Source of the DNA: Sphaerochaeta sp.
Lineage (GTDB): Bacteria; Spirochaetota; Spirochaetia; Sphaerochaetales; Sphaerochaetaceae
Length of the DNA stretch: 64,000 nucleotides
Reading direction: 5' to 3'
NCBI GenBank assembly: GCA_016342655.1
Contig: JAEINL010000010.1
Span: forward strand, 1-64,000
In this document: positions 1 to 64,000 of the stretch, piece by piece
Layout of the letters: every line of letters starts with the position of its first letter
Numbering within the stretch: position 1 is the first letter of the stretch
Made by a program: the position numbers and the translations under genes
The notes under the pieces: generated by a model
Database searches by the model: none
What the model saw: only the letters and a program-made list of their open reading frames with translations
What the model was told of the DNA's origin: nothing

Positions 1-80
1 ATTTATTGCAACAAATACAATTAATTTGGTTTCAGGGGGGTACTCACCCCACTGTCAAAATTAAGTTGTGAACATTGTTT

Positions 81-1109
81 CTATATGCTTGAACGCATAA
101 TTAGTTGTGTTTCCAAGTGCTCTTCTATCCTCGAGGTGAAGGAAGAGCGGTTGTCGATCAGGGAGATGATCATCTTCATGATCGCCTCCCCTATCGACTT
201 CTGTTGTATCTCCATGGAGGAGAGTTTTGGTGAGGCAAAGCGGCACATCCGGGAGTTGTCAAACCCAATGACTGAGATGTCGCGGGGAACAGCAAAGCCC
301 AAAGTCTTCACCGCCTCCATACCCAACAGGGCCATATGGTCGTTTCGCCCAAAAATGCCGTCAAATATATATCCTTCATCTTGAACCTTAGCTCTGATAG
401 CTTCAGTAAGCTCTGATTCGTTCCTACACCCTGCGATTACATTCCTTTCAGTAACAGGAAGGCCATACTCCAGGCTCTGGTCAAAAAACCCTTTCAGGCG
501 CCAGTCATCCCTATCACTTCTCTGCCCTTCCTTGCTAATCCTGTCCAAAAACAGCAAGTTCCGTCTCCCACGGTCATACAGACAGCGCACACAGTTTCTG
601 GCTCCCCGGTATAATCCTGTGTTTATAAGCCCGTACACGCCTGTGATAGAGGAGTAGTCACGAATTTCCAACAGGACGATGGGGATATCAGAATTGACCA
701 GACGCTGGATCTGCTTCAGAGGGAAGTTTGCCGACCCGATGACGATTCCATCAAAAAACCTTGAGTAGATCCTATCGACAAAGTCCTCGTCCTTGTGGTC
801 AGCACAGAGGGTGATGAAATATCCTTCCTTATAGGCGAACGTATCTATTTCACTAATGAGCTTGCCAAAGTACTCACCTTGGATGTCATCAGCTACGAAG
901 AGGATGTGGTTGGACTTCTTGCCTTTCAGGGCTCTAGCCATGGCATTGGGTCGGTACTTGAGTTTTGCTATGGCCTCTTCAACCCGCTGCCGTTTCTCGC
1001 CATTGACATACCGGTTGCCGTTGATGACGTAGGAGACGACAGTCTCACTGACTCGTGCCTCTTTCGCGATATCGGCTCTGGTTATTGTTTTCAATGTTTT
1101 GTCTGGCAT
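81..1109 (-). CDS. LacI-family transcriptional regulator
   Basis: A 342-residue sugar-responsive repressor. The N-terminus (about residues 8-55) is a LacI-type helix-turn-helix with hinge (IAKEARVSETVVSYVING, then RPNAMARALKGKKS). The rest is a periplasmic-binding-protein-like effector domain. The open frame extends 19 codons further upstream, but the internal ATG is preceded by GAGG at proper spacing and begins just before the HTH, so it is the likely start. A TTGACA/TAGGAT promoter and a palindrome lie directly upstream, which implies autoregulation. The gene is divergent from the ROK regulator. Its downstream partners lie outside the window, so the effector sugar is unknown. Confidence 0.9.
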   Translation of the reverse strand: MPDKTLKTITRADIAKEARVSETVVSYVINGNRYVNGEKRQRVEEAIAKLKYRPNAMARALKGKKSNHILFVADDIQGEYFGKLISEIDTFAYKEGYFITLCADHKDEDFVDRIYSRFFDGIVIGSANFPLKQIQRLVNSDIPIVLLEIRDYSSITGVYGLINTGLYRGARNCVRCLYDRGRRNLLFLDRISKEGQRSDRDDWRLKGFFDQSLEYGLPVTERNVIAGCRNESELTEAIRAKVQDEGYIFDGIFGRNDHMALLGMEAVKTLGFAVPRDISVIGFDNSRMCRFASPKLSSMEIQQKSIGEAIMKMIISLIDNRSSFTSRIEEHLETQLIMRSSI

Positions 1110-1147
1110 AGGGTCCTCAAACTCGGGAAAATGTAGGATAAACAGGG

Positions 1148-1199
1148 TGTACACACCTGTGTACATTTAAATCCTATGACAGTTTTGAGGATCTGTCAA
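1148..1199 (-). promoter_or_regulatory. LacI gene promoter with palindromic operator
   Basis: On the minus strand TTGACA (1194-1199) is followed after 17 bp by TAGGAT (1171-1176). Immediately downstream, at the expected transcription start, lies TGTACACA-CC-TGTGTACA (1148-1165), two perfect 8-bp arms. An inverted repeat at +1 of a LacI gene is the usual position for an autorepression operator. The site is read from sequence; the bound protein is inferred. Confidence 0.7.
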
Positions 1200-1254
1200 T
1201 CAAAATCGTACAAGAAGCACATGAAAAAACTACTACCCCCCGGAAATATTTTCC

Positions 1255-1318
1255 TTGACATCTGCTCAGAAGGGCGTATACTTTGCATAGGTTAGTACAA
1301 AAACACACCAACTAGGAG
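1255..1318 (+). promoter_or_regulatory. ROK gene promoter, possible ROK operator and RBS
   Basis: TTGACA (1255-1260), a 16-bp spacer and TATACT (1277-1282) form a strong sigma70-type promoter. Downstream, TTAGT (1292-1296) and ACTA (1311-1314) are loosely inverted. They resemble TTAGT/ACTAA half-sites bound by ROK repressors such as XylR. AGGAG at 1314-1318 is the ribosome binding site. The promoter is well supported and the operator is only suggestive. Confidence 0.6.
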
Positions 1319-1327
1319 CCCCCCCCA

Positions 1328-2476
1328 ATGTCGATGCCCCGGAGAACACGAATTATCACCTCATCCCGAGTAATACGACAACTGTGGATTGATGAAGATC
1401 TAAGCAGGGCTGATCTCGCAAAACACCTTGGTTTGAACAAGTCCTCAATGTCGAACATCGTGCAGGACCTTATCGACCAGAAGATTGTGATTGAGACTGA
1501 AGAGAAAGAAGCCGGTCCAAAAGGTGGGCGTAAGGCTACAGGCCTGAAACTGAACAAGGATCATTTTTATGCTCTGGGAATTGAGTTGCGTTCAGACTCC
1601 CATACAGTCTTGGCAGTTGACTTGGAAGGGTCGGTACTCTTTTCTAAAACTGTTTCCCTTGGCTTTACTGCCAGCCCCTTTACAGAGGACGTGTGCAACC
1701 TTATCCATCAGACAGTGCAGGCCCTAGCTTGGTTGAACAGGCCTCTTGTTGGGGTTGGCATAGGATTTTCTGGTGTTGTTGACAGCGATAACCAAAGTAT
1801 TATCCGTTCAGTCTCCCTTGGCTTCGATACTCCTTTTGACTTTGCCAAGCAGGTATCTTCGAATTTTCCATTTCCTGTAATCTTGGAAAATGATGCTAAC
1901 GCCGGAGCTTGGGGGGAAGTTGTTTTCCAACGTAAGAGAAAATTACGAAATTTCCTCTTTGTCCTCATTGAATTCTGGAAATACTACTCTGATGTTGACG
2001 GAACCCCTCAACCTACCATTGGTATAGGACTTGGCTTTGATGGAAAAATCTACCGGGGAAGCCACTTCAAGGCAGGTGAGTTCAAGAGCGTATTCAATCA
2101 GGATCCTTCCAATTCCCACCAGGTTGTAATTGAGAAAGGGATACGAATAACTGAAAAACAAGAGCACTTACAGTCCTTCATCCAGGAAGTCTCCCGAAAT
2201 ATCGCATTCCTGGTGAATACCCTCGACATTGGGAATGTATTCATAGGCGGAGATATAGAGGCCTTCCGGTCCTTCATGCCTGAGATGCTCAAGACTGCTC
2301 TCAGAGAGAATTCCCTTGAGGGGGATGCTAGTGCTTGCCAGATTCAGTTTTCTTCTCTTGGATACCATGCGGTTTCCTTTGGTGCTGCGGCTTTGGTTCT
2401 GGACAGGGTATTCATGAATCTTGAAACCTTGGACGACTCTTCTGATGGTGGGGTCTACCCTCTTTTCTATTTGTAA
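1328..2476 (+). CDS. ROK-family transcriptional regulator
   Basis: A 382-residue protein with an N-terminal winged HTH (about residues 10-60, LSRADLAKHLGLNKSSMSNI) followed by a ROK (repressor/ORF/kinase) sugar-binding fold. ROK regulators of this layout repress sugar-uptake genes and are released by the sugar. The Cys-rich zinc motif of ROK kinases is not visible and the usual GEFGH segment reads GEFKS, which fits a regulator without kinase activity. The ATG has AGGAG 9 nt upstream. It sits directly upstream of the AT-rich hexosaminidase/ABC block and is the obvious candidate to control that block or the second GH20. Confidence 0.88.
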   Translation: MSMPRRTRIITSSRVIRQLWIDEDLSRADLAKHLGLNKSSMSNIVQDLIDQKIVIETEEKEAGPKGGRKATGLKLNKDHFYALGIELRSDSHTVLAVDLEGSVLFSKTVSLGFTASPFTEDVCNLIHQTVQALAWLNRPLVGVGIGFSGVVDSDNQSIIRSVSLGFDTPFDFAKQVSSNFPFPVILENDANAGAWGEVVFQRKRKLRNFLFVLIEFWKYYSDVDGTPQPTIGIGLGFDGKIYRGSHFKAGEFKSVFNQDPSNSHQVVIEKGIRITEKQEHLQSFIQEVSRNIAFLVNTLDIGNVFIGGDIEAFRSFMPEMLKTALRENSLEGDASACQIQFSSLGYHAVSFGAAALVLDRVFMNLETLDDSSDGGVYPLFYL

Positions 2477-2533
2477 TCGTGAACGATCGAATCCTGATTT
2501 GCAGGATGACGTTTCTAACATAGGAGGCTTTTT

Positions 2534-2590
2534 ATGAGAACAAGTAGCAGACAACAAGCATTTCAAAGAAACAGAGGTTTACAATTATGA
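2534..2590 (+). other. 18-codon leader ORF or truncated gene start
   Basis: A near-consensus AGGAGG (2522-2527) precedes ATG 6 nt later. The frame runs 18 codons and its TGA overlaps the ATGATG start of the hexosaminidase. It may be a translational-coupling leader peptide, or the cut-off start of a gene that once followed the ROK regulator before the AT-rich block arrived. The composition changes at about this point. No homology is recognised. Confidence 0.35.
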
Positions 2591-4455
2591 TGTTACTACC
2601 TAAGCCGAAAAGTCTAAAACCTTGCGAAGGGACATTCATTTTATCACATAATACAAGGATACTATTGGATAGTAGATTAGATGCTATTTGTTTTGAGTCT
2701 GCAAAATTCCTTAAAAAGCATATCAATGAAAGTATATGCTTAAATATATCAATTATCAAAACCTGCACCTGCTATGATTCCGACTATATCTATCTTGAAT
2801 ATGACAATAAAATTATCGGAAAAGAACAATACGTATTGTCAGTTGAAAAGAAAGGGATCACAATTAAAGCTTCACATGCTAGTGGTTTGTATTATGGGGT
2901 AGTAACGTTATGTCAATTAGTAACAATATATTCAACCCAAATCGAGTGTGTTCTTATCGAAGATACTCCATATTACAAAGACAGGGCCTATCTTCTAGAT
3001 ATCACAAGAGGCAGAATTCCAAAGCTAACTACAATTAAGCAACTAATCGATAGGTTATCATATTATAAAATAAATCAGCTACAACTATATATTGAACATA
3101 CATTTGCATTCAAGCACCAAAGTGAAGTATGGTCAAAAACCGACCCAATTACTGCTGAAGAAATCCTTGAGATAGATCGGTATTGTACATTGAGAGGTAT
3201 TGAATTAGTACCCTGTATTGCTACTTTCGGGCACCTGTATGATACGCTTTCTTCAAATTCTTTCAAACATCTCAGTGAAGTAGATATTATTGATAAAGCC
3301 CCCTTCACTTGGTATGAAAGGATGAAGGGGCATATCCTAAATGTATCAGATCCAAGAAGCTTTGAATTTGTCAAAATCATGCTAGATGAGTTTTTGCCAC
3401 TTTTTTCATCAGATAAAATTAATATCTGTTGTGATGAAACTTTTGATTTAGGAAAAGGTAAAAGCAAAAGTCCAAATGGAGAAAACAATTACATCGAGCT
3501 TTATATGGGATTTGTAAATAAGATTGTGAACTATCTGGAACTCAAAGAGAAAAAGGTAATGATCTGGGGAGATATCATCTTGAATCATCCTACATGCATA
3601 CCTCAAATTCCAAATAATATCACATGCTTAAATTGGTACTATTACTATAATGCAGATGAGAAAAATATTAAAATACTGGCTGATAACAACATACAGCAAT
3701 ACGTATGCGCAAGCGTATCGGGATTTAGTCGGATGGTACATGAGATGGATATGAGCTTCACAAATATCCAAGAGATGATTAAGTTGGGATGTAAATATGG
3801 TGTAAATAGCTTTTTAAACACCGATTGGGGTGATTCAGGGCACATCAACCACCTTGCTGGATCTATCCCTGGGATTGTTTATGGAGGGGCTCTATCGTGG
3901 AACCCTGATGATATTCGTTCCTTTGAGGAGATAGACCAAGCCATTTCTCTGGTGGAATATGGCGACTATAGCCAAACACTGATCCCCTATATAAGGGAAT
4001 TATCACACCAGGATAGTGTAATATTCAATAGCTTTGCTTTTTTTAGGGATTACAAAGTATATCAGCTGGAAAAAGATTTTTACGATACATTCAAACAAGA
4101 ACTTTTTGATACTAACGAAAAGACTCTCATTCAGGCAATTGCAAATTCAGATACAATCGAAAAAGAAATTGCGAACCTTTCAATACATATCAAAGAGACC
4201 AATCAGCAAGATATTAAAGAATTTTACCTTTCAGCTCGTGGAGTAAATCTAATGCAGACACTAGCTCTTATTTTAAAGAAATATGAATTTGGTCAAAATA
4301 TTCAACTTACGTTAACTCCAAACATCCTAGCTGAACAACTGGAATACTGGCTATATGATTATTGTATTGTATGGCGAGCTGTAAATAAAGAAGGCGAGTT
4401 GTTTCGTATCAAAGAATTTATTTTTGATATCTGCAATATTCTCAGGCGGTATTAA
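2587..4455 (+). CDS. Glycoside hydrolase family 20, beta-N-acetylhexosaminidase-like
   Basis: A 622-residue protein. The N-terminal GH20b-like domain (start to about 130) is followed by a TIM barrel beginning DITRGRIPK. The family's adjacent catalytic Asp-Glu pair is visible as D283-E284 (CCDET). GH20 enzymes release terminal GlcNAc or GalNAc by substrate-assisted catalysis. No signal peptide is seen, so it is probably cytoplasmic and acts on imported oligosaccharides. It is the first gene of an AT-rich run with an ABC transporter and an alpha/alpha-barrel protein. It diverges strongly from the second GH20 6.8 kb downstream, both in sequence and in base composition, which suggests acquisition by transfer. 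Confidence 0.85.
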   Translation: MMLLPKPKSLKPCEGTFILSHNTRILLDSRLDAICFESAKFLKKHINESICLNISIIKTCTCYDSDYIYLEYDNKIIGKEQYVLSVEKKGITIKASHASGLYYGVVTLCQLVTIYSTQIECVLIEDTPYYKDRAYLLDITRGRIPKLTTIKQLIDRLSYYKINQLQLYIEHTFAFKHQSEVWSKTDPITAEEILEIDRYCTLRGIELVPCIATFGHLYDTLSSNSFKHLSEVDIIDKAPFTWYERMKGHILNVSDPRSFEFVKIMLDEFLPLFSSDKINICCDETFDLGKGKSKSPNGENNYIELYMGFVNKIVNYLELKEKKVMIWGDIILNHPTCIPQIPNNITCLNWYYYYNADEKNIKILADNNIQQYVCASVSGFSRMVHEMDMSFTNIQEMIKLGCKYGVNSFLNTDWGDSGHINHLAGSIPGIVYGGALSWNPDDIRSFEEIDQAISLVEYGDYSQTLIPYIRELSHQDSVIFNSFAFFRDYKVYQLEKDFYDTFKQELFDTNEKTLIQAIANSDTIEKEIANLSIHIKETNQQDIKEFYLSARGVNLMQTLALILKKYEFGQNIQLTLTPNILAEQLEYWLYDYCIVWRAVNKEGELFRIKEFIFDICNILRRY

Positions 4456-4583
4456 TGAGGTTTCCAACTTCACTTCATTCACGTGTATAAGATCTTTACG
4501 AAGACTGAGAACCAATATTGATCAAAATAAATTTGTGTTCTGTTTTTTTACCTAGACGTTCTATTATAAATTCTTTGCACAAT

Positions 4584-4599
4584 TTTAGTAAAAACTAAA
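4584..4599. promoter_or_regulatory. Inverted repeat upstream of binding-protein gene
   Basis: TTTAGT-AAAA-ACTAAA is a perfect 6-bp inverted repeat 33 bp before the substrate-binding protein start. The half-site resembles TTAGT/ACTAA elements of ROK regulators, and a ROK gene lies 2 kb upstream. It is a plausible operator, though short enough to be chance in AT-rich DNA. Confidence 0.4.
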
Positions 4600-4631
4600 T
4601 GTGCGTTGAAAAATACGAAAGGAGAAAGAGT

Positions 4632-5915
4632 ATGAAAAAAAGTATCATTCTGATTCTAATTGGAATCACAGCAATGGGCCTATGGGCAAAAGGGAATGTC
4701 GAAACGACAAGCCCAATAGGGAACGAAAAGATATCCCTAGAATATGCATATATGGTTGAATCCGGAGATACCGTTGAACTATATAAAAGTATGCTACAAG
4801 AGTACCAAAAGGAAAACCCAAATATTGAAGTTAAGTTTATTCCAATAGTTGACGATTATGCAAAGAAATTGCTCCTCATGGTTGCTTCTAATACAGCTCC
4901 TGATATCGCTTGGATTGGAGAAGATATGATTCAACAATATGCTTCCCAAAATGCCTTAGTCGCATTGGATCCATATGATGGCAAGTTTTTTAATAGCTCC
5001 GATTATGTGCAAGGGAATTTAGAGGGATATACATACGAGGATACGTTATTTGCATTACCCTTTGACAGTGCAACTGGTCTGTTATTCATTAACAATGATA
5101 TTTTTGATAAAGCCGGTGTGGAAATACCTTCAGGCCATATCACATTGTCGCAACTTAAAGAGATTGCAAAAGCAACGACAATTAGAGAAAAAGATGTAAC
5201 TGTTCAATATGGCTTTGTCACAGGAACCTACATGGGGTATCTTCACCCATTTTTTAGGATGGCAAACGGTACGTTTATAGATTCCAACGGAAATACAACA
5301 TTCAATACAGAACCGGTAAAGGAAATCTTTCAATACTTTTATGATCTTATTCATGTAGATAATAGCATGCCTGAATATGGTAGCCTAGCGGTCTCATTTG
5401 TTGAGGTTTTTAAATCTGGTAAAGCTGCTATGATGTTCAATGGTTCTTGGGCTGTTGGAGAGGTCATGTCACAGGAAAATTTTAACTGTACAATCATAAA
5501 GCTCCCACAATATAAGACCATAGCTACACCGGCTTGGACTGGTGGTAACGCGGTATTATCTAGTACAAAAAATCGGGAAGAAGCAATCAAATTCTTAACT
5601 TGGTTCACTGGTGAAGAAGGACAGAAAATAAAATTTAGTGGAAAATTTGCTGCTAGTCCAACGATAAAAACACTACTTGATACAGAATTGGCATATAACG
5701 GGTATAAAAATCCCAAGGCACCAAATAATGATTATTCCAATTTAGTAGATTCTCTTAACTATGCTTATGCTCTACCCTCACCCATATTCGGAAACAATGA
5801 AATAATGGATACAATAGAAAAAGAAGCAGAAAAATACTTCCTTCAGACAATATCTCTGGATGAACTAGTCATTCAGCTTGATAAAAAAGTTACAAAATTA
5901 TTAAACGATAAGTAA
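4632..5915 (+). CDS. ABC transporter sugar substrate-binding protein (family 1)
   Basis: A 427-residue periplasmic binding protein of the MalE/UgpB type. The signal peptide (KKS then a hydrophobic stretch ending LWA) has no lipobox cysteine. The mature part has family-1 features such as the DIAWIGED segment and the MMFNGSWAVGE region near residue 270. The start used follows AAAGGAGA; an upstream in-frame ATG gives an 11-residue extension and is less likely. It delivers a sugar, probably an amino-sugar oligosaccharide given the neighbouring GH20, to the two permeases that follow. No ATPase is encoded here, so a shared MsmK-type ATPase from elsewhere is expected. Confidence 0.9.
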   Translation: MKKSIILILIGITAMGLWAKGNVETTSPIGNEKISLEYAYMVESGDTVELYKSMLQEYQKENPNIEVKFIPIVDDYAKKLLLMVASNTAPDIAWIGEDMIQQYASQNALVALDPYDGKFFNSSDYVQGNLEGYTYEDTLFALPFDSATGLLFINNDIFDKAGVEIPSGHITLSQLKEIAKATTIREKDVTVQYGFVTGTYMGYLHPFFRMANGTFIDSNGNTTFNTEPVKEIFQYFYDLIHVDNSMPEYGSLAVSFVEVFKSGKAAMMFNGSWAVGEVMSQENFNCTIIKLPQYKTIATPAWTGGNAVLSSTKNREEAIKFLTWFTGEEGQKIKFSGKFAASPTIKTLLDTELAYNGYKNPKAPNNDYSNLVDSLNYAYALPSPIFGNNEIMDTIEKEAEKYFLQTISLDELVIQLDKKVTKLLNDK

Positions 5916-5931
5916 TAAGGGAAAATATTTG

Positions 5932-5958
5932 ACCACCGAAGCATATTTCTTCGGTGGT
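5932..5958 (+). terminator. Intercistronic hairpin after the binding-protein gene
   Basis: A perfect 10-bp stem ACCACCGAAG / CTTCGGTGGT with a 7-nt loop sits between the binding protein and the first permease, followed by a weak T-rich stretch. Such hairpins often stabilise or partly terminate the message so that binding protein exceeds permease. Confidence 0.65.
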
Positions 5959-5981
5959 GTTATATTTTAGGAGGTCCAAGA

Positions 5982-6857
5982 TTGAAGAATCAGCAGCGAG
6001 TTGGATATCTTTTTATTTCGCCATGGATAATAGGCATGCTATTATTCACCATTTATCCAACAGTATTCTCTCTCTATATTAGTTTTACCGAATGGCCAAT
6101 TCTAAGAGAGCCAAAATTTATTTACTTTAAGAATTATCTGGAAATATTCCAAGATGAAATATTTTTCACCTCATTATGGGTCACTACAAAATTTGCTATC
6201 TACACTACATTCCCTACCCTAGCAATTAGTCTCTTTATCGCAATTCTATTGAACGCAAAAATAAAGTTCCGGGGTATCCTCCGAACAATTTACTATTTGC
6301 CGGCAGTGCTACCTACCATTGCTGTAGCTTTGGTTTGGGCTTTTATATTTAATAAGGATTATGGCCTATTAAATGGATTCTTACGAATTTTTGGCATCAC
6401 AGGCCCTGGATGGTTAGCCGATCCAAACGTAGCCTTACTATCTATTTCAATAATGAGTATTTGGACTTTATGCAGTACAAATATTATTTTATATCTTGCT
6501 GGATTACAGGGTGTACCAAAAGTTTACTATGAAGCAAGTAGACTTGATGGAGCTAATGTAGTTCAACAATTTTTCTCTATTACTATTCCTTTAATCAGCC
6601 CTATAATTTTTTATACCCTCGTTATGAGTCTAATCACAACTTTCCAAGTGTTTACTTCTGCAATGATGCTAACACATGGAGGGCCAATTGATTCTACACG
6701 GTTCTATGTTCTTTATCTTTATGATACAGCTTTTAGCTATTACAAAATGGGATATGCTAGCGCTTTAGCCTGGATCCTTTTCATTATCATACTAACATTA
6801 AATTATGCTGTATTTAAGTCATCCAAAATGTGGGTGTTTTATGAGGGGGATGAATGA
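5982..6857 (+). CDS. ABC sugar transporter permease (MalF type)
   Basis: A 291-residue inner-membrane permease with about six hydrophobic segments. The EAA loop is visible (YYEASRLDGAN, about residues 185-195), the ATPase contact of binding-protein-dependent transporters. Translation starts at TTG, chosen because AGGAGG lies 7 nt upstream and no ATG fits the family start. It works with the next gene and the preceding binding protein. The next gene begins in its last codons (ATGA overlap). Confidence 0.9.
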   Translation: MKNQQRVGYLFISPWIIGMLLFTIYPTVFSLYISFTEWPILREPKFIYFKNYLEIFQDEIFFTSLWVTTKFAIYTTFPTLAISLFIAILLNAKIKFRGILRTIYYLPAVLPTIAVALVWAFIFNKDYGLLNGFLRIFGITGPGWLADPNVALLSISIMSIWTLCSTNIILYLAGLQGVPKVYYEASRLDGANVVQQFFSITIPLISPIIFYTLVMSLITTFQVFTSAMMLTHGGPIDSTRFYVLYLYDTAFSYYKMGYASALAWILFIIILTLNYAVFKSSKMWVFYEGDE

Positions 6858-7705
6858 AATTCTTCAGTTCAAAAATTAAAAACAGACTATCCTATACGCT
6901 AATATACTTCTTATTATTATTGGGTACAATACTCATAATTCTTCCCCTCCTTTGGCAGATAACTATTTCATTAAAATCATCAAATACAATTTTTGAATTG
7001 AAACCAAGTTTTATTCCTAAAGAGTTTAATTTTTCAAATTATTCAGAAGCTTTTAAGGAAATGCAATTTATGCACTTTTTTAAAAATACAGTATACATCT
7101 CAATTCTGACATTAATTGGCACTCTTTTTTCCTGTTCATTGGTTGCTTTCGGCTTTAGTCGTACTAAGTTTAAAGGACAAAAAATTCTATTCTTCATACT
7201 ACTATCAACATTGATGCTACCTTCTCAAGTTACTCTTATCCCTATGTATATCACCTATGCAAAATTGGGACTAATCAATTCATACTTCCCACTTATAGCC
7301 CCTCACTTCTTTGGAGATGCTTTCTATATTTTCATGCTTAAACAGTTTTTTTCTAGCATACCAAAAGAGCTGGATGAATCTGCCACTATTGATGGGTGTA
7401 GTACATTCCGAATTTATTGGAATATTATTCTGCCTTTGTGTGTACCGGCCTTGTTAACAGTTGTCTTATTCAAATTCAACTGGGTGTGGAATGATTTTGT
7501 AAATCCTCTTATATATGTGAATGACCAAAATAAATATACACTATCTTTAGGATTATACATTTTTAAGGCATCGGAAAAATTTGGCCCAAAATGGAACTAC
7601 TTAATGGCGGCAGCTACAATAATGATGCTTCCTGTCTTCACGTTGTATGCGATTTTTCAAAAACGTTTTATTGAAGGCATTGCAACAACAGGTATAAAAG
7701 GATGA
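6854..7705 (+). CDS. ABC sugar transporter permease (MalG type)
   Basis: A 283-residue second permease of the transporter. It shows a typical N-terminal transmembrane segment, the periplasmic loop with FSNYSEAF, and the EAA loop ELDESATIDGCS near residue 175. Four-base overlap with the upstream permease indicates translational coupling. Same AT-rich codon use as its neighbours. Confidence 0.9.
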   Translation: MKFFSSKIKNRLSYTLIYFLLLLGTILIILPLLWQITISLKSSNTIFELKPSFIPKEFNFSNYSEAFKEMQFMHFFKNTVYISILTLIGTLFSCSLVAFGFSRTKFKGQKILFFILLSTLMLPSQVTLIPMYITYAKLGLINSYFPLIAPHFFGDAFYIFMLKQFFSSIPKELDESATIDGCSTFRIYWNIILPLCVPALLTVVLFKFNWVWNDFVNPLIYVNDQNKYTLSLGLYIFKASEKFGPKWNYLMAAATIMMLPVFTLYAIFQKRFIEGIATTGIKG

Positions 7706-7773
7706 CACAGTATTTGGGACAGGCCAATACAAGCATCCGAAAAATTGTAACAAATATAGAAGGAATATATACT

Positions 7774-8976
7774 ATGAAACAAACCTATATCGAGAGTATA
7801 GATAAATGCATCTCTTGGATTAATACAAACATGCTTACTTATGATAATGGCTACTATGGAATCTATGAACGAATAAGAATTGATGAACACCTAAGAACAA
7901 ATTGGTCTCGTCCTGATTGCAACAGTGAATATTTACGAGTCCTCCTTACACATGCTCAAATGTTTGGATATGAAAACAATGATAAACTCATCTCTAATAT
8001 CATTGGATATCTTTTAAGAGTTCAAGATACTAATCCTATATCTACTTGGAAAGGATCATACCCATTCTATCTTGTCGATGGATACATCAGAGAAAATGCG
8101 GTAGATGCCTCCCTTTATCAAAATGATAATGGAAAGATATTATTAATAATGTGTCAATTATATATTGAACATAAAGATGCACGATTCTTAGAAATAGCAA
8201 AAAACCTTGCGGGGTATTGGGCAAAGACACAACAAGCAGATGGAACTTTTGGAGTCATTGACGGTCGAAATATGCACGAATGTGGCAGAGGACCCTGTTT
8301 TGTACATTGGTTAGTATCCGGCTATTTTCTACTGTACAAGATAACGAAAAATTGTACATATCTCACCTGCGCAGAAAAAGGGATGGAATATATTATATCA
8401 ACAATTCATGCGAGCGGACGGAGCCTAACCTCCTATGAAATCCTCAGAATGGAAGATTGGAGACCTGTCTCCTCTGAAACTTCAATTGCATTATATACCT
8501 TTTGTATTGCCTTCGAAGTTACTGGGAAGAATAGTTACAAGGACTTTATCATAAAAACGGGAGAATATGTTCTTAGCCTTCAAGATAAATGCGGAGCCAT
8601 AATGAATTGTGATGATAGCTGTATCGATGCTTCTTTGCAGAATTCTGTGGAAGTATGTGATCTTGTCTATACAGAAGGCTTTGCTCTTAATGCCCTTATC
8701 TTGGCATATTCGTGCATAGGAGAGACTAAATACCTCAATGCGGCCATTAGCTTGGCAAATTTCCTGGTAGGAATTCAATGCAAAAATGAATCGCCATTAT
8801 GGGATGGAGCTTGGCGAGGTTCATTCAACGTTCAAACATGGAAATGGGATGGACGTGCTACTCAAAATAATGCCATCGATGAAGGTGGAATGTTTTCAGT
8901 ATATACCGGTTGGAGTTGTACAAATATCATGTATGGATTACAACAACTAATTTCATTAATCATTATGAATGAATAA
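7774..8976 (+). CDS. Putative (alpha/alpha)-barrel glycosidase-like protein
   Basis: A 400-residue protein that appears to be built of repeated helical hairpins with recurring Asp/Trp/Gly turns (DNGYYGIYER, NDNGKILLI, KTQQADGTFGVIDG, DGAWRGSF), as in six-hairpin glycosidases, unsaturated glucuronyl hydrolases and sugar epimerases. I cannot assign a family. No signal peptide, so probably cytoplasmic. An ATG overlapping the permease stop would add 24 residues, but the internal ATG has AGAAGGA 9 nt upstream and is preferred. As the last gene of the hexosaminidase/ABC operon it probably acts on the imported oligosaccharide. Confidence 0.6.
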   Translation: MKQTYIESIDKCISWINTNMLTYDNGYYGIYERIRIDEHLRTNWSRPDCNSEYLRVLLTHAQMFGYENNDKLISNIIGYLLRVQDTNPISTWKGSYPFYLVDGYIRENAVDASLYQNDNGKILLIMCQLYIEHKDARFLEIAKNLAGYWAKTQQADGTFGVIDGRNMHECGRGPCFVHWLVSGYFLLYKITKNCTYLTCAEKGMEYIISTIHASGRSLTSYEILRMEDWRPVSSETSIALYTFCIAFEVTGKNSYKDFIIKTGEYVLSLQDKCGAIMNCDDSCIDASLQNSVEVCDLVYTEGFALNALILAYSCIGETKYLNAAISLANFLVGIQCKNESPLWDGAWRGSFNVQTWKWDGRATQNNAIDEGGMFSVYTGWSCTNIMYGLQQLISLIIMNE

Positions 8977-9391
8977 TTCTAGCATGTAGTCACAAAATCC
9001 GCTCGAAATACCCACTTAAGTCTCAAAGCCCCTAGGGATTTGAGACTGGTTGGAACCACAGTTCAAAAAGCAGAACCTAGGTGTTATAGACAAGGTAAGC
9101 AGGACACTCCAAATCGAAGAATAAAAAACCTGGTCAGAACAAGGGTGTAAAACAATTTGAGTGATTGAAGAACTGCTATGAGAATTATATAGCAATTTAT
9201 GACCAAGAGAAAGATCCTATTAACTAAACATTGATAGGGCCACCCAAAAAGAATTATTGGGAGAAGCAGGTCAATACAAAACACTGATGGCGAAAATTCT
9301 CAATTACGCTCTGATTGAAAGGCAAAATGAAAAACCATTTTGCGTACCCAAAAGATTGTATTTGGCCAAAAAGTAAAAAAAGAGAAATACC
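8977..9391. other. 415-bp intergenic region with hairpin and decayed-looking frames
   Basis: A 9-bp inverted repeat AGTCTCAAA / TTTGAGACT (9019-9047), whose loop contains the palindrome CCCTAGGG, lies just after the alpha/alpha-barrel gene and may end its transcript. Downstream, two overlapping frames read protein-like over short stretches but are broken by stops. One 50-codon open piece ends TAA at 9374-9376, only 15 nt before the next ATG. This could be the tail of a gene destroyed when the AT-rich block arrived. No family recognised. Confidence 0.4.
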
Positions 9392-10888
9392 ATGAACCTA
9401 ATCCCCTACCCAAACGGAGAAGTGAAGCTGAGTCCCGAATTGTTTGTCTTGGGCAAGGAACCCAGCATTGAAAGACCCGATGAGCCCTTTTCCTTTGCCA
9501 CTGACCAGGTACAAGGCTGGCTGACTGAAAAATGCCATCTGGTGCCTACCCTAGTCGAGCCTGGGCAACCAGCATCGATCAGGTTCAGAAAATCAAACAG
9601 AAACTTGCCAGACGAAGGGTATGCGATATACGTTTCACCCGATGGATGTATTCTTGAAGCTGACTCAGCTACAGGGGCATTCTATGCCTTCCAGACCTTC
9701 AAGCAGCTTATCGATCCCAAAAAGGGAAGCATTCCCTGTTGTGAGATTCATGACAGCCCATCCTTCCCTTGGAGAGGATTGCTCTTGGATGCCACCAGAA
9801 CATTCTGTCCCCTGAGTGAAATTCTAAGGCTGATCGATCTCTCATCATCACTCAAGCTTAATGTTCTCCACCTGCATCTTACTGATGACCAGGGATGGCG
9901 AATCGCTATAGAGGCCTATCCCCACCTTACCGATTCCAGAGCCCAGTTCTATACGAAGGAAGATATACGCAAGGTGGTAGCCTATGCCAGGGAGAGGAAC
10001 ATCACCATCATCCCTGAGATAGATATGCCTGGGCACTTTGTTGCAGCACTTGCTTCCTATCCCCAGTTCAGTTGCACCGGAGGGCCATTTACTATCCCAC
10101 AAGGGGAAGGGATTTTCTCCGAACTGCTCTGCTTGGGTAAGGATGAGGCTCTACTCTTTGCTAAACAGGTTATTGGTGAAGTGTGTGACCTGTTTCCTGC
10201 CAAATTCATTCACCTTGGAGGGGACGAGATTCCACTCATTCGGTGGAAAGAATGTCCCGACTGCCAAAGCAGGATGCGAGAACTAGGGATGAAAGATGAG
10301 AAGGAATTACTGCGTTGGTTTGCCAATGCCATGGCCCAAGTCGCAAAGAAGAAGGGAAAGACAGTCATCTTCTGGAATGATTCGATCGATACGCAGTATG
10401 ATCCCTCAATTGTGTGCCAGGTATGGAATCCTTTGAGCAGTGGCAGCAATACAGTCGGGGATCGGCCCCTTATCATGAGCCACTACTTTCGTACGTATCT
10501 CAATTTGTCCCATTCGATCATTCCTACCCGTGAGGCCTATCACTATGGCTTGGTGCTCAATGACGACCCAACGCGAAAGACCTCTATGAAGGGATCGGAA
10601 TACCTGCTCTGGACTGAGCATATCCACACCAGGAAGGAACGGGACAAACATCTGTTTCCTCGTCTGGGTGCAGGGGCGGAGGCAATGTGGACAGATCCAA
10701 GTCATCTAGACCTGAAACGGTTCTGCCACGCGTTTTCCCTGTGTAATGAGCGCCTGTTCCTATCCCCAGTTGCCAGAACCCACCCGCTGGCTGCCAATCC
10801 TCCTAGGCTTTACTGCACCCTACGAAGGTTTCTGCAGCACCAACAGGTCCGATACAACAGCAAGAAATCAGGAATCACCAAGTCCTAG
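9392..10888 (+). CDS. Glycoside hydrolase family 20, beta-N-acetylhexosaminidase
   Basis: A 498-residue GH20 enzyme with clear family landmarks: an N-terminal domain ending in the FYAFQTFKQL segment, then HLHLTDDQGWRI, PEIDMPGH and the catalytic pair D278-E279 in HLGGDE, and a late WTEHIHT motif. It removes terminal beta-linked GlcNAc/GalNAc. No signal peptide is apparent, so a cytoplasmic chitobiose- or glycan-oligosaccharide-processing role is likely. Composition matches the bulk of the window, unlike the AT-rich GH20 paralogue upstream. Released GlcNAc could enter the NagA route encoded at 19-21 kb. Confidence 0.92.
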   Translation: MNLIPYPNGEVKLSPELFVLGKEPSIERPDEPFSFATDQVQGWLTEKCHLVPTLVEPGQPASIRFRKSNRNLPDEGYAIYVSPDGCILEADSATGAFYAFQTFKQLIDPKKGSIPCCEIHDSPSFPWRGLLLDATRTFCPLSEILRLIDLSSSLKLNVLHLHLTDDQGWRIAIEAYPHLTDSRAQFYTKEDIRKVVAYARERNITIIPEIDMPGHFVAALASYPQFSCTGGPFTIPQGEGIFSELLCLGKDEALLFAKQVIGEVCDLFPAKFIHLGGDEIPLIRWKECPDCQSRMRELGMKDEKELLRWFANAMAQVAKKKGKTVIFWNDSIDTQYDPSIVCQVWNPLSSGSNTVGDRPLIMSHYFRTYLNLSHSIIPTREAYHYGLVLNDDPTRKTSMKGSEYLLWTEHIHTRKERDKHLFPRLGAGAEAMWTDPSHLDLKRFCHAFSLCNERLFLSPVARTHPLAANPPRLYCTLRRFLQHQQVRYNSKKSGITKS

Positions 10889-10938
10889 CGGCCAATAATC
10901 GGGGGTGAGCAGGAAGGCCTTTCTTCCCTTTAGATTGA

Positions 10939-10973
10939 CAAAGAGCAGAAGGAGAATTTCCCTCTGCTCTTTG
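10939..10973. terminator. Bidirectional rho-independent terminator
   Basis: An 11-bp stem CAAAGAGCAGA / TCTGCTCTTTG with T-rich sequence on the plus-strand side (TTTCTG...CTCTTTCTT). It lies between the converging GH20 gene and the corrinoid operon and probably ends the GH20 transcript. Confidence 0.75.
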
Positions 10974-11075
10974 TTTCTGTATTCTCTTTCTTCCCTATCC
11001 CCGGCCTAGGATCATCCCCAAACCCTATTCCACCTTCGCAAGCTCTTCAAACAGGCTCCGTTAGTATAGGCTTTT

Positions 11076-11756
11076 TCACATCAGATCTTTAAAAGGCACC
11101 CTTCTGTCATAACATCCATCTTTTTCACAATATGCACAGCTCTCATAGTCTTCAGTTGGAGAAGCAAATATCATTCCACTGATGCTCTTATTAGGCAACA
11201 TGAGAAAACTTTCTGTTAGGGAGACGCCAATGTCTTGAGTTCCTCCCAAGATTTCAAATAAATACTGTTGCTGCTCAATAGGCCAGATATCCACATTGCC
11301 AGAACCCGGATTAAGACTCTTTGGCTTTGCTATCCCACAGGTCTGTCTGCAGTAGGCCATCAGGGCAAGCCTTGCGTCCCGTAGACCTTGTTGCTTGATC
11401 GAGTCAACCCAATAAGGGGCAAGCATATCAAATTGGGAAACATCAAAACACTCCATCTCATCGCCACAGGTTGCCACATACGCAAATACACGATGCACAT
11501 TGTGTAACACCCGTAAGGCTTTACCTATAAACACAACTCCATCTATGGTGACAGAGGGGATCCCCTCGATTATAGCATGGGACGTGATAAACCGTTCACA
11601 GATGAGTACCTTTGGCTTTAGGACATCTTTCGCCTTCTGATACACATCGAGAGCCTCATCCTGGGCATCATCAAGGTCTTCGAAACGAACACTTCTTTTG
11701 TATTCAACCAAGGATGGGTTGAATGGGGGATGGAGAATACGTCGCTTCTGTTCCAT
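11076..11756 (-). CDS. Vitamin B12-dependent methionine synthase activation-domain-like protein
   Basis: A 226-residue protein resembling the AdoMet-binding reactivation domain of cobalamin-dependent methionine synthase. Stand-alone versions occur in corrinoid methyltransferase operons. The landmark is SLNPGSGNVDIWPIEQQ (about residue 145 on), followed by a GVSLTESFLMLPNKS segment. The C-terminus has a Cys cluster, CAYCEKDGC, that may bind metal or a cluster. Likely role: handling or remethylating the cob(II)alamin form of the partner corrinoid protein. Last gene of the corrinoid operon, 25 bp after the CobW gene. Confidence 0.75.
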   Translation of the reverse strand: MEQKRRILHPPFNPSLVEYKRSVRFEDLDDAQDEALDVYQKAKDVLKPKVLICERFITSHAIIEGIPSVTIDGVVFIGKALRVLHNVHRVFAYVATCGDEMECFDVSQFDMLAPYWVDSIKQQGLRDARLALMAYCRQTCGIAKPKSLNPGSGNVDIWPIEQQQYLFEILGGTQDIGVSLTESFLMLPNKSISGMIFASPTEDYESCAYCEKDGCYDRRVPFKDLM

Positions 11757-11781
11757 TTTTTAGTATCTCTCTTATTTTAAT

Positions 11782-12756
11782 TTATGCATGTTCAACACAC
11801 GTTGATGGAGAAGTACCTATGCTTGCCCACGTCTGGTGAAACAGCGAGACTGCATCAACTGATGGATTGTAGAGACACATGACTCCCATGTCAAAAGAAT
11901 TGGGTGTATCTATGAGTCCAAGTTTCACATGGTTTCCCACAACATCGACAAACACGACCTTACCAGCCTCTTTGGCAGGCAGAAAGCCCTTGATCCGCAA
12001 CATCTGTGGAGCAACGGCTGTGAATAATCTCTCCAGTTCCAACAGCTCAAAGGGCTGCTCAGCTGTAAAGACACAGTTTTTGGGTCGTCCTTGCACTCCC
12101 CACCCATGGTAAGGAGTAGAATCTTTGATGGCTACAGGAGAATAGATATTTTGCTCCTCAAATTGATTCATCATTTCATTATCAACAAGACCAAATGTTG
12201 TAGTGAAAATTGGGGCATGAGGTTTAAGGGCCTCAATGCTAGCGATAGTAGTCTTGAGAGACTCCTCACTGACCAGATCACTCTTATTGACAATAAACCA
12301 ATCACTGAAAACAATCTGTTCCTCTATGGTCTTCAGGACTTGGGAGAGAATAGGATACCGTTCGGCATCAACAATACACACCATTCCCCCATAGGTAACG
12401 GTCCCTTTTCCCTGGTCGATGATTATTGAGGCAATTTCCAACAAGGGAACTGGTTTTGCAAGACCTGAAGCCTCAACGAGGATGACATCGACAGCTAACT
12501 TACTCATCTCTATGACACTTTTTATAAAGGAACCAGATAAACAGCTACAAAAGATTTGGCCTCCACTAAGGCTTTTAGTGGAGACTATATCACTCGAGGC
12601 TTGTACCAAGGCACTGTCTATGTTAATAGAGCCAAAGTCATTGAGGATGAGGCCAATCTTCTTATCCTTGAACTGGGAAAGCAAGCTGTTGATTACACTT
12701 GTTTTCCCAGACCCAAGGAATCCCGTAAGAATGTAAAAAGGGATGCTTTTCTCCAC
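11782..12756 (-). CDS. CobW/COG0523-family GTPase (metallochaperone-like)
   Basis: A 324-residue P-loop GTPase. The Walker A motif GFLGSGKT is at residues 12-19. SGGQIFCSCLSGSF carries a degenerate CxCC metal motif (C-S-C-L, third Cys lost), ILVEASGLAKP is the switch/Walker B region and NKSD is the guanine-specificity motif. A CobW_C-like domain follows. COG0523 proteins deliver metals (zinc or cobalt) to client enzymes; here the clients would be the adjacent corrinoid protein or the UroD-type methyltransferase. Its start touches the stop of the methyltransferase gene. Confidence 0.85.
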   Translation of the reverse strand: MEKSIPFYILTGFLGSGKTSVINSLLSQFKDKKIGLILNDFGSINIDSALVQASSDIVSTKSLSGGQIFCSCLSGSFIKSVIEMSKLAVDVILVEASGLAKPVPLLEIASIIIDQGKGTVTYGGMVCIVDAERYPILSQVLKTIEEQIVFSDWFIVNKSDLVSEESLKTTIASIEALKPHAPIFTTTFGLVDNEMMNQFEEQNIYSPVAIKDSTPYHGWGVQGRPKNCVFTAEQPFELLELERLFTAVAPQMLRIKGFLPAKEAGKVVFVDVVGNHVKLGLIDTPNSFDMGVMCLYNPSVDAVSLFHQTWASIGTSPSTCVEHA

Positions 12757-14102
12757 TATAATACCTTTTTAATCTTTGAAATCAGTTCCTCTCTGCTTGG
12801 AATGATTGAAGAGAATTCTAACTGACCATTGATGTAGATACTTGGCAACTTTTTCACCCCTATAGCACGACATCGTGCAATGTTTTGCTGTGTTGTATAT
12901 TTGTACTCTACCAGGTCAACATGCTCTTTCATCACACCAACGGCCTCCGTAGCAGCTGCAAGCATGTAGGTGCATGCTGCACACGTTGTAGAGTCGAGGG
13001 TGAACACTTCCACCAAGGGAGCATCAAGATGCTCATAGTCAGGCAAGACGCCCGTGAACGCAACTTCTTCCTTGGTATAATTACTAACCATAGAACGGGC
13101 ACTTTCAGTCTCATGGACAGCATGTTCGATAGCTATGGCATTCTCAAAGGGGATATCATAGGGCATATCACAGCCTGGGGAGATGATAAGGCGTCCTGGG
13201 GAGAGTGAATCAATGAGGTCTACGACAACTTTCATATTATCCTGCTGATTACCAAACAGCATCACCGACGTAAGAGGAATATTTCCCCCAATAGTGACGC
13301 CATACCTATCTGTAATGGCTTTGGCATCCTTCAATGATACGTTCTCATCAACAGACATGCTGTCAGGCTTTGTCTTGCACATCGGCTCGATATTCATAGT
13401 TGCATTTCCGCATACGAAGAATGAGGATTTTGCACCATCGGCCCTGATATGGTCAAACAAGTCACTGAAAGGGACATGCATGAACTCACCAAAGTGTGCA
13501 GGTGATATCTGTGATATCAAGGGGTCCACGACAGCAACGATATCAATACCAGCCTCTATCAGATAGGTAGAGACAGCCTTGATGACTCGTGTCGAATAGT
13601 CTAGCAAGGCATGGACATACTCAGGTTCCAGCATCATATCCATGAAAATTTCAGTACCGCGCAGGTGTGATGCCAAGGTAAAGGGACCACAACAGACTCC
13701 ATAGAGAGCAGTTGTATCACCAATAAGAGGCTTCAGTTTCCTGATAGCATCGAGATGAGTCTTAATTCTTCCCTCGTCTGCTGTCGGTATCTTCTTAGGA
13801 ATGTCAGTAGTCTCTGCCAACGGGTGTGTCTTTACTGTAGGAGGACTGTCATCACTCCATAAAAGTTCACAACCAAGAACTTCTGCTTCAACTTGGAGGT
13901 CAAACATGACAGGTTGTCCATCAGGTTGGTATAATTTATTCACTTCAAGTGCTGCTTCTACCAAAGCATCTACTTCAGTCGATACTTTTATTGCATCGTA
14001 TCCCACAAGTTTGCCTGCATGGACCCCTGTGAAGGGGACCCAGGGCAAACGGTCAGTTGGAAGTCCTGACAGCGTAGTAAAAACTCTCTCTTTACCGGTC
14101 AT
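12756..14102 (-). CDS. UroD-family corrinoid methyltransferase fused to thioredoxin-like domain
   Basis: A 448-residue two-domain protein. Residues 1 to about 345 are a uroporphyrinogen-decarboxylase-like barrel of the MtaA/MtbA/CmuA type, which moves methyl groups between a corrinoid protein and an acceptor thiol. In MtaA zinc is held by His-x-Cys and a later Cys. Here the first motif reads F229-V-C231, with His replaced, while C311 (SPGC) is kept. Residues 360-448 form a thioredoxin-like domain with C374-A-A-C377 and a probable cis-proline at 420 (KKLPSIYING). That fusion is unusual. Next to the corrinoid protein gene (9 bp gap) and the CobW gene. Confidence 0.85.
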   Translation of the reverse strand: MTGKERVFTTLSGLPTDRLPWVPFTGVHAGKLVGYDAIKVSTEVDALVEAALEVNKLYQPDGQPVMFDLQVEAEVLGCELLWSDDSPPTVKTHPLAETTDIPKKIPTADEGRIKTHLDAIRKLKPLIGDTTALYGVCCGPFTLASHLRGTEIFMDMMLEPEYVHALLDYSTRVIKAVSTYLIEAGIDIVAVVDPLISQISPAHFGEFMHVPFSDLFDHIRADGAKSSFFVCGNATMNIEPMCKTKPDSMSVDENVSLKDAKAITDRYGVTIGGNIPLTSVMLFGNQQDNMKVVVDLIDSLSPGRLIISPGCDMPYDIPFENAIAIEHAVHETESARSMVSNYTKEEVAFTGVLPDYEHLDAPLVEVFTLDSTTCAACTYMLAAATEAVGVMKEHVDLVEYKYTTQQNIARCRAIGVKKLPSIYINGQLEFSSIIPSREELISKIKKVL

Positions 14103-14111
14103 TAGTACCTC

Positions 14112-14753
14112 TTATGCTATTTCTTTACACAGTTGCAAGGCCACTTCTGAAGCTGTTGCAGCATCAGTAGTATAGGCATCTGCTCCAATCTTATCTTTGA
14201 ACGATTCCGTTACAGGAGCTCCGCCTATCATCACCTTGACGTTCTGTCCCAGCTTAGCGTCCTTCACTGCCTTCACCACATTCTCCATCTCTCGCATGGT
14301 CGTAGTTAACAACGCTGAGCATGCTATGATATTTGCCTTGTGCTCTATTGCCGCTTCCACAAAACGGGCAGGAGTCACGTCGGTTCCCAAGTTGACGACA
14401 GTCAGGCCCTTGCCTTCCATCATCATGGCAACCAGGTTCTTCCCAATGTCGTGCAAGTCCCCTTTTACGGTTCCTATCACGACAGTTCCCCGGCTTACCA
14501 TATTGTCTGCCACAAGCAGGGGTTTGAGGATTGCCATCCCGGCATTCATTGCCCGTGCGGCAATGAGAACCTCCGGTACAAACACCTCATTGTTCTTGAA
14601 CTTCACCCCGATGATGCTCATCCCAGCAAGTAATCCTTGGTCCAGGATCTCTTCGGGTTTCATCCCTTCATCAACCGCCTGTTGGGTCAGTTCCTTTACG
14701 TCCTTTGCCTTACCCCTTTGCAGAAACTCCGAGAGCGCTTTCATGTCAGCCAT
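14112..14753 (-). CDS. Corrinoid (cobalamin-binding) methyltransferase protein, MtaC/MtbC-like
   Basis: A 213-residue methyl carrier. The N-terminal helical cap is residues 1-85 (LTQQAVDEGMKPEEILDQGLL). The C-terminal Rossmann-like B12 domain has the signature D99-L-H101-D-I-G104, in which His101 is the lower axial ligand of cobalt, plus the IACSALLTTT and GGAPV segments that hold the nucleotide tail. It accepts a methyl group from a donor-specific methyltransferase and passes it to the UroD-like protein encoded next. RBS AGGAATAGGT. A cobalamin riboswitch lies in its leader. Confidence 0.93.
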   Translation of the reverse strand: MADMKALSEFLQRGKAKDVKELTQQAVDEGMKPEEILDQGLLAGMSIIGVKFKNNEVFVPEVLIAARAMNAGMAILKPLLVADNMVSRGTVVIGTVKGDLHDIGKNLVAMMMEGKGLTVVNLGTDVTPARFVEAAIEHKANIIACSALLTTTMREMENVVKAVKDAKLGQNVKVMIGGAPVTESFKDKIGADAYTTDAATASEVALQLCKEIA

Positions 14754-14809
14754 ACCTATTCCTCCACATACCTAGTATACGTATCAGCTTGGTCCTCGAA
14801 GCTTATTTT

Positions 14810-14960
14810 TCCTGTAGTCAATCAAGGTTTCCTGGCTTACGCTTAGGGCCTCCCCTACACCTTCCCAGTCTCCCAGTGGCTCTTGTAGGATTGTCAGCGC
14901 TTACAGTGACGGGCTCGTGAAGGATTCTCACCTTACTTCCCTTGGAATTGATCATTAAAT
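14810..14960 (-). promoter_or_regulatory. Cobalamin riboswitch
   Basis: On the minus strand the conserved parts occur in order: GGTGAGAATCC (5' arm), GAGCCCGTCACTGTAA, then the B12 box AGCCACTGG (14873-14881), GGGAAGGTGTAGG, and CGTAAGCCAGGAAACCTT as the 3' closing part. This is the adenosylcobalamin-type aptamer. It lies in the leader of the corrinoid-protein gene, downstream of the PocR/AraC gene. No strong U-tract terminator follows, so control is probably at translation start (inference). Outer boundaries are approximate. Confidence 0.9.
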
Positions 14961-15044
14961 CTCTATGATATAGATGGTAAGGTACTTACATTCCATAATC
15001 TATAAAAATGTTATTTTTTTTTACACTATTATCCGATTGCTCGA

Positions 15045-16331
15045 TTAACTCATATCTTCAGTATGTATCTCATGCCTATTTGAGGGGAAATGTCCTGCTT
15101 GTTTTCGATATTTCCCTGGGGACAGATTCGTTTTTTCCTTGAAGACCTTGGAGAAGTAACTTTGTTCCTCAAAGCCCACCAATGAGGCAATCTCAATGAT
15201 GGGAAATGAGGTGTCGAGCAACAGTCGCTGGGCATGTTCGATGCGGACCTTGTTCACATACGAAGAGAAAGAGACACCCATTCTTGTATTGAAGAGACTA
15301 CTGAAGTAATTAGGACTCAGCTGTGCACTATGGGCTGCCTCTTCCAAGGAAAGATGGCCACTGTAGTTGGCGTGGATGTAGCGAAGGGCTTTTGCAATGG
15401 TAGGGTTATACTCGCTATCCATTGAGACAAATACCATTTCCATATAGGAGTGGAGGACTTTAGCAAGCCAGGCGGAGATTCCTTCCAAAGATGAATATTG
15501 CCGTATCTCTTTTTGGCAGGCCAAACTCTTTGTCAGTACATCCTCTTCACTTGCCACCCCTCGGACAGCGGCTCTTGAGAGGATTGATAGGATCTCCATC
15601 ACTCTGAAGGAAATGCGTTCCAGGGAATCCCCACTTGAAAAAAAGATAATCCCAAGCAGTTCATTCATGATAGTCATGGCTTTCGCCTTATCACCCCAAC
15701 GAATGGCATCCTGGAGGGCACTCTCCTTTTCAATTGGGTAACAGTGAATCTGATCCTTACTCTCACTTTTCAGCTGTTGGATGTTTTCAGACAAGCGCGA
15801 CTGCAACTCAAGGGACTGACGAGTTTCAACCATATGGTGTTCACTGTATCCAGAAGCCCATCCGGAACACATCCTTAATACTTCTGAAAGACTATGAACC
15901 CGATTAATATCTATATGAGTAAGGCTGTCTAATATCCTCATAAGTTCGTCTTTTTCTTCAATATGGGCTACCACAGCTTCTTCCAACACTTCGCTAGAAT
16001 CTAAGGTCATCACAGGCCCCGCAATGATAGCATAATCCATTCTCCCATCGATAATTACAGGGCTAACCCAGTACAACATTGAAATAAGACCAAAATAGAT
16101 ATATGAGCCACCAAAGCGTTCTGACAACACTGCACTATGAAGGTGTGTCTCTAGGCAGTGGTCTTTCCATGTGGAATCTATGAGGCTGAAAAGCGTCTCC
16201 AATTCACTATTCTCAACGTCTAGGAGGGTGTGATGAAGAACATCCAACACCATACAGGGAATACCTGTAGCTTTGCTATAATGAGATGTAATATCTCTGA
16301 CTCCCCTTGGAACCTCTGCATTAGCTATCAC
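15045..16331 (-). CDS. PocR-domain AraC-family transcriptional regulator
   Basis: A 428-residue regulator. The N-terminal region (about residues 5-165) resembles the PocR sensory domain, which binds small metabolites such as diols. The C-terminal AraC domain (about 318-415) shows both helix-turn-helices, LSLEEAAHSAQLSPNYFSSL and IIEIASLVGFEEQSYFSKVF. It overlaps the activator gene by 4 bp (ATGA) and precedes the riboswitch-led corrinoid genes, so it probably senses the methyl-donor substrate and activates the cluster. The ligand is unknown. Confidence 0.85.
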   Translation of the reverse strand: MIANAEVPRGVRDITSHYSKATGIPCMVLDVLHHTLLDVENSELETLFSLIDSTWKDHCLETHLHSAVLSERFGGSYIYFGLISMLYWVSPVIIDGRMDYAIIAGPVMTLDSSEVLEEAVVAHIEEKDELMRILDSLTHIDINRVHSLSEVLRMCSGWASGYSEHHMVETRQSLELQSRLSENIQQLKSESKDQIHCYPIEKESALQDAIRWGDKAKAMTIMNELLGIIFFSSGDSLERISFRVMEILSILSRAAVRGVASEEDVLTKSLACQKEIRQYSSLEGISAWLAKVLHSYMEMVFVSMDSEYNPTIAKALRYIHANYSGHLSLEEAAHSAQLSPNYFSSLFNTRMGVSFSSYVNKVRIEHAQRLLLDTSFPIIEIASLVGFEEQSYFSKVFKEKTNLSPGKYRKQAGHFPSNRHEIHTEDMS

Positions 16332-17947
16332 TGGTATCCTTCCATGAACATCATTTGCTCAACGTAATACTCGTTGAAAAGAGCTGATGATGACAATTCA
16401 ACATAATGCGCACTTTCTCTAATCTGTTCAACGTTACAAGATTCTTCTTCTATGAGCAACACATCAAGTGCCCCTCTTCCTGCAGCATTGCCAATGGCAA
16501 TAATCTTTTCTGTTTCTACCTGAGGCAACAGTCCAATTCGTTTGGCACTCGTTGCATTGATGAAAGAACCGAATCCCCCTGCAATGACAACAGAACCCAG
16601 CGAAGAAACTTCAAGGTGTGCTTCTGCAAGCAGCACAGCACTTCCCGCTGCAATGGCAGCCTTCGCCAATTGTACCTGGCGTACATCAGCATGGGTAAAA
16701 CGTACCGTATCTGTGATACGAAAGGCAAGGTTGCCGTTACTCAGCTGAAGATATTTCTCCGCCAGAGGATGAGCTCCATCCATAGCACCTGTCTCATCAA
16801 CCAAGCCAATGTTGAGTAACAAGGCCATGATATCAATAATGGCAGAGCCACAGATACCAACTGCAGGAACGCTTCCGATGGTACTATGCTCAACCCCACC
16901 CGCTTCATTCAGCCATACACGGTCAATGGCTCCCTCAACTGCTCCCATCCCTTGGGTGATGGAGGCTCCTTCGAATGCCGGACCTGCAGCAGAGGAACAA
17001 CACGAAATATCTTTTCCATCAAAAAGAACTATCTCGCCGTTGGTTCCAATATCGATATAGAGAACTGGAAGCGTATCATCCATGATATGGGATGAGCGTA
17101 CCCCTACGGTGATATCACTGCCGATGTAGGCAGAGACACCTCCTGGAAGGATAAGATTGACACGAGGAAAGTCAGCAAAGCCAACGTCTGTTGCCATCAG
17201 GGACAAGGGTCCGTCAATAGTTGTGATGAAGGGAGCGACTGCGATCCCAGAAGGGTCTTTCCCTGCAAGGAGGTGGATCATCGTGGGGTTTCCCACTGCT
17301 ACGATCTCCTTGATAGATTCTGTCTTTACTCCATAGGTATTCTTTAAATCTTTCATGAGAATGTCCAGGTGTTTTACAATGACCTTTTGAAGAACTGTGA
17401 GCCCATTGGCATGCTCATTTGAATATTGGATACGGGTAATGACATCCCCACCATAGGAGGTTTGTGGGTTTAGGCTGGAACGATTATCGATGATCTCTCC
17501 TGTATCAAGACGGGCAAGGTACACCACTACGGTGGTGGTCCCTATGTCTATTGCATAGCCATAGGAAGGAGAGGGGAATCCTTGTCGCAATTGGGTTGTA
17601 GTAACTCTCTCTTGGAACTTTGAGACAACTTGAGCTTGTTTATTGGTACCGACAAGGGCGATAGTCACATCTTGTCCCTCTTGGGGTTTCATCCTGCAGG
17701 CAAGACGAAAGTGCTGTTCTAGGGAGGGATCGGTCAATAGCCTTTGTTCATCAGGATGCAGAGGCAAAAACTTTTCTCCAACTTCCTGGACCAAGCATTT
17801 TCCACAAAGGCCATTGCCTCCACAAGGGGCATGGATATCACCCATACCAAAATTGGAGAGCACATCGAGAACACTCATCCCTTCACCAATTGGGAGTTCT
17901 ATTCTCTTTCCATCTGTAATAACTGTAAGAATTCCTGTATGTGCCAT
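16328..17947 (-). CDS. Corrinoid reductive activator (RACo/RamA-like ASKHA ATPase with 2Fe-2S)
   Basis: A 539-residue protein. The N-terminal ferredoxin domain has C42, C48, C51 and C84 in the plant-type 2Fe-2S spacing (CGGNGLCGKC ... C). The rest is a DUF4445/ASKHA actin-like domain (GYAIDIGTTTVVVYL, LYIDIGTNGEIVLF, GICGSAIIDIMALLL, VIAGGFGSFIN). Family members use ATP to drive reduction of inactive cob(II)alamin to cob(I)alamin on corrinoid proteins. First gene of the cluster, RBS AAGGATAGG. It supplies the repair function for the corrinoid protein encoded 1.6 kb downstream. Confidence 0.92.
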   Translation of the reverse strand: MAHTGILTVITDGKRIELPIGEGMSVLDVLSNFGMGDIHAPCGGNGLCGKCLVQEVGEKFLPLHPDEQRLLTDPSLEQHFRLACRMKPQEGQDVTIALVGTNKQAQVVSKFQERVTTTQLRQGFPSPSYGYAIDIGTTTVVVYLARLDTGEIIDNRSSLNPQTSYGGDVITRIQYSNEHANGLTVLQKVIVKHLDILMKDLKNTYGVKTESIKEIVAVGNPTMIHLLAGKDPSGIAVAPFITTIDGPLSLMATDVGFADFPRVNLILPGGVSAYIGSDITVGVRSSHIMDDTLPVLYIDIGTNGEIVLFDGKDISCCSSAAGPAFEGASITQGMGAVEGAIDRVWLNEAGGVEHSTIGSVPAVGICGSAIIDIMALLLNIGLVDETGAMDGAHPLAEKYLQLSNGNLAFRITDTVRFTHADVRQVQLAKAAIAAGSAVLLAEAHLEVSSLGSVVIAGGFGSFINATSAKRIGLLPQVETEKIIAIGNAAGRGALDVLLIEEESCNVEQIRESAHYVELSSSALFNEYYVEQMMFMEGYQ

Positions 17948-18133
17948 AGAAACCTATCCTTCTCGCTCATAATGCTCCAACAGTACAGTAAAAGCAAAAT
18001 TTAGATACTCTTATCGTATATCAGCAAAAACCATGAGTGATAGAAAGAAGAACAACGCACCAACACGGTATTCACGATCCCACAGAGGGCCCTCATGAAC
18101 CGGGTGACGAATAGAAGGCAGAGGACTTCAAAA

Positions 18134-18158
18134 CCCAGGGGGGAGAATTCCCCCTGGG
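18134..18158 (-). terminator. Terminator of the amino-sugar operon
   Basis: A 9-bp GC-rich stem (CCCAGGGGG / CCCCCTGGG) with a short AATT-type loop, followed on the minus strand by TTTTGAAG. It lies downstream of the epimerase gene and upstream of the corrinoid cluster, separating the two transcripts. Confidence 0.75.
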
Positions 18159-18231
18159 CTTTGTATACCTATTTCACTAGTTCACTAGTTTGAATTTCCA
18201 ATGCTCTCAAATCTCTCAAACCCATTAACCC

Positions 18232-19419
18232 CTACTCCACCTGAGCCAGCTCACTGAACAATGTTTCACATACCAGATACATCCTAGGGATGTGGAAAGG
18301 ACCTTTGTACATATTTCCCTTCAGAGGGGTGGAAAGGGTGTTGTCGTGATGCAGGTAGCCATACCACTCGCCAAACTCTCTGTCGACAAAGTTGGCCTTG
18401 ATGTACTGGTCCACCTCACTGAACTGCTCAAGGTACTGCTTGTTATGTGTCAGCGAGTATGCCATAAGGTTGGCAATGGTTGCCTCACACTGTGGCCACC
18501 AGAACTTCATGTCGTGCCAGTACTCGGTGGCGCTCTTTCCTAGGGCATCTCGGAAATAGATAATGCCTTTTTTTTCTGCATCCCAGCCAACCTTCCACAT
18601 CCAGTTGAGCATCTTGGTTCCTAACTGCATGAGGGTAGCATCGTTGTTACGATACCGAGCCTCACGCATGATAAACCAGGCACCCTCAATGGCGTGCCCA
18701 GGGTTGAGCAGCCTTCCTTCGAAGTGTTCAAGTTCAAGTGATCCATTATCAGAGCACTGCTCCACCACAATCTCAAGCTCGTCTCGGACAAAATACTGTT
18801 CTATCTCTTGCAGGAGGCCATCGATGAAAAGAGTCAGCTCTTGTGCGTGTTCTGGACAGGCTTCACGAAGCTCCTGCGCAGTGTTGAGCAAAATCATGGG
18901 AACACCGAATCCCCTTGAAGACCGTTCTGACTTGGGAACGAGGATATCCTTGCTCTTGAGGGTAGATAAGACTGTCTGGAACAGGGCGTACGCCTTAGTA
19001 GCATACTCCTCCTTCCCAAAGGCCCTGCTATAGGAAGCAAACCCGATGATCGCAAAGGTCTCGCTGAATACATAGCGTATGCGCTTTACCACAGGCTTGC
19101 CTTCACGACTTACCCTGAAGTACATACGGCCATCAGAGGGGTCAAACCCATACTGCTCGATAAAGTTGACCAACGAGTCACAGACCTGCTGGTACTGTGA
19201 TCTCTTATCATACAGACGTGCAGCCTCGCTGAACGTCCACAAAGCCCTACCCTGGAACCAGATGGACTTGTCTGTCTCCAACAGGGCTCCATCACGGTCG
19301 AGACCTGTCAGCATCCCACCATATTCATGGTCGAAGCCATGATCCAACCAGAATGGAAGCACATTGTCCAAGAGCATCGTGCGATACTCATTGGCAAAAA
19401 CGGAAAACATATTTTTCAT
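18232..19419 (-). CDS. N-acylglucosamine 2-epimerase (AGE) family protein
   Basis: A 395-residue (alpha/alpha)6-barrel protein typical of the AGE/renin-binding-protein family, which interconverts N-acylglucosamine and N-acylmannosamine, or epimerises other aldoses. Landmarks: FWLDHGFDHEYGGMLTGLDRDG near the N-terminus, WFQGRALWTF, NPGHAIEGAWF and the late KFWWPQCEA segment. The start is the ATG preceded by GAGGTCAACT; an in-frame codon 4 residues earlier lacks an RBS. Genetic linkage to nagA and a GntR regulator supports an N-acetyl amino-sugar substrate. Confidence 0.88.
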   Translation of the reverse strand: MKNMFSVFANEYRTMLLDNVLPFWLDHGFDHEYGGMLTGLDRDGALLETDKSIWFQGRALWTFSEAARLYDKRSQYQQVCDSLVNFIEQYGFDPSDGRMYFRVSREGKPVVKRIRYVFSETFAIIGFASYSRAFGKEEYATKAYALFQTVLSTLKSKDILVPKSERSSRGFGVPMILLNTAQELREACPEHAQELTLFIDGLLQEIEQYFVRDELEIVVEQCSDNGSLELEHFEGRLLNPGHAIEGAWFIMREARYRNNDATLMQLGTKMLNWMWKVGWDAEKKGIIYFRDALGKSATEYWHDMKFWWPQCEATIANLMAYSLTHNKQYLEQFSEVDQYIKANFVDREFGEWYGYLHHDNTLSTPLKGNMYKGPFHIPRMYLVCETLFSELAQVE

Positions 19420-19456
19420 AGTTGACCTCACCTATCTACAGCTGTGCAGCGTACGC

Positions 19457-20608
19457 TTACTCTGCCTTGAAAACCTCTTGAACATCCATAGCATCAGAGA
19501 GCATTACCAGATCAGCCTTGTATCCCACTCTGACAAAGCCACTGTCTGTTTGCGAAAGCACTCGTAAGGGGTTTTCCGAGGCAATCCTAAAAAAGGACTG
19601 CTTGTCCAACAACCCCTCCTGATAGAGCATCTTTGCTGATTCAGTGATCAGGGTAGCAGAGCCTATCAGGGTATCGCTGTCGCTATAATAGCAGGCCTTC
19701 CCAGTCGAATACATCTTCTTCCCCAAATACAGACCCTCACCGGGACCCATACCAGCCAAACTCATAGCATCGGATATGAGGCACAGCCTTGTTGTCCCCA
19801 GGGTACTGATTGTCATATCTATCACTGAAGGATGGACATGCAAAGAGTCACACACAAGTTCATAGGTTGCACCCCTGTAGTCGCTGACAAACGGCATGGC
19901 TGATAAGCCTGGGCGTTTGTGGTCGATACCGCTCATGGCATTGAAAAGGTGGGTAAGGTGATACTTGCCCCTAGGCTTCAGCTCCTGGAGGGGGCAATCA
20001 CTATGACCATAGGCCACAACAATATCGTGTTCTTCCAGGATGGTCGAAAGCTCCTCACTATGAGGCAGTTCAGGGGCAATGGTCATCATGGTGACCAGGG
20101 GTTTCGCCCCTCGCCTGATGGCAAGGATTGCATCCAGATACGCCCTATCATACGCTCTGATTCCAGAAGGGAGTATCCCCCCCTTCTTCTCTAAAGCAAT
20201 GAAGGGGCCTTCCACATAGACTCCAAGCATATGGCTTGCAAGAAAGGGACTCTTGTCCAACGCCTTCTTGATCTGGACCAAGAGATCCAAATCCATGACT
20301 ACAGCCAGCTGGAAAGCTGTTATGCCCTTCTTTTCCAGAAACAAGGCCAACCCCTCAAGGTTTTCCTGTATATTGCCTCTTGTAGAATCAAAGCCGCCAG
20401 ATCCATGGAGGTGCATATCGACCAGACCAGGGCCAACCAGATTGCCTTTGGCATCAAATTGCTTGAGATCTCCTACCAATGCCTCATCATGCCTACCCAC
20501 ATAGGTGATGACCCCCTGATGCACCACTACAGTGGCATCAGGGACAAGAGCCCCATCTGTATAGACAAGGGCATGCTTAATTGCATAGTCGTGTTCATGA
20601 TGGACCAT
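19457..20608 (-). CDS. nagA: N-acetylglucosamine-6-phosphate deacetylase
   Basis: A 383-residue amidohydrolase converting GlcNAc-6-phosphate to glucosamine-6-phosphate plus acetate. Metal-site and family motifs: GPGLVDMHLHGSGG, EGPFI, AYGHSD, HLTHLFNAMSGIDH and the catalytic Asp region LISDAMSLAG. Only 3 bp separate it from the upstream GntR gene, and 37 bp from the epimerase downstream. It would process GlcNAc released by the GH20 enzymes in this window after phosphorylation. No nagB is visible nearby. Confidence 0.93.
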   Translation of the reverse strand: MVHHEHDYAIKHALVYTDGALVPDATVVVHQGVITYVGRHDEALVGDLKQFDAKGNLVGPGLVDMHLHGSGGFDSTRGNIQENLEGLALFLEKKGITAFQLAVVMDLDLLVQIKKALDKSPFLASHMLGVYVEGPFIALEKKGGILPSGIRAYDRAYLDAILAIRRGAKPLVTMMTIAPELPHSEELSTILEEHDIVVAYGHSDCPLQELKPRGKYHLTHLFNAMSGIDHKRPGLSAMPFVSDYRGATYELVCDSLHVHPSVIDMTISTLGTTRLCLISDAMSLAGMGPGEGLYLGKKMYSTGKACYYSDSDTLIGSATLITESAKMLYQEGLLDKQSFFRIASENPLRVLSQTDSGFVRVGYKADLVMLSDAMDVQEVFKAE

Positions 20609-20611
20609 AGG

Positions 20612-21295
20612 TTACTCTTCTGTCTCGGGAGGATTGATTTTGTATTTGTAGGAGAAATGGAAAATAAGACTTGCCATGAAAGCCTCATAGTCCTTCTCTC
20701 GCAGGGCAATGCTTATGTCCCTATGCTTCTTGATGCGTAGGGCCTTGTCTTCAATTACCTTGGCTCTGAAACTGCGGTCACACTCCCAAGCAGAGTCCAG
20801 AAATGCTATCAGCATCTTGTTATCGAGATTCTCATACATGCTACGGTGGAAATAGGCATCAGAGTCATAGAAGTCCTCATACTCCTCGAAGGACTCCATC
20901 GCCGTCACACAATCCTCCATCCGCGTAATCTGGTCGTCAGTTATGGAATCGAAGCACTGTTGGGCAAATCCTATTTCCAGGACCTTGCGCACTTCCTGGG
21001 ACTGCCTGAACAGATCCCCTTTATCATCTATCAGATTAAGGAACATGCAGGTGGAAAGCGAACTGGGGGAGAAGGCGTTTACCACCATTCCCACCCCGGG
21101 CTTGGAGCTGACCACACCAAGGATCTCAAGGGTCTTGATAGCTTCCCTGAGCACGTTCCTGGAAACACCCAAAGCCTGGGACAGTTCCATTTCTGTAGGA
21201 ATCTTGTCCCCAGGTTTGAGATTGTTCTTCAATATGTAATGACGTAACTCATCATATACCTGGAGATACAGTTTCTTGCTCTTCAAATTCTTCAT
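20612..21295 (-). CDS. GntR/FadR-subfamily regulator of the amino-sugar genes
   Basis: A 227-residue regulator. The winged HTH spans residues 5-70 (ELSQALGVSRNVLREAIKTLEILGVV) and an FCD-type all-helical effector domain follows. The longest frame begins with a TTG two codons earlier, but the ATG has AAGGA 7 nt upstream. Co-transcribed with nagA and the epimerase. It is also divergent to the AT-rich ABC operon, so it is one of two FadR-type candidates to bind the TTGTACTACAA palindromes between them. Confidence 0.85.
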   Translation of the reverse strand: MKNLKSKKLYLQVYDELRHYILKNNLKPGDKIPTEMELSQALGVSRNVLREAIKTLEILGVVSSKPGVGMVVNAFSPSSLSTCMFLNLIDDKGDLFRQSQEVRKVLEIGFAQQCFDSITDDQITRMEDCVTAMESFEEYEDFYDSDAYFHRSMYENLDNKMLIAFLDSAWECDRSFRAKVIEDKALRIKKHRDISIALREKDYEAFMASLIFHFSYKYKINPPETEE

Positions 21296-21636
21296 TATCA
21301 AGTCCTTGGCATATACTGCAGAAATACTTGGCTATGAAATAGAAATCTATCACATTTTGTCGATGAATGCGATATGGGAGTTTCCCTTATGCTCATTCAA
21401 AAAACGAAGTAAAAATCATTCCTTATCTTCTTGGGAAAAAAACCAATTACAGTTAACAAAACAACGTAAATTCATATGGTAAGTCAATCATGTAATCAAA
21501 GCTGGTGTCCAAACAGAATGATCAATATCTCGAATCCACCAATAGCCATCTCTGCTTATCCATCAAATAGAATGCTCTTTACACAGGAAATCTACATATT
21601 ACAGGATATACCCCTAAGTATAAAATTTCGGTACCA

Positions 21637-21657
21637 ATCGATTGTACTACAATCGAT
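21637..21657. promoter_or_regulatory. Palindromic FadR-type operator, upstream copy
   Basis: Ten-bp perfect arms ATCGATTGTA and TACAATCGAT flank one central C. The core TTGTACTACAA fits the TNGTNNNACNA pattern of FadR-subfamily GntR repressors. A second copy of the 11-bp core lies 197 bp downstream at the promoter of the ABC operon, which suggests paired sites for a dimeric or looping repressor. Confidence 0.6.
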
Positions 21658-21798
21658 AAGATCAGTATCAAAGCCTTTTCATTTTATGTCAAGTTACTTC
21701 GAAAAAATGTTTTCAGTAATCAACATATGCCAATGACCTTGAAAACCTTGGTTCAAATTAATGGTTCAAATTAATGGTCAAATTAATTAAGAATTTCC

Positions 21799-21849
21799 TT
21801 GACAGAGCTAAAGAATCGTTTAATAATAGTTTTATAGTTTGTACTACAA
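21799..21849 (+). promoter_or_regulatory. Promoter of second AT-rich operon with operator
   Basis: TTGACA (21799-21804), 16 bp, TAATAA (21821-21826) give a good promoter. The palindrome TTGTA-C-TACAA (21839-21849) lies just after the expected start, a repressing position. The leader to the first gene start is about 200 nt, AT-rich, with nothing else recognised. The rest of the roughly 740-bp intergenic region has no convincing gene. Confidence 0.6.
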
Positions 21850-22033
21850 AGTACAGATAAAAAGTTTCTTGAACAATACTCAAACTTGTTTTTAATAATA
21901 ACTTCTTTGTTGTTTTGTTTTTTAAATTGTCTCATTATTAGGATGTATTGTTTTCAGACCCCACATATTATTTGCTATGGAAATCTGAAATTAGCTATTT
22001 TAAAAAAAAGTGACACACGCGGAGAAAATTGAT

Positions 22034-22927
22034 ATGAAAAAACTAAAAATTAACCACCTTACAGATTCTCAATTTTCTTATGCACTTTGCACTCCAATGT
22101 TTTTATACTTAGGTATTGTCTTATTATTTCCTGTTTTATGGGGCATTACCTTGAGCTTTACTGATAAAAGCATCGGAGGATCTCCACAATTTATTGGCCT
22201 TAGAAACTATATTGAGTTACTTCAGAACCCTCAATTCCTACATTCCCTACTCATGACACTATCATATACATTTATATCAGTACTTATTAAGTTGTTTTTT
22301 GGACTTTCCATGGCCCTTGTTCTTAATAACAATTTCAAAGGAAGAAATATTGCACGCGCTGCTCTTATAATTCCATGGACCCTCCCGAATATAGTGGCAG
22401 TTCTCAATTGGCGCTGGATTTTTTCAGATACCGGGGGAATTGCAAATTACATATTAAAGTCTTTTGGATTCATAGATAAAGATTTGATTTGGTTAGGAGA
22501 TGAGAAACTAGCTTTTATTGCTATCCTAATAGTAAATATTTGGCGAGGAGCGCCTTTCTTTGGGTTATCGATTCTAGCCAAACTACAAACAATACCCAAC
22601 GACCTTTATGAGGCGGCCTCTATTGATGGGGCAGGAGTAATTAGAAGATTTTTCGCTATTACACTTCCCAGTATTTTAGATGTAATGATACTAGCCTCTC
22701 TAGTGTCATCAATCTGGACTCTAAATGAATTTGAATCTGTCTGGTTACTCACAGGTGGAGGGCCTTCCTCAGCAACAGAAATAATTGGTGTCTATAGCTA
22801 CAAGACGGCTATGACAAGTCTCATGATTGGTAAGGGTGTAAGTATTTCAATTCTGGCAGCCCCAATATTGATAGTCCTGATTATGCTTGCAAGTCGGTTT
22901 ATGTTTTCTAAAAATGACAGTCAATAA
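22034..22927 (+). CDS. ABC sugar transporter permease (MalF type)
   Basis: A 297-residue inner-membrane permease with six hydrophobic segments and the EAA loop LYEAASIDGAG near residue 200. The longest frame starts at an upstream GTG, but ATG-AAA-AAA with GGAG 9 nt upstream fits better. First gene of an operon for an ABC importer and four enzymes. Like the first AT-rich block it carries no ATPase gene. Confidence 0.9.
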   Translation: MKKLKINHLTDSQFSYALCTPMFLYLGIVLLFPVLWGITLSFTDKSIGGSPQFIGLRNYIELLQNPQFLHSLLMTLSYTFISVLIKLFFGLSMALVLNNNFKGRNIARAALIIPWTLPNIVAVLNWRWIFSDTGGIANYILKSFGFIDKDLIWLGDEKLAFIAILIVNIWRGAPFFGLSILAKLQTIPNDLYEAASIDGAGVIRRFFAITLPSILDVMILASLVSSIWTLNEFESVWLLTGGGPSSATEIIGVYSYKTAMTSLMIGKGVSISILAAPILIVLIMLASRFMFSKNDSQ

Positions 22928-22939
22928 TAGGTGAAAGTA

Positions 22940-23773
22940 ATGATAAAAACTAAAACAAAATCTCAGATAATAGTTATATTTTCTCTGTGTATCTTTCTTG
23001 TTATTGCCCTGTTCCCAATATATTGGATGCTAAATACGTCTTTTAAAGGACAGAGTGAAGTATATCAGAAAATACCAACATTATTTCCCAAAAGATTTAC
23101 TCTTGATGGCTATACGTATCTTTTTACTAGGACTCCCTACTTGCACTCACTTCTTAATAGCATAATAGTAGCGACATTAACAGTCTTCTTCTCTTTGTTT
23201 GTTGGATATCCTGCAGCGTATGCATTATCAAGGACCCGCTTCAAGGGAAGAAATTGGATTTCCCGTGGAATGCTCTTCAGTTATCTTATCCCCACATCAG
23301 TATTGTATATTCCACTTTTTATATTTGTCTCAAGAGTTGGGTTTTCAGATTCTCTCTTCGGACTTATCCTAATATACCCAACATTTACCTTACCATATAC
23401 GATTTGGATGTTAATTCCACATCTGGGAGCAGTACCAAAGAGTATTGAAGAAGCTTCCATAATGGATGGGTGTTCCCGTATGCAAACAATGCTTAAAATT
23501 ATTTTTCCATTAGCTAAGCCTGGATTGGTTTCGACTTCAATTTTCGCCTTTTCTATGTGCTGGGGAGAGTTTATGTATGCTTTAGTAAATATCAATTCCA
23601 CAAGCAACAAAACATTCACCTTAGTTATATCAGGTCTAATCTTTGGCGATATTTACCCGTGGGGCCAGATTATGGCCGGTGCGATAACTGCTTGCATACC
23701 TATACTATTAATATATATTTTTGCTTCCAACTATCTAGTTGGAGGTGTGACAGCTGGTGCAGTAAAACAGTGA
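22940..23773 (+). CDS. ABC sugar transporter permease (MalG type)
   Basis: A 277-residue permease with six transmembrane segments and the EAA loop SIEEASIMDGCS. An in-frame GTG three codons earlier belongs to the AGGTGA ribosome binding site, so the ATG is used. Begins 12 bp after the first permease, and the binding protein follows. Confidence 0.9.
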   Translation: MIKTKTKSQIIVIFSLCIFLVIALFPIYWMLNTSFKGQSEVYQKIPTLFPKRFTLDGYTYLFTRTPYLHSLLNSIIVATLTVFFSLFVGYPAAYALSRTRFKGRNWISRGMLFSYLIPTSVLYIPLFIFVSRVGFSDSLFGLILIYPTFTLPYTIWMLIPHLGAVPKSIEEASIMDGCSRMQTMLKIIFPLAKPGLVSTSIFAFSMCWGEFMYALVNINSTSNKTFTLVISGLIFGDIYPWGQIMAGAITACIPILLIYIFASNYLVGGVTAGAVKQ

Positions 23774-23809
23774 CGTTTATGTCACAGTTAGATAAAAAAG
23801 GAGAGAAAT

Positions 23810-25111
23810 ATGAAAAAGTTACTTACAGTCAGTCTTATCGTTCTTATTACAATGAGTACGATATTTGCGCAGGGAACTTCTGAAAAAGAAGTAAAGAAAT
23901 CTTTAACCATCTGGGTTGAAAAAAGCTTCAGTAATGATGCTAACTATCTAATGGAAAAACGAATAGAAGCATATGGAAAAGAGAAGGGGGTTAAAGTATC
24001 TGCAGAATTCATAAGTGCAATTGATTTTATGACCAAACTGAATGCTGCAATAGAAGCTGGCAATACTCCTGATGTAGTTTCTGCAAATTTTTACAAAGTT
24101 CTCAGTTATGGTTCAAACAATCCATTTATGGATGTCTCTGATCTAATGGAAGAAATTAACGATTATCGTACTTTCTTGAACTCCACTTATCAAGGAACCA
24201 AAATTGAGGGTAAGAACTATTATATCCCCTTCAATGCTAGTAGTGATCTTTTATTTTTGAGAAAGGATATCTTCGATGCTAAAGGCGTAGCTATTCCTAC
24301 TACTTGGGATGAACTGTTCGATGCAGCCATAGCTGTTAGTGACCCTGATAATGGGGTGTATGGCTTTGGAATGGGTAGTGGTCCAACAGATGAAGATGGG
24401 TGTAATACCTTCCGGATGATAAATTGGTCTAATGGTGGCGCTTTGCTAGATGAAAAAGGTAATATTATAGCAAATAAAGACAGCGAAACTTTACGCCTTC
24501 TGACTAACTACAAGAGAATGTATGATGCTGGTGCTATTCCCCCTGCATCAGTAGCTTGGAATCCAGGTGGAAACAATGCATCATATTTGATGGGTGAGTC
24601 TGCTATGGTCATGAATGCACCTACGCTATATAACGCCATGAAGAATGATTCAGGATATGCAGACCTACTCGCAAATACATTGATAATGCCCCCTCCTGTA
24701 GGCAAGGTTGACCATACAGTCTTAGGTCTTGTCTATGGTTGGGCAGTAATGAACAAATCTAAGAATGCTGATGTTGCCAAAGATTATATCAAGTACTCAT
24801 TAGAAACTGAATGGTACAACGAATATATTGCACTAGTTGCACCGGTATTTGTTCCTGTTTTTGAGGATGGTTTGAAAAATCCGTTATTCACCACTGGCGT
24901 CAATAAAGCAGCAATGGATTATGCAGCTAATGCTACAGGCTATTATGGCTATCCTGTGAAAAATTTGGATGGTTTAGTTCTAGCAAGCAGACATTATTAC
25001 CAATTCCCTATCTGCGCATTGATGAATAATGTTGTAGCCAAGAATAAGACGCCACAAAAAGCCCTCGATTTTCTCGCAATCGATATGAAGAGAGTCGCAG
25101 ACACCCTTTAA
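23810..25111 (+). CDS. ABC transporter sugar (acid) substrate-binding protein
   Basis: A 433-residue family-1 binding protein. The signal peptide ends TIFAQGTSEKE without a lipobox Cys. Mature landmarks: VSANFYKVL, YYIPFNASSDLLFLRKDIFDAKGV (hinge region) and MVMNAPTLYNAM. RBS AAAAGGAGAG. Here the binding protein is the third gene, after the permeases. The neighbouring hydroxyacid dehydrogenase, aldolases and enolase-superfamily enzyme suggest an acidic sugar or derivative as ligand (inference). Confidence 0.9.
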   Translation: MKKLLTVSLIVLITMSTIFAQGTSEKEVKKSLTIWVEKSFSNDANYLMEKRIEAYGKEKGVKVSAEFISAIDFMTKLNAAIEAGNTPDVVSANFYKVLSYGSNNPFMDVSDLMEEINDYRTFLNSTYQGTKIEGKNYYIPFNASSDLLFLRKDIFDAKGVAIPTTWDELFDAAIAVSDPDNGVYGFGMGSGPTDEDGCNTFRMINWSNGGALLDEKGNIIANKDSETLRLLTNYKRMYDAGAIPPASVAWNPGGNNASYLMGESAMVMNAPTLYNAMKNDSGYADLLANTLIMPPPVGKVDHTVLGLVYGWAVMNKSKNADVAKDYIKYSLETEWYNEYIALVAPVFVPVFEDGLKNPLFTTGVNKAAMDYAANATGYYGYPVKNLDGLVLASRHYYQFPICALMNNVVAKNKTPQKALDFLAIDMKRVADTL

Positions 25112-25124
25112 TCCAATAATTTTT

Positions 25125-25155
25125 GCATGATGCCCATTCTTTTTGGGCATCATGC
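25125..25155 (+). terminator. Intercistronic hairpin after the binding-protein gene
   Basis: A perfect 12-bp stem GCATGATGCCCA / TGGGCATCATGC with a 7-nt loop lies between the binding protein and the dehydrogenase. There is no T-run, so partial termination or mRNA protection is more likely than a full stop. Confidence 0.6.
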
Positions 25156-25174
25156 CTAAGGATGACTAACTAGT

Positions 25175-26176
25175 ATGGAAAAGCTAACAGTATGGGTCAA
25201 TTTTGACCAAAAAGAAGTAGATGTTTCTTCATTAAAAAAATATTTTGAATCTGATGATCGTTTTTCATTCTCAGCTGAACGCATCACAGATCATGAACAA
25301 GCAATAAAACGTGCAGAACAAACCGACATCCTTATAAATACTTTTGATGCCCTTGGTGAAGAAGAGTTCGGACGAATTGCAAAACGGACAAAACTAGTAA
25401 TCCGCTATGGGACAGGTTATGATAATGTTGATGTATCTGTGGCTACAGCACATGGTATACCCTTTGGCAACTGTGCAGGTGCAAATGCGTCATCGGTAGC
25501 AGAGCTCGCATTAATACACATCCTTAATTGTGGTAGGAATTTTATCAGATCACACAAGGGGGGGCAAGCAGGTAATTGGCCTGTTGTTTTCCCTAGTACA
25601 GAGCTTGATGGGAAAACTATTGGCCTAGTAGGATTCGGAAATATTGCAAAACAATTAGTACGAATGCTTGGTTGCTTCTCAGTAAAAATAGTTACTTTCG
25701 ATCCATATTTAGATAAAGAAACACAAGCCTTTGCAAAAGATAATAGAGTAACTATCCTCAATTCTATGAAAGAATTATTTGAGATTTGCGATATTATCAG
25801 CTTACATATCCCCATGAATCCAATGACCGAAAAAATCATAAACAAAGAAATGTTTGATTCAGCAAAATCAGGTTTGATTCTGGTTAACACTTGCAGGGGA
25901 GGAGTAATCAATGAAAAAGACCTTATAGATGCATTGCAATCAAAAAAAGTCCGTTCTGCAGGATTGGATGTTCTATCAGTAGAACCTCCTACCCTTGATA
26001 ACCCTTTGTTGCATATGGAGCAAGTCTCCGTTAGTGCACATATGGGAGGATCTACTGTAGAAAGTGAGATGAGAACACAAAAAATGATTTATGAAACAGT
26101 GGGAGCATTCGTCAATGGAAATTTTACATCAAATATTATAAATAGGGATCAAATAAAAAACAGGAGATTAAAATGA
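25175..26176 (+). CDS. D-isomer-specific 2-hydroxyacid dehydrogenase
   Basis: A 333-residue NAD-dependent dehydrogenase of the phosphoglycerate/hydroxypyruvate type. The nucleotide-binding loop is LVGFGNIAKQL (about residue 150). The catalytic set is visible as Arg in NTCRGG, Glu in VLSVEPP and His in SAHMGG. It reduces or oxidises a 2-keto/2-hydroxy acid. In this operon it probably works on a product of the aldolases or the dehydratase. It overlaps the next gene by 4 bp. Confidence 0.88.
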   Translation: MEKLTVWVNFDQKEVDVSSLKKYFESDDRFSFSAERITDHEQAIKRAEQTDILINTFDALGEEEFGRIAKRTKLVIRYGTGYDNVDVSVATAHGIPFGNCAGANASSVAELALIHILNCGRNFIRSHKGGQAGNWPVVFPSTELDGKTIGLVGFGNIAKQLVRMLGCFSVKIVTFDPYLDKETQAFAKDNRVTILNSMKELFEICDIISLHIPMNPMTEKIINKEMFDSAKSGLILVNTCRGGVINEKDLIDALQSKKVRSAGLDVLSVEPPTLDNPLLHMEQVSVSAHMGGSTVESEMRTQKMIYETVGAFVNGNFTSNIINRDQIKNRRLK

Positions 26177-27084
26177 AAAATCTAGATAAATTTAAGGGCA
26201 TATTCCCAGCATTCTACACACCATATGATGAAGCAGGAAATGTAAGTTCTGAGCGAACCAAGCAGTTGGTGGAATACCTATATGAAAAAGGAGTTCGCGG
26301 CCTATATATAACAGGAAGTTCAGGAGAGTGTATCTATTTGAATGTTGAGGAACGCAAGACAGTAATGAAATCAGTCATGGAAGCAACTAAAGGAAAGATG
26401 ACTGTAATCGTGCATGTCGGAGCCAGTTCTACCCGTGATAGTATTGCTCTAGCCAAATATGCAAAAGAAATAGGTGCTGACGCAATAGCATCGATTCCAC
26501 CCATATATTTCACCTTAAGTGAAGAAGCCATAATTGATTATTGGACATCAATGATACAAGCGGCGCAATTGCCCTTTATTATTTATAATATGCCAAGTGC
26601 AACGGGTACAAACGTCTCAGCGGAGCTTTTCTCAAGGATGCTTGAAAATAAATATATGATTGGCATTAAAAATACGAGTATGCCGGTGATGGATCTTTTG
26701 AAGTTCAAGACACTTGGAGGAAAAGACTGCATAATATTCAATGGTCCTGATGAACAGTTTGCTGCTGGACGTTTAATGGGAGCGGATAGCGGAATTGGTG
26801 GTACATATGGTGTTATGCCTGAATTATTTTTGAAGATAGAAGAATTAATACTACAAAATGATTTTGCAAAAGCTTCTGAATTACAGTGCCTTACTACTAA
26901 TTTAATTTTTGACATACTAAAAACTGGAAATATGTTTGGAGTCGTGAAGTATATTTTAAAGTTAAGAGGTATGGATATCGGAACTCCACGTGGACCACTA
27001 CCTCAGTTACCCAAAAACAGCTATCCCATTGTTGAAGAATTAGAGAAGAAAATATCACAAGTGATAGACACCTGGTGCAGCTGA
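26173..27084 (+). CDS. DapA/N-acetylneuraminate-lyase family aldolase
   Basis: A 303-residue class I aldolase fold. Family marks are GLYITGSSGE (the GxxGE pyruvate-binding loop), IIYNMPSATG with the catalytic Tyr, and the Schiff-base Lys in IGIKNTS. Members cleave or form 2-keto acids using pyruvate: DHDPS, NanA, KDG aldolase and 5-keto-4-deoxyglucarate dehydratase. The TYGVMPELF segment is closer to NanA/KDG-type lyases than to lysine biosynthesis, and the catabolic operon supports that. RBS CAGGAG; ATGA overlap with the dehydrogenase. Confidence 0.85.
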   Translation: MKNLDKFKGIFPAFYTPYDEAGNVSSERTKQLVEYLYEKGVRGLYITGSSGECIYLNVEERKTVMKSVMEATKGKMTVIVHVGASSTRDSIALAKYAKEIGADAIASIPPIYFTLSEEAIIDYWTSMIQAAQLPFIIYNMPSATGTNVSAELFSRMLENKYMIGIKNTSMPVMDLLKFKTLGGKDCIIFNGPDEQFAAGRLMGADSGIGGTYGVMPELFLKIEELILQNDFAKASELQCLTTNLIFDILKTGNMFGVVKYILKLRGMDIGTPRGPLPQLPKNSYPIVEELEKKISQVIDTWCS

Positions 27085-27253
27085 GCAGAAATTTTAAATA
27101 ATCTTTATCCGTGGCTACTGAATACCTAGTAGCTATCTTCGTAGTAAAAAATATTACTCGCATGTATGAAGAGATTTTCTAAAAATTACTCAAACCTCTT
27201 CTTATCGGCATACAAACCGTTCAAAAATATCATTTAACTCCACAAAGGAAGAA

Positions 27254-28051
27254 ATGAACATGAAAGAAAATAGACTTAGAAGTTTACTTAATGAAAATAC
27301 GACCAGCATGAGCACACGTATGTGGACGACTTCTGTGTTTTTTGTTGAGGCTCTAGCTTCAACAGGGAATTTTGATTATACGGAATTTGTTGCAGAGTAT
27401 GCCCCATTTACACAATTTGATCTCCAGAACTTCTGTATTGCTGCGGAATTGCACAACATGGGTTCAATGATAAAGATTGATTTTCAAAACAATGCTTATA
27501 TGGCCCAAAAGGCTATAGCAAGCGGTTTCCAGGCAATTAATTTTACTGACTGCCAAGATGCAGAGCAAGTTACAAAAGCTATAAAAGATACAATGCCTGA
27601 AACACCTGAGTGTGGAGGACGTTTTGGCTATCCAAACAATAGATTTATTGGGTATCAACCTAACATTTCACAAATGGAACATGCAAAGCGTCAAAAAGAG
27701 ATTGTAAGATGCTTTATGATTGAAAAAGACATCGCAGTAAAGAATATCGAAGAAATTTGTTCAGTACCTGGAGTTGATATGATTCAATTTGGTCCTTCAG
27801 ACTATTGTATGAGCAAAGGATGGGACACAAAAGATCATATAGATGAATTCAAAGCAATTGAGCGCTATATAATTGATGTAGCTTTAAAACATGGGGTTCA
27901 ACCACGTTGTGAAATCCCTAATGTTGAAGCTTCCAAATATTACATTAACCTTGGAGTCAAACAATTCAGCCTTAGCGACCAGTTAGCAATCTTATCCAAA
28001 TTCTGGGATGAAGAAGGGGGGAAACTTAAAAATGTTATCTCGCAGTTATAA
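27254..28051 (+). CDS. HpcH/HpaI-family aldolase-like protein
   Basis: A 265-residue TIM-barrel protein related to HpcH/HpaI class II aldolases (4-hydroxy-2-oxoheptanedioate, 2-keto-3-deoxyrhamnonate). Landmarks: VPGVDMIQFGPSDYCMSKGW, where E/D residues would hold the divalent metal, and IEKDIAVKNIEEI. Such enzymes split keto-acid sugars into pyruvate and an aldehyde. An AAGGAAG RBS precedes the ATG; a second Met lies two codons on. Having two aldolase types in one operon is notable. Confidence 0.8.
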   Translation: MNMKENRLRSLLNENTTSMSTRMWTTSVFFVEALASTGNFDYTEFVAEYAPFTQFDLQNFCIAAELHNMGSMIKIDFQNNAYMAQKAIASGFQAINFTDCQDAEQVTKAIKDTMPETPECGGRFGYPNNRFIGYQPNISQMEHAKRQKEIVRCFMIEKDIAVKNIEEICSVPGVDMIQFGPSDYCMSKGWDTKDHIDEFKAIERYIIDVALKHGVQPRCEIPNVEASKYYINLGVKQFSLSDQLAILSKFWDEEGGKLKNVISQL

Positions 28052-28149
28052 AAAATATTTGCATTCTCCCATAGCATAAAAAAATCATCTTCTGATTAAG
28101 TGTATGGTTTGAAAATTTGATGCATCATAAAAAAAGGGATTATACAAAT

Positions 28150-29340
28150 ATGAAAATTAAAAGAGTATCAGCTGTCATTCTTACTGGTAATTATGCAGAC
28201 TCCAGGGATGCAGAAGTTTTAATCCATCTCAACAATCAAAAACGACATTGTGGAATAGTTGAAATTGAACTAGAAAATGGAGTTACTGGCATAGGAGAAG
28301 GATATATGGCAGTTTTTGCTCCTATAGTATTCAAAACCTTCACAGAATTCTATGCCCCTCACTTGATTGGCAAAGATGGGTTTGCGATCAATGAATTGTA
28401 TGCTAAGTGCTGCAATTTAACTAATTATTTTAGTCTTCAAGGCGCTGCAAGGCATGTAATCAGTGCAATCGAAATGGCTTTATGGGATGCTAAGGCAAAG
28501 ACTCTTGGCCTTCCTGTTTATGATCTCTTAGGTGGGAGGAAAAGTAACAAGCTCAAATTATATGCCAGCGCGGGAGATTTCACCCTAAAAGCACAGGTTG
28601 ATGAAGAACTAGTTTTATGTAAAGACCTGGGTATTGATACACTGAAAATTAGATTAAGAGAGAGAGATGTAAATAAAGGGAAATTTGTGTTGCATCGTGC
28701 TGATAAAATAGGGATAAAAATCGCAATTGATTTTTGCCAGAATATAACTGTACCCTCTTTAGGCGTTTCAGATATAATTCGTTTTATCAATGAAATAATT
28801 GGAGGGAAAATTGGTAATGTACAGTTCATAGAAGAAGCTCTTGGCCCAAACACTAGAAAATTTTATCCAGAATTTCGCAATAAAATACCTCTGAAGTTTG
28901 CAGGAGGCGAAACCTTGACAACGCCTGAAGAGTTCTTTGAAGTAATTAATCAGAAGTATTTTGATTATGTTCAACCTGACAGTTCTGTATGTGGAGGTAT
29001 TTCGGCTGTATATGATATATGTAAATATGCCTCAGCTCAAGGCATTTCCAGTGTTGTCCACAATTGGGGCAGTAGCATTTCTTTAATGGCCAACTACCAC
29101 GCAGCTATAGCTTCAGGATGCCTTCTTGCTGAATGGCCGATTAAAAAAAATCATATTCGAGATCAACTTTTTAATACAACACCTGAAATATTGAATGGCT
29201 ATTTCATAATGCCAAATAATATTGGTCTTGGAGTAACATTAACTGATAGAATTAGAGCTCAAAACATGTTCGATCCTACCTGTAATTACCAATGGGATGG
29301 TGAGTTTACTGGGTTACCTGATGATGAATATTGGAAATAA
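28150..29340 (+). CDS. Enolase-superfamily (mandelate racemase/dehydratase-like) protein
   Basis: A 396-residue member of the enolase superfamily. The N-terminal capping domain is followed by the barrel: KIR where MR-group enzymes have KxK, metal ligands Asp (IDFCQN), Glu (FIEEAL) and Glu (GGET), and a late His in VHNWGSS. These enzymes abstract the alpha proton of a carboxylate sugar; acid-sugar dehydration is the usual outcome. The longest frame begins 11 codons earlier, but AAGGGA precedes the ATG-AAA used here. Last gene of the operon. Confidence 0.82.
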   Translation: MKIKRVSAVILTGNYADSRDAEVLIHLNNQKRHCGIVEIELENGVTGIGEGYMAVFAPIVFKTFTEFYAPHLIGKDGFAINELYAKCCNLTNYFSLQGAARHVISAIEMALWDAKAKTLGLPVYDLLGGRKSNKLKLYASAGDFTLKAQVDEELVLCKDLGIDTLKIRLRERDVNKGKFVLHRADKIGIKIAIDFCQNITVPSLGVSDIIRFINEIIGGKIGNVQFIEEALGPNTRKFYPEFRNKIPLKFAGGETLTTPEEFFEVINQKYFDYVQPDSSVCGGISAVYDICKYASAQGISSVVHNWGSSISLMANYHAAIASGCLLAEWPIKKNHIRDQLFNTTPEILNGYFIMPNNIGLGVTLTDRIRAQNMFDPTCNYQWDGEFTGLPDDEYWK

Positions 29341-29376
29341 AAGACTGAATTGACCTGATTGTCCTAAAGGAGAAAT

Positions 29377-29490
29377 ATGATGAGATCAATTAGTGAATAT
29401 TTGGCTCTTCCATACACCTATATACTGAAACAGAAATCCGATGGATCATATTTCATTTCGGTGAAGGAACTCCCTGGTTGCATGTCTGTA
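29377..29490 (+). pseudogene. hicB: hicB antitoxin gene, 5' fragment (interrupted by IS)
   Basis: Thirty-eight codons after an AAAGGAG RBS encode the HicB N-terminal domain start, ending YFISVKELPGCMSV, where the insertion sequence interrupts it. Reading on into the IS gives stops within a few codons. Joined to the 3' fragment after removing the IS and one target duplication, the frame is restored exactly (SV-GDTIPEAHA). No hicA toxin gene is adjacent, so this antitoxin was already solitary or lost its partner. Confidence 0.85.
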
Positions 29491-29516
29491 CTGGCGTTGT
29501 ACAGTCAGTAGTACAA
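29491..29516 (+). repeat. IS left terminal inverted repeat
   Basis: It matches the reverse complement of 31375-31400 at 24 of 26 positions; the two differences are adjacent (CA versus TC). Confidence 0.9.
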
Positions 29517-29579
29517 GCGAGCTGAGCTAATTCATCGTTTAAAAGGAATTAGATCAGCCTTTCCCGAAATCAGTTTGTA

Positions 29580-31217
29580 CTACACGTTCGAATCGACTTC
29601 CAAGACTTTCCCGGGAGCCTTCAATGAAAGCTTGGAGAAGATGTTTTTCGCTTCATCCGAGATCTGTGACGTGTACCAGAGAGTGGAGCTTCTGGTCTCT
29701 ATCAACCCCGCGGTAATGTCCTCAAGGGTTCGAGAGATCGAGAACCAGGTCAATCCTGTTTTCTCTTCAGCATAGCGGACCAGTACCATTGCCATCCAGC
29801 AGATGAGGATGTGGGAACGAATCCTGTCATCCAGCCTGTGGTACACAGGCCGGAGCTCAAGGACATTCTTCATGTCCCGGAACACCCGCTCAATCTCGAA
29901 CAGCTGCTTGTACCCCATGGCAACATCGGCAGCGTCAAGGTTCATGTTGGAAGTGCTCACCAGGAACTTCCCATCAAGGAGTTCTTCAGATGCGATCTTC
30001 GCCTTGTCCAGCTTGAGCACTCCACCCTTCGTCTGAATGATGTATCGGCCGAAGGTCCCATGAGAACGGAGAGAACAGGCAGCCTTTGTATGATCCTTTC
30101 CTTCCATCTGGGAAAGAGAATCGAGCCTGTGTTTCACTTCATCAACAATACTATCGCGGACAAGACGGTCACGTCTTTCAGCATCAGGATTCTTCACGAT
30201 GACAAATCTTCTCTCGGTTGCCAGGCCCTCATCTATGACCACGTTCTTTATCTGCAGTCCGTTATCGAGGATGCGGTATCGTCCTTTTCGATGCAGCGCT
30301 TCGACAGCAGCACCTTCAGAGCCGGTACGGAGCTTCTCACCGAGAATGAAGTCTCCACATTCTCTTAAGAGGACCTTGCGGTTCTCAGCACTGTTGAATC
30401 CGGCATCCCCTACCAGAATGACCTTGCCCAGGTTCCACTGACCAAGGTCACTTTTCACCTGGTCGACGATCTTCTGGTCACTGGTATTGCCGGGAAAGGT
30501 CCAGCATCTGATGGGAATGCCCTGTTTCGTGACAGCAAACGCTATGGAGACGAGAGGAAGTTCCGGATGATTGTCCTTGCTCCTTGCCCTCTTCAGCAGT
30601 CCTGATGGACTCTCATCAACGTCACATTCAAAGTACGTGTTCGTGGTATCCAGGAATACCAAGTCGAGTTCAAGCTTGGCTTCCTTTGCAACGGAAGTGA
30701 ACACTGCATGCTGCACCTGTTCATCCGACTCGACCAGAAGGTCCATCGCCCGGTAGAGATTGTGTACATCCACGTTCTTGAGCCCGGGTACAAGAACTTT
30801 TCTCTCTACCCAATGCTCGATGGAGAGTTTTGAACCGGGTGAGACGATACGAGCTGCTACCATGGCAAAGATCATTCGCTCGATAGGGTTTCGGAACTTT
30901 CTGTCTTCAACGAGAGAGGAGATTGCCTTCCCCATACCGAGATGGTTCCACAGTTCACTGAGGAACCACACGAGGCCGACTTCCCGGGACCGGAGGAACT
31001 GGAATCCTGTATCGGTACTTGAAATCTCCCTGTCGGCATAAGGAGTGAGTGCATCGACCATATCCGAGACGAAGGCAGAAGAGATGAGATCCTCACGTCC
31101 GAGTTTAAGAATGACATCCGTCTTCACCTTTCCCGAAGGATCCCGACGGTTGTGGACGAGCTGGAGATAGGTGTAGGACTTGCCGTTCTGGTTTACTTTG
31201 CTTTTTCTTACAAACAT
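29580..31217 (-). CDS. IS1634-like transposase (DDE)
   Basis: A 545-residue DDE transposase. The catalytic Asp residues are in LVFLDTTNTYFE (about 200) and VILVGDAGFNS (about 270). The Glu lies in the C-terminal FEIERVFRDMK segment. Full length with no frame damage, so likely active. The start codon directly abuts a TTGTACTAC copy (31217-31225), which may let transposase repress its own synthesis (inference). Codon use differs from the AT-rich operon upstream. Confidence 0.9.
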   Translation of the reverse strand: MFVRKSKVNQNGKSYTYLQLVHNRRDPSGKVKTDVILKLGREDLISSAFVSDMVDALTPYADREISSTDTGFQFLRSREVGLVWFLSELWNHLGMGKAISSLVEDRKFRNPIERMIFAMVAARIVSPGSKLSIEHWVERKVLVPGLKNVDVHNLYRAMDLLVESDEQVQHAVFTSVAKEAKLELDLVFLDTTNTYFECDVDESPSGLLKRARSKDNHPELPLVSIAFAVTKQGIPIRCWTFPGNTSDQKIVDQVKSDLGQWNLGKVILVGDAGFNSAENRKVLLRECGDFILGEKLRTGSEGAAVEALHRKGRYRILDNGLQIKNVVIDEGLATERRFVIVKNPDAERRDRLVRDSIVDEVKHRLDSLSQMEGKDHTKAACSLRSHGTFGRYIIQTKGGVLKLDKAKIASEELLDGKFLVSTSNMNLDAADVAMGYKQLFEIERVFRDMKNVLELRPVYHRLDDRIRSHILICWMAMVLVRYAEEKTGLTWFSISRTLEDITAGLIETRSSTLWYTSQISDEAKNIFSKLSLKAPGKVLEVDSNV

Positions 31218-31374
31218 TGTACTACAGATTATACTCTAATACTCAATGCTTGTAAACAATTATGTTGTATTAATCAAATATATTGTACTACATAATAAGC
31301 AGTGTTTTTGGAAAGTTTGATTCAAATCAATTCCATTGAGTGGAATGAGTAACACTGCTACCGCGGCAACATGT

Positions 31375-31400
31375 TTGTACTACGAACTGTACAACGCCAG
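31375..31400 (-). repeat. IS right terminal inverted repeat
   Basis: Partner of the left repeat. It is followed directly by the CTGTA duplication that resumes the hicB frame. Confidence 0.9.
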
Positions 31401-31405
31401 CTGTA

Positions 31406-31723
31406 GGAGATACTATACCAGAAGCACATGCAATGATCAGAGACGCAATGAAAGCTTGGATCGAATATTGTTTGGACGATCAGATTCCAATTCCAGAACC
31501 AGAAGAAGAGAAGCTAGATGAGTATAGTGGGAAGTTCTTGGTTCGTATTACACCAACCCTTCACAGGAAACTTGCTCAAGGAGCTAAGAAAAATGGGGTA
31601 AGCATGAACCACTACACTTCTGAGCTCTTATCAGAAAGATGCAGTATCATAGAAAATTATGAGAAATTGTATTCCCAACTGGTTACTGCAATTACCCATT
31701 GCAAACCTGCTCTGGGGGAATAG
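31406..31723 (+). pseudogene. hicB: hicB antitoxin gene, 3' fragment
   Basis: It resumes with GDTIPEAHAMIRDAM, the continuation of the HicB fold, then a linker (PEPEEEKLDEYSG) and a ribbon-helix-helix DNA-binding domain, FLVRITPTLHRKLAQGAKK followed by SMNHYTSELL. An internal ATG at 31433 opens a 96-codon frame. A truncated protein with the intact RHH domain might therefore still be made, though no RBS is evident. Reconstructed full length is 143 residues. Confidence 0.85.
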
Positions 31724-31742
31724 CTCACAGCTGAAAAAGTGC

Positions 31743-31771
31743 AGGGGTGCAATCACTTCGATAGCACCCCT
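31743..31771 (+). terminator. Hairpin downstream of hicB remnant
   Basis: AGGGGTGC / GCACCCCT, an 8-bp GC-rich stem with a 13-nt loop, lies 20 bp after the hicB stop. No T-run follows, so its strength as a terminator is doubtful. Confidence 0.4.
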
Positions 31772-31776
31772 CTGCT

Positions 31777-31802
31777 GAACCCAGCCATTCTTGATTCTTC
31801 CC
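31777..31802 (+). repeat. 26-bp direct repeat, left copy
   Basis: Identical over 26 bp to 39037-39062 and similar for about 20 bp more. It includes a TTGATT -35-like element. In this copy no gene follows. The two copies bracket the whole eda-kdgK-tctCBA-dehydratase-FadR operon. Confidence 0.8.
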
Positions 31803-31937
31803 CTCCCCCAAGGCCATATTGCGTAGAAGGAAGGGCAATTTCATTACATGGTTGATCAAGTAAAAGACAAGGAGCTGTTTAAACAACCCTATCTCACAAC
31901 ACTTTTCAAGTAGGCATATAATCCAGGAAAAACTACC

Positions 31938-32630
31938 CTACTGGGTTTCTAGTTCGTCGCTTGCCTGTTTCTTCTTAACATTTTTTTCTGTCGCTTTTAA
32001 ATGGACTTCCATCAATTCCCCCGCGAGTTTCGAATCACGAGAGACAATCGCTTCCAATACCCCTCTATGATAATGCATATCTCTTTCAAGGTCAGAACCA
32101 GAATCCAAACTGGATTTGATTATCTGTTTGGTGAAGGCATTGTATGCAGCACTAAGAGCGATAAGCAATTTATTATTTGTTGCCTTGACCAGGTGCACAT
32201 GAAACTTAAAGTCGGCAGTTTGGTATTCATCATTGATGACAGAACAATCTTCCATTATCTTTACATATTTCTGCAACCTTGCTATATCATCAGCCTTTGC
32301 CCTTTTTGCAGCAATCGAGGCAGCGGGGACTTCTACAATCCTTCTGACTTCTAACAAATCATCATTAGAAATCTCATCGACTGAAACCATATCCATCATC
32401 GATTGAGTAAGGACCTTTACACTCTCATTGACAATCTGAATGCCTTTTCCCTGAATTCGTTTAACGAAACCACGCACTTCCATAGCACGCACAGCTTCGC
32501 GCATCGTTGCCCTTGAGACTTCTAGCATCCTACATAACTCGCCTTCACTAGGTAAAAACCCATGCTCATCATAGGTTTTTTTTAATATCAGTTGCTTTAT
32601 ATTTTCTTGTGTAATATCAACGAGTGTCAA
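31938..32630 (-). CDS. FadR-subfamily GntR regulator
   Basis: A 230-residue regulator. The winged HTH is in residues 10-70 (PSEGELCRMLEVSRATMREAVRAMEVRGF). The C-terminal FCD domain carries helical metal- or acid-binding segments (EVRRIVEVPAASIAA, DFKFHVHLVKATNN). The TTG start is preferred because AGGAG lies 7 nt upstream; the upstream GTG has none. It is the last gene of the sugar-acid operon and probably responds to the sugar acid or its keto-deoxy product. A CACTG-CATT-CAGTG repeat (32652-32665) sits directly upstream of this start. Confidence 0.88.
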   Translation of the reverse strand: MTLVDITQENIKQLILKKTYDEHGFLPSEGELCRMLEVSRATMREAVRAMEVRGFVKRIQGKGIQIVNESVKVLTQSMMDMVSVDEISNDDLLEVRRIVEVPAASIAAKRAKADDIARLQKYVKIMEDCSVINDEYQTADFKFHVHLVKATNNKLLIALSAAYNAFTKQIIKSSLDSGSDLERDMHYHRGVLEAIVSRDSKLAGELMEVHLKATEKNVKKKQASDELETQ

Positions 32631-32735
32631 AGAGTGTCTCCTCAAATAGTTCACTGCATTCAGTGTACATTCCTACCAGAAAGTTAGCAATCAACATCTT
32701 ACCAAAAATAAGGCTGATTGCTATCAAGAACCATT

Positions 32736-33875
32736 CTACCCTATCTGATATTTTTTGATCAAATCTCTATCTATTTCGATTCCCAAACCCTCTGTTGACT
32801 GTGGAAGATCAATATATCCATCCCTAATCACCAGCGGATTCTTATTGATTTTTTCCCTAAATATATTCTCAGTTCTATCTAACTCAAAGTACACCTTACT
32901 TGCGACTAGGGCCTCAGGAAAATCTGGCATCGAGAATGAGGCATGTAATCCTGCTGCTACAGCAATTCCACTACCCCAAACATGTGGGTAACATTGAATA
33001 TTTGCAATTTTAGCGAGGGTGACAATTCTATTGAAAGCGGTCAAACCACCGGTGATGCAACAATCGGGCTGTAGGATATCAATGGCTCGCGCATCAATGA
33101 GATTCTTAAATCCATAGGCTGTAAACTCAGCTTCGCCTCCTGAGATGGAGATGCTTGTTGCTGATTTGACTTCCAGATAGCCTTGAATGTCCTCTGGGGG
33201 TACGGGCTCTTCTATCCAAAGGATATTATAGGGTTCAATCCCTTTTGCCATTTTAATGGCTGAACAGGCATTATATGCATGATTTGGATCTACCATCAGG
33301 TCAATCTCAGGACCTATCGCTTCTCTAACAGCGGAGACCATCTTGATATCATTCTCAACACCAAAACCTATCTTCATCTTTAAAGCCCTGAAGCCTGATT
33401 GAACATAGGAGACAGCCTCTGCCACTAAGGCATTCGGATCTTGATTCAATGATGTATGGTACAAACCTGTTGCGTAGGGAATAATCTGCTTTCTTCTTGC
33501 ACCACCCATAAGCGTATATACCGGAAGATGCGTATATTTCCCTTTTAGGTCCCACAAAGCTATATCGACAGCACTGAGTGCTTCAATGCTTGACCCTTTC
33601 TGACCATTATCCCGAAGACTGTTATACAGTTGATCCCAAATCTTTTCGGTATCAAAGACATTTTGTCCAATAAGCTGGGATTTATAGGCATGTTCAACAA
33701 CTGCTTGGTTGATGAACGCATTTCCAAAAGCTTCTCCCCAACCACTAAGCCCATCATCAGTAATAATCTCTAAAATCATTATAGTCCTAGTATTATACCA
33801 AGCCTGGGAATAGCAGAAGCTTTTCTCACCTAACTTTTGTGAGACTATATATGTCTTTATATCTGTAATTTTCAT
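32736..33875 (-). CDS. Enolase-superfamily sugar-acid dehydratase (galactonate/gluconate dehydratase-like)
   Basis: A 379-residue mandelate-racemase-group enzyme with a complete set of landmarks: ALKMKIG (KxK base), metal ligands Asp in MVDPNHAY, Glu in WIEEPV and Glu in GGEAEF, and the general acid/base His in YPHVWGSG. The operon's KDG kinase and KDPG aldolase show that the product is probably 2-keto-3-deoxy-gluconate or -galactonate. The start is the ATG after GTGGAGAACGT, not the codon 11 residues upstream. Exact substrate epimer not determinable here. Confidence 0.88.
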   Translation of the reverse strand: MKITDIKTYIVSQKLGEKSFCYSQAWYNTRTIMILEIITDDGLSGWGEAFGNAFINQAVVEHAYKSQLIGQNVFDTEKIWDQLYNSLRDNGQKGSSIEALSAVDIALWDLKGKYTHLPVYTLMGGARRKQIIPYATGLYHTSLNQDPNALVAEAVSYVQSGFRALKMKIGFGVENDIKMVSAVREAIGPEIDLMVDPNHAYNACSAIKMAKGIEPYNILWIEEPVPPEDIQGYLEVKSATSISISGGEAEFTAYGFKNLIDARAIDILQPDCCITGGLTAFNRIVTLAKIANIQCYPHVWGSGIAVAAGLHASFSMPDFPEALVASKVYFELDRTENIFREKINKNPLVIRDGYIDLPQSTEGLGIEIDRDLIKKYQIG

Positions 33876-33963
33876 ACGTTCTCCACTTGCCCGATTAGGG
33901 CACATCAATCTACGCTTACCTGAGAAATCTCAAAGAAGCCCCTACAGGGAATACTTTCAATTC

Positions 33964-35436
33964 TTATATTTGCCTTTTCAAGAATTTCTTTTGGAAGAAA
34001 GGCAAGGCTAATGAAATGATAATCAAAACAAAGAAAGTAAGTGAAATTCCTGTTGATATGAAGGTCTTATAATCTCCCTTGGACATGAGCAAAGCCCTTC
34101 TAAAATTGCTTTCTGCCATGGGTCCAAGAATCAGTCCTAGAATAACAGGAGATGAAGATACTTCTGTTTTTTGGAGAAAATATCCTACAATTCCGAAAAA
34201 AAGCATAACTGAAACATCAAAGATACTGTTGTTCAAGGCATAAGAGCCCACAAAACACAGCAGGAAAATGGTGGGTACAAGAATCGACTTCGGAACTGAA
34301 AGGACTTTTGCAAATAGCCGTACGCTATTGAGACCAAGAACAAACATGCATATGTTTGCGATAAAGAGCCCAATGAACAAGGCATACACAATAGGGCCAT
34401 TATTCTGAAACAAAAGGGGTCCTGGCTGTAGGCCTTGTACCATAAGGGCTCCGATCATGATGGCTGCAACTGCATCCCCTGGCACTCCTAAGGTAAGCAT
34501 CGGTATCAAGGCACCGCCTGTCACCCCGTTATTTGCTGCTTCGGGTGCGGCTATTGCCTCAGGAAGCCCGGTACCAAACAACTCAGGATTTTTAGAGAAA
34601 CTTTTTGCCTGTCCATATGCAATAAAAGACGCAATGTCTGCACCAACTCCTGGAATACAACCTATGAGCGAGCCCATGGTTCCATAGATCACACCACTTT
34701 TGACTATCATGCCCCAGTCAGAACGTTTGGGGAACACATGGGTAATGGCTTTTGCTACCACTACCTTTTGTTTCATTTCCTCCACTCCAACAAAAGCCTG
34801 GCTCATTGCAAACAAACCAATCATGACAGGAATGAAGTTAATACCACTGAAAAGATTCATGTTATTAAAAGTAAAACGCATGCTTCCTGTTATGCTATCG
34901 ATACCAATAGTAGCCAGAAGGATTCCCAAAGCCCCGCTAATCAATCCCTTCATCATGGAATTCCCTGAAATGGAGGAAATAATACATAACCCAAATACAG
35001 CCAGCATAAAAAATTCAGGAGCACTGAACTTGAGTGCAAATTTTGCAAGTATAGGAGAGATAAGGATAAGATACACACAACTTATCATACCACCGATAAA
35101 TGAGCTGGTCGTTGAGATACCCAAAGCCCTTCCAGCTTCACCTTTTCCTGCCATCTTATAGCCATCCAAGGCTGTCGCAGCTGAAGCAGGGGTTCCAGGA
35201 GTGTTCAACAGAATGGCTGCTATGGAGCCACCGTAAACAGCACCAACATAGACACCGATCAGAAGCAGGATACTGTGCGTAGCATCCATCCCAAAGGTCA
35301 AAGGAAGCACAAGGGCAACCCCCATGGTTGTCGTCAGACCAGGAAGGCAACCTATACAGATTCCACTGGCAACCCCAAGGACAATGAATAATAAGACAGA
35401 GGGTTCGAAAACCAAACGGAAAGCTTCAACTATCAT
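33964..35436 (-). CDS. Tripartite tricarboxylate transporter, large membrane subunit TctA
   Basis: A 490-residue polytopic membrane protein, about 11-12 helices. TctA signatures: GCLPGLTTTMGVALVLPLTF near the N-terminus, then NTPGTPASAATALDGY, GCIPGVGADIASFIAYGQAK and LGVPGDAVAAIMIGALMVQG. It forms the sodium- or proton-driven channel of a TTT-type uptake system for carboxylates. The start follows TAGGAGCAC; the longer frame adds nine residues. With TctB and TctC it should import the sugar acid used by this operon. Confidence 0.93.
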   Translation of the reverse strand: MIVEAFRLVFEPSVLLFIVLGVASGICIGCLPGLTTTMGVALVLPLTFGMDATHSILLLIGVYVGAVYGGSIAAILLNTPGTPASAATALDGYKMAGKGEAGRALGISTTSSFIGGMISCVYLILISPILAKFALKFSAPEFFMLAVFGLCIISSISGNSMMKGLISGALGILLATIGIDSITGSMRFTFNNMNLFSGINFIPVMIGLFAMSQAFVGVEEMKQKVVVAKAITHVFPKRSDWGMIVKSGVIYGTMGSLIGCIPGVGADIASFIAYGQAKSFSKNPELFGTGLPEAIAAPEAANNGVTGGALIPMLTLGVPGDAVAAIMIGALMVQGLQPGPLLFQNNGPIVYALFIGLFIANICMFVLGLNSVRLFAKVLSVPKSILVPTIFLLCFVGSYALNNSIFDVSVMLFFGIVGYFLQKTEVSSSPVILGLILGPMAESNFRRALLMSKGDYKTFISTGISLTFFVLIIISLALPFFQKKFLKRQI

Positions 35437-35446
35437 TTTTGTGCTC

Positions 35447-35893
35447 CTAAAATAAAATTCCAAATCTAAAGGGGACTTTTAAAACATATACAAAAACGCT
35501 ATACACCACCGCTGTTATTGCAAAAGCCATAAAAACCCTAAAAACCCATGTATATTTTCCAAACCAAGTAATAAAGCCGTAGAGCATAAGAAATGTAGCT
35601 ATGCCAAAGCCGATATAATACATACCCAACAGATAGACAACCAAAAGGCCCATTGATAGGTATACCCTAACCTGATCGGGGGTTCCCAATACCAATGGAG
35701 TAGCATCATGTTTTGAGAATGCGTGAATACCAACAGTAATTGCGGCAACAAGCATAATAACGCTAATTAATATTGGCCAATACCCTGGACCGGGCACTCC
35801 ATTTTTTGCATTTGGCAATTGCATCGCTAAAAATATAATGCCTATTGCCAATACACTAAAAATACTTGCGATTATCAGATTCCCTTTTTTCAT
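35447..35893 (-). CDS. Tripartite tricarboxylate transporter, small membrane subunit TctB
   Basis: A 148-residue protein with four hydrophobic segments, the usual TctB size and layout, including the PGPGYWPILIS segment after the first helix. It ends 10 bp before the tctA start. Confidence 0.88.
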   Translation of the reverse strand: MKKGNLIIASIFSVLAIGIIFLAMQLPNAKNGVPGPGYWPILISVIMLVAAITVGIHAFSKHDATPLVLGTPDQVRVYLSMGLLVVYLLGMYYIGFGIATFLMLYGFITWFGKYTWVFRVFMAFAITAVVYSVFVYVLKVPFRFGILF

Positions 35894-35932
35894 GTGATTC
35901 CCTTACTTCCTACATTCAAGAAAAAGAGGTAA

Positions 35933-35963
35933 GCATGACTTCTTGAAAAACAAGAAGCCATGC
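35933..35963 (-). terminator. Intercistronic hairpin between tctC and tctB
   Basis: A 13-bp stem (GCATGACTTCTTG / CAAGAAGCCATGC, one G-T pair) with an AAAAA/TTTTT loop. It lies directly after the binding-protein gene, as at two other transporter operons here, and probably limits downstream expression. Confidence 0.6.
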
Positions 35964-35970
35964 GTTCCGT

Positions 35971-36939
35971 TTATTGGGCAAGTCCTATCTTTTTGATAAG
36001 CTTCTCATAAAACTCGTTCTCTCTCTGTAGTTTTTCTGCAAATGCCGCTGTACCTATGATTTCAATGTCATTGTTGGTATTCTTCATAAACTTGATGAAC
36101 GTATCGGTCTTCACTGCCTTCATTATTGATTCAGTAAGAAATTCAACTGTTGCCTGAGGAGTACCTACAGGAACACAATAGCCTCTCCAAGTTCCTATCA
36201 CAACATCATAACCAAGCTCTCCTGCAGTAGGCACATCAGGACAATCAACAAGACGATTAGGAGCAAGAACCGCTAGAGTCCTTAGTGCACCAGCCTCTAC
36301 CTGGGAAGCGACTTCAGCATAGGAGACAGAGACCCCATCAAGATGGTTTCCAAGCAAAGAGGTAATGGCAGCCGACGAACCATCAAAAGGAACATGGGTA
36401 AATTCAACTCCTGCTGCCTGTTCCAGGCCTGCTCCTGCTAGATGCCAGATAGAACCAATTCCTGAGTTACCAAACTGTAAATCTTTGGTCTTTGCCGCTA
36501 CAAGTAACTCTTCCAAGGTCTTATACGGAGAATTGACAGGCACTGTGATAGCTGCATATCCGGAATTGACGATTGCAAGTGGAATAAACTGCTTGTAGTC
36601 GATATCACCACCAGTACCGGTGTGAGGAAGCATTACGAGCTCAGGGGCAACCATGGTGATGATCTGTCCGTCGGGTTTTGCATGCATACCATAGGACATA
36701 CCAACGGAACCTGCTCCACCGGTTCTGTTTTCCACTGCAATTCCTGCTGGAAAATCATCCTTCATAGCTGCTGCCAAAGCACGACTTACACTATCGGATC
36801 CACCGCCTGCAGAATAGGGAACGATAATGGTTGCAGGGCCATTGGGATAGGTACCTGCACCTTTCTCAGCAGCTCCTCCAGCAAAAAGTGTTCCAGCCAC
36901 TATAGCAAGAACCATACATACGACAAACATTTTCTTCAT
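35971..36939 (-). CDS. Tripartite tricarboxylate transporter substrate-binding protein TctC
   Basis: A 322-residue periplasmic protein. The signal peptide ends TLFAGGAAEKG with no lipobox. The Bug/TctC fold shows IIVPYSAGGGSDSVSRALA, ENRTGGAGSVG and FGNSGIGSIWHLAGAGLEQAAG. The Asp/Gly loop following PFDGSSAAITSLLGNHLDG lines the carboxylate site in this family. It presents the sugar acid to TctAB. Confidence 0.92.
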   Translation of the reverse strand: MKKMFVVCMVLAIVAGTLFAGGAAEKGAGTYPNGPATIIVPYSAGGGSDSVSRALAAAMKDDFPAGIAVENRTGGAGSVGMSYGMHAKPDGQIITMVAPELVMLPHTGTGGDIDYKQFIPLAIVNSGYAAITVPVNSPYKTLEELLVAAKTKDLQFGNSGIGSIWHLAGAGLEQAAGVEFTHVPFDGSSAAITSLLGNHLDGVSVSYAEVASQVEAGALRTLAVLAPNRLVDCPDVPTAGELGYDVVIGTWRGYCVPVGTPQATVEFLTESIMKAVKTDTFIKFMKNTNNDIEIIGTAAFAEKLQRENEFYEKLIKKIGLAQ

Positions 36940-36968
36940 TTTCTACTCCCTTTAGGCATCAGCCTTTT

Positions 36969-38000
36969 TTATCTTTGAACCCTACCTGAGGCATTGCCTG
37001 CAGCAAGGGATTCAACTTCTTGAATACTGACTAAATTGAAATCATGTTCAATCGAGTGCTTCAAACAGGATGCAGCAACTGCAAAATTGATAGCTTCCTG
37101 GTTACTTTTCTTAACAATCAATGCGTATAGTAATCCACCACCGAAGGAATCGCCTCCGCCTACCCTATCGACAATCTGGATATCATACCGTGGAGAGAAC
37201 CAAGCCTCTTTCCCGTCATACAACATGCCACCCCAGCTGTTGAAACTAGCCGAATGACTGCCTCTGAGTGTAATGGCGACCTTCGCACAACCAAATCGAT
37301 CTACAATCTGTTTTGCTACGCTGATATACCCTTGTTCGTCAAGCTTTCCACTTGTAACATCGGTACCAGTGGCATGAATTCCAAACACATCGCTTGCATC
37401 TTCCTCATTGGCAATGCATACATCTACATAAGGCATCAGAGAGGACATAGTCTTTTCTGCTTCCCCTTTGCTCCAAAGCTTGCCTCTGTAGTTCAAATCG
37501 CAGGAGACAGTAATTCCTTTCACTTTTGCATGTTGGCAAGCTTGTAGACAAATTTCTGGCAATTCCCCTCCTAAGGCAGGGGTAATACCCGTAAAATGGA
37601 ACCAAGTAGCCTCTGCAAAAATAGCGTCCCAATCAAAATCTGACGGTTGGGCCTCAGATATGGAAGAATTTGCACGATCATAGATTACTTTGGATGGACG
37701 CTGGCTTGCCCCTTTCTCAACGAAATACAAACCAAGTCTTCTTCCACCCCTAACCACGTTGCTGGTATCTACCCCAAAATGTCTTACTGCATTGATAGCG
37801 GCTTGACCCAACTCATTAGTAGGGAGTTTTGTGATAAAAGAAGCGCCAATACCATAATTGACCAGTGAAACAGCAACATTGGCCTCTCCTCCAGCATAGC
37901 TGGATTCCCACTGTTCCGCTTGGAGGAATCGGTAATAGCCCATAGGATTGAGTCTCATCATTATCTCACCAAAAGTGATGACTTTCTGTTCCTTGTTCAT
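36969..38000 (-). CDS. kdgK: 2-keto-3-deoxygluconate kinase (PfkB family)
   Basis: A 343-residue ribokinase-fold kinase. FGEIMMRLNP at the start and YAGGEANVAVSLVNYGI form the substrate lid. The C-terminal DRVGGGDSFGGGLLYAL contains the catalytic Asp and anion hole. It phosphorylates KDG to KDPG for the aldolase next to it. ATGA overlap with eda and 29 bp before tctC show one transcript. Sugar kinase class is certain; KDG specificity follows from context. Confidence 0.88.
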   Translation of the reverse strand: MNKEQKVITFGEIMMRLNPMGYYRFLQAEQWESSYAGGEANVAVSLVNYGIGASFITKLPTNELGQAAINAVRHFGVDTSNVVRGGRRLGLYFVEKGASQRPSKVIYDRANSSISEAQPSDFDWDAIFAEATWFHFTGITPALGGELPEICLQACQHAKVKGITVSCDLNYRGKLWSKGEAEKTMSSLMPYVDVCIANEEDASDVFGIHATGTDVTSGKLDEQGYISVAKQIVDRFGCAKVAITLRGSHSASFNSWGGMLYDGKEAWFSPRYDIQIVDRVGGGDSFGGGLLYALIVKKSNQEAINFAVAASCLKHSIEHDFNLVSIQEVESLAAGNASGRVQR

Positions 38001-38665
38001 TTGAGCCCTCGCTTTGTATCATTCCAAATCTTGATTGCCTTTTCAGCCCGTCGAGTTATCTCCTCATACTGCTTTTCTTTGATAAGATTGGTGGGTGCAA
38101 TCCAACTACCTCCGACAGAAAGTACATTTTTCAGTGAAGCCCATTCTGAGAGGGTATCTTCTGAGACGCCTCCAAGAGGGAAGAAATTGATCCCAAGATA
38201 GCTATAGGGACCAGCCATGGCCTTGAAATAGGGAATGCCACCAAGAGGGCCAGCAGGGAATAGTTTCAGGAAATCACATCCCTGCTCATATGCCAATTCC
38301 AACTCACTTGCAGTGGAAATGCCAGGAGCGAAAGGCAATCCACAAGCAATGGCTTCCTGAAGAATTCTTGGGTTAAAGCCAGGAGATACAGCAAAGTCAG
38401 CTCCAAGATCCTTAACCATTCTAGCCTGACCTGTTTTAATCACCGTACCAATACCTATCATCATTTCAGGTACATTGTCATGAATTTCCTTGATTGCTGA
38501 TGGCGCGGCTTCAGTTCTCAACGCAAGCTCAATTGCAGTTATCCCGCCTTTGACCAAGGCCTGGGCTACAGGTACTGCATCCCTTGCATCATCAATGACA
38601 AGAACAGCGACCACTGCTCGTTTCGCCAGTTCAGATTGGATCTCTTCACACATACTCTTTTTCAT
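37997..38665 (-). CDS. eda: KDPG/KHG aldolase
   Basis: A 222-residue class I aldolase cleaving 2-keto-3-deoxy-6-phosphogluconate to pyruvate and glyceraldehyde-3-phosphate. Active-site residues: Glu in GITAIELALRT, Schiff-base Lys in DFLKLFPAGPLGG, and GIGTV. The start is the ATG after AGAGGTACCTTG; the frame extends 26 codons upstream without RBS or family similarity. First gene of the operon. Confidence 0.92.
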   Translation of the reverse strand: MKKSMCEEIQSELAKRAVVAVLVIDDARDAVPVAQALVKGGITAIELALRTEAAPSAIKEIHDNVPEMMIGIGTVIKTGQARMVKDLGADFAVSPGFNPRILQEAIACGLPFAPGISTASELELAYEQGCDFLKLFPAGPLGGIPYFKAMAGPYSYLGINFFPLGGVSEDTLSEWASLKNVLSVGGSWIAPTNLIKEKQYEEITRRAEKAIKIWNDTKRGLK

Positions 38666-38998
38666 CAAGGTACCTCTTTCTTCATATCTGAGTATTACAT
38701 AATATCGTAAATGTATACTACTATCGATAAATATAGATATCAATAAATATCATATTTGTTAACCTATCATATAACCTGATTCTATATTTGTCAATTTAAT
38801 GTTTTTATTTCTCGATTTTAGCCTGTTTTTAGAAATTTTTATACTATTTCTTATGTTTTTACTTATAAGCTATCATATAGGTTGGAATGTTTTGTCTTTG
38901 CATCCTTTTCCCCTGTAATCTAGAGAATGAATAAAACTTTTCAATGCATATTCAAGCCTGTTGGAACACACCGTCAAAATTCATGATGATACAGTGTA
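38666..38998. promoter_or_regulatory. Promoter region of the eda operon
   Basis: On the minus strand TTGACA (38789-38794), 17 bp and TATGAT (38766-38771) form a near-ideal promoter. The leader between it and eda contains tandem AT-rich elements: ATAAATATAGATAT at 38727-38740, and ATAAATAT (38743-38750) continuing as CATAT. There is also a TATCGATA palindrome, a plausible binding zone for the operon's FadR regulator. No gene seen in the remaining AT-rich part. Confidence 0.65.
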
Positions 38999-39036
38999 GT
39001 GGGCATAGTACTACGCCTTGAAATTCTCTACTCCCA

Positions 39037-39062
39037 GAACCCAGCCATTCTTGATTCTTCCC
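39037..39062 (+). repeat. 26-bp direct repeat, right copy
   Basis: Identical to 31777-31802. Here the repeat forms the upstream part of the promoter of the acetyltransferase gene. Confidence 0.8.
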
Positions 39063-39079
39063 TTCCCCTATGGCATTAT
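39051..39079 (+). promoter_or_regulatory. Promoter of AAC(3)-like gene, probably leaderless
   Basis: TTGATT (39051-39056), exactly 17 bp, CATTAT (39074-39079). The expected start of transcription, about 39085-39086, coincides with the ATG, and no ribosome binding site is visible, so a leaderless message is likely. Confidence 0.5.
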
Positions 39080-39085
39080 TGCCCA

Positions 39086-39826
39086 ATGCACACCAAACAA
39101 ACGTTACAAGAAGACTTGAGAAGAATGGGCATCGATCCCAAAGGGACCACCCTTGCCCATTTTTCCTATAAGAGCCTTGGGGATGTCGAAGGCAAAGCCG
39201 AGACAGTCATTGATGCCTTTGTCGAATATATGCGTGATGGCCTGATGGTATTCGCTACCCATACCTGGGCTACAGTCAATGCTGATCAGCCTATCTTTAG
39301 CAGGGAGCACTCTGCCTGTTGTACCGGCATCATCCCTGAGCTTGCAAGAAAAAGAGCCGACGGCTTCCGTTCCGCCCACCCCACCCACTCTGTTGTGGCA
39401 TTCGGCAAGGATGCCCAGGATTTTGTAGCTGGGGATGAAAAGTGCACCACCCCGTGTGCACGGACCTCCGCTTGGGGAAGGCTGCTCGATCGCGATGCTA
39501 CCATTCTCCTGGTGGGTGTTGGCATGAACCGTGATACCTATATCCACGGCATTGAGGAGTGGGTCGAGGTACCGAATCGTCTCGACGAGAAGCCTCACCT
39601 GCTTAGCAGCACCCTCTTTGAGGGGAATACGGTGCAAGTCCCTTCAAGGGGGCATATCGGTTTTCCTGCAGAACAATTCCCCAGGATTGAAGAGCCTTTG
39701 AAAGAAAGGGGTATCATAAAGGTAGGCCAGATTGGCGATGCCAAGGTATTATACCATACGACTCAGGCCCTCTATGAGGCTCTTGTTCCTATGCTGAAAG
39801 AGAATCCTGGCCTGTTTGACCAATGA
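39086..39826 (+). CDS. AAC(3)-family N-acetyltransferase-like protein
   Basis: A 246-residue protein of the aminoglycoside 3-N-acetyltransferase/YokD family. Landmarks: THTWATVNADQPIFSREHS, RSAHPTHSVVAFGKDAQ (the conserved HPTHS) and RLLDRDATILLVGVGMNRDT. The fold transfers acetyl from acetyl-CoA. Many chromosomal members do not confer resistance, so the substrate is open. The frame extends 29 codons upstream, but that part is the repeat/promoter sequence. Single gene between two minus-strand operons. Confidence 0.85.
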   Translation: MHTKQTLQEDLRRMGIDPKGTTLAHFSYKSLGDVEGKAETVIDAFVEYMRDGLMVFATHTWATVNADQPIFSREHSACCTGIIPELARKRADGFRSAHPTHSVVAFGKDAQDFVAGDEKCTTPCARTSAWGRLLDRDATILLVGVGMNRDTYIHGIEEWVEVPNRLDEKPHLLSSTLFEGNTVQVPSRGHIGFPAEQFPRIEEPLKERGIIKVGQIGDAKVLYHTTQALYEALVPMLKENPGLFDQ

Positions 39827-40144
39827 AAGGCGTGCTGTGCAGCTGGAATATTCTTTTCTAACCTCTAGAACCCATACCTTCGTTCCTGCTTGTGGGGAAT
39901 GAATTGACTACCCCAACAGAGGCCTTGATGAGGGAGAGTCCATCTGTGATGTGTCCCAAACGAGTTGTACTGTCGCACCTTAATCGCCCCATGACTGACC
40001 AAAGAAAGGCATAGGGACCTGACCATCAAACATGAGCTGCAGAGCCTCAGGGCTTTGGGTATGCAAAGGGGATTCGCCTCCAGCTCTCAAAAAGACCGAA
40101 GCCAATTCCTGATGCGGAGATTCCAAGATAGGTTTCCTACTGGA
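39827..40144. other. 318-bp intergenic region, no gene recognised
   Basis: Mixed-composition DNA between converging genes. One frame stays open for about 50 codons toward the permease gene but has no RBS, family similarity or good start. No clear terminator hairpin with T-run was found. Confidence 0.5.
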
Positions 40145-41119
40145 TTATTGACCAACGCCCTTCTTACTCTTGTAGTTATCTGCTAGATAGTTGATCACCA
40201 TGACCAAGATCATGACAAAGCCCCAAATGGCGGTAGTGAGGAATGCATTCATACGCAGCAGGTTAAACCCACTGGAAAGCATCTGAAGTGTGACCAGGGC
40301 CAGTACAACACCCATGACCCTTCCAAAACCACCAGCACTACTGACACCACCCAACACACAGGCAAGGATGGAGACCAGCAAGTATGAGTTACCATATCCT
40401 GATTTGGCTGAATTGAAACGACTGATCATAACCAGGGCTGCTATGCCTGAATAGATGCTCGAAACCACATAGGTCGACAACAGGATATGGGCATTATTGA
40501 CACCGGAAAACTTGGTTACCGAAGCATTTGAACCATACATATACAGGTTGAACCCGGTTCGTGTCTTGTTCAGAAAGAACCACAGGATACAGGACATCAA
40601 GGCAAATACCAGCAAAGGAAAGGGGATGCCCACTACCGACCCGTTGCCAATAAACAGGATGGCATCAGGAAAGCCTGATATCACATAGCCTTTGGTAACC
40701 ACAATCGCAATGCCGTTGAGCAGCGTCATGGTTCCCAGCGTAGCGAGGATAGGGGTCATGCCTATGTAGGCTATCAAAAAACCATTGCCAAGGCCGATAA
40801 CAACAGCAACACCCAACCCTGCAAGCAAAGCAAGCAGCATGACCAGAAAGGGAGGAGCACTTCCTTCCATACCCTTCATGATCAGAGCACAGGTGATTCC
40901 CACCATATTCGCTGTTGCTATGATCGACAGGTTGATGCCCCCGGTAATCAGGACAACCATCATAGCCAGGGCAAAAATCCCCAGCTCAGGAAGCTGAAAG
41001 GCCATTCCCTGCAAGTTACCAGAGGTCATGAAAGCCCCACCGGTCACCAGTACCATACCGAACAACACCACTACCATGATCAGAGCAAGAACCGTAAGCT
41101 CATTCTTTCGCATTTTCAT
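40145..41119 (-). CDS. Sugar ABC transporter permease (RbsC/LsrD type)
   Basis: A 324-residue BPD_transp_2 permease with about ten hydrophobic segments. Family marks: GGINLSIIATANMVGI near residue 60, GMTPILATLGTMTLLNGIAIV and CVLGGVSSAGGFGRVMGVVLA. It pairs with the preceding permease (ATGA overlap) as a heterodimer, as in LsrC/LsrD. Last gene of the operon. Confidence 0.9.
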   Translation of the reverse strand: MKMRKNELTVLALIMVVVLFGMVLVTGGAFMTSGNLQGMAFQLPELGIFALAMMVVLITGGINLSIIATANMVGITCALIMKGMEGSAPPFLVMLLALLAGLGVAVVIGLGNGFLIAYIGMTPILATLGTMTLLNGIAIVVTKGYVISGFPDAILFIGNGSVVGIPFPLLVFALMSCILWFFLNKTRTGFNLYMYGSNASVTKFSGVNNAHILLSTYVVSSIYSGIAALVMISRFNSAKSGYGNSYLLVSILACVLGGVSSAGGFGRVMGVVLALVTLQMLSSGFNLLRMNAFLTTAIWGFVMILVMVINYLADNYKSKKGVGQ

Positions 41120-42141
41120 ACCCGTGCCCCCTCTGGCAGCACAACGTCCTCTAGTACGTCAATGCGTCTCACATTGCTATTGTGTTTCTCCCTGAAGGAG
41201 CTGAACCCAACACTGATCAGGATGACCAACCCTACCATTACGTCATACCACACAGCAGACACTTTCATCAGGGTCATCCCGTTCTGCACGATTGCCAACA
41301 ACATGACTCCCAGGAATGTCCCCAACACGGTACCCTTGCCTCCGCTCAGGCTTGCCCCTCCCAGTACGACCGCTGCAATGACATTCAGCTCCTTCCCTAC
41401 GATTGAGTTGGGTGCAACTGTCTGGACCAGCAACGCTTGGACAATGCCGGCAAAGGAAGCCATGAGTCCCATAAAGCCGTATACAAATACCTGGGTGAAC
41501 ATCACATTGATGCCAACTCTGGCAGCCGAGGTTGCATCGCCTCCTACTGCATAGACACTTCGTCCCAATCGGGTAAATTTGAGCATCCAGGCAGTGAGGG
41601 CCATCAGGACAAACCAGATGACCGTAACCACCGACAATCCGAAGGGGATACCCGATTCGGTTGTCAGGGTAAGGAATCGAATCTGGGAAAAGGAATTGAA
41701 GCAAGAAGGAAGGGCATAGATCCACCGCCCTTTGGTTATCACGATAAGGAGCCCATAATAGAGGTTCATGGTCGCAATAGTGGTGATGATCGGGGGAATG
41801 GCAAACTTGTGGATGAGCAATCCGTTGATGCTTCCCAGTACCAAGGCAACAACCATTGCTATGGCAAAAGCTGTAAGCATTGAACCACCATACTTGAGAC
41901 AGAGGGTGATGCTGGTATATTCCGATATGGTCGCAACCGCTGCAAAGGACATGTCTATACCACCGGAAATAAGCACAAGCAGGACTCCAATGGCTAGGAT
42001 CCCAGAGAATGCAGTGCTCTTCAGAAGGTCAAACAGATTTTCCAAGGTGAAGAAATTTGGATTGATGGTGGTGATCAAGGCACTGAACACAAGGATAATG
42101 ATGAATACATAGGCTTCATGCCGTTGTAGGATCTTCTTCAA
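41116..42141 (-). CDS. Sugar ABC transporter permease (RbsC/LsrC type)
   Basis: A 341-residue permease with GGIDMSFAAVATISEY, FAIPPIITTIATMNLYYGL and AVVLGGASLSGGKGTVLGTFLG segments typical of ribose/AI-2 type importers. Starts at TTG with GGGAGG 7 nt upstream. Follows the ATPase gene by 11 bp. Confidence 0.9.
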   Translation of the reverse strand: MKKILQRHEAYVFIIILVFSALITTINPNFFTLENLFDLLKSTAFSGILAIGVLLVLISGGIDMSFAAVATISEYTSITLCLKYGGSMLTAFAIAMVVALVLGSINGLLIHKFAIPPIITTIATMNLYYGLLIVITKGRWIYALPSCFNSFSQIRFLTLTTESGIPFGLSVVTVIWFVLMALTAWMLKFTRLGRSVYAVGGDATSAARVGINVMFTQVFVYGFMGLMASFAGIVQALLVQTVAPNSIVGKELNVIAAVVLGGASLSGGKGTVLGTFLGVMLLAIVQNGMTLMKVSAVWYDVMVGLVILISVGFSSFREKHNSNVRRIDVLEDVVLPEGARV

Positions 42142-42152
42142 AACACACCTCC

Positions 42153-43655
42153 CTAAACAGCGTGGGTGACGATGAACGACTGGATGTCGTCTTCGGTTGT
42201 TTCATCTGTTATGAAGGACTTCACAATCCTTCCCCTATTCATGATAAGCACACGATTGCAAGAGTACAGGACCTCTGGTATCTCATCGGAAATCATGAGG
42301 ATGCTCATACCCTCTTCGGCCAGTCGCTTGATGACAGCATGTATGCTAGATTTTGCTGCAATGTCGATACCTACTGTTGGGTTATCAAGGATAAGCAATT
42401 TGGGTCTTGTCGCAATCCATTTCGCAAGGACTACCCGTTGCTGGTTGCCTCCCGATAAGGTCTTGACAGGAGAATGCATCGAGGGGACTTTTATACCCAA
42501 AGCATCAATCCAGTGCTGGGATGCATTTTGCACAGCCTTTGCATCCAGTGTACTGAGCTTTCCAAGCATCTCGTCCAATACGGTTATGACAAGGTTCTTG
42601 GATATCGGCTGGTCAAGGGCCACCCCATCGGCAAGACGATTTTCTGGCACATATGCGATGGAATAGTCCATGGCATCCTGCACGTTCCTTATCTTGGCAA
42701 GTTTGCCTTCAACATACATCTGTCCTGCATCAAGAGGGTTCAGGCCAAACAGGGATAGGGCCAACTCGGTCCGTCCGGACCCCAGCAACCCGGTCAGTCC
42801 CACAATCTCCCCAGGATAGATACACAGGTTGATATCCTTGAAGTTACCTTCCTTGGCCCCTTGTCGAATCTCCACTAATGGGGTTTGGGAAGAATCGGGT
42901 TGGACGTGATAGGGATCATAGGTGGTATTGGCCCCTGTCATTGCAAATTCAAGTTTGGTGGCAGAGAGTTCCTTGCAGGAAAAGCACCCTATCATCTTCC
43001 CATCCCGCAATACGGAGACCCTTTGTGCCACTTCCATGATCTCATTGAGCTTATGGCTGATGAACAAGGTAGCTATGCCCTTGCTTTTCAGATCGAGGAC
43101 GACCTTCAGAAGCGATTCAATCTCCTTCCGGGTAAGGGCTGTTGTCGGTTCGTCCATGATAAGTAGGCGAACCTCTCGTGTCAAAGCCCTGCAAATCGCC
43201 ACCAGTTGCTGGTCTGCCATGGAGAGCTCCGAGACGGTACAATCGAGAGGAAGGGAGATTCCAATCATCTTCATGGCTTGAAGGGCCTTTTCCCGGCCTT
43301 TTTTCCACGAGACAATCCTAGAGGGTCCAGAAACCTGTTCGCTGATGACAATATTCTCAGCAACTGAGAGGTTAGGGAAAAGCGAAAGGTCCTGGTAGAT
43401 CACTTCAATGCCCTGTTGCTTGGAAAACCTGGACGATAGGTGTGACACCTCTTTCCCCGCTATTGTAATGCTACAGCCCTTCTCCGGCTGCACTACCCCA
43501 GATATGATCTTGACCAAGGTTGACTTCCCCGAACCGTTTGTTCCGGCAAGACAATGGATCTCCCCTTCCCTGATCGTAAAGTCGACCTCATCGAGGGCAC
43601 GGACTCCCGCATAGTGTTTGCTTACTTTTTGCATAGATAAAAACGGTGTTTCCAT
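42153..43655 (-). CDS. Sugar ABC transporter ATP-binding protein (RbsA type)
   Basis: A 500-residue protein with two fused ATPase domains. First domain: GTNGSGKSTLVKIISG (Walker A) and LLIMDEPTTALT (Walker B). Second domain: GLLGSGRTELALSLFG, a degenerate Walker A with Arg, LSGGNQQRVVLAKWI (signature) and LLILDNPTVGIDIA, with Asn in place of Glu after the Walker B Asp. This asymmetry is normal for RbsA/MglA/LsrA. It powers uptake with the two permeases that follow. Confidence 0.93.
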   Translation of the reverse strand: METPFLSMQKVSKHYAGVRALDEVDFTIREGEIHCLAGTNGSGKSTLVKIISGVVQPEKGCSITIAGKEVSHLSSRFSKQQGIEVIYQDLSLFPNLSVAENIVISEQVSGPSRIVSWKKGREKALQAMKMIGISLPLDCTVSELSMADQQLVAICRALTREVRLLIMDEPTTALTRKEIESLLKVVLDLKSKGIATLFISHKLNEIMEVAQRVSVLRDGKMIGCFSCKELSATKLEFAMTGANTTYDPYHVQPDSSQTPLVEIRQGAKEGNFKDINLCIYPGEIVGLTGLLGSGRTELALSLFGLNPLDAGQMYVEGKLAKIRNVQDAMDYSIAYVPENRLADGVALDQPISKNLVITVLDEMLGKLSTLDAKAVQNASQHWIDALGIKVPSMHSPVKTLSGGNQQRVVLAKWIATRPKLLILDNPTVGIDIAAKSSIHAVIKRLAEEGMSILMISDEIPEVLYSCNRVLIMNRGRIVKSFITDETTEDDIQSFIVTHAV

Positions 43656-43700
43656 ATGACCTCTTTTACTGCCAGAATAAGGAACAAGTCTTCATATAAA

Positions 43701-43746
43701 GAGCCTCCAAGAGTATTTTTGATACGATGGAGGCTCCTATCTGAAC
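43701..43746 (-). terminator. Intercistronic hairpin after the binding-protein gene
   Basis: A 9-bp stem GAGCCTCCA / TGGAGGCTC with a 28-nt AT-rich loop, followed on the minus strand by TTTATA. It separates the abundant binding protein message from the ATPase/permease genes. Confidence 0.6.
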
Positions 43747-43749
43747 TGA

Positions 43750-44748
43750 TCAGAAACCAAAGCTATCGACATTCTCCTTGGTGATGTCGACCATGGCATT
43801 TACGCCAATGACATCACCCTTGACTGCAACAGAACCAATTCCAGGAATCTCCGTCAGTGTCTTGAAGTCGCCGCCGTCCAACATATACTTGGCTACCCAG
43901 TTGAGGGCAAATCCCGCATCCTTAGGATCCCAGAGGATACCCTTGGTCAAGGAACCTTCCTTGAGGTAAGGTGCTGCGTGACCGGGGATGACTGTACCTA
44001 CTACAGTGACTTTTCCTGACAATCCTTTTTCCTTGAGAGCCTGTGCTGCTCCTGGAGGCCCTAGGCTACCATACCCGACAATACCCTTCAGATCTGGATA
44101 GGTCTTCAGCAATTCCAAAGTCTTCTGCTTGGACAACTCCTGATCCTCACCACAGGGAATCCTAGAGGTCACCAGTTCGAGGTTAGGATACTTGGCCTTG
44201 GCATACTTGATGCCTTCATCAGCCCAGAGATTGTGCAGTGGAACAGTCAGGCCGCCTACGAAGATGGCATACTTTCCTGAGGTTCCCATGCCTTCCACGA
44301 GCATGTCCCAAGTCCTTTGGGCGAAGGCAATGTTGTCGATCAGCTCAATATCAACATCCTTGCCCTTCTGGTCTGGGGATTCGTGGGTAAGAATCAGGAT
44401 TCCTTGTTCACGAGCCTTCTTGAAGACCGGCTCCAGGGCTGTTGCATCGTTTGGTGTTACACAGATTGCATCTACCTTCTTGCTGATCAAGTCTTCGATC
44501 ATCTTAACTTGCTGTGCTGGGTCAGCGTCAGCAGGCCCAATCTGGTACGCATTGATACCAAGATCATTCGCCGCTTTGGTGACACCCTCTTCAAGCCTGT
44601 TAAACCATGGAATTCCAGTGATTTTGACAACGGTGACAATTTCATACTGATCAGTTTTTACTTTCTGCCCTTGGGCGACCAGTGATGGCATTGCGACCAT
44701 CAGAATCAAAAGAATAGCAAGGAATCCAAGTCCCGTTCTTTTTCTCAT
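43750..44748 (-). CDS. Sugar ABC transporter substrate-binding protein (LsrB/RhaS-like)
   Basis: A 332-residue Peripla_BP_4-type protein. The signal peptide ends PSLVAQGQKV with no lipobox. Mature landmarks: VVKITGIPWFNRLEEGVTKA, VTPNDATALEPVFKKARE, TVPLHNLWADEGIKYA and the aromatic/Asp residues of KGILWDPKDAG. It most resembles autoinducer-2/rhamnose-type binding proteins. With a class II aldolase alongside, a deoxy- or methyl-pentose is as likely a ligand as AI-2. RBS GGAGGAT. Confidence 0.88.
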   Translation of the reverse strand: MRKRTGLGFLAILLILMVAMPSLVAQGQKVKTDQYEIVTVVKITGIPWFNRLEEGVTKAANDLGINAYQIGPADADPAQQVKMIEDLISKKVDAICVTPNDATALEPVFKKAREQGILILTHESPDQKGKDVDIELIDNIAFAQRTWDMLVEGMGTSGKYAIFVGGLTVPLHNLWADEGIKYAKAKYPNLELVTSRIPCGEDQELSKQKTLELLKTYPDLKGIVGYGSLGPPGAAQALKEKGLSGKVTVVGTVIPGHAAPYLKEGSLTKGILWDPKDAGFALNWVAKYMLDGGDFKTLTEIPGIGSVAVKGDVIGVNAMVDITKENVDSFGF

Positions 44749-44771
44749 ACCAAATCCTCCTTATTGCACTA

Positions 44772-44790
44772 TTGGTCTTTGACAGACCAA
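44772..44790 (-). other. Intercistronic hairpin before the binding-protein gene
   Basis: A 7-bp perfect stem TTGGTCT / AGACCAA with a 5-nt loop lies between the aldolase stop and the binding protein start. It may be an mRNA processing or stability element. Confidence 0.4.
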
Positions 44791-44806
44791 ATTTCAGAAC
44801 AGCTTC

Positions 44807-45469
44807 TTACTTCCCTTGGCCGTAATGGTTTCGGGCAAAATCCTGCATCGCATCCATATCATCATCGGAGATGACCTGAGGGTCCCCTAGGATCTTTGCA
44901 AGGATGTATATATGTGCCGATTTCTCCACAACATGGCAGATCTTCAAGGCTGCATCGATATCAGCGCCAACACAGACCGTCCCATGGTTTGGAATCATGA
45001 CTGCATTCCTGTCGGCCAAGGCCTCAACGACATTGCGTCCCAGATCAGGGGTGCCTGGCAAGGAATACTTGCAGTTTATGACCTTGTCGCCAACTATCTG
45101 GACAAAGTCCTCACTGATCCCTGGAATATCCTGGCGTGTCACAGCAAAGGCACTGGAGTAGATGGGGTGGGTATGGATGACAGCATTGACATCCTTGCGG
45201 GCGTTCATGATTGAGATGTGGAAATGGAACTCGATAGAAGGCTTGCGATGGCCTTCCACCACCTCCATGGCACTGTTCATGACAACCACATCGTCTGCTG
45301 TAATTTCAGCATAGGGCATGCCGCTGGGCTTGATGTAGATAAGTCCCGTCTCTGTATCTCTTAGGCTGATATTCCCCCAGGTCCCTACGGTGAGACCGAG
45401 AGAAACCATGAGGTTTCCTGCATCCACAATCTTTTGCTTGTATTCTGTTTTGGTCAATTTGCTTTGCAT
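44807..45469 (-). CDS. Class II aldolase/adducin family protein (FucA-like)
   Basis: A 220-residue zinc aldolase. Metal ligands: the two His of AVIHTHPIYSS and the His of MIPNHGTVCVG. The probable catalytic Glu is in RKPSIEFHFH. Family members (FucA, AraD, RhaD, MtnB) cleave ketose 1- or 5-phosphates to DHAP. It is the first gene of the sugar ABC operon and divergent from the DeoR regulator, with palindromes between them. No kinase or isomerase is nearby, so the exact sugar is open. Confidence 0.88.
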   Translation of the reverse strand: MQSKLTKTEYKQKIVDAGNLMVSLGLTVGTWGNISLRDTETGLIYIKPSGMPYAEITADDVVVMNSAMEVVEGHRKPSIEFHFHISIMNARKDVNAVIHTHPIYSSAFAVTRQDIPGISEDFVQIVGDKVINCKYSLPGTPDLGRNVVEALADRNAVMIPNHGTVCVGADIDAALKICHVVEKSAHIYILAKILGDPQVISDDDMDAMQDFARNHYGQGK

Positions 45470-45501
45470 TCCTATGCCTCACTCCTTATAAGTGTAATAG
45501 A

Positions 45502-45523
45502 ATGTTAATTATTTACCTAACAT
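45502..45523. promoter_or_regulatory. DeoR-type operator, aldolase side
   Basis: A 22-bp imperfect palindrome with arms ATGTTA / TAACAT, containing TGTTAATTA, the same nonamer as in the perfect palindrome 170 bp away. It lies 33 bp upstream of the aldolase start. A TGTGAAT / ATTCACA repeat (45523-45548) adjoins it. Confidence 0.55.
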
Positions 45524-45670
45524 GTGAATGATATACCATGAATTCACACATGTCAAATATTTATTGGTATTTTATTATTATCTATATTATAATATATTAT
45601 GTGTATTTTTTTACATGTAATACTTATAATTTTCATACATAATTATTCAGTTATTGTGAATTTACAATAT

Positions 45671-45692
45671 ATTTGTTAATTAATTAACAAAT
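45671..45692. promoter_or_regulatory. DeoR-type operator, regulator side
   Basis: A perfect 22-bp palindrome (arm ATTTGTTAATT and its complement) centred 60 bp upstream of the deoR-type gene. It shares TGTTAATTA with the site near the aldolase. Two matched sites in a divergent promoter suggest joint control of both transcripts by the DeoR protein. Confidence 0.65.
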
Positions 45693-45741
45693 ACTGGAAT
45701 AATTGAGAATACTCATATAGTATATAGCAAGAGGGATATTC

Positions 45742-46515
45742 ATGACAAAACCAGTACGTATCGAACGCATCAGAGAGTATCTGAGACAGAAAGGATCAGC
45801 AACAATTTCTGAACTTTCCGAATTGCTCGCTGTCTCCCATATGACCATACGTAGGGATCTTGCATCGATTTCCCAGAAGGACCAGCTCAAGACCATCCAC
45901 GGTGGGGTTGTGTTTCATGAGGGAGAAGAAGAACATAAGGATAGGTATTCCCTTTCAATTGCCAGGGTGCAGAAGCTTGAGGAAAAGCAGCGTATCGCAC
46001 GAAAGGCGGTCTCCCTGATAGAAAGTGGCGATATCATCATCATCGATGCAGGCTCCACTGGGGAGCTCATCGCCACCTACCTGCCGGAAAATATTCCTCT
46101 CACCATCATCTGTTCGGCCTTGAACATTGCATCGATAGTCTCTTCAAAACCCAATTGTGCACTGATTGTCACTGGGGGATACTACCACCGTAGCTCCATG
46201 GTCCTTGAAAGTAACGAAGGGTTGAATCTCCTGAAACAGAACCGTGCAAACAAGACATTCATCACGGCCAGCGGGGTCAGCCTTCAGCTGGGAATCACCT
46301 GTTCAAACTTCTTTGAGCGCACGACCAAACAAACTGCCTTGGAAGCTGCAATAACCAAAATTCTGGTTGCAGACTCCTCCAAGTTTGGCATGGTCAAGAC
46401 AGGGCACTTTGCAGACATAGATGACTTTGACATCATCATCACCGACAAGGGTGTCGATGAGAAAATCCTAAACCCGATAAGGGCCATCGAGAGCCTTCAG
46501 CTGTTCTGTGTGTGA
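45742..46515 (+). CDS. DeoR-family transcriptional regulator
   Basis: A 257-residue repressor. The N-terminal HTH is in residues 6-55 (IREYLRQKGSATISELSELL, MTIRRDLASI). The DeoRC sensor domain has DIIIIDAGSTGELIATYL and the ITDKGVD near the end, which bind phosphorylated sugar intermediates. RBS AGAGGGAT. It diverges from the aldolase/ABC operon and presumably represses it until a sugar phosphate accumulates. Its 3' end overlaps that of the converging LacI gene by 19 bp. Confidence 0.92.
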   Translation: MTKPVRIERIREYLRQKGSATISELSELLAVSHMTIRRDLASISQKDQLKTIHGGVVFHEGEEEHKDRYSLSIARVQKLEEKQRIARKAVSLIESGDIIIIDAGSTGELIATYLPENIPLTIICSALNIASIVSSKPNCALIVTGGYYHRSSMVLESNEGLNLLKQNRANKTFITASGVSLQLGITCSNFFERTTKQTALEAAITKILVADSSKFGMVKTGHFADIDDFDIIITDKGVDEKILNPIRAIESLQLFCV

Positions 46516-47516
46516 GAGGAACCTGAACTCTCTGCCACTACCAGATGTAGGGGTGTCAGCTTTTCCAAGGAATCCAAGGGGATGTCCGAAAGCAGAGCCG
46601 AGAGATGTTCAACTGCCAAAGCGCCAAGTTCTCTGCGTTGGTTTGTCCATCGCGTCCACTTCTCATGGCCTCCAAGCCAGTCATCTTCCAGAACAGCACC
46701 CTTAACATCAAGGCCTACCGTGAGTCTTTCCGCTTCCATCTGGCTCTCAAAGGGAGAAATCAGACAGATGCGATCGAAGACAACCATTTGGTGCTCAAGT
46801 ATAAGAGCCCAGGCAGCCTCATCCACAACATCCTTCTCATCTGCCTCTACGACAATGACTGTAAGAGCTTGTTGCTTGGCAGACTCAAGCAGAAACGCTC
46901 GTTTGTCCTTTCTTGGTTCATACTCAGCCTCTTTCGCCTCGACATACACCAATGTCTGAGTCTTACACAACGGAGCAAGGTGGGTAACCATGGCCTTGAT
47001 GACCGTGGCATAATCGAAGGTGACCCAATGGGTACTTGCCCCACTGACTTCTCGCCTACCCACAAATACCAAGGGGAAATTATTCTTTACCAACCGTTCA
47101 ATGCCCTTGTCGTTTCTGTTTACACCCATCATGACTGCCCCATCTGCATGGACGACCCTGGAGGAGTTCTCCTCAGTTGGGCGGTTATTGAGAATCAGCA
47201 TGTCATAGCCATGCTTCTCAGCTGTCTCCTGGATACCGACAAAGAAACGGTAGTACTCATTTTGTGATTCTACAGGAAATATCTGCTCATAGGTAAAGAC
47301 CGCTATCAGCGAATTGAGACCACTTTTCAGCTTCCTCGCAACCATGTTGGGGACATAGCCTAGTCTTGCAGCGCATTCAAGGATTTTCTCCTTGGTTTTC
47401 GCCCCGACCCTAATGCTTTGGCCATCTTTACCATTCAGCACAGCTGAAACGGAGGCATAAGAGACTTCTGCCTCCCTGGCCACATCCTGCAGTGTTACTC
47501 TCTTGTATTTCTTCAT
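46497..47516 (-). CDS. LacI-family transcriptional regulator
   Basis: A 339-residue LacI repressor. The HTH is in residues 7-27 (TLQDVAREAEVSYASVSAVLNG), the hinge YVPNMVARKLKSG, then a periplasmic-binding-type sensor. Final gene of the operon that begins with the binding protein at 51985; ATGA overlap with the FAD oxidoreductase. Probably controls the palindrome just downstream of the operon promoter. Confidence 0.9.
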   Translation of the reverse strand: MKKYKRVTLQDVAREAEVSYASVSAVLNGKDGQSIRVGAKTKEKILECAARLGYVPNMVARKLKSGLNSLIAVFTYEQIFPVESQNEYYRFFVGIQETAEKHGYDMLILNNRPTEENSSRVVHADGAVMMGVNRNDKGIERLVKNNFPLVFVGRREVSGASTHWVTFDYATVIKAMVTHLAPLCKTQTLVYVEAKEAEYEPRKDKRAFLLESAKQQALTVIVVEADEKDVVDEAAWALILEHQMVVFDRICLISPFESQMEAERLTVGLDVKGAVLEDDWLGGHEKWTRWTNQRRELGALAVEHLSALLSDIPLDSLEKLTPLHLVVAESSGSSHTQNS

Positions 47517-48868
47517 CCTATGAACGCACCATCAGAGAGCAGCTGTTTCTGCAAAAGAGAAATATCAAGGGAGAAAAGATCTTTCTGTGAAGTGACGGCA
47601 ACGGCAACGGCAGTTCCGGCCCCCTGTCCTATTGCTGCGCAGGAAGGGCTTACCCGAAGGCTTGCATGGGCAGCAAATTCACAGCTGATATTTCTTCCTG
47701 CAGCAAGAACATTGGGAACTTGGACATTAAGCAAGCTCTGTAAGGGAATGGTGTAGTACGCGCCATGAGGGAAGAACTGGGAGTCAGTGGACATTCCATC
47801 GGGAGAATGGATATCTATAGGATAGCCACAGGCAGAAATGGCATCATCAAATCTTTTTTGGCCAAATAGGTCCTGTACCGTTACATGATAGGCCCCATTG
47901 AGTCTTCTGGAGCTACGGATACCGATTCTTGGGCCACTATAGGTCATTCGTGCCTGTTCGAAACCAGGAATATGCTTTACCAGGAATCGATAGACTTCCC
48001 ACACCTGTCTTCGTCCCTCAAGTTCTGCCTCAGTCAGGCCGATAGGATCGACAGGGTTTTTCCCATTGATTCGGGTCATGTTCACTATCACTTCATTTTT
48101 GGCATTGGTTTCAAAACAGAGCACGATATCCCTATCAAAGGTTATCTCTCCTGATGCCATGCCCTCGCGCATTATATCCTGAAATCCTGAGAAGGAAAGC
48201 CTCGGTGCTGTATGTTGCAACCCGGCCTTAGGTGCAAGGAAAGGGAACAAGGCAACATTGGTCTCCATAAGGGTGCGAATAGTATCGATGTCTATCCCTA
48301 CAAGCTTGAAGTTCATGGTCATTGGTTGGTCTTTCCCGTCATTCTCCCTACCCTGCTCAAAAGGGATGCCTGCCATGGCGATGAGATCAGCATCACCGGT
48401 AGCATCAATGAAATAGGAGGCACAAAGGGTAAAAAGGTTCCCGGCACAGAGACATTCAATACTCGTCAGCAAGCCATCCTGTATCTCTGCTCTGACAATG
48501 CTGGTATGGAACAGCAACGTTACGTTTGCTTCGATGCACATCAGCTCAAGCTCTCGTTTCATTCCCTCTGTATCAAAGGGGGTGACTGTATAGGTATATC
48601 CTGTAGAATCAGGAATGTGCCCAACTGAAAGGCCTTTTGCGACAAGGCGTGTAATCAATTCATCTGGCAGGCCTCTGACTACTTGGGTTTCCCCGGCATG
48701 GAATGTCATCATCGGCCCTGTGCCGCAGGCAGTGAGGCTACCTCCGAGATAGCCCTCCTCCTCAAGCAGAAGCACCTGCAGGCCAAGCCTGGCAGCTGCG
48801 ATGGCGGCCATGCTTCCTGCGATGCCTCCGCCAGCTACGATGAGATCAAAAGTTTTCTTATTATGCAT
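47513..48868 (-). CDS. FAD-dependent oxidoreductase (FAD_oxidored family)
   Basis: A 451-residue flavoprotein. The dinucleotide-binding motif is DLIVAGGGIAGSMAAIAAARLG, followed by LLLEEEGYLGG. The FIDATGDADLIAMAGIPFEQG and C-terminal NVLAAGRNISCEFAAHASLRVSP segments mark the FAD_oxidored family, often seen in sugar-use loci. The upstream 57 codons of the open frame lack family similarity, so the ATG just before HNKKTFDL is used. Presumably oxidises the sugar imported by the adjacent ABC system; the substrate is unknown. Confidence 0.85.
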   Translation of the reverse strand: MHNKKTFDLIVAGGGIAGSMAAIAAARLGLQVLLLEEEGYLGGSLTACGTGPMMTFHAGETQVVRGLPDELITRLVAKGLSVGHIPDSTGYTYTVTPFDTEGMKRELELMCIEANVTLLFHTSIVRAEIQDGLLTSIECLCAGNLFTLCASYFIDATGDADLIAMAGIPFEQGRENDGKDQPMTMNFKLVGIDIDTIRTLMETNVALFPFLAPKAGLQHTAPRLSFSGFQDIMREGMASGEITFDRDIVLCFETNAKNEVIVNMTRINGKNPVDPIGLTEAELEGRRQVWEVYRFLVKHIPGFEQARMTYSGPRIGIRSSRRLNGAYHVTVQDLFGQKRFDDAISACGYPIDIHSPDGMSTDSQFFPHGAYYTIPLQSLLNVQVPNVLAAGRNISCEFAAHASLRVSPSCAAIGQGAGTAVAVAVTSQKDLFSLDISLLQKQLLSDGAFIG

Positions 48869-48927
48869 ATCCGTCCACACTCCTTGGATAACTAGTGTCA
48901 AATTTCTGATACTACTGGTCACACTAC

Positions 48928-49761
48928 TTACTTCAAGCCCGATCCTACCATAGCATTGGAGACTTTTTGTTGGAAGATAAGGTAGACGACCATGATGGGT
49001 ACTATGGAAAGGGCGGTCGCTGCAAGTTGCAGATTCCACTGGGGCAGACCATAGGTGTCATTAAAGTTTGTCAGCGATAAGGGAAGCGTATACTTCTCCA
49101 AACTATTAAGAAATACCAAAGGTTCCAGGTAGGTGTTCCATATGGCTATAAAGGCTAGGATTCCAACAGAACTGAGAACCGGAACGGCTATGGGAAGCAT
49201 TATCTTGGTAAAGATAGAAAAAGGATTGAGCCCATCGATGCGTGCCGCTTCTTCCAGCTCGACAGGGACTGTCACAAAAAACTGTCGGAGCATGAATGCA
49301 GAGAAAGCGCCTTGGCTCCCAAAGATTGGAATCAGCATCAGGGGGATCAGGGTATCAAGGGCACCAAAGCTGCGCATCTGGAAAAAGAGAGGGATGATGG
49401 TGACCTCAATGGGCATCATCAGGGCGGTGAGTAACAGCAAGAAGGCTGCGTTACGGCCAGGGAAGCGCATTCGCGCGAAAGAATATCCTGCCATTGCAGC
49501 AATAAACACGTTGCCCAAGGTGCCAACTGTAGCAACCAATAGGGTATTCACATAATGCCGAGCAAAAGGTTGTACCGTAAAAATCTCCTGGTAATTGGAG
49601 AACGCCCAACTCTTCGGGAGAAAGGTGGGATCCCCAAATATATCAGAAATTGTGTTCAGCGAATTAACCAGCATCCACCAAAAGGGGTATACAAACAGTA
49701 TGGTAAGCACCACCAGAATCATCCAATAAGGGATTTTCTTTGTCATTTCTTTATACTTCAT
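48928..49761 (-). CDS. ABC sugar transporter permease (MalG type)
   Basis: A 277-residue permease with the EAA loop ELEEAARIDGLN and the typical C-terminal QQKVSNAMVGSGLK. The start lies inside the last codons of the upstream permease (11-bp overlap), implying coupled translation. An alternative Met lies five codons later. An upstream extension of 20 codons is not family-like. Confidence 0.88.
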   Translation of the reverse strand: MKYKEMTKKIPYWMILVVLTILFVYPFWWMLVNSLNTISDIFGDPTFLPKSWAFSNYQEIFTVQPFARHYVNTLLVATVGTLGNVFIAAMAGYSFARMRFPGRNAAFLLLLTALMMPIEVTIIPLFFQMRSFGALDTLIPLMLIPIFGSQGAFSAFMLRQFFVTVPVELEEAARIDGLNPFSIFTKIMLPIAVPVLSSVGILAFIAIWNTYLEPLVFLNSLEKYTLPLSLTNFNDTYGLPQWNLQLAATALSIVPIMVVYLIFQQKVSNAMVGSGLK

Positions 49762-50653
49762 AATACGATACCCTTTTTCGTGATACCCACTGCAAGAGCG
49801 TGAGGACAAGGACAACACCAAAGAGGACTACTGCAATTGCTGAGGCATACCCGGTTTCAAACATCCTGAAAGCCTGATGGTAGATGTAATAGACCATGAC
49901 CATGGTGGAGCCTTCAGGCCCTCCATCGGTCATGAGCTTGATAGTGTCAAATACACGCATTGATCCTATGACGGTAACGATGGTAACCATCATCACCGTA
50001 GGCATCAGAAGGGGGAGCTTTATCTTCGAGAAGAGATTCCACCCTTTTGCCCCGTCAATTCTTGCGGCCTCAATGACATCGCCCGGCATGTTTAATACCG
50101 CACCCATAAAGATGAGCACATTCATTCCCAGATTCTTCATGACTCGAGTTATTATGACACTGGCCATAGCCCACCCCTTCTCAAAAAGCCAGTTGGGACC
50201 TTCAATGCCTATTTGTGACAAAAACCAGTTCACCGGTCCTGCAGTTCCCCCTTGGAGGAGGTACCGCCAGACAATTGCCCAAGCAACCCCCGAGGTCACA
50301 ACAGGAAGAAAAATTATCCCCCGTACAAACTTCGTTCCAGTTTTGCCACCCCCGAGGTAGAGGGCAAGCATCAGCGAAAAGATCAAGTTAAGGGGCACAA
50401 CCCCTGCACTGAAGATTAAGGTATTCACCAGAGACTTGACAAACAGGGGATCGCTGGAAAGCCTGGCAAAGTTATCCAAGCCTACAAAAGAGCTGGTTCC
50501 AAAAAGCAAATTCTTCTCTTGCATGCCATACATGAAAACTGAGACAAGAGGGAGCAGGACGAAAATGATAAAGCCTGCCATCTGGGGTGTTACGAACGCC
50601 CACCCTATGATGGCCTCGCGTCGATGTGTCGATTGTAAGGACAGTTTCTTCAT
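49751..50653 (-). CDS. ABC sugar transporter permease (MalF type)
   Basis: A 300-residue permease with six hydrophobic segments and the EAA loop VIEAARIDGAK near residue 200. RBS AGGAGCTAGGG. Works with the binding protein 33 bp upstream and the MalG-type partner; no ATPase is encoded locally. Confidence 0.9.
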   Translation of the reverse strand: MKKLSLQSTHRREAIIGWAFVTPQMAGFIIFVLLPLVSVFMYGMQEKNLLFGTSSFVGLDNFARLSSDPLFVKSLVNTLIFSAGVVPLNLIFSLMLALYLGGGKTGTKFVRGIIFLPVVTSGVAWAIVWRYLLQGGTAGPVNWFLSQIGIEGPNWLFEKGWAMASVIITRVMKNLGMNVLIFMGAVLNMPGDVIEAARIDGAKGWNLFSKIKLPLLMPTVMMVTIVTVIGSMRVFDTIKLMTDGGPEGSTMVMVYYIYHQAFRMFETGYASAIAVVLFGVVLVLTLLQWVSRKRVSYYEV

Positions 50654-50686
50654 TATCGCCCTAGCTCCTTATATGGTGGGAATCAG

Positions 50687-51985
50687 TTATTTGATATGTT
50701 TGGCATACACTGCTGCTACTTCATCCAAGATTTTCTGGACGTCAGCCTTTGGATTCCACAACTTATCAAAGCTCATCTTTGACTCAACTTCAATCTGGGG
50801 ATACTTTACATGAGAAGGAAGTACCCGACCAGTCTTAATGGAGTTGGCTACTGCCTCTTTCATCTGGACAGAAGTCACCATTGAGTTGGAAGTGAGGAAA
50901 GCCTCGGAATCCATTACAGATTTTCTTGCTGGTGGCCAAATGCCTGCCATTGCAGCAACAGAACTCTTGTTGGTCATGTATGCCACCAATTCAGCAGCCA
51001 ATTCGACATGCTTGCTCTTGGAATGTGCGCCGATAGCGGCCTGTCCGATAACAGGGGCCTTTCCCTTAGGTCCTGAAGGCATTGGGGCAAGGCCCCATGC
51101 GAAGGAAGCATCCTTCAGTTTGGAAACCCGGGAGATCTGGCCAACTGTCATGGCAGCATTACCTGAGTAGAAGTCACTCTGGTTCCCTGGGGGGACAACT
51201 GACTTATCCACATAGACCATATCGTGGAAAAGTTTGACAGCGGCTACAGATTCACTCTTGTTAATCAGTACCTGACCATCATCAGTCCAGAAATCACCAC
51301 CATAGGAACGAATCATGGGAGCAAGGTTATGCAGAATTCTTGCATCGTAGCCTTGTCCGTCGACGGTTTGGAATGCCCAGACTCCTGTGTTGTCCTTAAC
51401 CTGCTTGCTTACCTTCCTAAAGTTATCCCAGGTCCAGGCACCTTCTGCAATGAGCTGGTCAGGATTCTTGGCACCGGCCTTGGCAAAGAGGTCCTGGTTG
51501 TACAGGATGAAAAATGGTGAAGTGGAGAATGGGATGGCATAGACTCTGCCGCCCTTGCTCCAAAGCTCAAGAGCATCGGCGGAGATATCCTGTGGGTCGT
51601 AAGCTTTCATACCCTGGTCAAGGTTGGCCAACAGTCCGGATTCGATGAAAGCAGGAGCCACTGTCTCCAGGATCCAGAAAAGGTCTGGTCCGTTCTGGCT
51701 CTGCAGTTCCAGAGAAAGCTTTGTGTTGTATTCACCGAAGGGTATTGACTCAAAGTTTGACTTGATCTCAATTCCCTTTGATTTCGCAAAGTCCTGCACG
51801 AATGAATCCAACAATGCAATCTGGTCGGGGTTGCTAGTCCAAGTAGCAATGGTTAGGGAAACCGGGCCACTTGGAGTGCTGGTAGTTTCTTTTGATCCTT
51901 GAGAAAAGGCCATCCCTAGGGCAAGGCCGAGAACCAAAAGCATGACGAGAGCGCGTTTGGCCCCCATTAGTCGAACGTTTTTCAT
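50687..51985 (-). CDS. ABC transporter sugar substrate-binding protein (family 1)
   Basis: A 432-residue periplasmic binding protein. The signal peptide ends GMAFSQGSKETTS without a lipobox. Family-1 landmarks: GPDLFWILETVAPAF, VYAIPFSTSPFFILYNQDLFAKAGA (hinge) and GNAAMTVGQISRVS. RBS AAGGAGG. First gene of the operon. The sugar is unknown; the FAD oxidoreductase points to an oxidative first step. Confidence 0.9.
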   Translation of the reverse strand: MKNVRLMGAKRALVMLLVLGLALGMAFSQGSKETTSTPSGPVSLTIATWTSNPDQIALLDSFVQDFAKSKGIEIKSNFESIPFGEYNTKLSLELQSQNGPDLFWILETVAPAFIESGLLANLDQGMKAYDPQDISADALELWSKGGRVYAIPFSTSPFFILYNQDLFAKAGAKNPDQLIAEGAWTWDNFRKVSKQVKDNTGVWAFQTVDGQGYDARILHNLAPMIRSYGGDFWTDDGQVLINKSESVAAVKLFHDMVYVDKSVVPPGNQSDFYSGNAAMTVGQISRVSKLKDASFAWGLAPMPSGPKGKAPVIGQAAIGAHSKSKHVELAAELVAYMTNKSSVAAMAGIWPPARKSVMDSEAFLTSNSMVTSVQMKEAVANSIKTGRVLPSHVKYPQIEVESKMSFDKLWNPKADVQKILDEVAAVYAKHIK

Positions 51986-52001
51986 AGTTCCTCCTTAAGT
52001 T

Positions 52002-52056
52002 TGATTAATCATTTAATCAGTGTCTTAATCCTATACTAAGGATGATAAGTCGTCAA
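52002..52056 (-). promoter_or_regulatory. Promoter and operator of the binding-protein operon
   Basis: Minus strand TTGACG (52051-52056), 17 bp, TAGGAT (52028-52033). Just downstream is the inverted repeat TGATTAA-TCAT-TTAATCA (52002-52019), in the right place for repression by the operon's LacI protein. Confidence 0.65.
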
Positions 52057-52226
52057 TAAGAATCTTGCACTTTAGGAAACCCTGAACTGCGCACCTATTC
52101 TGGATAACATGCAGCTTGTCGGACTGCCACGATAAATTTGGAACAAGAAATGGATTTCTTATATAAGTATGCAAGAGCTTTCTCAGGGTGGAAACTGTCT
52201 TACAAAACGAGATAAGGAGCACAGTC

Positions 52227-52763
52227 ATGCAAGACAAGAACACGAAAGAGACAGACAAGAAAGAGGGAACAGAAGAGAAAGTAAAGGCAAAGAAAAGGCT
52301 GACACTGGGCAGAGCCCATGTCGCAATGCTCAGTGTCAGTGCAACAGTATTGGTATTCATCCTGGCTTTCAGCTGTTACGGATGCAGCTACCAGCCCATC
52401 AGCCCACCTACTCCCGAAGAGGCGGAAGTCACGTTCAAGGGCTTATACAGTTCCACGTGGGAATTGGATACTGCCATGGGGGTGACCTCCCTTACGGAGC
52501 TGAATGACATAGCAGTATTGAAATTTGTCATTGCAAGTAAACATACGGAGAACGAATCTGCAAGCACTACCATGTACTTGAAAGATATGCCTCCAGTGCT
52601 TGTTGAGCTTGTATATACAGAGGGGTATGGATTCTCCATCGAGTCAGGGGGGCAAACGTTCGCTGTGAAACTACTCTACTCCGCCAGCAAGGACGGGAAG
52701 AGTGAAACGCTTACTATGATAGGAAATGAAAGCAATATACACTGCTACTACTTGAAAAAATAA
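52227..52763 (+). CDS. Unknown single-span membrane protein
   Basis: A 178-residue protein that I do not recognise. A highly charged cytoplasmic N-terminus (about 28 residues rich in K, E, T) precedes one hydrophobic helix (HVAMLSVSATVLVFILAFSCYGC), then an extracytoplasmic domain with predicted beta content. Two Cys end the helix, but the pattern is not a standard lipobox. AAGGAG lies 7 nt before the ATG used; the frame extends 13 codons further. Followed by another small unknown gene on the same strand. Confidence 0.6.
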   Translation: MQDKNTKETDKKEGTEEKVKAKKRLTLGRAHVAMLSVSATVLVFILAFSCYGCSYQPISPPTPEEAEVTFKGLYSSTWELDTAMGVTSLTELNDIAVLKFVIASKHTENESASTTMYLKDMPPVLVELVYTEGYGFSIESGGQTFAVKLLYSASKDGKSETLTMIGNESNIHCYYLKK

Positions 52764-52847
52764 GCTTTTATGGCGATATTGATAGCACGACAGACGAGAA
52801 TGCCCACAGGCGGTGGACGTACAGTCTGTTCCTAAAGGATATAAGCC

Positions 52848-53138
52848 ATGCGATATACACCACACTACCTGGTTCTCGATGAAGAGCAGTCTGTAGTGAC
52901 AACACCCTTCCTGCTGGAGATACTCGACTCTGCCTTGATAGAGAATATCCAGATGGGAAACATTCAGGCCGCCTACGGGGTCCTGGATCTGAGCATCAGC
53001 CTTGCACAGGCTACAGACAAGAACCCTCTTTCCCCTTTGGAGGGGCAGAAGATTCTCTCCAAGGTCAAGAAGGCCATGGACAGGGGAAACATAGCCAATG
53101 CCAAGCAGCAGATGGTGGAGTTTGCCTTGAGGATGTAA
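52848..53138 (+). CDS. Small unknown helical protein
   Basis: A 96-residue soluble protein with no recognised family. Mostly helical by composition, with a C-terminal segment (KILSKVKKAMDRGNIANAKQQMVEFALRM) that could form an amphipathic helix pair. AAAGGA precedes the ATG. It lies 84 bp after the membrane protein gene and before a strong terminator, so the two are probably co-transcribed. Confidence 0.55.
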   Translation: MRYTPHYLVLDEEQSVVTTPFLLEILDSALIENIQMGNIQAAYGVLDLSISLAQATDKNPLSPLEGQKILSKVKKAMDRGNIANAKQQMVEFALRM

Positions 53139-53173
53139 GAGACAGGGTCAACGATGATCAGATGACAAAACAG

Positions 53174-53206
53174 AAAAGCTTCCTTCGTCAAAGAGGGAAG
53201 CTTTTT
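53174..53206 (+). terminator. Rho-independent terminator
   Basis: A perfect 10-bp stem AAAAGCTTCC / GGAAGCTTTT with a 12-nt loop, running into TTTTTCTTATTTC. It ends the two-gene unknown unit; the A-rich left arm could also serve the converging minus-strand gene. Confidence 0.8.
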
Positions 53207-53278
53207 CTTATTTCTGACAATTGGAAAAGTGACACCATACAGGAAGGATCAGGGCGTAAGCACATAAACAGGAAGGTC

Positions 53279-53896
53279 TCAATCATCCTCTTCCCTATTG
53301 GAGGTACGCATCTCATCCACCCAATCCTCTTCCTCAAACACCATGCCTTTCCTTCCTGGGACCTTTCTGGTAGGACCGCTTGCGTACAGAACGCAGTTCT
53401 TAGGCCCATAGCAGAAGGTCTCCTGCCTATACTTCCTCTTTCCCGGGTTCCACTGGTCTATGATGATCTCAACTGCCATCTTGCATCCCCAGATGCAGGA
53501 TGTGCATTTGCTCTCATAGGTTCTCGCAGAGAGCCTTCTCGGCCCTCTCTCACGATAGACAGGGAGGGTGGGAGGAATAGTCTTCCAGGGCGGGAAAGAA
53601 CTGTCCTTCGGGATTTCTGTCAGGATCTTCAGCTTTGATACCCGATAAAAGTCCACGCTCTCGGTGTGGGGATACTGCACGCTAGAGCAAGAGCCGGAGA
53701 TGGTCAGACCAACTCTGAACTTGTGCTTCTCCTGTGCCCCTACTCCTATGCCTATGGACAGGTTCTGTTCACTTTTATTATCAGCGACAACCAGGGCATA
53801 CCCCAAGTAAGAGTGAGCTCCCTCGTCAAAGGAACGAAGCAGCCTAATCCTAGGCTGGATAGAGATGATCACCCCTTCAAACAAAACCTTTTCCAC
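53279..53896 (-). CDS. Unknown cysteine-cluster protein
   Basis: A 205-residue protein of unknown function. The first 85 residues look like a small beta-rich (OB-like) domain. The second half carries CTSCIWGC and then FCYGPKNC. This spacing suggests a zinc or iron-sulfur site. Start is GTG, chosen for AGGAGG 6 nt upstream. The acidic C-terminal tail ends REEDD. Solitary gene, upstream of the abiE pair on the opposite strand; possibly part of a mobile or defence patch, but nothing shows this directly. Confidence 0.6.
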   Translation of the reverse strand: MEKVLFEGVIISIQPRIRLLRSFDEGAHSYLGYALVVADNKSEQNLSIGIGVGAQEKHKFRVGLTISGSCSSVQYPHTESVDFYRVSKLKILTEIPKDSSFPPWKTIPPTLPVYRERGPRRLSARTYESKCTSCIWGCKMAVEIIIDQWNPGKRKYRQETFCYGPKNCVLYASGPTRKVPGRKGMVFEEEDWVDEMRTSNREEDD

Positions 53897-54062
53897 ATGC
53901 TACCTCCTAAGAGATGTCTTTCCAGGTTCGTACCTGTATAGTACGATACAAGGATAAGTCCTTTCTATGGCTCAAACAATACATCTACACTGTGGTTTAG
54001 CAGAAATTGTGTTCTCAATGTGTAAGAAGAGGATAAGCCAGACCTTACACTACCAAACTAAG

Positions 54063-54108
54063 AACAATTGTTTGTTTTAATTCCATAATGCATTATAATA
54101 CATGTACT
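54063..54108 (+). promoter_or_regulatory. abiE promoter with palindromes
   Basis: TTGTTT (54072-54077), 16 bp, TATAAT (54094-54099). The perfect palindromes AACAATTGTT (54063-54072) and ATAATGCATTAT (54085-54096) overlap the -35 and -10 regions. AbiEi antitoxins repress their own promoter through inverted repeats, so these are candidate sites. The start of transcription falls about 2-3 nt before the ATG with no RBS, suggesting a leaderless message. Confidence 0.55.
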
Positions 54109-54747
54109 ATGGAAACAAAAAAGAACATATCGTTTCTAGAATTCAGAGATTTCTTTTTTCCACTTGGTTGTTTCTCTATCCATCAGGTGAAAATATGGAA
54201 TGCACAATTTGACAGGAACAATTTAAGCCGATGGGAGAAGCAAGGAAAGATAATCCGATTGCGTCAAGGATATTATACATTCCCAGCCCTAAAGGCAGAA
54301 GGCGACGCTCCTTTTTATTTTGCCAACAAACTATATGATCCCTCCTATATAAGCTTAGAATCTGCACTTGCCTTCTATGGAATGATTCCAGAGGGCGTCA
54401 TCCAAATCACTAGCGTTACCGCCAGGAAGACCAAGAGCTTCCATAATCCCTTTGGAAACTTCATCTACCGCTCGGTAAAGCCTGAATTGATGTTTGGCTA
54501 CACAAGAGAAAAATCCTCTCATTCCAATAATTGGAGCATGTTGCTCGCAGTGCCAGAGAAAGCCTTACTTGATTTCTTGTACCTGAACCCACAGTACGAT
54601 TCTACAAAGGATATGCAAGATCTTCGTCTGGATATTGACTTCATGCAGGATGACCTGGATGTTGAGCGACTTGATGAATACGTGATGCAATTCAGGTCCA
54701 AAGTTCTGGAAACAAGAGTGTTGCGTCTAAAAGGAGCCTATCTATGA
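54109..54747 (+). CDS. abiEi: AbiEi-type antitoxin / transcriptional regulator
   Basis: A 212-residue protein of the AbiEi family, the antitoxin of type IV toxin-antitoxin systems. The N-terminal winged helix is seen at NLSRWEKQGKIIRLRQGYY, followed by YISLESALAFYGMIPEGV and ITSVTARKTKSF, characteristic family segments, and then VPEKALLDFLYL. It represses its own operon and counters the nucleotidyltransferase toxin encoded next. The frame could start 7 codons earlier, but the promoter favours this ATG. Overlaps the toxin gene by 4 bp. Confidence 0.88.
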   Translation: METKKNISFLEFRDFFFPLGCFSIHQVKIWNAQFDRNNLSRWEKQGKIIRLRQGYYTFPALKAEGDAPFYFANKLYDPSYISLESALAFYGMIPEGVIQITSVTARKTKSFHNPFGNFIYRSVKPELMFGYTREKSSHSNNWSMLLAVPEKALLDFLYLNPQYDSTKDMQDLRLDIDFMQDDLDVERLDEYVMQFRSKVLETRVLRLKGAYL

Positions 54748-55547
54748 TCGATATCAATGCAATCAAGAGTTTTTTCCCACCGAGCATGAGAGAAGACAGT
54801 GAATACCAGAAACTCATGCTCAAAGAATATATCCAATGTCAGATATTGGAATATCTTTCAAACTCCAGATACATCACAAAACTCTCTTTCATTGGTGGTA
54901 CAAATCTCCGACTTGTCAAACATATTGATAGATTCTCGGAAGACCTGAATTTTGATTGTAAGGATATGACAAAAGAAGAGTTCCTTTCGATGACCGATGG
55001 AGTCCTCAGACATCTCACCAATGTGGGGTATCAGGTAGAACCCAAAGAAAGGGAACATGAGAAGCTCATAGCGTATCGGAGAAGTTTCCATTTCCCCCAG
55101 TTGCTTTTTTCTCTCCATGCAAGCGGATACAGGAATGCCCAATTTCTCATAAAAATCGAAATGCAGGAGCAACAGGTCCCTTACAAGACGGTTCCTGCAT
55201 TCATACAAAGTTGTGGATTCTATTTCCCTATTCCAGTACCCCCCGACGATATACTGTGCTCCATGAAACTCTCTGCTGTCTTGAATCGTAGTAAAGGTAG
55301 GGATTTTTACGATGCAATGTTCCTGCTGAGCCAAACCAAGCCAAACTATGCATTCCTCACGGTCAAGGGCGGCCTTCACAATGGATTGGAATTGAAGGAA
55401 GCGTTGAAGGCACGAATAGCTGAGGTTGACCTTGCAAAGAAACAGCAGGATGTGCAACACCTCCTATTCGATAGCCAGAGAAGCAACATGATCCCTAACT
55501 TCGGCTCATTCGTACAAACCTACGATTGGACTCCTACACATCTCTGA
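54744..55547 (+). CDS. abiEii: AbiEii-type nucleotidyltransferase toxin
   Basis: A 267-residue DNA-polymerase-beta-like nucleotidyltransferase. Motif I is FIGGTNLRLVKHIDRFSEDLNFD (GG ... SxDxxxD). Motif II Asp/Glu is in FLIKIEM, and motifs III/IV are KLSAVLNRSKGRDFYDAMFLL. AbiE systems give phage resistance by abortive infection and stabilise mobile DNA. All motif residues are present, so the toxin is probably functional. ATGA coupling to the antitoxin fits the stoichiometric control usual for such pairs. Confidence 0.9.
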   Translation: MIDINAIKSFFPPSMREDSEYQKLMLKEYIQCQILEYLSNSRYITKLSFIGGTNLRLVKHIDRFSEDLNFDCKDMTKEEFLSMTDGVLRHLTNVGYQVEPKEREHEKLIAYRRSFHFPQLLFSLHASGYRNAQFLIKIEMQEQQVPYKTVPAFIQSCGFYFPIPVPPDDILCSMKLSAVLNRSKGRDFYDAMFLLSQTKPNYAFLTVKGGLHNGLELKEALKARIAEVDLAKKQQDVQHLLFDSQRSNMIPNFGSFVQTYDWTPTHL

Positions 55548-55641
55548 CTAGGGATACTTGCAGGGGCTTGAAAAGAGTTAGATATGGGGAGTAGAGGAAA
55601 ACCATCAGTATCAGAAAAAAATCGTGCCGTTCTGAAAAACC

Positions 55642-55658
55642 TAGTGTAAACTACACTA
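55642..55658. promoter_or_regulatory. Inverted repeat before the pRiA4b-like gene
   Basis: TAGTGTA-AAC-TACACTA, perfect 7-bp arms, 25 bp upstream of the ATG. A candidate operator; the binder is unknown. Confidence 0.5.
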
Positions 55659-55683
55659 AATGAAGCTGTTCAGGAGGGAATCT

Positions 55684-56751
55684 ATGCTTATTGAATGTTC
55701 ACGCGCATTATTTCGAGATGTGGGTTTTGCTATACATACACCTGTAGCCGCCTATGCACCCCAATTCTGCTGGGTTGGCACTTTGTTTTACGATGAAGAC
55801 TACGATACCTGCATGATACTTACCAATAAAGAGACTGGGTTCTGTGTCATCACAAAGTATAGTGTTACTTTTCAGGGCTTTGATACCGATGTAGTACTTA
55901 CAGCCATGCGAGAAGCCTTTCTCGCCCAAGGATATGAAGCCGATGCAATTGAAGCATATCTGAGTGAGGGTGAGGATGTACGGTTTGTCTCTGGAGTTGA
56001 ACAGTCCACGTTGAGTCGACTCAATCGCTGGCTAAAGGTGATATATGATGATATTGAAACACCCCTCTCTGAACTTGCTTCCACATTCTCAAACAAGAAA
56101 GTTCAGGTCAATGGCAACCGTATCATCCCTGCCGAGGCAATGAAGGACGCGCTGGCAGCAGGAGGGAAAGAAATTCTCAGGACACTGCAAAAGATACTGA
56201 ACCTGAAGATTGTCTTGCGTCTTACCCCTGAGTTCAAGGTCTACAGGAGCTTTGAGGTGCCTCTGACCACAACGTTCAGAGAACTCCATACAATCATTCA
56301 GATAGCCTTCAACTGGGATGATATGCACTTGCATCAATTTAAGGTAGGACCATACAGGATTGGTCCCGTTTCAGAGGAGAAAGACAGTATGTTTCCCTCC
56401 TTCTGGGACGAGCAAGAGGAGCTTGATGAGACAGAGTATACCATGGATCATCTGAGTAAGTCCTCCAAGAAGTTTACGTACATCTATGATTTCGGGGACT
56501 ACTGGGAGCATGTCATCCATATTGGCAAGAGGGGGCTCAGGGAAGAAAATCCTGAGGTCATCTGTACCGGTGGCGAGGGTGACTCTCCCTGGGAAGATTG
56601 CGGGGGAGCCTATGGGTATGCACACATGCTTGAGGTTCTTGAGGATCCTGAGGATGAAGAATATGAGGGTTTCAGGGAGTGGACAACCGACACCTTTCCC
56701 AGGGAATTCAACAAGGATGGTATCAACAGGTTGCTGAAGGGGTTTCTCTGA
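55684..56751 (+). CDS. Plasmid pRiA4b ORF-3-like protein with N-terminal DUF6933-like domain
   Basis: A 355-residue protein. Residues 1 to about 150 (MLIECSRALFRDVG, MILTNKETGFCVIT) resemble the DUF6933 domain. The C-terminal half is the pRiA4b ORF-3 fold: RSFEVPLTTTFRELHTIIQIAFNW, HLHQFKVG, YIYDFGDYWEHVI and ICTGGEGDSPWEDCGG. The molecular function of either domain is not established. AGGAGG 5 nt upstream decides the start; eight further codons lie upstream. Found often near mobile elements; here it follows the abiE pair. Confidence 0.75.
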   Translation: MLIECSRALFRDVGFAIHTPVAAYAPQFCWVGTLFYDEDYDTCMILTNKETGFCVITKYSVTFQGFDTDVVLTAMREAFLAQGYEADAIEAYLSEGEDVRFVSGVEQSTLSRLNRWLKVIYDDIETPLSELASTFSNKKVQVNGNRIIPAEAMKDALAAGGKEILRTLQKILNLKIVLRLTPEFKVYRSFEVPLTTTFRELHTIIQIAFNWDDMHLHQFKVGPYRIGPVSEEKDSMFPSFWDEQEELDETEYTMDHLSKSSKKFTYIYDFGDYWEHVIHIGKRGLREENPEVICTGGEGDSPWEDCGGAYGYAHMLEVLEDPEDEEYEGFREWTTDTFPREFNKDGINRLLKGFL

Positions 56752-56892
56752 AGCTGAAACAAAGGGCTTCGGGTAATCCACGAGGTATCACGCCCCCCCC
56801 CTGATCCCTCACTTGCTTGTACAAGAACATTTGAGTACCTTTAGGTTGGTACCGATACACTCTATTTCCTGGTACCAAAAGAAGGGAACCCT

Positions 56893-57780
56893 ATGAATAA
56901 CGAACAATTAGACCGCATGAAAACAGGAAAAGGCTTTATCGCAGCGTTGGACCAGAGTGGTGGCAGTACCCCCAAAGCACTGTTGCAATATGGAATACCC
57001 GAGGACTCCTACTCCAATGATGAAGAAATGTTCGACCTTGTCCATGCAATGCGCACAAGAATCATCACCAGTCCTGATTTTAACGAGAACAATATCCTTG
57101 GTGCCATTCTATTTGAGAATACCATGGACCGTAGCATAGAAGGTGTACCGACTTCCGAGTACCTTTGGAAGAACAAGAGAATTGTGCCTTTCCTCAAGGT
57201 AGACAAAGGCCTCTCTGACCTCGCTGACGGGGTCAAGCTGATGAAACCCATCCCAGGGCTGCCAACCTTGCTTACGCGTGCGGTCAAACAAGGGATATTT
57301 GGCACCAAGATGCGTTCTGTCATCAAGGAAGCCAACCCCAAAGGCATCAGGAAGATCGTGGAGCAGCAGTTTGAAATAGCAAAGATAATTATGAAGGCTG
57401 GGTTGGTTCCCATCATCGAACCAGAGGTAGATATCCAGAGCAAGGACAAACAAGAGTCTGAAAAGATACTGAAGGAGGAGCTTTTCAAACAGTTGGCTCT
57501 TCTGAAACCAGAAGACAAGGTCATGCTCAAGCTCTCCATACCTACCCTGCCCAACTTCTATGCTGACTTGCAGAAAGAAGAGCATGTGGTACGGGTGGTT
57601 GCCCTTTCCGGCGGCTATAGCCGGAATGAGGCCAACAGCCTTCTTGCAAAGAACCATGGCCTTATCGCTAGTTTCTCCAGGGCTCTCGCACAGGATTTGC
57701 AGGCCCAGATGAATGACGATGATTTCAACAGGACGATCTTTACGTCCATCAAGGGAATCTATGAGGCTTCCATAACCTAG
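56893..57780 (+). CDS. Class I fructose-1,6-bisphosphate aldolase
   Basis: A 295-residue Schiff-base aldolase (DhnA/bacterial class I FBA type with N-terminal [16 protein letters not shown]). Other landmarks: [19 protein letters not shown] with a Lys of the active site, [11 protein letters not shown], and [10 protein letters not shown] with the probable Schiff-base Lys. It splits fructose-1,6-bisphosphate to DHAP and glyceraldehyde-3-phosphate in glycolysis, the common sink for the sugars used in this window. Single gene with RBS GAAGGGAA and its own terminator. Confidence 0.92.
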
Positions 57781-57816
57781 AGCTGAGATAGTTTGAGAGA
57801 AGAGATTGTAGTTGGT

Positions 57817-57853
57817 AAACTGCGTAGTATAGAGGCTCTATTCTACGCAGTTT
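57817..57853 (+). terminator. Rho-independent terminator of the aldolase gene
   Basis: An 11-bp stem AAACTGCGTAG / CTACGCAGTTT with an inner GAG/CTC pair in the loop, then TTCTTTTCCC. It lies 36 bp after the stop and also separates the aldolase from the converging AraC gene. Confidence 0.8.
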
Positions 57854-57862
57854 TTCTTTTCC

Positions 57863-60097
57863 CTACGTTCCCTGCCTGTACAGCACAGTCTTCTGGTACT
57901 CAGAGGGCAACATCCCATAGTGCTTTCTGAACGCTCTCCTGAAGGTCTGGCTATTGGCATACCCACACAGGGCAGTCACCTCGTTAATTGCCATCTGCTT
58001 CTCACTGAACAGGGTTGCGGCCTAAGTGAGGCGATACTCCTCCAGATACTGAGCAAAGGAAGTCTGCATTCTTGTCTGCATGAAGTGGTAGAGAAAGCTC
58101 TCCTTCATTGCAAAGTCCTTCGCCATGGAGGAGAGGTTCAGCGAGCACTGGTCATACCGTTCTTGGATGTAGGAGACTATCTTCTGGATGAGGATTTCTT
58201 CCTTATCCTGGTTTTCACCCCTAATGCCTTGGGCAAACGCAAGGAAAAACTGCTTGGCTTGAGGATAGGTGGCAAATACGCTTGGGGTTTCCTCATGGTG
58301 CATAGCCTGACACAGCTTGATGGCCGTTGCATACAGCACCCTGAGCAGGTTGGCGGTCTCTTCACTTCCCAAACCTCTTGAGACAAAGTTATCCTGTTCC
58401 AATATTTTCAGTATCTCCTCAAGGGCCTCTGCCTCACCGCGTAGGACTGCAAAGTAAAGCTTGCGTTCCATATCTATCGAATAGTGGTATCGTTCACGTC
58501 TGATGGTAATCTCGGAGAATCTGCGAAGTACTTCCACCTGCTTTTCATTTGAGATGGATTGCAATACCTCACTGCACTCGTTGGTAGCATCGAAGATCTC
58601 ATTAAGGCTTGCCTTGGAGGAGCTGACAGCCATTGAGGTGGAGGTTGGAGTCACTTGGGAGAACTCCTTCCAGAAAAGGTCAATCTGGGTATCGAGATAG
58701 GCAGCATCATGATGCCAGAGCATGATCCAGATGGAGAAGGAAAAATCCATATAGAGGAAATGTTGAGCTGAAAAGGCACGTTGGGCCTGCTTCTGGGCAG
58801 CAATTCTGGTAAAGTCTATGTCTTCAAGCCTGTCACTGGTGAGGATGTCATTCACATCATGAATGATGAGGTGGACCATCTGGAAGGCAAAGTTCTGGGA
58901 AAGGTCGATGTCCTCCTGCACCAGCTTGAGCATCGCCTGGATCTCACTGGTGTCGGCCATCTTTCCATGGATGAGGCGCCTGAAAAACGTGTCTGTGATG
59001 AAGGGGGTCCCTCCTGACATCCTTACCTTGTTACGGTCCTCAGCCACTATCGCCTTGATATGACCCAAAGCCTGTTCATAGGGAAGCAGGCTCTCCCCTT
59101 GGCTTGCCAAGCCAAAAAGCTCGACCCAATCCTTACGGTTATGCAGAAGGATGAACAGGGCAAGGACAGCCATGACCAGGAACATCGCGAGACTCAGAAC
59201 TGTAAGCACAGTCCAAAGGGGACTCATCATTGCCGAAATGTCCTTCAAGGAGAGCAAGGAGAAAAAGCGGAGTCCGCTTACCCCCGATGAAAGGACAGAG
59301 AGCACATACTCCTCTCCTCCAACCTCTATCGTATGCTGCCCGTCTTCGAATTCTGTCCCCACGACAAGCTCTTCCTTACCCCAATAGGTGATGAGCTTGC
59401 CTGAGCTGTCAGTGATGAAAGAGGTGAGGTTCTCCCCTGTCCTCTGCTCGGCAAGAATGGAGGAGAAGAAGTCACTGTCCAGCAACAGCATAATCTTCCC
59501 TGAGTTGGAAGAGGGACTGTTGAGGGGAAAGGTCTGCACAAAAGGGATGACCTTCATTGCCCTGCCGTCGACTAGGGCTGTGGTCTCAGCAAAGAATGAA
59601 CGGGTAAAGGAAGCTGTCAGGTACTTCGAGCGGAACTGGCGATAGTTCAGGCCTTCAAAAGCAAACAGTGTGGGATACATCTTCTCAGGTTCCAGATAGG
59701 CATTGCTTGCTGAGAGCAGGTAGCCGCTGTTCTTGGAGAATATGTAGATTTCGGCAAGCATGCTGTTGATGCTACGGGCAACAGGGAGCGACACCTTCGC
59801 ATCGATGACGGTCTGGATATCTTCAGAGCCTCCGGCTACCTCACCTTGGTAGATGAACTTGGCAATGTCATTATCGAGCAGCAACAGCTGGGAGAGCTTG
59901 AAGGCTTGGTCCAAGGAGAGGTCGGTGGTGGTTTTTGCAAGGCGGAGCATTGCAAAGCTTTGCTCCTGCTTCTCTTCCCTGACAGTCTTCAGCATCCAGC
60001 CCTGTGAGAAAAAAAGCACCACAAAACAAATCACAAAGACCAGCAGGAAAAGTACGAAGGTCTTTGAATAGGGCAGATACAAGGTATTTTTTCTCAT
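57863..60097 (-). pseudogene. Membrane-bound AraC-family regulator interrupted by in-frame amber codon
   Basis: A large sensor-regulator. N-terminal transmembrane helix (about 12-32), extracytoplasmic Cache-like domain (35-275), second helix (285-315), a cytoplasmic linker and an AraC domain. The frame stops at TAG (58022-58024) after EEYRLT, inside the AraC domain. Reading through the TAG, the same frame continues 52 codons (AATLFSEKQMAINEV, then CGYANSQTFRRAF and PSEYQKT) to the proper end at 57863. One base change, CAG to TAG, explains it. The 691-residue product lacks the second DNA-binding helix-turn-helix and is probably inactive unless the codon is suppressed. Confidence 0.85.
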
Positions 60098-60165
60098 GGT
60101 GGAACTAAGTATACCATGCGCCGATGATGCTCAACAATAAAAGACCGCAATGAAGCGAAGACTCC

Positions 60166-61641
60166 CTATGCTTCATCCAACCATGCTACAGTGTCCCATA
60201 TAGCTAGACCCTCATTCTCCTGAAGGGGACCTGGGGTACTTCTCCCTTCAATGACTATCTTCTTCAGGTTTGCCCGCAGTTTCGCTACCAATTCAGGGTG
60301 GTCTGCCACAACATTGTGTTTTTCAGAGATATCATTGGCAAGATCATAGAGCTGGAAGCGTGGAAGCAGAGCTTCCTCCCCCGAACCTGGCTGTGGGGGT
60401 GACCAACCACCAGAGCCGGGACACATCTCCAGCTTCCAGGACCCACTGCGTATCGACAATGAACCGTCGATGCTCTGATGAACCAATGTGGAGCGAACTT
60501 CACCAGCATCAGGATCTTCCCACAAGGGACGATTGCTTACACTGTCTTCAGCAGCAGTAGGGCCTGCCTCGTAGCCAAGATAGTCAGCGAGGGTGGCAAA
60601 CAGGTCGGATAGACAGACCAGGCGATCACAAACCTTGTTCTGAGCAACTACCTTTGGCCACTGCACCAAGAGAGGCACCCTGTGACCCCCTTCAAAGATA
60701 TCACTTTTCATCCCCCTGAAATGATAGCTGGGGTTATGCTTCTTTTCTGCAAGCTCAGCAAAGTCAGCCATGGGGGAACAGCCGTTGTCCGAGGTAAAGA
60801 TGACCAAGGTGTTTTCCAGCAACCCTTCTGCCTCCAATTGTTCTTGCACCCGTCTGAGCACGTCATCACAGTGGAGGACAAAGTCCCCATAGGCATTGGT
60901 ATGGGACTTGCCCTTGAAAGCGGGATGGGGAAGGATCGGTGTATGGGGAGCAGGGAGGGCGAAGTAGATGAAGAACGGCCTGTCATCCTGCTTGGCAATG
61001 CTGGTCAGCACCTTGTCCGTGAGGTGGTCAAGAACCTGCTCATGGACAAAGTCAGGGGCCGTAAGCCCCTCTCTCCAAAACCCCTTGCCCGTTCCCTTGG
61101 TGATGTGGTCAGGAACGGCGGTAAACCGGTTGTTCTCAATATAGACATAGGGAGGCATGTCCAACGATCCGCTGATCCCGTAGTAATAGTCGAAGCCACT
61201 ATCGACCGGGGAGTTCTTGATGGTAGCTGTAAAGTCTATGCCGTCACTATGGGCAAAGTCAGGCTGCTGCACAAAATTGGCAAGCTTAGGGAACTCCATG
61301 CCGAGGTGCCATTTGCCGATGGCTTCGGTGCGGTAGCCACAAGAGCTGAGCATGTGGGCTACTGTTGTGCGACCCTGTGGTATCAGGGGGGAAGAGTATC
61401 CCCCAAGCACACCCTCTTTCAAGGGTGAGCGCCAGTTGTAGCGTCCTGTCATGATGCTGTAGCGTGAAGGGGTACATACAGCGGAGCTTGCATGGGCATC
61501 GGTAAACCGAAGTCCTCCCTTGGCAAGGGAATCAAAGGCAGGAGTCTCAAAAGGACAGTTCCCGTTGTTTGCAGAGACATCCCCATAGCCCAGGTCATCG
61601 GCTAGGATGTAGATGATGTTTGGTTTGGTTGGTAGTTGCAT
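60166..61641 (-). CDS. Sulfatase (arylsulfatase family)
   Basis: A 491-residue sulfatase. The metal-binding pair DD lies in IIYILADDLGYGD at the N-terminus. The formylglycine signature C-T-P-S-R (Cys at residue 56) is in SAVCTPSRYSIMTGR. GKWHLG and HTPILPHP follow. The Cys-type needs a formylglycine-generating or anSME enzyme encoded elsewhere. No signal peptide is visible after choosing the ATG with AAGGGG upstream, so it may act in the cytoplasm on imported sulfated sugars. The adjacent large binding protein and permease fit glycosaminoglycan or mucin fragments. Confidence 0.9.
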   Translation of the reverse strand: MQLPTKPNIIYILADDLGYGDVSANNGNCPFETPAFDSLAKGGLRFTDAHASSAVCTPSRYSIMTGRYNWRSPLKEGVLGGYSSPLIPQGRTTVAHMLSSCGYRTEAIGKWHLGMEFPKLANFVQQPDFAHSDGIDFTATIKNSPVDSGFDYYYGISGSLDMPPYVYIENNRFTAVPDHITKGTGKGFWREGLTAPDFVHEQVLDHLTDKVLTSIAKQDDRPFFIYFALPAPHTPILPHPAFKGKSHTNAYGDFVLHCDDVLRRVQEQLEAEGLLENTLVIFTSDNGCSPMADFAELAEKKHNPSYHFRGMKSDIFEGGHRVPLLVQWPKVVAQNKVCDRLVCLSDLFATLADYLGYEAGPTAAEDSVSNRPLWEDPDAGEVRSTLVHQSIDGSLSIRSGSWKLEMCPGSGGWSPPQPGSGEEALLPRFQLYDLANDISEKHNVVADHPELVAKLRANLKKIVIEGRSTPGPLQENEGLAIWDTVAWLDEA

Positions 61642-61766
61642 GGGAAGCCCCTTTGCCAGATGATGGATAATCAGAACGTTCAAGTGTAGGAAGAATGCCT
61701 CAAGGAGACGAAAACTGAACGCAAGAATACATAAGCACTTGAAACAGAAAAATCTTCAAACGAGAA

Positions 61767-61799
61767 ATGGCCACAAGAGGGATTCCCTCTTGTGGCCAT
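61767..61799 (-). terminator. Strong hairpin after the large binding-protein gene
   Basis: A perfect 15-bp GC-rich stem (ATGGCCACAAGAGGG and its complement) with a 3-nt loop, followed on the minus strand by TTCTCGTTTG. It lies between the binding-protein stop and the sulfatase start and would strongly reduce read-through. Confidence 0.75.
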
Positions 61800-61812
61800 C
61801 ATAGGTCCTAAG

Positions 61813-63513
61813 TTACTTGTACTGGCGGTTGTAGGCAGTCTGCATGAGGGAAAGGACTGCAGGCATCTGCAACTTGTCAAGATTCTTCACGTATTCGTTC
61901 CAAACCTTGTTGTCATTGACGTCCATCGAACCGACCATGAACTTTACAGAACTCTGGCGGATAAAGTTGGCCAGCTCGCGCTTGACTGTGGAGAACTTTT
62001 CATTCTCGTCAGAAGTGTACTTGAGCATAGGAACTTCAAGTTCAGGATGCTCACTGCTCTTGTAGAGATTATAGGTCTCGTCAAACAGAACCTTCTCATT
62101 GTTCTCAGGCAGGTAGTAGTCAGGATTTGCTGGGGTGGAAGGCTCCTTAGCCAGACCATTCATCAAGGAAGGGGTCATGGCAGAGGCATAGACCTGGATC
62201 CACGTGTCGTTCTGAGGATCCTTGTCATTCCACAAGGTCAGCTGCTCCCAGACAGCAGCCTTACCATCGAGGCCTATCTGACCGGGTTTTGCCCAATCCC
62301 AGGCTTCGCCCTGGAAACCGTTACGCTGCAACAGGGTGCCTTCGGCGCTGTACATGAAGTCAAAGTAGCGCATGATGGCATCAGCATATTCAGTTTCTGA
62401 TGAAAGGACTAGCTGGCCAATCCCAGGATTCTGGAAGAATGCAACAGACTCCTGCACACCCTTAGGCCCCTTCAGCGGTGCAATTGCTGCAAAGTTGTTG
62501 AAACGGTCACCACCGATGGTGGTAAACTGGCCTCTCCAGCCACCCGCTACAAAACCGACAGTGCTCTGGGCAGAACTTTCTACCAGCTGGGTAAGCTGAC
62601 TGGAATCCTGGGTAAAGGAACCGTTGTAGATCAAGCCCTCCTTGTAGAGTCTATTGATGTACGCAAGACCTTCACGGTAGGCATCCTTGTTCATTGCAGT
62701 GTCGACCTTCTTGCCATCCATGATATACCCGACGTTATCGTTCGCATTTGCATTGATATTGGTGTCGAGGTCACAGTAGATGAAGGAGTTGAGCACAAAG
62801 CGCTCCACTTGGTCAGACCATCCGATGATGGATCCAGCAAGGGGGATTTCGTCATTCTTCCCGTTCTTATTGGGATCCTGTTCCTTGATGGCCTTCAGTG
62901 TGTTGTAGAACTCATCGGTTGTGGTAGGAACTGCAAGGCCCAGGCTCTTGAGAAAGGGAGTGTAGACAAACAGCTTTGCCTGGTTGGAACAGTGGTAACA
63001 CCCTTCAAGCCTTGGCATGGAGTAGATGTTGCCATCGATGTTGGTCATGTAGCCGACTCCACCGGGGAACTCAGTGAAGGCCTTCATCAGGTTGGGCATC
63101 CACTCTTGGGAATAGTACTTGTTCATGGGCATGAACAGTCCTTCCTGAGCACCATAGGTGGTCTCCAGCTCATTGTTGATGGCGAAGCCAAGGAATGCAT
63201 CTGGGTAGTCGCCGCTGGCAAGTACCAGAGCAAGCTTCTCAGTCGCTGCCTGTTCGGGGATCATGATGTAGTTCACCTTGATGCCTGTCTTCTCTTCCAT
63301 ATACTTGGTAAAGCGGTTGGTATTGTAGTCCTCAACACAGGGAGGCTGGGCAACCATGATATCCACGGTGATGGGAGTCTTTACGATTGGGAAAGTACCA
63401 TTAGGAGTGTAGACTACCTCTGTAGCTTCTGCAGCACCTTTAGAACCTTGGGCAACGAGTGTCGCTGGTAGCAAGAGTGCTAACAGGACTAGGACAACGA
63501 GAGTTTTTTTCAT
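61813..63513 (-). CDS. Large extracellular solute-binding protein (LplA-like)
   Basis: A 566-residue binding protein of the longer family used with LplB/LplC (YtcP-type) permeases for oligosaccharides. The signal peptide (KKTLVVLVLLALLLPATLVAQGSKG) has no lipobox. Landmarks: NYIMIPEQAATEKLALVLASGDYPDAF, then GYMTNIDGNIYSMPR and NGFQGEAWDWAKPGQ. The start is the ATG after TGGAGGAAC; 12 further codons lie upstream. Directly follows the permease gene. The ligand is probably a sulfated or uronic-acid-containing oligosaccharide, judged from the sulfatase. Confidence 0.9.
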   Translation of the reverse strand: MKKTLVVLVLLALLLPATLVAQGSKGAAEATEVVYTPNGTFPIVKTPITVDIMVAQPPCVEDYNTNRFTKYMEEKTGIKVNYIMIPEQAATEKLALVLASGDYPDAFLGFAINNELETTYGAQEGLFMPMNKYYSQEWMPNLMKAFTEFPGGVGYMTNIDGNIYSMPRLEGCYHCSNQAKLFVYTPFLKSLGLAVPTTTDEFYNTLKAIKEQDPNKNGKNDEIPLAGSIIGWSDQVERFVLNSFIYCDLDTNINANANDNVGYIMDGKKVDTAMNKDAYREGLAYINRLYKEGLIYNGSFTQDSSQLTQLVESSAQSTVGFVAGGWRGQFTTIGGDRFNNFAAIAPLKGPKGVQESVAFFQNPGIGQLVLSSETEYADAIMRYFDFMYSAEGTLLQRNGFQGEAWDWAKPGQIGLDGKAAVWEQLTLWNDKDPQNDTWIQVYASAMTPSLMNGLAKEPSTPANPDYYLPENNEKVLFDETYNLYKSSEHPELEVPMLKYTSDENEKFSTVKRELANFIRQSSVKFMVGSMDVNDNKVWNEYVKNLDKLQMPAVLSLMQTAYNRQYK

Positions 63514-63545
63514 ATGTTCCTCCATTTTTTCTGATGACCTAAAGG

Positions 63546-64000
63546 TCAACCTTTCACAGAACCTATCATGACCCCTTTCACAAAGAACTTCTGGACAAAG
63601 GGGTATAATACCAATAAGGGTAGGCTAGCCACAACAATGAGGGCATACCTGATTGTCTCAGACAAACCCTGGGCACGTATGGCCGCACTTACATCCATGG
63701 TCATCGACGGGGTGTTCTTGTTGATGATGAGGATGTTACGCAAGACTATCTGCAAAGGATAGAGGGCCTGGTTCTGCAGATAGAGCAATGCGTCAAAATA
63801 CTTGTTCCACTGCCCTACTGCATAGAACAGGCCAAGGACTGCGATGATGGCCCCTGAGAGCGGAAACACAAATGAGAAGAGAAAGCGGATGTCCGAGCAG
63901 CCGTCTATCATGGCTGCCTCGTACAGCTCGTCACTGATGTTGTCCTGCAGGAAGGTCCTTGCAATGATGACGTTCCATACCGTTATGGCATTGGGCAGGA
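63546..64000 (-). CDS. ABC transporter permease (LplC/YtcP type), partial at window end
   Basis: The C-terminal 150 codons of a MalG-like permease; the start lies beyond the window. The EAA loop is visible (ELYEAAMIDGCSD), as are the conserved LPNAITVWNVIIARTF segment and the YPFVQKFFVKGVMIGSVKG ending. An internal Met at 63911 is not the start, since the frame stays open and family-like to the edge. Upstream gene of the binding protein and sulfatase. Confidence 0.9.
   Translation of the reverse strand, partial: LPNAITVWNVIIARTFLQDNISDELYEAAMIDGCSDIRFLFSFVFPLSGAIIAVLGLFYAVGQWNKYFDALLYLQNQALYPLQIVLRNILIINKNTPSMTMDVSAAIRAQGLSETIRYALIVVASLPLLVLYPFVQKFFVKGVMIGSVKG

Follow-up and report, generated by a model that had tools for sequence, protein, structure and literature searches.

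The window, a stretch of 64 kb of Sphaerochaeta DNA, carries a cluster of genes for corrinoid-dependent methyl transfer at 11076-17947, all on the minus strand. In the direction of reading, its features are:

16328..17947, minus strand: RACo-type ATP-dependent reductive activator of corrinoid protein (RACo; 539 aa; Pfam RACo_C_ter 3.5e-68, Raco_middle 1.4e-46, Fer2 1.6e-9)
15045..16331, minus strand: PocR-sensor AraC-family regulator (PocR; 428 aa, GTG start; PocR 3.1e-10, HTH_18 8.2e-23)
14825..14942, minus strand: cobalamin riboswitch between regulator and CorP (RF00174, 72.7 bits, E 5.2e-16)
14112..14753, minus strand: corrinoid carrier protein (CorP; 213 aa; B12-binding 2e-26, B12-binding_2 5.1e-22)
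12756..14102, minus strand: MtaA-like methyltransferase fused to thioredoxin (UroDTrx; 448 aa; URO-D 6.6e-54, Thioredoxin_3 4.2e-6)
13110..14102, minus strand: UroD/MtaA-like domain of UroDTrx, residues 1-331 (Pfam, profile and structure matches)
13410..13418, minus strand: UroDTrx residues 229-231, F-V-C, with Phe at the MtaA zinc-His position, then invariant Cys231
13170..13172, minus strand: UroDTrx Cys311 codon, within PGCDMP, for the second cysteine of the site; the orthologues L099 and L126 have an in-frame TGA here
12777..12992, minus strand: thioredoxin domain of UroDTrx, residues 371-442, with CAAC motif C374/C377 (Pfam; profile matches 1nho 2.2e-6, 1fo5 6.4e-4)
11782..12756, minus strand: CobW-type GTPase that has a CxC motif and is a putative metallochaperone of UroDTrx (CobW; 324 aa; cobW 1.5e-37)
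11076..11756, minus strand: stand-alone MetH-activation-like protein (MetHact; 226 aa; Met_synt_B12 1.9e-11)

An earlier note on this DNA had named these parts, and Pfam, NCBIfam and Rfam matches bear it out for each of them, position included. RACo and PocR overlap by 4 bp and UroDTrx and CobW by 1 bp, while 9 bp separate CorP from UroDTrx and 25 bp separate CobW from MetHact. Comparison of neighbourhoods, which the earlier note had proposed, finds the order RACo-PocR-(riboswitch)-CorP-UroDTrx-CobW-MetHact again in several spirochaetes; since, moreover, CobW adjoins UroDTrx in most loci (the family is present in 81 of the 87 searched), the grouping is not due to chance. The riboswitch, sole match in an Rfam scan of the window, occupies the same regulator/CorP junction in L038, L039, L041, L042, L043, L059, L062 and L171. 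A promoter scan scored no better than shuffled sequence, and a search for phage carriage gave no match.

Some of the parts fall below the cut-offs of the named families that they resemble. RACo reaches 318.9 bits with the NCBIfam model for AcsV (cut-off 800), and CorP, whose nearest solved chain is the cobalamin-binding protein 1y80 (E 4.5e-62), reaches 227.9 bits with MtgC_2 (cut-off 370). MetHact matches the activation domain of E. coli MetH (1.8e-7) and the methionine synthase structure 1j6r (214 aa; 6.2e-6), and has four invariant cysteines (C97, C207, C210, C215); it is a probable second corrinoid reactivator. Two CobW cysteines, C70 and C72, are invariant in 84/84 sequences.

UroDTrx belongs to the UroD superfamily (PF01208, 183.6 bits against a gathering score of 23.9), and its fold agrees. 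The best structural match of the predicted model (pLDDT 93.5) is MtaA (4ay8; Z 42.7, rmsd 1.7 over 325 residues, 25% sequence identity), with UROD at Z 36.8. The protein nevertheless stays under the NCBIfam cut-offs for MtaA/MtbA (TIGR01463, 137.9 vs 235.4; NF040654, 126.0 vs 400; NF041608, 118.5 vs 600). Both site cysteines of MtaA/MtbA (4ay7/4ay8) align with cysteines of UroDTrx, but the latter has a C-terminal thioredoxin domain and a non-methanogen host, and at zinc-ligand position 229 it carries Phe where MtaA, CmuA and aligned paralogues with an HCC site carry His. In all 84 intact open reading frames that were compared, F229, C231, C311, D312, C374 and C377 are invariant. As the zinc-ligand His is absent, the classical zinc-thiolate mechanism is not assured for UroDTrx.

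The earlier note had found no donor enzyme of MttB or MtaB type inside the cluster, and this extends to the whole genome, where searches gave no match to MttB (MTTB, PF06253) or MtaB (PF12176) and found no MtrH. Its wording, "without a recognisable substrate methyltransferase", goes too far, however, because MtvB, OdmB, VdmB, CdmB and CmuA are donor methyltransferases of the UroD superfamily (PMC13222342; PMC10418091). MtvB, which had been held up as a contrasting donor-specific enzyme, is thus no counter-example. The same precedent would allow the cassette to be a conventional anaerobic system for O-demethylation or methylotrophy, acting on methoxy-aromatics, methanol or betaine, with folate enzymes encoded elsewhere, and in G326 a TRAP transporter and another UroD with an H-D-H site do come after the cluster. 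We consider this quite unlikely, given that MTTB, MtaB and MtrH are missing, that the Pterin_bind search of the source genome finds no folate-side methyltransferase, only DHPS and MetH, and that UroDTrx retains both site cysteines, one or both of which are replaced in UroD-type O-demethylases (PMC10418091). Judged against this published pattern, UroDTrx contrasts with MtvB and OdmB in its invariant cysteines and its missing folate methyltransferase partner.

Besides UroDTrx, the only UroD in the window cluster, the source genome has two UroD matches on other contigs. The one on C149 is broken, with an internal stop and pieces in different frames. The other, on C10, has an H-C-N site and is a weak candidate for the missing donor, as its 80% identical orthologue directly follows MetHact in L058 but another orthologue lies in an unrelated context in G224. 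A distant donor under control of another cobalamin riboswitch, which would have spoken against the earlier note, was not found either: the two further riboswitches of the genome precede apparent B12-uptake genes of TonB type and ABC type (recognised by eye, by their sequence and gene order).

UroDTrx occurs widely among Clostridia, with Blautia and Subdoligranulum among them, and among Chloroflexi; Maledivibacter halophilus, Caldicoprobacter oshimai and Muricomes intestini are cultured carriers. It is also found in fermenting spirochaetes, with a patchy distribution even inside the source genus. This patchiness, together with the full-length MetH encoded on contig C137 (an open reading frame of about 1180 aa), makes it very unlikely that the cassette serves methionine, as a split B12-dependent methionine synthase or a reactivation module, in spite of the presence of RACo and a MetH-activation-like protein and of the occurrence, in some clostridial loci, of DUF1638, which has been described in a split methionine synthase (PMC5764234). 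CorP orthologues, 54-82% identical to the window protein, are present in 11 of the 12 spirochaetes with UroDTrx, and are kept though unlinked from it in G330, G350, G362 and G144. The exception is G305, a fragmented assembly that is cut within UroDTrx. Three genomes of the same genus that lack UroDTrx yielded no CorP orthologue, but MetH-type or weak matches only. Pterin_bind proteins in the 12 spirochaete genomes are of DHPS size or MetH length only, and G144 and G305 gave none at all. For five proteins of the cassette, UroDTrx, CorP, RACo, CobW and PocR, the pairwise distances are correlated with one another (r 0.55-0.86).

In two uncultured species of Clostridia (L099 and L126), codon 311 of UroDTrx is an in-frame TGA. 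Downstream of it, 82 codons are identical between the two, 51 differ synonymously and 4 nonsynonymously; other genes at these loci do end in TGA. A yedF gene lies near UroDTrx in both (198.1 and 203.8 bits, cut-off 110). The position of the TGA at Cys311, the purifying selection after it and the nearby yedF together indicate that residue 311 is probably selenocysteine in these orthologues. The hairpin after the UGA shows one compensatory change and z-scores of -2.1 and -0.5, and several Cys versions fold equally well. No tRNASec lies within the L099 and L126 stretches read, which do contain yedF; selA-selB-tRNASec was found close to one UroDTrx cluster. A UroD-type corrinoid methyltransferase with active-site selenocysteine was found neither in a 2026 selenoproteome review nor in the open-access literature searched, which gave no match for a UroD selenoprotein. 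The same literature, with subscription journals mostly outside its scope, yielded no characterised orthologous cluster and no UroD-thioredoxin-CobW cluster. Neither such an orthologous cluster nor a co-regulated donor was found, either of which would have refuted the earlier note. It had rightly reported the absence of donor homologues from the cluster, but had overlooked the thioredoxin fusion and the unusual active site, the missing folate-side methyltransferase, the wide distribution and the TGA-containing orthologues.

Among the nearest described systems are the Type 1 mlp gene clusters, including SdmABC of Methanococcus, which require at least two UroD enzymes and are recognised by a His-Cys-Cys zinc site in Mlp and by the lack of a tetrahydrofolate methylase near the cluster (Kountz & Balskus, PMC10418091). 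The cassette shares with them an MtaA-like methyltransferase of the UroD superfamily, a monomeric corrinoid protein, a Ram/RACo activator, the lack of a folate methyltransferase, a link to selenium and occurrence in anaerobes, mostly Bacillota. It differs in having, in the window cluster, one UroD enzyme with an F-C-C instead of an H-C-C site, a fused thioredoxin, a conserved CobW partner, a riboswitch and a PocR regulator, and in the probable Sec version of two species. Beside UroDTrx of L099 and L126, a second MtaA-like UroD does lie. CmuA, the chloromethane methyltransferase, is a donor enzyme of the same superfamily (about 26% identity to UroDTrx), but at 617 aa keeps H-C-C and has a different C-terminal part in place of the thioredoxin. 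The betaine and amine systems of MttB/MtgB are similar in RACo and in a carrier, MtgC, related to CorP, and MttB genes adjoin UroDTrx in a few Clostridia; the source genome, however, encodes no MTTB protein.

Is UroDTrx a complete transferase, or does it act on the acceptor side only? Of 82 loci, 37 have a further UroD or MttB protein in the vicinity, so that UroDTrx may form just one half of a two-enzyme system. It could then be a folate-free counterpart of MtaA/MtbA (MTII) that methylates a thiol from methyl-CorP, with CorP itself being loaded by variable donors (MttB/MtgB, other UroD proteins; in the source genome the C10 UroD or something unrecognised). This is possible but rather doubtful. 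The nearest relatives of UroDTrx, MtaA and MtbA, are acceptor-side enzymes, MttB-family and BCCT-like genes adjoin UroDTrx in L098, L103 and L112, and the L058 arrangement fits as well. On the other hand, no second methyltransferase is constant across the loci compared, several spirochaetes have none within the cluster, the C10 orthologue of G224 stands apart, and a plain thiol acceptor role leaves both the loss of the His and the thioredoxin unexplained.

We favor, with middling confidence, a self-contained, folate-independent corrinoid methyl-transfer cassette in which CorP and a sulfur or selenium compound exchange methyl groups through UroDTrx, in a Cys/Sec-dependent manner. UroDTrx and CorP would be the working pair, the cobalt of CorP being held reduced by RACo and MetHact. 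CobW would probably load a metal into UroDTrx, and expression may be tuned by PocR to an inducer and by the riboswitch to B12. With its MtaA-like build, its zinc-ligand His lost and its Cys231/Cys311 pair kept beside a built-in thioredoxin, UroDTrx may use the pair to bind or reduce a methylated sulfur or selenium compound, so that the methyl group would move between the S/Se atom and the cobalt of CorP; the thioredoxin domain, as built-in reductant, could then reset the pair. A single enzyme may cover the donor side and the acceptor side alike, on the pattern of methanogen MtsA, which methylates CoM and demethylates methylthiols. MtsA/MtsB, the methylthiol methyltransferase pair of Methanosarcina, which possibly carries out both half-reactions, likewise combines one UroD enzyme with one corrinoid protein, a likeness of two-component logic; we know of no thioredoxin fusion or F-C-C site in MtsA.

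The favored model draws on features read from sequence, namely the parts and their conservation, the linkage of UroDTrx and CorP, the lack of a folate methyltransferase, the changed active site and the TGA codons; from these we infer the metal, the substrate, the direction and the redox cycle. Sulfur or selenium is suggested by the kinship with MtaA, by the conserved Cys/Sec and by sparse selenium genes (yedF at two loci that are related, and one cluster with selA-selB-tRNASec close by). The two soft ligands plus Asp312, with no His, would also suit demethylation of an organometal(loid) of the methyl-arsenic or methyl-mercury type, in which the Cys/Sec pair would bind the soft element, the methyl group would pass to Co(I) and the thioredoxin domain would free the element. 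Neighbors in some Clostridia do resemble parts of a metal(loid) selenoprotein system (DUF2284, ArsM_DUF2284 25.5 bits; DUF5714, MbdU 84.6; SaoP-like permease, 72.8; all under cut-offs), but they occur at some loci only and none lies in the window cluster, which has no metal-resistance gene either; we regard this alternative as unlikely.

The usual reading of corrinoid methyl transfer in bacteria is that it supplies folate and acetogenesis. A conserved cassette without a folate branch in spirochaetes, Clostridia and Chloroflexi suggests instead that methyl-sulfur, methyl-selenium or related chemistry takes place in the gut and in anoxic habitats. More tentatively, and with the odds somewhat against it, UroDTrx may be the founding member of a new, redox-coupled class of corrinoid methyltransferases, in which a Cys/Sec pair and a fused thioredoxin replace the zinc-His site. 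If so, methyl-sulfur, methyl-selenium or organometal(loid) compounds would be handled without folate, and in some species with a dependence on selenium, by a route that is widespread among anaerobic bacteria of gut and sediment. An active-site selenocysteine would make the catalytic residue of UroDTrx directly testable. Together, the sequence data suggest that sulfur or selenium methyl chemistry takes a novel form in this conserved, uncharacterised B12 methyl-transfer cassette.

All seven elements named in the earlier note were found at 11076-17947 on the minus strand: RACo, a PocR/AraC regulator, a cobalamin riboswitch, the corrinoid carrier protein CorP, a UroD-type methyltransferase, CobW and the MetH-activation-like protein MetHact. 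The genes are tightly packed, and the riboswitch lies between the regulator gene and CorP, a junction that carries a cobalamin riboswitch in at least eight related loci as well. The note overlooked that the methyltransferase is a fusion, here called UroDTrx:

12756-14102, minus strand: UroDTrx, two-domain fusion
UroDTrx residues 1-331: URO-D/MtaA-like domain
UroDTrx residues 371-442: thioredoxin domain with CAAC motif (profile matches to the solved thioredoxins 1nho and 1fo5)

An apparent amino-sugar locus surrounds the cassette on both flanks (9392-10888 and 18232-21301), with a hexosaminidase-like gene (recognised by eye) on one side and GlcNAc 2-epimerase and NagA-like genes on the other. 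In MetHact (11076-11756) and its aligned relatives, C97, C207, C210 and C215 are all invariant, which suggests a metal or Fe-S site.

UroDTrx orthologues with at least 51% identity occur in 12 of 393 spirochaete genomes, the window's own included. The cassette is mostly kept together in seven (the window's own, G326, G224, G328, G261, G371 and G375). In four others (G330, G350, G362 and G144) CorP is unlinked from UroDTrx, each time as a 54-65% identical orthologue, and RACo adjoins it in three. Three genomes of the same genus without UroDTrx have no such CorP, just MetH-type or weak matches. This pattern is the strongest evidence that the two proteins work as a pair. Beyond the spirochaete set, scanning named genomes gave at least 80 loci (54-77% identity) in Spirochaetota, Clostridia, Chloroflexi and others. 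Nearby, CobW was detected in 81 of 87 loci, CorP in 55, PocR in 47, RACo in 46 and MetHact in 13, counts that include many short contigs; the CxC motif of these CobW proteins is invariant. The five main families also have correlated pairwise distances (r 0.55-0.86; 0 of 500 permutations came as high), to which shared ancestry contributes.

In clostridial loci (L086, L111, L120 and L134 among them), two genes recur beside UroDTrx: one for a BioB-like radical SAM protein, in 12 loci, and one for a DUF2284 protein, in 11. One UroDTrx gene (59% identity; L204, 137-1492) comes from Subdoligranulum variabile record OY725850.1, a circular plasmid of 25.8 kb. The end of a CorP gene precedes it, and the radical SAM protein and CobW follow downstream. 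G375 has another UroD gene, with an H-C-C site (L194, 5132-7083), that overlaps a CobW-like gene (by eye) by 4 bp; UroD-CobW pairing therefore extends beyond UroDTrx.

The earlier note saw no recognisable substrate methyltransferase in the cluster and considered that one might lie elsewhere. Family searches of the whole 3.9-Mb assembly (99.98% complete, 5.9% contamination) found no MTTB, MtaB or MtrH, and the genome's other two cobalamin riboswitches precede TonB-type and ABC-type B12-uptake-like genes (recognised by eye). The B12-binding cap domain occurs in only two proteins, CorP and one of MetH length. As the pterin-binding family matches only this MetH-length protein and a DHPS-sized one, the genome lacks the usual acceptor enzyme on the folate side as well as the usual donor. 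Across the 12 UroDTrx-bearing spirochaetes, all pterin-binding matches are DHPS-sized (about 300 aa) or MetH-length (770-1262 aa), and the family search found none in G144 and G305. One intact UroD paralogue lies on contig C10. On contig C149 (L049, 5822-6889), a broken UroD gene, with an internal stop and pieces in different frames, adjoins sugar-transport-like genes.

Since the C10 paralogue is the only other member of a known methyltransferase family in the genome, the simplest working model would have UroDTrx and CorP as the entire methyl-transfer unit. UroDTrx would then possibly perform both half-reactions, as the single enzyme MtsA does. The leading alternative would limit UroDTrx to the acceptor side. 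In support of this are its kinship to MtaA, the MTTB-family and BCCT-like genes that adjoin it in L098, L103 and L112, and the presence of a further UroD or MttB protein in the vicinity at 37 of 82 loci.

The predicted UroDTrx model (pLDDT 93.5, pTM 0.89) is closest in structure to the two MtaA entries, with Z 42.7 and 42.5 and rmsd 1.7-1.8 across 325 residues, ahead of uroporphyrinogen decarboxylase (Z 36.8). The zinc site of S-methyltransferases in this superfamily is His-Cys-Cys (PMC10418091). In all 84 intact UroDTrx sequences the histidine position is Phe229, and Cys231, Cys311, Asp312 and the two thioredoxin cysteines never vary; the histidine is retained in CmuA and in the HCC paralogues aligned from spirochaetes and Clostridia. 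Type 1 mlp gene clusters require His-Cys-Cys and at least two Mlps (PMC10418091), neither of which the window's cluster has, and UroDTrx scores below the MtaA/MtbA family cut-offs. We therefore class the cassette as a putative new form of corrinoid methyl transfer of the UroD type and not as a type 1 mlp cluster.

In two uncultured Clostridia (L099 and L126, both MAGs with similar isolate names), codon 311 of UroDTrx is exactly TGA, probably encoding selenocysteine (Sec), and the remainder of the protein is intact. The two loci differ by about 14-18% in nucleotides. Of the codons 3' of the TGA, 82 are the same in both, 51 show synonymous and 4 nonsynonymous differences, which means that selection on the frame continues through the TGA. 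A hairpin 3' of the TGA shows one compensatory change, its folding energy not being exceptional. Both loci have the selenium-metabolism gene yedF close by, scoring 198.1 and 203.8 bits against a cut-off of 110. Ordinary TGA stops are also used, in yedF of both loci and DUF2284 of L099, and reading through the other neighbouring families there gave no further internal TGA at a Cys. In G375, about 7 kb separates the cassette from selB, selA and tRNASec (L043, 3463-6848); given the many loci, this one instance could be coincidental. No UroD family is mentioned in a 2026 review of prokaryotic selenoproteins.

The combination of a Cys/Sec pair, a thioredoxin domain in the same protein and no zinc histidine suggests that the two site cysteines do more than hold zinc. 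The pair may bind or reduce a soft atom of the substrate (S or Se, possibly also As or Hg).
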